From: a virus
IMG/VR virus record: IMGVR_UViG_3300046007_004659
Span: 1 to 22,708 of that record
DNA: 22,708 nucleotides
Reading direction: 5' to 3' (one strand)
The translations under genes and the position numbers were made by a program. Positions 1 to 22,708 of the stretch are shown one piece after another (within the stretch, counting starts at the first letter, position 1; each line of letters begins with the position of its first letter). The notes below the pieces were generated by a model. It was given only the letters and a program-made list of their open reading frames with translations. It was not told where the DNA came from and made no database searches.

Positions 1-63
1 AGATAGATAGCGACAGAAGCCAATAATTTTCTTGACTTAGTAGGTAGAAGTTCGGGATTAAAG

Positions 64-3000
64 GTGGCGTTAATGCAAGCTAAAATTAGCCTTGACGCAC
101 TTGGTTCATACGCAACAGCAGAAGCCGCAAATCAAGAAAAGGTAGGTAACGAAACAGTATCTTCTGGCCGTAAGAAAAAAGACGTTGTAAAAGACATTAA
201 GGAAGAATCCGACAAAGCAAAAGCAGAGGCCGCAGATGAGGTGTCAGAAAATTTAGACGTTACCGATATTATCGACAACTCCAAAGAGCCACCAAAACCA
301 CAAAGCAAAAAAGCAAGCGGTAAGAAAGCAGAACTTGAAAAGAAAAGAAAGGCCGCAATTGACCGTGTAAAAAAAGCATTTGCTAATAAAGGTGTCGCAG
401 GGCCACTCATGGCAATTACTCCCGAAAGAGCAGAACGTATTGAGGCAATCAAAGAACTTGCAAAGGTTGAGATTGAATCAGGCTTATATACCCTCAAAGA
501 AGTAATTGCAAAACTTGCTAAAGACCTGAATGGCGTTCTTTCTAAAAAGCAGATAAGCGATGTGTTGATTGGCGAATGGAATGAACTTGCTAAGATCGCA
601 GAGGAGGCTAAACGTACTGAATCAATTGAATTACTCAAAGACGCAATTGAAAACAAAGTAAGCGATAAGGCACTAAAAGCACTTGCCAAAGCGTTAAAAA
701 TGGCTGACCCCGAATTTATCAAAACGATGAATAAGGGCAAGCGCATGAGTGACGCTCAGATTGTGGAAGAAATACTTAAAGACCCACAGAAAGCGCAAGA
801 TTTACTTTATGCGGCACTTGGGGCTTTAATTGATGATGTTAATTCAGGAAACCACTTGGATTCAGTTGGCGTAAGTAAGCCAAAGAACATGAGTGATGAG
901 GAATGGGATGCAGTAAGAAAGAAGTATGTAATTAATAAATTCAAACAGTTTGTAGATACCCTTATTCCACTTGCAGATGAGAAATCGGTATCAATGGCCG
1001 ATCAGAAGCAAAAGCAGGAACAGGAGAAATTGGAACAAGCATGGTTGAAAGCAAAAGAAAGACGGGATAAGGCCAAAGTCAATGCGGAGAAGAAAAAGGC
1101 CGACAAAGAGGCTGAAAAACTTGCAGAAGCAGAATTAGAAGCAAGAGAAAAAGAACTTGCGGAAGCAGAAAGGCTTTGGAATAATTACGTTAATGAAAAG
1201 GTTAAAGAAGTAGTTTCTAAATTCTACAAAAATCCAAATTCAAATCAGACATTTGTTGAAGCACTTGTTGAAGCCATTCCTTCGCTATCTGTACAACAGG
1301 CAATTCAAATTGCAGAAAAGGTTCAGACACATATTAACAAAAAACTTGACCAGCGCGACAACAAGAGAATTAAAGAACTGATTAACGAAATGACAGATGG
1401 TCGTGAAGATTCGTCGGTTAATGAAGTCATGCAGAAAATATTCTTTAATCGTGGCGCAATTAGTCAATTCGGATTTACCAATATGCTTTCTAAGTATCTT
1501 GGGTATAAGGGGCTACCGCAACACGCAATTGCTCAGATAACGCAACTTGCACAACAGGCGGCAAGGATGCCCGGAGGTGCTTTGCGTACTCAAATTATGA
1601 ATCAAGCCAATACTATTGCAGCAAGTTATAGCAATACTGCATGGCAAAATTTATATGAGATACTAAGCGAAACACTTGTAAGAAACTTGCTTTCTAAGGT
1701 GAAGACAGCGTTTACAGGTGGTTTCAGCGTTGGTTTCTTTGCTATACCCAATGCGATAAAAAAGACTTTAATTAATCGTCCCGCTAACACAATTAGGGCG
1801 TTAAAGTTTACGGGTAAGAATTTATACAATGGAAGATGGGGCGTTCGCAATGCCTTCATGGAATCAATGTATAGACACAATGATCCGTTTGCACAGGCAA
1901 CCGAACGTGCTGATAACATTTATTCAAAAGACAGAGCTTGGCAAAGAGCAAGAAAAGCGACATTTTCAGAGATTAAAAAGCTATGGGGTGTTGATAAGGG
2001 CAGGGCTGCTTCGATGATCGCGGGTAGGGCTTTAATTGAGGGTACTTTTCAAGGTAAATTACCTATAACCAATATCATTCCTGATGCTATGGCGTTTATG
2101 AACTACATAGCATATAAATTCATGCAGGATATGAATTTAGCTTATATGGCGCAGGACAAAACCATAATGGAAGGTATTAAGCCGTCAGACCCTAAATTTA
2201 AAGATGAGTTCTTAAAGAAACTCTCAATGACACCTGCTCAGTTAAAGAGTATAGAAACGGCAGTAGACAATGAAATAGCGCAAGCGGTATCGCAAGGCGT
2301 TCCTGTTCCAAAAGGATTCAGAAAAGATCGTATCCGTGAAATGATTGCTCAGAACACAGACGAAATGTTGTTTCAACGAGCAATGGAACAATCGGTTTAC
2401 GATATTGGTATGAATAATCCAAAAAGTGCGCTTGGTGCGTTTGCTTATGGTAATTTGAGAAAACTAAAGTTTAAACCACAAGTAGAAGGCCAACTAAGTT
2501 TCTTGGGAATGTCAATTAATTTACTTAGCACAACGCTTGGGCTTTTTAGCCGTCAGGCAATTGTTCTTGGTGAAAGAGCGGCTCAATATGCCCCAATTAT
2601 CGGTACTGCTGCTTATTTATATCCAAAAAGGTTTGATTACAAGGATAATAAATTAGTTGTGCTGAAAGATGATAAAGACGAGGCATACAATATGTATAAA
2701 TCAGACCCAAAAGAAGCCGCATATCGCATTAGTGTTTCTGTTGCGGTACTTGGTCTTGCTGCTTATATTTTGGCTAATTGGTGGGATGATGAAGAAATAA
2801 TTGATCCCGCAACGGGCGAAAAAGTTGTTGACCCCGAAACAGGAAAGCCACTTACAAGACAAAGGTATTTAATGGGCGGCAAGGTTGATTTCTTTGGAAG
2901 TTCACCAAAGATAAGAAGGGAAGACAGGGGTATTGATCCAACTAACACGATGAGAGTTTATTCAGATGATGGGACGTTTAGGGATGTTCCGTTTGAAGCA

Positions 3001-3957
3001 ATGGGTCAAATGTATGCCTTTGTAATGGGGCTTGGTCAATTAAGAGATAAACAGAGATATGGTGTTGAAAAAGTTGTGTTGGACGCAGACAAATTAAAAG
3101 ACCCAACAACAATAAAAGCCGAACTTCAACAATCGGCTGAAATAGACTGGGCTTCACTTGCAACCGCTTCTGCTGCTAATGCCGCCAATACTGATTTTCA
3201 AACAGTATCGAAAATTGTAAAAGTTCTACAAGCAAGGGAAAAGGCCGATATACCCGCAGGACTGTTTGATGTGCTTGTGATTAACCCTGCAAAAGGAACT
3301 GTAAATCCTGCTGTGGTGAGATCATTGCAAGAGCAATATTACAACATGAGTGATAGGTATAAAACCTACATTAAACTTGAAAGCGATGTACAAAATTTAG
3401 GGACATATCTTGCAAAAGACGTATGGTTTTTAGACCCGTGGATTGAAAACAGAAAAGACTATGAAAGCGTAGATATTTTTGGAAATAAAATAGCATATCC
3501 ACCTATCTATAATGATTTTCTTGGTTCTTTTGGCAGCACGACCAACTACGTTATGGCTAACCATGTAGAAGAACATAAGGATATGTACAGTCTTTTCATG
3601 GTAGATGGCAAATACATTCCATATCCCGCAAGATACATTTATAGACCATCTAAATTTGATATGGCGGGGATGGACAAATCAGTTAAAGTTGAGGATAATC
3701 TTCAACGCATGATTTCTGATAAAACCTATGAAAACTTTGGTGTTATTGTCAAGCAGAATATGGACTTAATCAAATCAGTCACCGATTACGACCAAAGAAG
3801 GGAATTACTTGATAATATGTTTGATTTTGCAAGTTATCAAGCTGTTTTATTTGCTTTTCCTAATTCACAGCGCAAGCCGTCAGATACCGAAGTTGAAAAA
3901 ACACCGCAAGAAAAAGAGGCGATGAACTCATTTACAATATCGAATTTACCTAAATAA
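64..3957 (+). CDS. Large virion-associated protein candidate (1297 aa), possibly an internal or ejected protein
   Basis: I do not recognise a named family. The first 400 or so residues are rich in Lys, Glu and Ala, with a strongly charged coiled coil at about 308-379. The middle has hydrophobic stretches at about 549-562, 816-845 and 885-905, so it may meet a membrane. The C-terminal third is mixed and globular. Size, position ahead of the lysis genes and this mosaic fit an internal virion or DNA-ejection protein of Bacteroidota phages; that is inference. The start is unsure: GTG at 64 and ATG at 73 are both possible. The frame is open back to a TAG at 4-6, and the intervening codons also look coding, so the gene may really start upstream. 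It ends in TAA, with 91 bases before the next gene. Confidence 0.6.
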   Translation: MALMQAKISLDALGSYATAEAANQEKVGNETVSSGRKKKDVVKDIKEESDKAKAEAADEVSENLDVTDIIDNSKEPPKPQSKKASGKKAELEKKRKAAIDRVKKAFANKGVAGPLMAITPERAERIEAIKELAKVEIESGLYTLKEVIAKLAKDLNGVLSKKQISDVLIGEWNELAKIAEEAKRTESIELLKDAIENKVSDKALKALAKALKMADPEFIKTMNKGKRMSDAQIVEEILKDPQKAQDLLYAALGALIDDVNSGNHLDSVGVSKPKNMSDEEWDAVRKKYVINKFKQFVDTLIPLADEKSVSMADQKQKQEQEKLEQAWLKAKERRDKAKVNAEKKKADKEAEKLAEAELEAREKELAEAERLWNNYVNEKVKEVVSKFYKNPNSNQTFVEALVEAIPSLSVQQAIQIAEKVQTHINKKLDQRDNKRIKELINEMTDGREDSSVNEVMQKIFFNRGAISQFGFTNMLSKYLGYKGLPQHAIAQITQLAQQAARMPGGALRTQIMNQANTIAASYSNTAWQNLYEILSETLVRNLLSKVKTAFTGGFSVGFFAIPNAIKKTLINRPANTIRALKFTGKNLYNGRWGVRNAFMESMYRHNDPFAQATERADNIYSKDRAWQRARKATFSEIKKLWGVDKGRAASMIAGRALIEGTFQGKLPITNIIPDAMAFMNYIAYKFMQDMNLAYMAQDKTIMEGIKPSDPKFKDEFLKKLSMTPAQLKSIETAVDNEIAQAVSQGVPVPKGFRKDRIREMIAQNTDEMLFQRAMEQSVYDIGMNNPKSALGAFAYGNLRKLKFKPQVEGQLSFLGMSINLLSTTLGLFSRQAIVLGERAAQYAPIIGTAAYLYPKRFDYKDNKLVVLKDDKDEAYNMYKSDPKEAAYRISVSVAVLGLAAYILANWWDDEEIIDPATGEKVVDPETGKPLTRQRYLMGGKVDFFGSSPKIRREDRGIDPTNTMRVYSDDGTFRDVPFEAMGQMYAFVMGLGQLRDKQRYGVEKVVLDADKLKDPTTIKAELQQSAEIDWASLATASAANAANTDFQTVSKIVKVLQAREKADIPAGLFDVLVINPAKGTVNPAVVRSLQEQYYNMSDRYKTYIKLESDVQNLGTYLAKDVWFLDPWIENRKDYESVDIFGNKIAYPPIYNDFLGSFGSTTNYVMANHVEEHKDMYSLFMVDGKYIPYPARYIYRPSKFDMAGMDKSVKVEDNLQRMISDKTYENFGVIVKQNMDLIKSVTDYDQRRELLDNMFDFASYQAVLFAFPNSQRKPSDTEVEKTPQEKEAMNSFTISNLPK

Positions 3958-4048
3958 ACTTTAATTAATATTCAACCTTTATTTATATTTAATTTCGCAT
4001 TATGGCTAAAGTAAAAGAAATAATTTTTTAGGAAACAACGTTGAAATT

Positions 4049-4420
4049 ATGAAAGAAAACTCCGACTTTTGGCTAATTGCCTATGAGTTTTGGAAATTAC
4101 TTGTTAAGTGGTTTCCGACCATTGCGATAGGGATAATATCTTCATGGATAAGTGTTCAATTCCAGATTCATAGAAAGAAGGTTGAAACCGTTAAACAGGC
4201 ATGGGGAATAGGCGTTATGGCATTTCTTTTGTCGATGCTTGTAAATTATGTTGCGTCATTAAGGTTTGAGCCTTTTATAGCAAATGCGATGGGTATAGGT
4301 ACGGCAATTTATGGTCGTGATTTGCTTTTATGGTTTTTTGCTAATTGGGATGGAGTTTTGCGTGGTATCTTTGGTGTATTCAAGGTTAAGATACCTAAGA
4401 AAGACGAGGAACAAGATTAA
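4049..4420 (+). CDS. Multi-pass small membrane protein, holin candidate (123 aa)
   Basis: The protein has about three hydrophobic segments, near residues 17-36, 50-68 and 77-97, and a short charged tail ending in KKDEEQD. Size, topology and place just ahead of a second small membrane protein and the peptidase gene fit a phage holin, which would make holes in the inner membrane at lysis. The GTAIYGRD stretch recalls some holin families, but I cannot assign one. The start is ATG after a GAAATT leader; the next gene follows 11 bases after the TAA. It could also be an unrelated membrane protein. Confidence 0.6.
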   Translation: MKENSDFWLIAYEFWKLLVKWFPTIAIGIISSWISVQFQIHRKKVETVKQAWGIGVMAFLLSMLVNYVASLRFEPFIANAMGIGTAIYGRDLLLWFFANWDGVLRGIFGVFKVKIPKKDEEQD

Positions 4421-4431
4421 TTTAGATCACA

Positions 4432-4641
4432 ATGAGTACAAGGGTAAAAACACCTAAAGAATTTTGGGACGTTAGAACGTCTAAAAAATTTAAGAAATTG
4501 GGAATAGTTCTTGGTGGTATGGGAACTGCTTTGATGGGTGCTTCGGCAGTTGGCTTGCCTAACATAGTTTCTGTTGCGGGGTTTGTGCTAATGGTTGGTG
4601 GCGGTGTTGTAGCGAATATCTTCACCGACGAGCCGAAGTAA
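4432..4641 (+). CDS. Two-helix small membrane protein (69 aa), second holin or antiholin candidate
   Basis: A basic N-terminus (about 20 residues) is followed by two Gly/Ala/Val-rich hydrophobic helices at about 22-40 and 44-64 and a short acidic end (FTDEPK). This hairpin topology is seen in small holins and antiholins. It sits 11 bases behind the first holin candidate and directly before a hairpin terminator, so the two are likely one lysis unit. No enzymatic motif is present. Function is inferred from topology and position only. Confidence 0.55.
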   Translation: MSTRVKTPKEFWDVRTSKKFKKLGIVLGGMGTALMGASAVGLPNIVSVAGFVLMVGGGVVANIFTDEPK

Positions 4642-4647
4642 AATGAA

Positions 4648-4683
4648 AACGCCACAGGGTGTTTTCAAGTTTCCTGTGGCGTT
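4648..4683. terminator. Hairpin terminator after the holin pair
   Basis: AACGCCACAGG (4648-4658) and CCTGTGGCGTT (4673-4683) form a perfect 11-bp stem with a 14-base loop. On the + strand the stem is followed by CTTCAATTC, a poor U-tract. On the - strand it is followed by TTCATTTTA, which is better. It may work in both directions, and could also end a short leftward transcript from the promoter-like site at 4742-4771. Confidence 0.65.
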
Positions 4684-4741
4684 CTTCAATTCTCATCTCC
4701 CGATTGCCTAAAGATTTGATATTCAAGCGCGAATTGCGATG

Positions 4742-4771
4742 CAAATATATACAAATAAACTAATTAAGCAA
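4742..4771 (-). promoter_or_regulatory. Bacteroidota-type promoter motif, leftward
   Basis: Read on the - strand, TTG (4771-4769), a 19-base spacer and TATATTTG (4749-4742) match the known Bacteroidota consensus TTG-N19-21-TAnnTTTG exactly. Start of transcription would be near 4735, heading toward the hairpin at 4683-4648 and antisense to nothing annotated until the holin genes. The region is AT-rich, so a chance match is possible. Confidence 0.35.
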
Positions 4772-4776
4772 ATAAA

Positions 4777-5157
4777 ATGCCATCAAGAAAAATCGAAGAT
4801 TGCACCTACCTGCTTCAAAACGCATGGTGCGATACAAGGGAAAAGTTTATAGAAATGTACCCATACGCTCCCGAACCAATACTTACTTGTACATTCAGAT
4901 CAAACGACGAGCAAGCTGATTTATATGCTCAGGGCAGAACAGAGCCGGGCAAGATCGTCACCAACATAAAGGCAAACGGAAAGCACAACCGTAAACCCGC
5001 ACAGGCTTTTGATATTGCGTTTAGAAAAAAAGGAGGTAGTCTTGATTGGTCAGGTCAAAACTTTAGAAACTTTGCGGCTATAATGAGCGCAGAATATCCA
5101 ATGGTGACTTGGGGTGGTAATTGGAAGATGAGAGATTTACCACACTTTGAGGAATAA
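4777..5157 (+). CDS. M15-family peptidase, endolysin (126 aa)
   Basis: The protein shows the core of the VanY/L-alanyl-D-glutamate peptidase family (M15), which cuts peptide links in peptidoglycan. Visible landmarks are TCTFRSNDEQADLYAQGR (37-54), with the conserved Arg-Ser and Gln; a histidine and aspartate in KHNRKPAQAFDIAF (69-82; H70 and D79 as likely zinc ligands); and WGGNW...DLPHFE at the end (H123 as third ligand). The length fits a single-domain enzyme. There is no signal peptide, so it probably needs the holin candidates just upstream to reach its substrate. The start is ATG after an A-rich leader. Confidence 0.88.
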   Translation: MPSRKIEDCTYLLQNAWCDTREKFIEMYPYAPEPILTCTFRSNDEQADLYAQGRTEPGKIVTNIKANGKHNRKPAQAFDIAFRKKGGSLDWSGQNFRNFAAIMSAEYPMVTWGGNWKMRDLPHFEE

Positions 5158-5175
5158 CAAATTAACAAACAAATA

Positions 5176-5670
5176 ATGTCGTTCCTACCCGAACAACCCA
5201 TGCCGAACCCAATCCCCTACAATATTGACGGGGATAAAATTCTACACCTTAGAACGCCAAAACAGATTTTTAAGTACCTTAAATCACTTAAATACCCAAT
5301 AGAACCACTTGAAATCTTAATTCATAATCACAGGCGAAAAAAAGACCCCGTGACAAGGCAGTTTTTATCGGCAACTCCCGAAGCAATTAAGCAAATGATA
5401 TTCAGTGCCGCCCCGATTCCGATAGACCAAATTCAAGGTACAAGGGCAAGTCAAAAACAAAAACAAAAGATTGAGGAAGATGAGGCAAGGAAAGAAAAAC
5501 AAATTCAGAAAAATCGTAAGCCCATGAGAACGGGTATAAAGTGGGTGGAGGCTAAAAGATTATGGAAGGATAAATTTAACCCCGAATTATTTGAAAACAA
5601 GTATCCTACCCTTGATGAATTTGTTACCTTTGCTCACGACAACGAACTAAATTTAGTCCCTCGTCAGTAA
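5176..5670 (+). CDS. Unknown phage protein (164 aa)
   Basis: I do not recognise this protein. A Pro-rich N-terminus leads into a section with PKQIFKYLKSLKYPIEPLEI (about 29-48). Then comes a charged Lys/Gln/Glu linker (about 93-120) and a C-terminal part with WVEAKRLWKDKF. It is soluble, with no membrane segment. It lies between the endolysin and the tail fibre, 9 bases ahead of the fibre start, so it is probably made with the late genes. A virion or assembly role is possible but unproven. Confidence 0.7.
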   Translation: MSFLPEQPMPNPIPYNIDGDKILHLRTPKQIFKYLKSLKYPIEPLEILIHNHRRKKDPVTRQFLSATPEAIKQMIFSAAPIPIDQIQGTRASQKQKQKIEEDEARKEKQIQKNRKPMRTGIKWVEAKRLWKDKFNPELFENKYPTLDEFVTFAHDNELNLVPRQ

Positions 5671-5679
5671 AAAAAAACA

Positions 5680-7722
5680 ATGGCTTCTATTTCGGTAACA
5701 AATATTCAGATCGGAAACAATGATACCGTACATTTTTACGACGGCTCAACCATTATTCAATCCGTTTCTCAAATTGTTCCCAATACGACACCATACATTT
5801 TAAGAGATGGATTAAACATTGTTATTATCAACCGAAATCCCGGCAATGATGTTCAACTAAAAGACGGTTCACGAGCCAACGATCATCTTGTGTTCAACAC
5901 AATGTATGTTCTTAATGTTGGTTCAAGGTCATACACGCCCGTAAATCAAGCCTTACAAAATGCGGGTGACTTAAATCTACAACGGGCAAGACAAATTTAT
6001 TCTGAATTAGTTCTAAATGTTTTCAAGGGTTGTTGCGACTGTTCTGAAAACGGTGAGTGCGCTATTCAGTATCAATATACTTCTGACCTTGAAACAGGTC
6101 AATTCTATACCATAAGCGGTAAATTGCTTATGAGCATGGATAGTTTTAACGGAACTGATTTTTCGGGGCTACTTAATCAACTTGGAAATAATTCATGGCT
6201 TTGGTTCACAAAGGATTCAGACCCTAATTCGTTTTTTATATATGAGATAAGCAATTACATTGTAATAAGCGGGCTTGCTGTATGGGATTACGTTTTAATT
6301 GATAGCAAGGGCGTTCTTTCCAATAGCGATATACTTTGTTTGGATATTAAGCCCGCTATTGGGGGCGGTGGTGGCGGTTCGGGAACAGTTACTTCGGTAG
6401 GATTAACAATGCCAAGTGCTTTTAATGTATCGGGAAGCCCCATAACAAATTCAGGAACATTAGCCGTTGCCGCCGCAGGTTTATCAAGTCAATACATTAG
6501 AGGCGATGGTACATTGGCTAATTTTCCTACATCAATAGGAGGGGGTGCATCGGTAAATTATTACCTTAATGGCTCTGTTAATCAAGGTGTTTTTGCAGGA
6601 AATACTTATTACGAAATGAATAGAGTGCCTGTTATTGGATTAGGCACTAACTTTACAATAGCGACCAACGGATATATAGCTCAGTTCATAACAGACGCAA
6701 ATGATCCTTCTCAACTTAATATACCAGCGGGTAATTGGAATTTTGAGATGTATTTTCAAGCATCAAGTTCGGGAGGAAGCCCTTCATTTTATGTAGAATT
6801 ATACAAATGGGATGGTGCAACTTTTACTTTAATAGCATCAAGTTCTGCTAATCCCGAAGGAATTACTAATGGTACGGCAATAGATTTATATCTTACTGCA
6901 TTGAGTGTACCCGCAACTACTTTGGCTCTTACAGATAGATTAGCGGTAAGGGTGTATGTAAATAATAGCGGTAGAACAATTACCCTACACACGGAAGACA
7001 GCAACCTGTGTGAAGTTATAACCACTTTTACAACGGGTTTAACCGCATTGAATGGACTTACTGCACAAGTACAGAATTTAGCAGTAGGAACATCGGGAAC
7101 TGACTTTAATATTAGTTCTGTTACAGCAACGCATACATTTAATTTACCGACGGCCTCAGCTACGAACAGAGGCGCACTTTCTTCTGCCGACTGGACTACA
7201 TTTAACGACAAAGCTCCTTTAGCGTCCCCTGCTTTCACGGGCATACCGACAGCTCCTACTGCGGCAATAGGAACTAATACAGCACAATTAGCGACTACTC
7301 AGTTTGTTCAAGCAGCAATTGCGGGTACAACAAAAATAACGGCATACGGAGTAAAAATGCCGGGTGTAGGTCTTACTGCGGGAGCTACAAACTTTACGGA
7401 TTTTTACGGTAGTTCAGCATATAGCGCGACAGAATCTACAAGGTTTTGTGTTGCGGGAGTGACAGGAACAATTCAAACTTTTGATATATACATTCAAGGC
7501 GCACAACCTGTAACGGGGTCGCTTACGGCTAATGTTCGTGTAAATGCCGTAACTTCTGGTTCTGCGCTAATAATAGCTGCGGGTTCTGCTGCGGGGGTAT
7601 ATTCTATAAGTGCGCTTGGCATAGCTATTATTAGAACAGACGTTCTTAATTACAGGATTCAAAATTCTGCTCTTTCATCTTCGGCAGCAATTGTTTCAAT
7701 AGCATCAACAATTACCACATAA
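5680..7722 (+). CDS. Tail fibre or receptor-binding protein with Phage_fiber_2 repeat (680 aa)
   Basis: This is a modular fibre. Residues 1-110 form a likely virion-attachment part. A cysteine cluster GCCDCSENGEC lies near 117-127. A Gly-rich hinge (about 228-234) is followed by TVTSVGLTMPS and YIRGDGTLANFP, linker motifs common in Bacteroidota phage fibres. Residues about 290-450 look like an all-beta domain (VELYKWDG, LAVRVYVNN). LSSADWTTFNDKAPL and the following TAPTAAIGTNTAQLATTQFV (about 498-545) form a Phage_fiber_2-type repeat. The last 130 residues are Ala/Ser/Thr-rich and probably form the tip. The role would be adsorption to the host surface. A glycine-coding run (GGGGGCGGTGGTGGCGG) marks the hinge at DNA level. 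Confidence 0.85.
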   Translation: MASISVTNIQIGNNDTVHFYDGSTIIQSVSQIVPNTTPYILRDGLNIVIINRNPGNDVQLKDGSRANDHLVFNTMYVLNVGSRSYTPVNQALQNAGDLNLQRARQIYSELVLNVFKGCCDCSENGECAIQYQYTSDLETGQFYTISGKLLMSMDSFNGTDFSGLLNQLGNNSWLWFTKDSDPNSFFIYEISNYIVISGLAVWDYVLIDSKGVLSNSDILCLDIKPAIGGGGGGSGTVTSVGLTMPSAFNVSGSPITNSGTLAVAAAGLSSQYIRGDGTLANFPTSIGGGASVNYYLNGSVNQGVFAGNTYYEMNRVPVIGLGTNFTIATNGYIAQFITDANDPSQLNIPAGNWNFEMYFQASSSGGSPSFYVELYKWDGATFTLIASSSANPEGITNGTAIDLYLTALSVPATTLALTDRLAVRVYVNNSGRTITLHTEDSNLCEVITTFTTGLTALNGLTAQVQNLAVGTSGTDFNISSVTATHTFNLPTASATNRGALSSADWTTFNDKAPLASPAFTGIPTAPTAAIGTNTAQLATTQFVQAAIAGTTKITAYGVKMPGVGLTAGATNFTDFYGSSAYSATESTRFCVAGVTGTIQTFDIYIQGAQPVTGSLTANVRVNAVTSGSALIIAAGSAAGVYSISALGIAIIRTDVLNYRIQNSALSSSAAIVSIASTITT

Positions 7723-7729
7723 AAAAAAA

Positions 7730-8023
7730 ATGTACACAATAACATCAGAAATTGAAGAACAAACGGGTGAAACTATTTTGATTAAAATAGAATCTAATGG
7801 CGTTTTTATCATACTAAGTAATTTAATTGCTAACGCATATAGAAACGAACATTCTGCGATAATTAATTTGATAGAATCAAACAGAGTAAAGTTATTGCGT
7901 TTCTGTGATTTACTTGAATCAGACCCGAACACAGCATTTGTAATATTCTGCGATGAGAATGATATTTACATTCACGATATTGACGAGGTTAATCCACCTG
8001 ATGGATTGATAAGTGGTAACTAA
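7730..8023 (+). CDS. Small acidic unknown protein (97 aa)
   Basis: I do not recognise this protein. It is acidic and alternates hydrophobic and charged residues, with IFCDENDIYIHDIDEVNPPD near the end, and has no membrane segment or signal. It starts seven bases after the fibre stop codon, behind a run of A residues, so it is likely co-transcribed with the fibre. It may be a fibre assembly partner, but nothing in the sequence shows that. Confidence 0.65.
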   Translation: MYTITSEIEEQTGETILIKIESNGVFIILSNLIANAYRNEHSAIINLIESNRVKLLRFCDLLESDPNTAFVIFCDENDIYIHDIDEVNPPDGLISGN

Positions 8024-8039
8024 TTAAAACAAATATAAA

Positions 8040-8324
8040 ATGACAAATCAAACACACGGCCTGAATTTCGGGCAAGCAATCGAAGCCCTGAAAGCGGGTA
8101 AAAAAGTAGCCCGTGAGGGTTGGAATGGAAAGGGAATGTATGCCTATTATGTTGACGGAAGCACATTCACCGTAAACAGACCCCCGTTAAACACCATTTT
8201 TTCAGAAGGAACATCTGTGCAGTACAGACCACACATTGACCTTAAGGCCGCTGATGGCACTTGTGGTGTATGGAATCCAAACATGATGGATATTCTTGGT
8301 GAAGACTGGCGCATTATTGACTAA
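8040..8324 (+). CDS. tad2: Tad2-like anti-Thoeris protein, DUF2829 family (94 aa)
   Basis: The whole protein is one DUF2829 domain. FGQAIEALKAGKKVAREGWN (10-29) then GKGM is the family N-terminal signature. HIDLKAADGTCGVW (65-78) and MMDILGEDWRI (82-92) match its C-terminal part, and 94 residues is the usual length. Characterised members (Tad2) bind and sequester the cyclic ADP-ribose-type signal made by the Thoeris defence sensor ThsB, so Thoeris cannot kill the infected cell. Many DUF2829 proteins are untested, so activity here is inference. It is placed in the late tail operon, with 15 bases to the gene before and 18 to the gene after. Confidence 0.75.
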   Translation: MTNQTHGLNFGQAIEALKAGKKVAREGWNGKGMYAYYVDGSTFTVNRPPLNTIFSEGTSVQYRPHIDLKAADGTCGVWNPNMMDILGEDWRIID

Positions 8325-8342
8325 CACCCAAAATTAATTAAG

Positions 8343-9113
8343 ATGATAGAAATTTATTCAGACGAAAAAGTAGGTGTGCTTCCTGAGAACGTACACCTAA
8401 AAGATCATGTGATGGTCGGCCTTGTCAGGTTCGGTCAGAGATCGGCTTCTGTACCCGTAAGAAAAGGTGACAGAACGGTCAGAACAGAGAAAATTAACGT
8501 TGCCATTGCAGAGGACTACGGAGCGCAATCCCTTGTTGACGAGGACTTGCTTATCCAAAGACAAATCAGATCGGGTATTGACTTTAATTCAATCCCTCAC
8601 AAAGGTGGTCATATCCTTGACTTCGGTTCGGTTTGGTATTACACCCGTAAAGCAAAGCCATTTGAATTTCATTCGCTCAACGCTTACTTGTCACGGGAAG
8701 GCAACACGATTTACAACAATACTTTTGTTCAGCAGACATTCTACAAAGATTGGTTTGCGGCAAATCCTGTAAGTCAATGGAGAATGCCTTTTAGCCCAGA
8801 GTCGGTTTCAAACTTTGCCGTTAGTTGGCAGATGATTGACGCTGATGGGGGCAAATGGGAGTGTGTCGCACCACAGCTTCAAAAGCCGAATTGGATTCCG
8901 CGACTTACCCATTTTGGAATCAGCAACCCAAAAGCAGATTCGGTGAATATCGTTGAGGGCTCAAATCCGGGTTACGACGAAGCCACTCATTCATTCATTG
9001 TTCAGCCCGGTTGTAAGATCAGGTTATTCTTCATTAACTCTCCAATGGGACAAAAAGAGTTTTCTGATGAAGTCGAATTTGACTTGGATACCAACACAAT
9101 TAAATTAATTTAA
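8343..9113 (+). CDS. Unknown late protein (256 aa)
   Basis: I do not recognise this protein. It lacks membrane segments and reads as a mixed alpha/beta, probably largely beta, fold (for example SVWYYTRKAKPFEFHS and CKIRLFFINSP). The end, EVEFDLDTNTIKLI, is typical of a small beta strand pair. It is followed three bases later by the 153-residue gene, and the two are probably translated together. Position among fibre-region genes suggests a virion or adsorption accessory, but this is only context. Confidence 0.7.
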   Translation: MIEIYSDEKVGVLPENVHLKDHVMVGLVRFGQRSASVPVRKGDRTVRTEKINVAIAEDYGAQSLVDEDLLIQRQIRSGIDFNSIPHKGGHILDFGSVWYYTRKAKPFEFHSLNAYLSREGNTIYNNTFVQQTFYKDWFAANPVSQWRMPFSPESVSNFAVSWQMIDADGGKWECVAPQLQKPNWIPRLTHFGISNPKADSVNIVEGSNPGYDEATHSFIVQPGCKIRLFFINSPMGQKEFSDEVEFDLDTNTIKLI

Positions 9114-9116
9114 GCC

Positions 9117-9578
9117 ATGATTAAAGCAACACCAAACGGTAAAACGCTTTCTGTTCAGGTTGAACAAGGGGCGACAACATACATTGCAGCAGAAAATCCT
9201 ATTTTGAACGGGGTTTTTGTGGGTCAAATTCCTGAGAGCAGTATTCGTCAATCTTTTACGGTTACGGACTGTTTAGATGGAACTTCGGCAGACGAATATC
9301 TGAAATACGATGGCGACCACGTTATCTTGACTTCGCGTGTAGTTAATGGTAAAAATGAATTTGAGGGCTTGAAGATTGGCCTAACTAATTCAGAGGATGG
9401 AAACAGGTTCACAGTAGGCGAATACTTGCCTCATGCCGAATGTATCAAGTTGAGGACGACGAAGGAAAACGGCATTGTGATTACGACTCGTTACTCTGAT
9501 TTAGCGAATGTGTCTAAGTCTGAGGAAACACGGAGGGCTTATTTTGAGGCTATCCGTAAAGCAGTTATTTTTGAGTAG
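9117..9578 (+). CDS. Unknown late protein (153 aa), last gene of the rightward operon
   Basis: I do not recognise this protein. It seems mostly beta in its first 130 residues, with a helical end (SEETRRAYFEAIRKAVIF). It begins three bases after the previous stop, a tight coupling that suggests a paired function with the 256-residue protein. It ends in TAG and is followed within 45 bases by a strong bidirectional terminator, so it closes the late transcription unit. Confidence 0.7.
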   Translation: MIKATPNGKTLSVQVEQGATTYIAAENPILNGVFVGQIPESSIRQSFTVTDCLDGTSADEYLKYDGDHVILTSRVVNGKNEFEGLKIGLTNSEDGNRFTVGEYLPHAECIKLRTTKENGIVITTRYSDLANVSKSEETRRAYFEAIRKAVIFE

Positions 9579-9621
9579 GATTTTTGTTAAGTAATAAAAT
9601 AGTTTAGTTAGGTTTTAAATG

Positions 9622-9650
9622 AAAAGCCCCTCAAACGTGAGGGGTTTTTT
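9622..9650. terminator. Bidirectional intrinsic terminator between convergent operons
   Basis: CCCCTCA (9627-9633) and TGAGGGG (9638-9644) pair with a 4-base loop. They are flanked by AAAAG on the left and TTTTTT on the right, so each strand has a GC-rich hairpin followed by a U-run. It lies between the end of the + strand operon (9578) and the end of the mom-like gene on the - strand (9739). Confidence 0.9.
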
Positions 9651-9668
9651 CGTTTGGTGTAATACTAC

Positions 9669-9717
9669 CACCTACCGCCTTATTTCGGCGCATAGGTGTC
9701 TGCGGATTAGCACCTAT
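9669..9717. repeat. Two competing hairpins downstream of the mom-like gene
   Basis: CACCTA (9669-9674) can pair with TAGGTG (9693-9698), enclosing an inner CGCC/GGCG stem (9676-9679, 9687-9690). The same right arm, ATAGGTG (9692-9698), can instead pair with CACCTAT (9711-9717). The two folds exclude each other. It may be a 3' RNA structure of the mom transcript or the remains of a recombination site. Confidence 0.5.
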
Positions 9718-9723
9718 ATGATA

Positions 9724-9739
9724 GTTATAAGCAAGCTGC
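9724..9739 (+). repeat. Inverted repeat flanking the mom-like gene, left copy
   Basis: GTTATAAGCAAGCTGC on the + strand matches 14 of 16 bases with the reverse complement of 10576-10591. It overlaps the last base of the mom-like stop codon, so the repeat begins exactly where the gene ends. Confidence 0.6.
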
Positions 9740-10515
9740 TACGTTCCTGCTTCGTTTGACAATTCCGTTTCAAAAGAATTAAAAAAACGCCCCCCCGCTT
9801 CAACTTTTTCAAAGTTGTTAGGTTTTTCAACATAGTGCTTCGGATATGGTTTCTGTTTCAGTAATACTTTCTTTTTCCATTTGTGGTCTATCCAGTAAAT
9901 GTATCTAAATTGTCTTAGTTCTTCGCTTGTAGCCCTTTCCTTGTGGTGTTGCAAGTATGCTGCCGATTTAGATAATTTCGGGTTTCTTGTCATTAAACTA
10001 TTATGGTAAACTTCATTATCCAAAGTCCAAAATTTTGCAATATGTTCTCCATAAAAATCAAAATTCGCACCCTGATAAACTATCCCAAAACCACCGCATC
10101 TTTCATCTGCAAAACTTTGTATCCACTTTATTTTATTAAACTTGCTTCTTATGTATCTTACCGCATAGCTTATAGCCATACTTTCGCTGTTTCGTGGTGC
10201 TTTATCATCAAGCCACATTCTGTTTAATTCAAGGTATTGGTCAATTTCCGTTCCTTCAACTACGCTTCCACAGCTTGCAGGGTTCATAGCATATCCAAAT
10301 TGCAACACCCCAACTAATTCAGTTTTAATATAAACCCCTAAATGAATATAGGTAGCATTATAAAACTTCTTGCTGTAATGGTTTTCAACTATTATCTTAT
10401 TTGCCTTGTTTCTATCAAGTTCTTTGATGCTAAATTCATCAGAACCAAATCCGATAATTTCCCTTGAACCAAACATACTTTGTTGGTCGCTGTATATTAA
10501 ATCTTTTTTTGCCAT
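9739..10515 (-). CDS. mom: Mom-like adenine-modification protein (258 aa)
   Basis: The protein matches the Mu Mom family, a GNAT-like fold that turns adenine in phage DNA into N6-carbamoylmethyladenine and so blocks many restriction enzymes. Family landmarks are ENHYSKKF (44-51), YIHLGVY (56-62), GVLQFGYAMNP (69-79), ELNRMWLDD (96-104), SESMAISYA (110-118) and FADERCGGFGIVYQGANF (135-152). The length is close to Mu Mom. It is the last gene of the leftward block. The start ATG has a poly-purine leader. A run of seven G and seven T (9796-9781 on the + strand as C7 and A7) lies near the C-terminus. The gene ends in TAG and is bracketed by inverted repeats, which suggests it arrived as a unit. 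Confidence 0.85.
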   Translation of the reverse strand: MAKKDLIYSDQQSMFGSREIIGFGSDEFSIKELDRNKANKIIVENHYSKKFYNATYIHLGVYIKTELVGVLQFGYAMNPASCGSVVEGTEIDQYLELNRMWLDDKAPRNSESMAISYAVRYIRSKFNKIKWIQSFADERCGGFGIVYQGANFDFYGEHIAKFWTLDNEVYHNSLMTRNPKLSKSAAYLQHHKERATSEELRQFRYIYWIDHKWKKKVLLKQKPYPKHYVEKPNNFEKVEAGGRFFNSFETELSNEAGT

Positions 10516-10575
10516 CCCTTCTTTTTTTAATTCTTTTGTTTCGTGCTTCGTATTTAGCTTTTCGTTTAATCAACC

Positions 10576-10591
10576 GCAGCCAGCTTATAAC
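10576..10591 (-). repeat. Inverted repeat flanking the mom-like gene, right copy
   Basis: On the - strand this reads GTTATAAGCTGGCTGC, differing from the left copy (GTTATAAGCAAGCTGC) at two central bases. It is also the 3' end of the attC-like palindrome at 10583-10685. Confidence 0.6.
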
Positions 10592-10685
10592 AGCGGTTTT
10601 GTGCTATTTGCCCCATCAACATTTGTGGTAACTTGAAACTTTGTGCAAGGGGCAAACAGACACAAAGCCGCAAAACGTTATGCGC
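10583..10685 (-). repeat. attC-like imperfect palindrome upstream of mom
   Basis: Read on the - strand the parts are: GCGCATAAC (R''-like), spacer GTTTT, GCGGCTTTGTG (L''-like), then TTTGCCCC, a 34-base loop and GGGGCAAA. CACAAAACCGC (L'-like), a one-base spacer and GTTATAAGC (R'-like) complete it. Arms pair 7/9, 10/11 plus a wobble, and 8/8. Unequal spacers between the outer and inner boxes, length about 103 bp, a GTT at the 3' box, and a start on the preceding gene's stop codon are all features of integron attC sites. No integrase gene is in the window. It could instead be a hairpin controlling mom. Confidence 0.5.
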
Positions 10686-10894
10686 TATTTTTCGAGATGC
10701 CGTTCCATAGCAGAAATCAAACCACCTAAAACAGAACCGTTCTTTTCAATAAGTTCCCATAGGTATTGTTCTGTTTCTTTATAGTTTTTTTGGTAATCAG
10801 TAGCGCAAGGGTCTGATTTAAAACAGCGCATAACATCGGCTATATGCAATGCCTGCTGTCTGCTAATTTCGGTTTTTAATTCTTCTACATTCAT
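10685..10894 (-). CDS. Small unknown protein (69 aa)
   Basis: I do not recognise this protein. It is helical and charged (MNVEELKTEISRQQALHIAD at the start, ISAMERHLEK at the end) with two cysteines, and has no membrane segment. Its TAG stop overlaps the first base of the attC-like palindrome, as gene cassettes often do. A 112-base stretch without a gene separates it from ninG. Phage Mu has a small activator, Com, ahead of mom, but Com is a four-cysteine zinc protein and this one does not resemble it. Confidence 0.65.
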   Translation of the reverse strand: MNVEELKTEISRQQALHIADVMRCFKSDPCATDYQKNYKETEQYLWELIEKNGSVLGGLISAMERHLEK

Positions 10895-11006
10895 TTGTAC
10901 TAATTTTAAAGTTCAGTAATTCTAAACGCCCACCATCGCAAAGCCCTCGACCGTTATCACTCACTCCGCCATTTCCGATTCAAGGAAGGAAAGTATCAAC
11001 CGCCTC

Positions 11007-11558
11007 TCATCGTGGTTGGGACATTTGCTTAATTAATTTTTTGTAGTATTCAATCTTTTCTATTAATTCGGGGATTGTGAGTTTCAGTTCTGTGCTTCGG
11101 CTGTTGACTAAGTTTTCGTATGCTTCCTGACCTATTCTTTCAGGTAGCCTAATCGCGTATTCGATTAGGTTGCCGCCCTTGTGTTGATTGCAAGGAATAC
11201 AGGCAGAATGTACGTTGTTTTCATCAAATCTTAGGTTTGGATATGATCCCGTAGAAAAGAAGTGCGAGGCATCGACCTTTCTTCCTGCTAAATTCCTTCC
11301 ACAGCTAATACATGGCTTTCCTTCATCCCTTAATCGAATGTAAGTGTTGAATATAACCTGCAATTCCTTACGATAATGTGCCGCGTTTTTATGCTTTTCT
11401 CTAACTTCCTTCTTCCATGAATTAAAGCTATCTCGTTCTACTTTCTTAACTAATTTAGGGTTGTCTTTCGCGTATTGAATAGCACAAATAGCACTACAAC
11501 ACGACTGCATCGGGTATCTTGCTTCAAACGGTATTTTGCAGTTTTTACACTTGGGCAT
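11007..11558 (-). CDS. ninG: NinG-like recombination protein (183 aa)
   Basis: This matches lambda NinG (Rap), a structure-specific endonuclease that acts on branched DNA during phage recombination. An N-terminal zinc knuckle MPKCKNCKIPF (C4, C7), with CC at 20-21 and C25, is followed by a basic helical section. The nuclease core has CISCGRNLAGRKVDASHF (83-100) and NNVHSACIPCNQHKGGN (114-130), an HNH-like arrangement of Cys, His and Asn. I chose the start at 11558, which gives TAAAATG with the upstream stop, over an ATG six codons earlier that would overlap the methyltransferase gene. The gene ends in TGA. Confidence 0.85.
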   Translation of the reverse strand: MPKCKNCKIPFEARYPMQSCCSAICAIQYAKDNPKLVKKVERDSFNSWKKEVREKHKNAAHYRKELQVIFNTYIRLRDEGKPCISCGRNLAGRKVDASHFFSTGSYPNLRFDENNVHSACIPCNQHKGGNLIEYAIRLPERIGQEAYENLVNSRSTELKLTIPELIEKIEYYKKLIKQMSQPR

Positions 11559-11559
11559 T

Positions 11560-12249
11560 TTATATGTGATTTTCAATTAAGTATTTACCCCACTGTCCGG
11601 CCATTGCTTTTGCAATGCCCGGGAAGGTTTTACTTCTTATCGTGCTTCGTTCTTCTTTAGTCTTAGCGTCAATTAAAGCTTTGTAATACCACATTTGCTG
11701 CCTTTTAATTTTGCCAGTTTTTTTACATATCCACTCCTTATATTCGTTTGAAGTATCAACGTGAGTTGTTTTATCATTAAACAAATCCACCGCTTTGTAA
11801 TGCTGTAATAAGGGTAAATTTTTCAACCATAAGCACGTTGTTTTAGTAAATCCATCACCAAAAAAATACGGTTGAATAACTTGATCTGGTTTTCTAAAAT
11901 ATGTACTCATTATTCCTATTGGATTTTCAACGGCTATTTTTTCAATCGGGGCATTTATCATTGCCATAAAAAAATCACGACCTTGTTGCTGCCTGCCGTC
12001 TGCAATTTTTTCTTTGAAGTGCATTGCACCGCTTACTGTTAAGTGTGTGCATGGAGGAAATGCTATCATCATATCCCACCCATCATTAATCACTTTCAAT
12101 ACATCACCTTTTATATGCCACTCAGGATGCCCGCCGCTGCAATCTTGAATATCACAACTCCATGCTTGAAAACCTAATTTGCGAAACTCCTTGCAAACGG
12201 CTTGGCTTTCTTCACACGCGATCAGTATTCTAAATTCATGGTGTTTCAT
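11560..12249 (-). CDS. DNA cytosine-5 methyltransferase-like protein (229 aa)
   Basis: The protein has parts of the C5-methyltransferase fold: ILIACEESQ (8-16) as SAM-binding start, SCDIQ (31-35), the catalytic AFPPCTHLTVSGA (63-75) with the PPC cysteine, and AVENPIG (106-112) as the ENP motif. It is short: full C5 enzymes exceed 300 residues and have a separate target-recognition domain, so the specificity region here must be small. It would methylate phage DNA against host restriction; the substrate base is inferred. The start at 12249 (MKHHEF) directly follows the stop of a 35-codon gene as TAAAATG. An upstream ATG would overlap that gene. Confidence 0.75.
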   Translation of the reverse strand: MKHHEFRILIACEESQAVCKEFRKLGFQAWSCDIQDCSGGHPEWHIKGDVLKVINDGWDMMIAFPPCTHLTVSGAMHFKEKIADGRQQQGRDFFMAMINAPIEKIAVENPIGIMSTYFRKPDQVIQPYFFGDGFTKTTCLWLKNLPLLQHYKAVDLFNDKTTHVDTSNEYKEWICKKTGKIKRQQMWYYKALIDAKTKEERSTIRSKTFPGIAKAMAGQWGKYLIENHI

Positions 12250-12250
12250 T

Positions 12251-12358
12251 TTATCTCGGCAGATCAGATTCAAGTTCGTCTTTCCATGCTTGCATTGCCC
12301 GTGTGAATGTACCGTCAGTATTTGCTTCGAGGTACTTCATTATTGTTGTTTCTTCCAT
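12251..12358 (-). CDS. Short unknown protein (35 aa)
   Basis: A 36-codon frame starts MEETTIMKYLEANTDGTF and ends ELESDLPR. It starts five bases after the stop of the 61-residue gene and its TAA is one base before the methyltransferase ATG, so it fills the interval exactly. The composition is like that of a soluble helical peptide. I do not recognise it. Tight packing is the main evidence that it is real. Confidence 0.55.
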   Translation of the reverse strand: MEETTIMKYLEANTDGTFTRAMQAWKDELESDLPR

Positions 12359-12363
12359 CTGAA

Positions 12364-12549
12364 TTAAAAGTTATTGGTTGGTATAAATTGACTTGATTTA
12401 GTCCAGTGCGTGTGCCCGTCAGCAAGTACACAAACCTTGTCTTTATGCCAAGACATAATTTGGTATATGTGTCCTTTTTTGAGCATTGGATCGTGGTCTG
12501 AGTTGCAGATAGCGTGTTTGTACGCGGGAGTGTCGGAGGGTGTTATCAT
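12364..12549 (-). CDS. Small unknown protein (61 aa)
   Basis: I do not recognise this protein. It has HAICNSDHDPMLKKGHIYQI near the middle and HTHWTKSSQF near the end, with a pattern of short beta strands (YQIMSW, VCVLAD) that could be a small SH3-like fold. It starts after AAACAAAATG, the common leader of this block, and lies six bases from the stop of the previous gene. Confidence 0.65.
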   Translation of the reverse strand: MITPSDTPAYKHAICNSDHDPMLKKGHIYQIMSWHKDKVCVLADGHTHWTKSSQFIPTNNF

Positions 12550-12554
12550 TTTGT

Positions 12555-12570
12555 TTTATGAATTTTGTTT
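12555..12570. repeat. 16-bp direct repeat at a gene junction, copy 1
   Basis: TTTATGAATTTTGTTT here is identical to 12935-12950. It covers the last codons (KQNS) and stop of the 124-residue gene; the second copy does the same for the 112-residue gene. Both copies precede the start of the next gene by five to six bases. Confidence 0.6.
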
Positions 12571-12930
12571 GTCGGTTTTTACTTCCCAATATGTTTTGTA
12601 GAAATATTCGGGGTCGTTTTTGCAGCGTTCCATTTCTTCTTGTAGTTTTTCACTTTTCACGTCTTGAATTTTACCGTCAATCAATTCTTTTATTTCAGAT
12701 CGGCAGTATAGGTCAAAACAAAGTCCTGCTCGTTGTTCTTCGGTTAGGAATCTTAGCGCATTTACTAAAAGAAATTGCCACATATCGCCTGTAAAGGGAT
12801 TAATGTTTTTGGTGAATGACTTTAATTCAGTAATCTGCTTTTCAAGTTTATCCCAATCATCGGCGATTTTTCCTGTATCGAAGTAGTTTTTACCCCCTAC
12901 CCTTCCGTATAGTTTTCCTTTGTAGTCCAT
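12556..12930 (-). CDS. Unknown protein (124 aa)
   Basis: I do not recognise this protein. A GRVGGKNYFDTGK start is followed by helical charged segments and ends in KTDKQNS. No membrane segment is visible. It begins six bases after the stop of the 112-residue gene. It shares its last residues, KQNS, with that gene because both end in a copy of the same 16-bp repeat. Confidence 0.7.
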   Translation of the reverse strand: MDYKGKLYGRVGGKNYFDTGKIADDWDKLEKQITELKSFTKNINPFTGDMWQFLLVNALRFLTEEQRAGLCFDLYCRSEIKELIDGKIQDVKSEKLQEEMERCKNDPEYFYKTYWEVKTDKQNS

Positions 12931-12934
12931 TCTG

Positions 12935-12950
12935 TTTATGAATTTTGTTT
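12935..12950. repeat. 16-bp direct repeat at a gene junction, copy 2
   Basis: TTTATGAATTTTGTTT, identical to 12555-12570, covers the KQNS codons and stop of the 112-residue gene. Confidence 0.6.
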
Positions 12951-13274
12951 CTCAATCGTTATCTCACCTGACTTGATTCCTTTAATCACTTCTATCGACA
13001 TTAGCAACTCAGCCGTCGAAGCAGAACCAAGAAGGGTAAATAGTTCTTCAAATATATTCAAAACTTCTGAATTTACTGCCTCCCCACCTTCAACATCCCA
13101 CAAAGTTGAAATATTCTTCCCGTGCTTCTTTACAATTAATTCAGACAGCCTATTTGATAGCATCCTGACATCGTGCAATGGTGTTTTGGATTCAGTTAAT
13201 TCATCAATGCTGAAAACCGTCATTTGAAGCAATGCGTAGGTCTTAAAAAGTCTTATTTTTTCTTCGTGGGTCAT
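12936..13274 (-). CDS. Unknown helical protein (112 aa)
   Basis: I do not recognise this protein. It is mostly helical (MTHEEKIRLFKTYALLQMTV, then LSNRLSELIVKKHGKN) and ends EITIEKQNS. There is no membrane segment. Its ATG is one base after the stop of the 56-residue gene (TAATATG), so translation is coupled. It sits between the helicase and the methyltransferase genes in the replication block. Confidence 0.7.
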   Translation of the reverse strand: MTHEEKIRLFKTYALLQMTVFSIDELTESKTPLHDVRMLSNRLSELIVKKHGKNISTLWDVEGGEAVNSEVLNIFEELFTLLGSASTAELLMSIEVIKGIKSGEITIEKQNS

Positions 13275-13275
13275 A

Positions 13276-13446
13276 TTAAACTTTATAGATATTGTTGCCT
13301 GTCAATTCGTAGAGTTGATTCATAACTTCCCCTGTCCTTCCGTTGTCTTCAATAGTCGGTTTAAGCGATCTTCTCCCGTTGAGCGCAATTAGTTCTTCGA
13401 GGAGTTGGGATTTTAGTTGCTTTTGTTCTGAATTAAGTTCAGTCAT
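13276..13446 (-). CDS. Short unknown protein (56 aa)
   Basis: A 57-codon frame starts MTELNSEQKQLKSQLLEELI and ends NNIYKV. It begins two bases after the DnaB stop codon and stops one base before the next ATG, filling the gap exactly. The N-terminal half is an amphipathic helix rich in Glu, Gln, Lys and Leu. I do not recognise it. The position directly behind dnaB would suit a small helicase-related factor, but that is only context. Confidence 0.65.
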   Translation of the reverse strand: MTELNSEQKQLKSQLLEELIALNGRRSLKPTIEDNGRTGEVMNQLYELTGNNIYKV

Positions 13447-13448
13447 GG

Positions 13449-14960
13449 TTAAAATGGGGTATCGTCGTTGTCGGTTCGTCTTTGATTCAAAAAGTTGTTG
13501 TTGGCCGGAAGTGGGGTTTCAACTTGATTCATAGGAGGGCTTGCAAAATAGTTTTCATCACAATACTTTGTCAAGTGTGGTATCCATCTTACATAGGCCG
13601 TTCCCGTGCCTCCATTTCGGTGTTTGGAAATAATTACTTCTCCGATTCCTGCTGTGCTTTTGCCTTCGGGCGTTTCTGTTTCTCCGTACACTTCTCCCCT
13701 ATATAGAAAGCCTATAATATCCGAGTCTTGTTCCAGCGAGCCTGAACTCCTTAAATCACTTGGCATTGGCCGCTTGTTGGTTCGGGATTCAACGCCTCTT
13801 GAAAGCTGCGATAACGAAACAAGCGGAACGTCAACTTCTTTGGCTATTTGCTTTAACGTCTTACTTATCATCGAAACCTCTGCTGTTTCGTTACCTACAA
13901 GTTTTTTAGCAAACTTTCCTGCTGTACATAATTGAAGGTAATCTAAATAAATTATTTCAATCCCGTGTTGTTTCTTTAGCCTTATAGCCTTAGCCCGAAG
14001 ATCAAAAACAGATAGTGCGGGTGTGTCGTCAATCCATATCGGAAGTGATTCAATAACTCCTATTGCCCTGTTTAGGTTCTCAATTCGGGTTATATCCAAC
14101 TTCTTATTTGCAAGATCGTATAAGTCAATTTCAGCCTCTTGTGCAGCAAGTCTTTGTACAAGTTGGTTTCTACTCATTTCAAGGCTAAATATGACCATCT
14201 TATGCCCTCGTTTAGCCTGATTCAAGGCGCAACTAAGTATAAAGCTGGTTTTCCCCATCGCAGGTCGAGCAGCAATCATTATCAAGTCTGAGTTCTTAAA
14301 TCCTCCCAAAACCTTGTCAACTGAATTTATGTAGGTCGGTATTCCCGAAACGTAATCATCCCCTGCATTTTGTCTTTTCTCAACGTCCTTCATCATTGCT
14401 CCCGTGAGTGATCGTATCGGTAAGGCGTCTTGCTTCACGTTTTCGCTCATTATGGTTGCCACTCCCGTATTGAACTCATCGAGCAAATCAAAGGTGTCTG
14501 TTTCCTCCTCGTAAGCCCGTTTCTGAATATCGTTTGAAATCTTAATTAATTCACGCATGATATACTTCTCACAGATTATACGGGCGTGAAATTCAAGGTG
14601 TGCCGAGGACGCAACCCTGTCTGTAAGTGATGAAACATACACCACGCCCCCCGCATTTTCAAGTTCGCCCATTCTGCGTAATTCGTGGGTAACGGTCAGA
14701 ATGTCAATCGGATAAGACTTACGGCCTAAATTAATTACTGCCTGATAAATCAATACGTGCTTGTGGTCATAAAAACTTTCGGGTTTCAAAATTGAGTCCA
14801 CAACCGAAATGGATTCTGACTGCAATAAAACAGCACCCAATACCCCAATTTCAAGTTCAACGGCTTGCGGCAATAGTTTACCAAACCCATGCAGACTTAA
14901 TTCATCTGATGGCTTCTTTCGATATTTCCTTTCTTCATTCAAACTTTTTCTCCTTTCCAA
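13449..14960 (-). CDS. dnaB: Replicative DNA helicase DnaB (503 aa)
   Basis: This is a full DnaB-type helicase that unwinds the phage replication fork 5' to 3' as a ring of six. It has the N-terminal helical domain (about 30-165) and the RecA-like motor. Walker A is ARPAMGKTSF (231-240), FSLEMS is 258-263, Walker B IIYLDYLQL (336-344), SQLSRGVESR (384-393), the DLRSSGSLEQDSD motif (402-414) and the arginine-finger region KHRNGGTG (447-454). The start has no ATG: TTG at 14960 or TTG at 14942, the latter overlapping the TGA stop of the initiator gene. It follows the initiator gene by overlap, the classic initiator-helicase pair. Confidence 0.93.
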   Translation of the reverse strand: MERRKSLNEERKYRKKPSDELSLHGFGKLLPQAVELEIGVLGAVLLQSESISVVDSILKPESFYDHKHVLIYQAVINLGRKSYPIDILTVTHELRRMGELENAGGVVYVSSLTDRVASSAHLEFHARIICEKYIMRELIKISNDIQKRAYEEETDTFDLLDEFNTGVATIMSENVKQDALPIRSLTGAMMKDVEKRQNAGDDYVSGIPTYINSVDKVLGGFKNSDLIMIAARPAMGKTSFILSCALNQAKRGHKMVIFSLEMSRNQLVQRLAAQEAEIDLYDLANKKLDITRIENLNRAIGVIESLPIWIDDTPALSVFDLRAKAIRLKKQHGIEIIYLDYLQLCTAGKFAKKLVGNETAEVSMISKTLKQIAKEVDVPLVSLSQLSRGVESRTNKRPMPSDLRSSGSLEQDSDIIGFLYRGEVYGETETPEGKSTAGIGEVIISKHRNGGTGTAYVRWIPHLTKYCDENYFASPPMNQVETPLPANNNFLNQRRTDNDDTPF

Positions 14961-15778
14961 TCTGCGGGGTAAAGAAATTTACCAATAATTGAATTGTAAA
15001 CCTTTCCGTTTCCTCCTTTTGAAGTGTCGTACCCGAATTGAGGGTCGATCTTTAGCAATGTTTTCTGCACGTTTTTATCTTCAATTTCAGGCATTTCCAT
15101 TTCCCATCTACGTTGATTAATCCAAGTCTGCAAGTTAGCGTGTTCAGGAACGAACATACCCGATTTTTTGGCTTTGTCGCGCCATTCAATTTGCAAATTG
15201 TATTTTTCTTCAAGCACAAAAACAGATTCTTTCCAGTCTTTTTGTTTTTGAAAGTTTCGTAGTTCAGTATCGTGACCGTTTTTAGCACCTGCATACTTTT
15301 TTCTAAAAGATTCAAACGCGTGTATTTCTTTAGAATCTTTATTTATATTTAAACCACTATCTTTCTTAGTAATATCTATTTTTTGTAGTGGCGGGTTTTC
15401 GGTTATCCGACTTTCCGTATTTCCGACTTCTCGGTTTTCGGGAAACCCGCTTTCCGAAGGGTTGACCGATCCCATTACTATTGGTTCATAATAAACAACG
15501 TGATTATAGCCGGAAACAAGATTATTTTTTATGATAGCAACAGAAACCACATAACCAAGTTGCTCAAGTTCATTCCAAGCAGAACTAAGGCTGTCTTTTC
15601 CGTCTTTGAAATAATCTGTTAATGTAGTTTTGTAAATAACCCAATCAGGGGGTAAACTAAGTAAAAAGCATAACAACCCTTTTGCTTTGGCTGAAATCTT
15701 GTTATCTCTTAAAATTTTGTTGGGAATTACCGTAAAAGGCTGATCTGTTTTAGCCTTTAAAATTTGTCCTGTGTTCAT
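14939..15778 (-). CDS. Replication initiator with N-terminal winged helix (279 aa)
   Basis: The N-terminal 95 residues look like a winged helix: FTVIPNKILRDNKISAKAKG (15-34) then LLCFLLSLPPDWVIYKTTL and a wing near YVVSVAIIKNNL. The middle (about 105-150) is low-complexity. The C-terminal part has VPEHANLQTWINQRRW (about 211-226), a tail often seen in phage replisome organisers that contact the helicase. The role would be origin binding and loading of the DnaB encoded next. Its ATG overlaps the stop of a 33-codon frame (ATGA) and its TGA overlaps the DnaB start region. Iteron-like repeats lie inside the gene. Confidence 0.75.
   Translation of the reverse strand: MNTGQILKAKTDQPFTVIPNKILRDNKISAKAKGLLCFLLSLPPDWVIYKTTLTDYFKDGKDSLSSAWNELEQLGYVVSVAIIKNNLVSGYNHVVYYEPIVMGSVNPSESGFPENREVGNTESRITENPPLQKIDITKKDSGLNINKDSKEIHAFESFRKKYAGAKNGHDTELRNFQKQKDWKESVFVLEEKYNLQIEWRDKAKKSGMFVPEHANLQTWINQRRWEMEMPEIEDKNVQKTLLKIDPQFGYDTSKGGNGKVYNSIIGKFLYPADWKGEKV
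15391..15456. repeat. Iteron-like repeats inside the initiator gene, origin candidate
   Basis: GGTTTTCGG occurs at 15394-15402 and 15433-15441, TCCGACTT at 15406-15413 and 15422-15429, and TTTCCG at 15412, 15420 and 15451. GCGGGTTT (15391-15398) is inverted near 15443-15450 as AAACCCGC. The cluster falls in codons about 107-129, between the winged helix and C-terminal parts, where lambda O carries its origin iterons. This is inference. Confidence 0.4.
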
Positions 15779-15876
15779 TGAAAAATAAACCCATTACCGA
15801 TCACAGAGGCATACCCTCCTTGTTCAGAACGAACTAAAGGCAATGTGTCGATAATGGGATTTATTAAAATTTTCAT
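15775..15876 (-). CDS. Possible short peptide (33 aa) coupled to the initiator
   Basis: The frame starts MKILINPIIDTLPLVRSEQG and ends VIGNGFIFQ. Its TGA overlaps the initiator ATG (ATGA), the usual sign of coupled translation. But nearly all of the frame is taken up by a strong dyad, so the DNA or RNA structure may be what is selected, and the frame may be incidental. It may also be a leader peptide that controls initiator synthesis. I do not recognise the peptide. Confidence 0.4.
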   Translation of the reverse strand: MKILINPIIDTLPLVRSEQGGYASVIGNGFIFQ

Positions 15877-15885
15877 TGGGTATGC
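15784..15885. repeat. Long dyad with interleaved second stem (possible pseudoknot)
   Basis: Arm A (15784-15800, AATAAACCCATTACCGA) pairs with arm A' (15848-15865, TCGATAATGGGATTTATT) over 17 bp with one bulge and one wobble. GCATACCC (15809-15816) pairs with GGGTATGC (15878-15885) over 8 bp. The order is A-B-A'-B', so both stems together would make a pseudoknot. On the leftward transcript the B' arm lies one base upstream of the short-frame ATG, near the predicted transcript start. Confidence 0.6.
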
Positions 15886-15891
15886 GATACA

Positions 15892-15920
15892 ATAATACGA
15901 CTTCAATCATCAGAAGTCAA
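15892..15920 (-). promoter_or_regulatory. Leftward sigma70-like promoter with operator palindrome
   Basis: On the - strand TTGACT (15920-15915), a 17-base spacer and TATTAT (15897-15892) form a near-consensus promoter. A palindrome, GACTTC-N8-GAAGTC (15899-15904 and 15913-15918), covers the -35 box and spacer, where a repressor could bind. It would start transcription near 15885 for the initiator-helicase block. Bacteroidota promoters usually have another -7 motif (TAnnTTTG), which weakens the call. Confidence 0.4.
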
Positions 15921-15938
15921 GTAAGGCGAAAGGAGTTA

Positions 15939-16295
15939 TTAACGTAGTATTAAACCAGTTCTTTCGTAGTAAGCCCGAAAAACATCTGCATTATCCATTA
16001 TAGGAACTCCGTCTTTATACCAATATTGAAGCATATTGTGTTTTGCGATTAACTCATCCACACTCTCCATAACTCGTTTATGCGCCTGTTCAGCCCATAA
16101 ATCAAGTCCTGCGGGTGATATGTCACAAAACCATCCTGCGGGCATTGGTGAATTTAAAGGCCTACTCATTGCATCATCTTCCATCTTCCAAACTAATGCG
16201 GTCAGATCAGAAATACAAGTTCCGTCTAATGCTCTTTCTTTCGACGGGTAAATCTTAATTGCTTTCAACTCGTCAATATTTATCGGTGTGCTCAT
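15939..16295 (-). CDS. Unknown protein (118 aa)
   Basis: I do not recognise this protein. It is soluble, with SDLTALVWKMEDDAM and GWFCDISPAGLDLWAEQAHK, and a helical end (VFRAYYERTGLILR). The start is ATG after ACAAACAAG. It is the last gene before the promoter-dyad region at 15.78-15.92 kb. It is separated by 23 bases from the 107-residue gene upstream. Confidence 0.7.
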   Translation of the reverse strand: MSTPINIDELKAIKIYPSKERALDGTCISDLTALVWKMEDDAMSRPLNSPMPAGWFCDISPAGLDLWAEQAHKRVMESVDELIAKHNMLQYWYKDGVPIMDNADVFRAYYERTGLILR

Positions 16296-16318
16296 CTTGT
16301 TTGTGTGTTAGAATTTAC

Positions 16319-16642
16319 TTACATAGGAAGTTTTTCATTGCCAAGTTGTTTTCCTCCGCTTACCCCATTTTTATACTTTTTTAAAGCGTTTTTCTTGTTA
16401 AGTGCCGCCACATAAGCAAATCCTTTTTTAACAATGATCTCTTTTTTATTTTCTCCAAACATTTGATATGTGGTGTTTGAAAACTTAGCTTCCTTAACTT
16501 CTAATGTTTCCGTGTTGATTTCCCAAATTTTATGACCCTCGTGTGGAACGATGTCGCCTATAAACTGATATTGAACTTGCTTTCGTTGTTCTACCGACAA
16601 TTCAATGTTTGTTCTGTTGCTCTTAAATTCTAATTCTTTCAT
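16319..16642 (-). CDS. Unknown basic protein (107 aa)
   Basis: I do not recognise this protein. The first half is beta-like (KIWEINTETLEVKEAKF) and the second half is Lys/Asn-rich (ALNKKNALKKYKNGVSGGKQ), giving a strongly basic end that might touch nucleic acid. It starts behind GAAACAAAATG, the common leader of this block, 22 bases after the stop of the 55-residue gene. Confidence 0.7.
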   Translation of the reverse strand: MKELEFKSNRTNIELSVEQRKQVQYQFIGDIVPHEGHKIWEINTETLEVKEAKFSNTTYQMFGENKKEIIVKKGFAYVAALNKKNALKKYKNGVSGGKQLGNEKLPM

Positions 16643-16664
16643 TTTGTTTCAGATTTAATTCAGA

Positions 16665-16832
16665 TCATTCCTCCCCTTCGTGTCCTGTTGTAATAGCCGA
16701 TTTCAATCTTAATTCGGGTGGATAATTACTTGGGTGAATATTGCTATTCTTTTTTGCGTAATTAATGTATCTCCACAAGAGATGTTTCTTCCATATAACA
16801 AGGTCGCTTGCTTTTCTGCGTATTCTGGTCAT
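16665..16832 (-). CDS. Short basic protein (55 aa)
   Basis: A 56-codon frame starts MTRIRRKASDLVIWKKHLLW and ends ITTGHEGEE. It begins four bases after the stop of the 153-residue gene and fills the gap between two clear genes. The N-terminal half is Arg/Lys/Trp-rich, the end acidic. I do not recognise it. Confidence 0.6.
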   Translation of the reverse strand: MTRIRRKASDLVIWKKHLLWRYINYAKKNSNIHPSNYPPELRLKSAITTGHEGEE

Positions 16833-16836
16833 AACC

Positions 16837-17298
16837 TTAATTTAGTTTGTTAGCCACTATAAACCCTCCGACAAAAGCTGCGGGTACAAATACGGCAATT
16901 CCAAATTTCAATGCTTTGTTGCCCCTTGTCAGCTTCTTATTCTTGTGAATTGCTTCACTTAATTCAAACTTGTATTGATCTGCAACATCGTTTTTTATCT
17001 GAAATGCTTCTACTAAATCATCTGTACTCCTTGCCGCAATACCCGTTTGGTTCTCATACTCCTTGATGATAGCCATGTTAATCGAGTCCCTTTCCTCGCA
17101 GATTGAACGTAATTCATATTCGTAAAGCATACGGCCAAAAGAAACGGTAAACCTCCATTTCAAGGCATCGTTTGAATTACTTTGTGACAAAGAATCCTGA
17201 CTGCCAAAGGGAGTCGAACTCATGAACTGACCGCTCATAGACTTGATTAAAAGTAGAGGTATCAGCAGGGCTGTTATTCGTAATGTATTTCGTAACAT
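16837..17298 (-). CDS. Membrane or exported protein (153 aa), overlaps the gene upstream
   Basis: A hydrophobic N-terminus (about residues 8-19, LRITALLIPLLLIKS) looks like a signal peptide or anchor. A charged, helical middle follows (about 60-125), and a hydrophobic C-terminus (about 131-151, FGIAVFVPAAFVGGFIVA) looks like a second membrane segment. Its first 122 bases overlap the end of the 128-residue gene in another frame. The layout recalls Rz/Rz1 spanin genes, but an o-spanin should have a lipobox cysteine and none is present, so this may be another kind of envelope protein. Confidence 0.65.
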   Translation of the reverse strand: MLRNTLRITALLIPLLLIKSMSGQFMSSTPFGSQDSLSQSNSNDALKWRFTVSFGRMLYEYELRSICEERDSINMAIIKEYENQTGIAARSTDDLVEAFQIKNDVADQYKFELSEAIHKNKKLTRGNKALKFGIAVFVPAAFVGGFIVANKLN

Positions 17299-17563
17299 AT
17301 CTGTTAAAAATTTGGGGTTGTTTTTCTATTATCGTTTGTCTTTGCTCGGAAAGTTCTTCAATCCTTTGGTTGCTTTCCTGAATTAATTCACGGTACTTCT
17401 CCTGCATTTTAAGCAATGAATCTGCTTTTTGATCGTACTTCTCCATGAAGTCAACCTTTATGTTGTCGGTCCTGACGGAACTAATCACAAAGGCCACAAT
17501 CATAATTACAAGCAGTGACCAAAAGGCTGAATTAATCCACTTTGTTGTTTCCTCTTTGTCCAT
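17177..17563 (-). CDS. Single-anchor coiled-coil membrane protein (128 aa), i-spanin-like
   Basis: An N-terminal membrane helix (about 13-30, FWSLLVIMIVAFVISSV) is followed by a long charged coiled coil (about 40-85, with KYRELIQESNQRIEELSEQR). That is the architecture of an Rz-type i-spanin, which links the inner and outer membrane at lysis. The downstream gene overlaps its end. The pair lies in the early leftward block rather than beside the holin and peptidase genes, which is unusual for spanins. Other envelope roles, such as superinfection exclusion, are possible. Confidence 0.65.
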   Translation of the reverse strand: MDKEETTKWINSAFWSLLVIMIVAFVISSVRTDNIKVDFMEKYDQKADSLLKMQEKYRELIQESNQRIEELSEQRQTIIEKQPQIFNRYVTKYITNNSPADTSTFNQVYERSVHEFDSLWQSGFFVTK

Positions 17564-17567
17564 GTAG

Positions 17568-18044
17568 TTATTTGTTTTTAGGCGGTTCTGGTATCGGCAT
17601 CCAATGGGTTACTTCCAACTGTTTTTCGTACCCGTCAATATCATTCCAACTGCCCTTATCAATCCATCCATCACCTTTGAAATGGAAAAAATCAGTTCTG
17701 TATTCTCCAATCCCATAAAACCCATCATTCAATATCAAAACCTCTGTTTCGGGTTTAGGTAGTATGTCTTTAACTGAAATCCATCCACTCGCTTCCGATA
17801 CTTTGATAGCTGCATATTGCTCCATTGCTTCAAGAATTTGTGTTCTTGGCATATTGAAGTAATCATCAACCCTATCGAGATATGGAATCGTATTAAAGAT
17901 TTCTTCCGCGCTTTTACTTGCGGTAAGTTTGGAAGATGCGTATTCTTCCATTAATTCAATAATCATCGACGGCTCAACGTCTATGAATGATGTCCCAAAA
18001 GAATCTCCACCGATTCTGCCAATAAGCATTTGTTCTGCTGTCAT
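17568..18044 (-). CDS. DUF551-domain protein (158 aa)
   Basis: The C-terminal half carries the DUF551 signature: GWISVKDILPKPETEVLILN (about 86-105) and VTHWMPIPEPP near the end. Such domains are frequent in phage early regions and their function is not known. The N-terminal half is helical (IIELMEEYASSKL and ILEAMEQYAAIKV, a repeated motif). It ends four bases before the coiled-coil membrane protein gene. The leader is AAACGAAATG. Confidence 0.75.
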   Translation of the reverse strand: MTAEQMLIGRIGGDSFGTSFIDVEPSMIIELMEEYASSKLTASKSAEEIFNTIPYLDRVDDYFNMPRTQILEAMEQYAAIKVSEASGWISVKDILPKPETEVLILNDGFYGIGEYRTDFFHFKGDGWIDKGSWNDIDGYEKQLEVTHWMPIPEPPKNK

Positions 18045-18065
18045 TTCGTTTAATTTATATGGTTA

Positions 18066-19085
18066 TTATTCCCCTGTTTCTATTTCCTGACTTGACAACG
18101 ACTTTATAAATTTCCTCGTTTCAAATTCGTCCTGAGCGTACTTGTGAAAATATCGGCTTACTTCGCAGCTTTCCTTAATCTTGTCCTCATCCCGTTCCAC
18201 AACAAATTCATAGTATTTGTCCTCATCGGGTATCGGAATAAAGGAATGATAAACTGCCAACACTTCGCTGCCGTCGTTCTTTGGGTCAATATCAAGCCCA
18301 GCTAAATAGGCATCAAAGTTCTGTTCTGTGTACACCATGTCTTTAACCACCATTACCTGCGCCCACTTCGGCATTTCGCCATCCCAATCACCAAATGTTT
18401 GCTTCTTAATTTCGTCAAGTACCTGCATATATGGTGTATCGGTCAAACAAAAACAAATCTTGTGTCTTTCTGCTCCTGTCAGGTGCATATAGTCAACTCC
18501 CTGCCAATCGTAAACGGGCTTTAATTTAGCCGTTATGCTGTCATAAAAAGTGATAATATCCCATGAACATTTAACGTCCAAAGTTTCATTGCACCCGATC
18601 AGTTTCTCACCAACGTACAAGTCAACCTCACCCGTCATTCGGTTTACATGATCGTACAACCTTTCTTCGTTCTTCTTGAAATAGGCGTCATTCATAAGGC
18701 TGACAAGCGTAATTCCCTTCTCCTCATTCAGCTTTCCTTTCTTCGTGTACTTGTTGCTGATTTCCTTGCTCCTGTCATACTTCCAACTTACCCACTGACG
18801 ACGTGCTGACTTAATCGCTGTTGCAGACAAATGAGGCTCGTTTAATTTAAGCCCTAACTTCTCCTTCTCTAAATTCATTTTCTGAATCCTCGCAAGAAGG
18901 TTTTGGGCGGTTTTTGTTTCCTTGTTAGCCGTAGATGCGTAGGTTGCGGTAGCGGTAACTAATTTAGAACCTACTTCGTCGTACTTCTCTTTAGGCGACT
19001 TCCCTCGTGGTTTCGTCATTAGTTCAGACTTCGCGGAGGCTCTGAAATAGAGTCCTCCGTCTGATTGGTTTGTGATGTTGCTCAT
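18066..19085 (-). CDS. PD-(D/E)XK nuclease, YqaJ/exonuclease-like (339 aa)
   Basis: The N-terminus (LYFRASAKSELMTKPRGKS, 12-30) and the core GEVDLYVGEKL (152-162) then TLDVKCSWD (168-176) match phage exonucleases of the PD-(D/E)XK group. D155, D170 and K172 are the likely catalytic residues. DWQGVDYMHLTG (193-204) is typical of the segment after the core. The enzyme would resect DNA ends to make single strands for annealing. A possible annealing protein gene lies two genes upstream in transcription order, which fits a two-component recombination system. The start overlaps the stop of the 77-residue gene (ATGA). Confidence 0.7.
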   Translation of the reverse strand: MSNITNQSDGGLYFRASAKSELMTKPRGKSPKEKYDEVGSKLVTATATYASTANKETKTAQNLLARIQKMNLEKEKLGLKLNEPHLSATAIKSARRQWVSWKYDRSKEISNKYTKKGKLNEEKGITLVSLMNDAYFKKNEERLYDHVNRMTGEVDLYVGEKLIGCNETLDVKCSWDIITFYDSITAKLKPVYDWQGVDYMHLTGAERHKICFCLTDTPYMQVLDEIKKQTFGDWDGEMPKWAQVMVVKDMVYTEQNFDAYLAGLDIDPKNDGSEVLAVYHSFIPIPDEDKYYEFVVERDEDKIKESCEVSRYFHKYAQDEFETRKFIKSLSSQEIETGE

Positions 19086-19315
19086 GGTTCAAGTGATTGA
19101 ATTAGTTTTTCTTTGGTTGTGAACACCTTATTTGAATCAATTATTATGAATTGAGATGTTTGCCCTTCGGGTGCAGTATTAAACCAATACTGAATTTTTG
19201 TGGTAGACTGTGTTCGTTCAATGTCTATCCGATAGACAGGCTTGCATTGAATCTTGTTGTTCTTATCCAAGAAAAACAAAGGTTCGCTCAAGTCGTATGC
19301 TGTTGTGATTGTCAT
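19082..19315 (-). CDS. Small unknown protein (77 aa)
   Basis: I do not recognise this protein. It is beta-rich (KIQCKPVYRIDIERT, KIQYWF, QFIIID), with no membrane segment. Its stop overlaps the nuclease start as ATGA, so the two are translationally coupled. It starts six bases after the coiled-coil gene behind AAAACAAAATG. It may help the recombination module, by position only. Confidence 0.65.
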   Translation of the reverse strand: MTITTAYDLSEPLFFLDKNNKIQCKPVYRIDIERTQSTTKIQYWFNTAPEGQTSQFIIIDSNKVFTTKEKLIQSLEP

Positions 19316-19321
19316 TTTGTT

Positions 19322-20563
19322 TTACTTTTTAGAATTAGCGTGTTCAACTGTCTTTTGAAGTAGTGTTTCAACGTCTGCTTTTGCCTTTTTGAATTTAGCT
19401 GATTTAAACTCATACTTACCGATGAGTGCCTGAATGTCGGAAACAAGGGCTTCAAACTTTTCAGCGTCACCACGAGATAGCAACGCTTCGGCTTCTGCGT
19501 CCTTACGGGCTTGTTCTACCTTTTCAGCTTCTTCTCTTGCTTTTAATTCCGCTTCAAGTCGTTTGCGTTCCGTGTCTGCTTTTTCTCTTTCTTTTCTTTG
19601 TTCTGCAAGTTCCTCCGCAATTCTTACGTCTTCATCTAATTTCTTTTTTCGCTGTTCCTCATCGTGCTTGGCCTGATCCATAGCGGCCTGATTAAGAACT
19701 TTTAATTCATTTTGGTAATCGTCTTCATTCATATCCAAAACTGCCTGATAGTCGCGTATAAAAGCAATGTATGGGCGTAGTTCTGTATTGCGCTGTTTCA
19801 ATATAGCGTCTTTCTTTTCGGCCTCCGCTTTCAGTCTTTCGTTCTCAACTCTGATACGCTCCTGTTCAGCGTCGTATTCTGACTTTCTTCCCAAAAGGGT
19901 GTGATACAATACCGAACTTTCTTCGTTTGTTGAATCAATTGTAATTCCCTCACCTTCCAACAAGAATTGTGACAACGGGAGAATTTCAGATTGACGTAAT
20001 TTAAAGCGGGATTCTTTTGCTTCTTGTTCTTTTCTTTTTTCCTCCGCTTCTCTTTCTGCCTTTTCTTTCGCTTCCTTTGCCAACTTCAACCCCTCAACAA
20101 GATTCTTAAACGCATCTTCTGTCAATGTTTCTGAATTATAGTTTTCTGGCATCTCCACAATTTCAGAAAGTACCGCAATTCGATCTGCTTTCAGTTTTGC
20201 AAGTCGTTCGCGCTCGATGTTCTCAAAGTGTTTTTCGATTGATTCAAGTTTTGTTTCAATCCCTTCCGAGGCGAATAGTTGTGCGTTCTTCCACCCGTCA
20301 ATGTATCGTCCTGCGGCAAGGTAAAAAGCCTTTTGTTGCTTGTGAATTTCGGCTGTGCCTGTACGAACTTTAACGTACTTCAACCTGAGTGTCTTTGCTT
20401 TTGTGCAGGTTTCTTTATCAACGGGAAGTTGAATAATTTCGTTGTATTCGTTTTCAAGTTCAACCATTTTGTCCAGCATTGGTTTGAACTGTTCTGCAAT
20501 TTGTGTTGCTTTTGATTCCTCAATTCCGAATTGAGAAGGGTCAAGTTTTACGATTTCTGTCAT
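19322..20563 (-). CDS. Coiled-coil recombination-linked protein, DUF1351-like (413 aa)
   Basis: The first 120 residues (FKPMLDKMVELENEYNEI, then RLKYVKVRTGTAEIHKQQKA) resemble DUF1351 proteins, which sit beside phage recombinases. Two long charged coiled coils follow (about 155-195 and 295-365), rich in Glu, Lys, Arg and Ala, and a basic end. It has no nuclease or nucleotide-binding motif. It lies between the possible annealing protein and the nuclease, so it may bridge or hold them. It starts behind AAAACAAAATG, 28 bases after the previous stop. Confidence 0.6.
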   Translation of the reverse strand: MTEIVKLDPSQFGIEESKATQIAEQFKPMLDKMVELENEYNEIIQLPVDKETCTKAKTLRLKYVKVRTGTAEIHKQQKAFYLAAGRYIDGWKNAQLFASEGIETKLESIEKHFENIERERLAKLKADRIAVLSEIVEMPENYNSETLTEDAFKNLVEGLKLAKEAKEKAEREAEEKRKEQEAKESRFKLRQSEILPLSQFLLEGEGITIDSTNEESSVLYHTLLGRKSEYDAEQERIRVENERLKAEAEKKDAILKQRNTELRPYIAFIRDYQAVLDMNEDDYQNELKVLNQAAMDQAKHDEEQRKKKLDEDVRIAEELAEQRKEREKADTERKRLEAELKAREEAEKVEQARKDAEAEALLSRGDAEKFEALVSDIQALIGKYEFKSAKFKKAKADVETLLQKTVEHANSKK

Positions 20564-20591
20564 TTTGTTTTCTTATTTGATTTATGTGTTA

Positions 20592-21527
20592 TTACTCCTT
20601 TACAAACGATTCTCTTTTAGCGTTGATCTGAGCCATGTACTTCTCTTTAATGTCGTCACCGAAGGATTCAACCCTTTTGTTAAGTGATGCAAGTGATTTA
20701 GATTCCTCAATTAATTTTAAGATGCGGGATTCTTCTTCTTCGGCTGTTGACGGAGTTTGATTTACGTTGTCCGTTGTCTTATTTCGTCTGAAAGCTGAAT
20801 CAACCGTTGTGTCACCGTCTTTTAGGGCTGTTCCGATACCAACCAGTGTTGCAATATCCTCTGCATCTACAAAGTCAATTGAAGGCTTTCCTATTGCGCT
20901 CAACACTTCTTCTTCGGTCACGTTGAAAGTTCCCATTAATTTATCTACCACCTGACGCGCTCTTTTCTTTCTCTTGTCGTCGTCCGAAATATCGCCCGTT
21001 AAAACGTTCATTGCGGCAGCATATACGCTATCCACAATCGGACGCGGTATAACTGATAGCACAGCGTTTCTTAGCGCAATAGAGTTGGCTGCATTGCCTG
21101 TGACAACAATCATATCTTGCTTGTATCGCTTACCGTACTTGTCAAGGATTGATTTTTTGACCTGAGTTTTAATTGCAATGTTCGTTTCAAGGTCAAAGCA
21201 AACCGCCTCGCTTGTTATTTCTGTTGCAGATACATCAACTACTTTTGCCTCAACCCTTAAATTACCCCAAGTCTGAGCAAGGATTTTAGCAAGGTGAACC
21301 GACGGGCCTGTAATTGCCTTGCCGCCACGAGGAACGGAATAGGTACAGGTCTGAGCAGTTTGTTGGTCAAGTGTCACGATGTCAATTGCATTTTTCCTCG
21401 CTCGTTGAATGTTTCGCGGATATGCTTTTGCCGTTGCGATCTGCACGTCAATTGCTGCCTTGTCTTGTTGGTAAACAAGTTCTGTTGCTGTTGTGATGAT
21501 TACTTCATCGTTTGTTTCTTCTGACAT
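20592..21527 (-). CDS. Possible ssDNA-annealing protein (311 aa)
   Basis: The conserved-looking parts are KAYPRN (34-39), SVPRGGKAITGPSVHLAKIL (64-83), a Trp-Gly-Asn (87-89) and NAANSIALRNAVLSVIPRP (145-163). The layout, a compact beta-rich core then an acidic flexible C-terminus (about 240-311), recalls phage RecT/Red-beta-like annealing proteins. The next genes encode the DUF1351-like protein and a nuclease. I cannot name the family for sure; the annealing role is inferred from neighbours. It might also bind DNA for replication. Confidence 0.5.
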   Translation of the reverse strand: MSEETNDEVIITTATELVYQQDKAAIDVQIATAKAYPRNIQRARKNAIDIVTLDQQTAQTCTYSVPRGGKAITGPSVHLAKILAQTWGNLRVEAKVVDVSATEITSEAVCFDLETNIAIKTQVKKSILDKYGKRYKQDMIVVTGNAANSIALRNAVLSVIPRPIVDSVYAAAMNVLTGDISDDDKRKKRARQVVDKLMGTFNVTEEEVLSAIGKPSIDFVDAEDIATLVGIGTALKDGDTTVDSAFRRNKTTDNVNQTPSTAEEEESRILKLIEESKSLASLNKRVESFGDDIKEKYMAQINAKRESFVKE

Positions 21528-21550
21528 AATGTTTATTGTTTTGAATTAAT

Positions 21551-21781
21551 TTATATCCTCCCCTGACTTTTATAGAACTGCCTGAGAGCCATTTTAACGG
21601 CTATCCCGTCAGTACATCCAAAGTCCTTTGAATCTTGTTTAATGCAGTTTCCTACATCTTCGGGTATATCGCTTACCCTTACGTCGTATCTTCCTTCAGG
21701 AAGTGTTTTTTCTGTCTTTCTCATCGCTTTTCGTTTCGATCTGACTTGATCTAAATTTTGTCTGTTTTCTTTGTTTCTCAT
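21551..21781 (-). CDS. Small basic protein (76 aa), possible DNA-binding
   Basis: The start of the frame is very basic (MRNKENRQNLDQVRSKRKAM), followed by RYDVRVSDIPEDVGNCI and a helix GIAVKMALRQFYKSQG. A strand then two helices (VRVSDI, then VGNCIKQDSK and AVKMALRQF) would suit a ribbon-helix-helix regulator, but this is a guess. I chose ATG at 21781; a TTG seven codons upstream is also possible. It is preceded by a 62-base gap with a palindrome, and is first in line before the recombination genes. Confidence 0.6.
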   Translation of the reverse strand: MRNKENRQNLDQVRSKRKAMRKTEKTLPEGRYDVRVSDIPEDVGNCIKQDSKDFGCTDGIAVKMALRQFYKSQGRI

Positions 21782-21832
21782 ATCGTCCGCAATTTTACGC
21801 AATTTAACACGGTTAATGCAAGTTTATTTCAA

Positions 21833-21844
21833 AATAAATTTATT
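21833..21844. promoter_or_regulatory. Palindrome in the leader of the small basic gene
   Basis: AATAAATTTATT (21833-21844) is a perfect 12-bp palindrome in the 62-base leader. Downstream on the - strand the sequence TTGCAT, 18 bases and TAAAAT gives a weak promoter match, and AAATTGCG occurs twice. It may be an operator for the recombination genes. AT-rich palindromes also arise by chance. Confidence 0.25.
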
Positions 21845-22278
21845 CACAAAGTGGATTTTGCATAAATTTTCAATTCACCCATTTTGTAATTCCCTGACTT
21901 CTCCTTCTGTTTCTTCAAGGCTATCAGTTTTCCGTAGTCACCTGATCCAACCGTTTCGATTAACGCTCCTGAACGACTGAAATAGCCCAAAACAAACATC
22001 GGTGAAACACTTCCGGCTGCTTCCAACAAATCAAGTTTCTCACTTAGTTGTCCTGACTTCCATAGACAAAATTTAGAACTGTCAGCAACCCTAAAAATCT
22101 TCTTTGTAGTCGGGTACAAATCCCATTTACCATTAATCCGAAAGTGATACTCGGTTATCTTCTCAACCCTAAATTTTGATTGATTAAGAGCCATGATTTC
22201 ATTCGCTGCTACCATCCTTTTGTCCGACTTTCTTTCCTTAGAAAGCCTTGTAAATTCTTTGTAGTCCTCTGAGTCCAT
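21844..22278 (-). CDS. Unknown protein (144 aa)
   Basis: I do not recognise this protein. A helical, charged N-terminus (MDSEDYKEFTRLSKERKSDK) is followed by a beta region with YHFRINGKWDLYPTTKKIFR (about 44-63), which looks like a small nucleic-acid-binding or phage accessory fold. The basic end is KMGELKIYAKSTL. The start is ATG; the stop is TGA. It is one of the early genes ahead of the recombination module. Confidence 0.65.
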   Translation of the reverse strand: MDSEDYKEFTRLSKERKSDKRMVAANEIMALNQSKFRVEKITEYHFRINGKWDLYPTTKKIFRVADSSKFCLWKSGQLSEKLDLLEAAGSVSPMFVLGYFSRSGALIETVGSGDYGKLIALKKQKEKSGNYKMGELKIYAKSTL

Positions 22279-22295
22279 TGTTATTGTTTTTTAAG

Positions 22296-22349
22296 TTAAT
22301 CATCCATATCCGCGCACGTCTGTTGTATATGTGCAGTAAAATCATCCAT
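22296..22349 (-). CDS. Possible 17-codon short frame
   Basis: A short frame, MDDFTAHIQQTCADMDD, starts nine bases after the stop of the 88-residue gene and ends 17 bases before the 144-residue gene's ATG. The MDD start and end come from a short repeat (ATGGATGAT) in the DNA. It may be a leader peptide or chance. Confidence 0.25.
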   Translation of the reverse strand: MDDFTAHIQQTCADMDD

Positions 22350-22358
22350 AGCCGTTAG

Positions 22359-22625
22359 TTATAGGTAATGCTTGACAAACCAACTGCGACACCTTTTACA
22401 GCTCACACCTAAATTGTCTTTTTTTGCACCACCTAAAATTGAGTCTTTTAAGTTGTCAATATTTATATCCTCGTTAATTCCGCACCCGTGAAAACTTTTT
22501 GAACCACAAACCACTTTTTCTAATGAATGGCTGTATATATGTGTTTGATATGTGCCTGAAAATTGAGCAATATCACTACCTATAACAGCACCTACCAAAA
22601 AAGCGGGCTTCTGTGGTTCATTCAT
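22359..22625 (-). CDS. Small Cys-rich unknown protein (88 aa)
   Basis: I do not recognise this protein. It has five scattered cysteines, including a possible metal-binding pair in SCKRCRSWFVKHY at the end, and VVCGSKSFHGCGI in the middle. There is no membrane segment. Its ATG overlaps the stop of the frame to the right (ATGA), so it is translated with that gene. Confidence 0.65.
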   Translation of the reverse strand: MNEPQKPAFLVGAVIGSDIAQFSGTYQTHIYSHSLEKVVCGSKSFHGCGINEDINIDNLKDSILGGAKKDNLGVSCKRCRSWFVKHYL

Positions 22626-22708
22626 ATCCTGCTTAATTTATCGTTCAACTCTTTTCTGATCTCATCCGTGCCTTCGATGTTTTCGTCACTGTCGGGCATG
22701 GTAATCTC
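22622..22708 (-). CDS. Partial or short acidic frame at the window edge
   Basis: The frame is open to the right edge, with ATG at 22699 if complete (25 codons, MPDSDENIEGTDEIRKELND at the start). Its TGA overlaps the ATG of the 88-residue gene, which supports it being translated. The acidic, helical sequence is not recognised, and the true start may lie outside the window. Confidence 0.5.
   Translation of the reverse strand, partial: EITMPDSDENIEGTDEIRKELNDKLSRI

Follow-up and report, generated by a model that had tools for sequence, protein, structure and literature searches.

A 22.7-kb virus contig in which a mom gene is preceded by a long palindrome raises the question of whether this palindrome is a plain RNA hairpin between two phage genes or a recombination site of a mobile gene cassette, and, if the latter, how the cassette is oriented and what moves it. 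The window discussed below is the whole stretch of 22,708 nt (record IMGVR_UViG_3300046007_004659); its features lie on the minus strand (Table 1). An earlier sequence-only reading of the window had proposed an attC-like site.

Direct reading of the palindrome gave the order GCGCATAAC, a GTTTT spacer, GCGGCTTTGTG, the stem TTTGCCCC/GGGGCAAA, CACAAAACCGC, a T spacer and GTTATAAGC. The layout proposed earlier (outer and inner boxes, spacers of 5 and 1 bases, an 8-bp inner stem, a 34-base loop) was therefore present as described, and so was the start of the site on the last base of the upstream stop: position 10685 ends the stop codon of the 69-aa ORF. AAC...GTT outer boxes together with an inner stem are found in canonical integron cassette sites as well; compared with attC-aadA7, the spacers here are 5 and 1 nt and the extra unpaired base is on what we take to be the opposite arm. 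As single-stranded DNA, the site folded better than its shuffles (z −2.48, equalled by 3 of 200). The blastn search showed 86–89% identity over ∼135 nt to 37 Flavobacterium phage records, with similarity beginning in the 5′ box and continuing into the 5′ region of the cassette; judged by this homology, the palindrome is far beyond chance. No match was found in Rfam or in the plasmid collection. An arms-only covariance model, which finds several chromosomal sites, recovered the window site only at E 0.011 and in a shortened register, because of the long second stem of this site.

The exact 23-nt core of the palindrome was present in 24 IMG/VR contigs; in nearly all of them the hairpin was almost unchanged while the flanks differed on both sides, varying directly outside TAAC...GTTA. 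Such sites are thus not rare in this phage group, although a cassette-like site in a phage genome had been called unusual. The pattern resembles that of the Vibrio cholerae repeats (VCR), where one highly conserved long hairpin stands before and behind many unrelated genes; unlike the VCR, the repeat described here is spread over many phages (the 24 contigs), and sequenced genomes hardly contain it (its 19-nt core was seen in only six contigs among ∼85,000 genomes).

Along the minus strand, the window carries a NinG-like gene, a diverged attC-like site whose loop contains the 69-aa ORF start, the end box AGCGCATAAC, then the palindrome, GTTATAAGC, mom, GCTTATAAC, TATCATATAG and a terminator-like region. 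Two complementary box pairs, GTTATGCGCT/AGCGCATAAC for the 69-aa gene and GTTATAAGC/GCTTATAAC for mom, stand back to back around the palindrome. The second pair had been noticed in the sequence-only reading, and the complementarity is there; the first had been overlooked, and since the upstream gene is bounded by a box pair of its own, there are two cassettes in a row. The mom product belongs to the Mom family (PF25680 at 234.1 bits, cut-off 27.1). A hairpin 3′ of mom is missing: the search of positions 9660–9745 gave a weak fold only and no GTT box. The ends of the mom unit recur around a DNA methyltransferase in phage lillamy; in lillamy9-1 a matching hairpin and the start GTTATAAGCTGGCTGCGGTTAATTAA precede the methyltransferase, not mom, and the gene closes with AGGAACGTAGCAGCTTGCTTATAAC. 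Other mom units are present in loci L004, L013 and L021. The start codons of cassette genes are often located in the hairpin loop (at 10826–10960 in the window and at many phage and chromosomal sites), so that the ORF runs through the 3′ arm and the start box. Neither the 69-aa protein nor the 1297-aa ORF at 64–3957 had relatives in the phage collection.

Table 1. Cassette-related features of the window (coordinates from its first base)
Feature	Coordinates	Strand	Remarks
attC-like site (attC2)	10583..10685	-	R″ box GCGCATAAC 10685-10677; 5-nt spacer; hairpin; 1-nt spacer; R′ box GTTATAAGC 10591-10583
Mobile unit 2 (hairpin, start box, mom, end box GCTTATAAC)	9724..10676	-	953 nt; box pair
Mom-like DNA modification gene, 258 aa	9739..10515	-	Pfam PF25680, E 1.5e-69; phrog_1384
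End box of mom unit, GCTTATAAC	9724..9732	-	Complementary to start box 10591-10583
Array end after TAAC, TATCATATAG	9714..9723	-	Fits T-N4-TATA of chromosomal array ends; putatively attI-like
Mobile unit 1 (diverged hairpin and small-gene cassette, end box AGCGCATAAC)	10677..10952	-	Box pair GTTATGCGCT 10834-10825 / AGCGCATAAC 10686-10677
Probable attC1, diverged	10826..10960	-	5′ box GTGATAAC 10960-10953; 3′ arm GGCATTGCATATAGCCGAT adjoining GTTATGCGC; weak fold
69-aa ORF, no assigned function	10685..10894	-	Start within attC1 loop
Possible third cassette body	22358..22586	-	Third complementary box pair (start box GTTATAGGTA, end box TACCTATAAC) around 88-aa ORF 22359-22625; at window edge

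A unit consists of a hairpin, a GTTATRRR box, a gene and a complementary YYYATAAC box. For adjacent box pairs of consecutive sites, the start was the reverse complement of the end at a mean of 3.56 of the five nucleotides beyond GTTA; permuted ends matched at 1.88 of five, and none of 10,000 permutations reached the observed value. The start of each cassette is complementary to its own end, so a circle would rebuild the site. A stricter parse of the phage loci yielded 279 units with 133 distinct hairpins, 177 of the units being chained directly to the next. Among 28 dissimilar hairpins the inner stem had 94% of cells paired (32–46% in slid controls) and 135 double changes (37 from shuffling); as these hairpins were picked partly for pairing, the test is better evidence for the register than for the stem itself.

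Baltic Flavobacterium phages, isolated in one study (Nilsson et al. 2020, PMC7077304), provided natural experiments. These phages have near-identical hairpins and arrays of ∼10–13 units, and whole units were gained, lost or relocated between near-identical isolates. The genomes of lillamy9-1 and lillamy9-3 (38,268 bp each) differ in that one 438-bp unit is inside the array in one and at the array end in the other, with the remaining array blocks identical; further isolate pairs differ by units of 343, 476, 506 and 794 bp. Over all 16 arrays, 52 of 57 distinct breakpoints followed an AAC at a distance of 0–6 nt; among random positions, a TAAC stands within the preceding 12 nt in 5.8%. Gene content thus varies between relatives with sharp breakpoints, as the sequence-only reading had asked of a true cassette site; breaks exactly at GTT of the 3′ box were not supported as the rule. 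The Baltic breaks lie in the AAC box, which flanks the hairpin on the opposite side, and GTT breaks were suggested only in more distant comparisons. The last gene of the Baltic arrays varies and the same end always abuts it (TACAATATTA, TACAATATTACATG); this constant array end looks as an attI site would.

Nilsson et al. 2020 (PMC7077304) tied reduced plating on LMO6 to the absence of one methyltransferase. An AXF38279-like methyltransferase cassette (loci L172 and L178–L184) was found in isolates of filifjonk, mumin, mymlan, sniff and snork, whereas the fetched regions of lillamy, morran, hattifnatt and snusmum do not contain it. This methyltransferase may be the one in question.

With a cassette-type site and circle-type complementary ends in place, one could ask whether these are ordinary integron cassettes, that is, a CALIN moved by a true IntI, in which a unit reads TTRRRY-ORF-RYYYAAC-hairpin-G and the attC belongs to the preceding gene. 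The box rule and the shape of the hairpin fit this description, and some distant pairs do break at GTT. However, in a canonical integron cassette the site comes after its gene, and the hairpin described here moves with the downstream gene. Where the same gene was followed by a different next gene (212 pairs, 28 distinct), the upstream hairpin was kept in 91% and the downstream hairpin in 3%; therefore, the moving unit is the hairpin plus the gene. The position of the break, in the AAC box before the hairpin, likewise assigns the hairpin to the gene it precedes, and the Baltic arrays terminate without a hairpin. An attC lying downstream, moving with its own gene and breaking at G^TT after the hairpin was thus not what we found, and of the earlier reading the site type and the circle-type ends stood, while the break position and the side of the hairpin did not. 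Viewed from its end, the array has the recombination geometry of an integron (TT...AAC-hairpin-G) with the genes in the opposite direction. Distant comparisons (mom in L004, L013, L021 and the window; L012/L014; L078/L088) showed hairpins exchanged relative to the gene; hence the linkage of gene and hairpin is not absolute, and recombination also takes place by cutting at the opposite box or by exchange within hairpins.

The recombinase genes bear on the same choice. No tyrosine recombinase is encoded in the window or in five complete phages (lillamy, snusmum, mumin, hattifnatt and P12002L), nor is there an IntI integrase with the family-specific insertion in the window or the phages tested; we therefore assume that the enzyme acts in trans. 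In a sample of 396 genomes of Bacteroidota (the phylum of G045), the hairpin motif TAACGN7GCTTTGNGN3GTNG occurred in 13, its reversed control in none among the genomes listed, and the regions of these 13 contained arrays of the same type with up to eight units. Tyrosine recombinase genes adjoin the array ends of loci L285, L283 and L280, the L280 copy being truncated; the full-length enzymes score 205–241 bits against NF040815 (cut-off 220) and match TIGR02249 in two pieces only, on either side of the IntI-specific insertion. Among 65 loci of XerA-like enzymes related to that of L285, a box-pair array end was located ≤350 bp from the 3′ end of the gene in 36 and near its 5′ end in one (shuffled flanks give 1.75); the same count for 26 true IntI loci gave five at the 3′ end and seven at the 5′ end. 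When a hairpin was required as well, 13 loci remained at the 3′ end versus 0 and 0 in the comparison counts. After AAC, T-N4-TATA follows in 16 of the 36 recombinase-linked array ends, and also in the window; the chromosomes show a fixed array end 47–339 bp from the recombinase with the shared motif, the window the motif alone. In the tree, IntI formed a separate clade (100/100), and the array-adjacent enzymes were spread across the XerA-like group.

An IntI scoring above the TIGR02249 cut-off is present in 105 of the 396 genomes, which would provide an enzyme for ordinary cassettes; of the 13 genomes with the hairpin motif, only G054 has one, on a different contig. Furthermore, the array-end recombinases lie outside the IntI clade and match TIGR02249 in two pieces. 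The use of the same sites by host IntI arrays was rejected as a candidate, as 40 IntI regions gave scattered weak matches. In these regions (L132–L171), arrays of this type could mostly not be recognised; attC-like repeats of other kinds are present in L171 and L167.

A further point in favour of canonical cassettes comes from Qi et al. 2023 (PMC9892861), who reported CALINs in virulent phages including Polaribacter phage P12002L, and recombination by IntI1 of one of two P12002L sites tested; the array of this phage holds a mom unit. Like our arrays, the phage CALINs occur in virulent phages of Flavobacteriia and combine attC-like sites with cassettes for DNA methyltransferases. They are read there as ordinary integron CALINs, and the main-text passages considered here mention neither unit polarity nor an array end, nor do they describe exchange between isolates or a Bacteroidota recombinase to match. 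We saw units of the same type in P12002L, including mom bounded by GTTACCCA and TGGGTAAC. Its minus strand has two separate array ends, at ∼37,210 and ∼29,230, with ∼70 nt in common (AACGGATAAAACAAGTTTTACCAAACTAAAAATGACTTAAAATC), the picture expected of a duplicated attI-like site. Taken together, we consider canonical cassettes moved by IntI unlikely.

If the palindrome were simply an RNA hairpin or terminator separating phage genes, and the genes were exchanged by homologous recombination in conserved hairpins, this would account for conserved hairpins between co-directional genes, and near-identical copies could give short homology. Yet breaks occur before the hairpin, between units with differing hairpins that share only TAAC to TAACGTTT; a terminator has no use for complementary boxes placed at the ends of genes, well away from the hairpin; and one unit was relocated to an array end without a hairpin. 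This explanation is strongly disfavoured and has very little probability. Equally improbable is IS200/IS605-like single-strand transposition into a TAAC target by a Y1 transposase acting in trans. It would suit the single subterminal hairpin and the insertion on the 3′ side of a short fixed target with which the unit also closes, but unit ends show gene-specific complementarity of ∼9–10 nt, to our knowledge no feature of that family, and the gene beside the chromosomal arrays is a tyrosine recombinase.

The palindrome is a cassette recombination site, and we hold it very probable that the phage carries an array, without a recombinase of its own, that belongs to an integron-like system apparently not described before. 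Points against this reading are the lack of a recombinase gene in the window and the five phages, the hairpins exchanged in distant comparisons, the missing hairpin 3′ of mom, the weak covariance-model score of the window site and the scatter of array-adjacent enzymes over the recombinase tree. Units are strung head to tail, and the array stops right after an AAC. In the mechanism we propose, a site-specific recombinase would cut the AAC box, presumably at AA^C within (A)TAAC (G^TT on the other strand) and probably on a folded single strand; the unit would be excised as a circle and then inserted at another AAC, the end of the array playing the part of an attI-like site. The XerA-like recombinase, or else a relative of it that the host cell supplies, would act on these sites and move the phage units in trans. 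The virus contig G036 (behind locus L081, IMGVR_UViG_3300034096_000868) has an array ending at TTACTGCTAAC followed by a recombinase ORF (61980–62744) that is XerA-like and 39% identical to the L285 enzyme; it is possibly a complete phage-borne platform.

Integrons (class 1 and the Vibrio superintegrons, with attI, attC and IntI) are similar in their tandem cassettes, near-conserved hairpin sites and complementary AAC/GTT boxes, in the recombinase gene beside a fixed array end that would receive units, and in the excision and relocation of single units. They differ in that here the genes point to the array end and the recombinase side, the hairpin precedes the gene, and the recombinase is XerA-like, without the IntI insertion and with its 3′ end toward the array (36/65 loci). 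The open papers searched, including main-text passages of Qi et al., contained no description of the reversed polarity, of such an array end or of an XerA-like enzyme in this role, and the novelty of the system is provisional.

Integrons are regarded as the main bacterial platform for shuffling cassettes. Bacteroidota were described as almost without complete integrons, having mostly cassette-less integrases and one complete integron in Salinibacter (IntegronFinder 2.0, PMC9024848), and the IntI insertion has been called essential for integron function (PMC8138268). Our results indicate a distinct cassette system in Bacteroidota, whose enzyme is without this supposedly essential insertion. It seems fairly likely that a second integron-like system, with an XerA-like recombinase instead of IntI and reversed gene polarity, is widespread in Bacteroidota, and that virulent phages carry its recombinase-less cassette arrays to swap anti-restriction genes. 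The cargo consists of mom, an anti-restriction DNA modification gene, in the window, and mostly of DNA methyltransferases and small unassigned genes in the Baltic phages. Virulent phages exchange mom and methyltransferase genes by cassette, and near-identical isolates of one sea differ by single cassettes. Cassette exchange is thus a concrete route to rapid change in restriction evasion, one that is testable with existing phage isolates.
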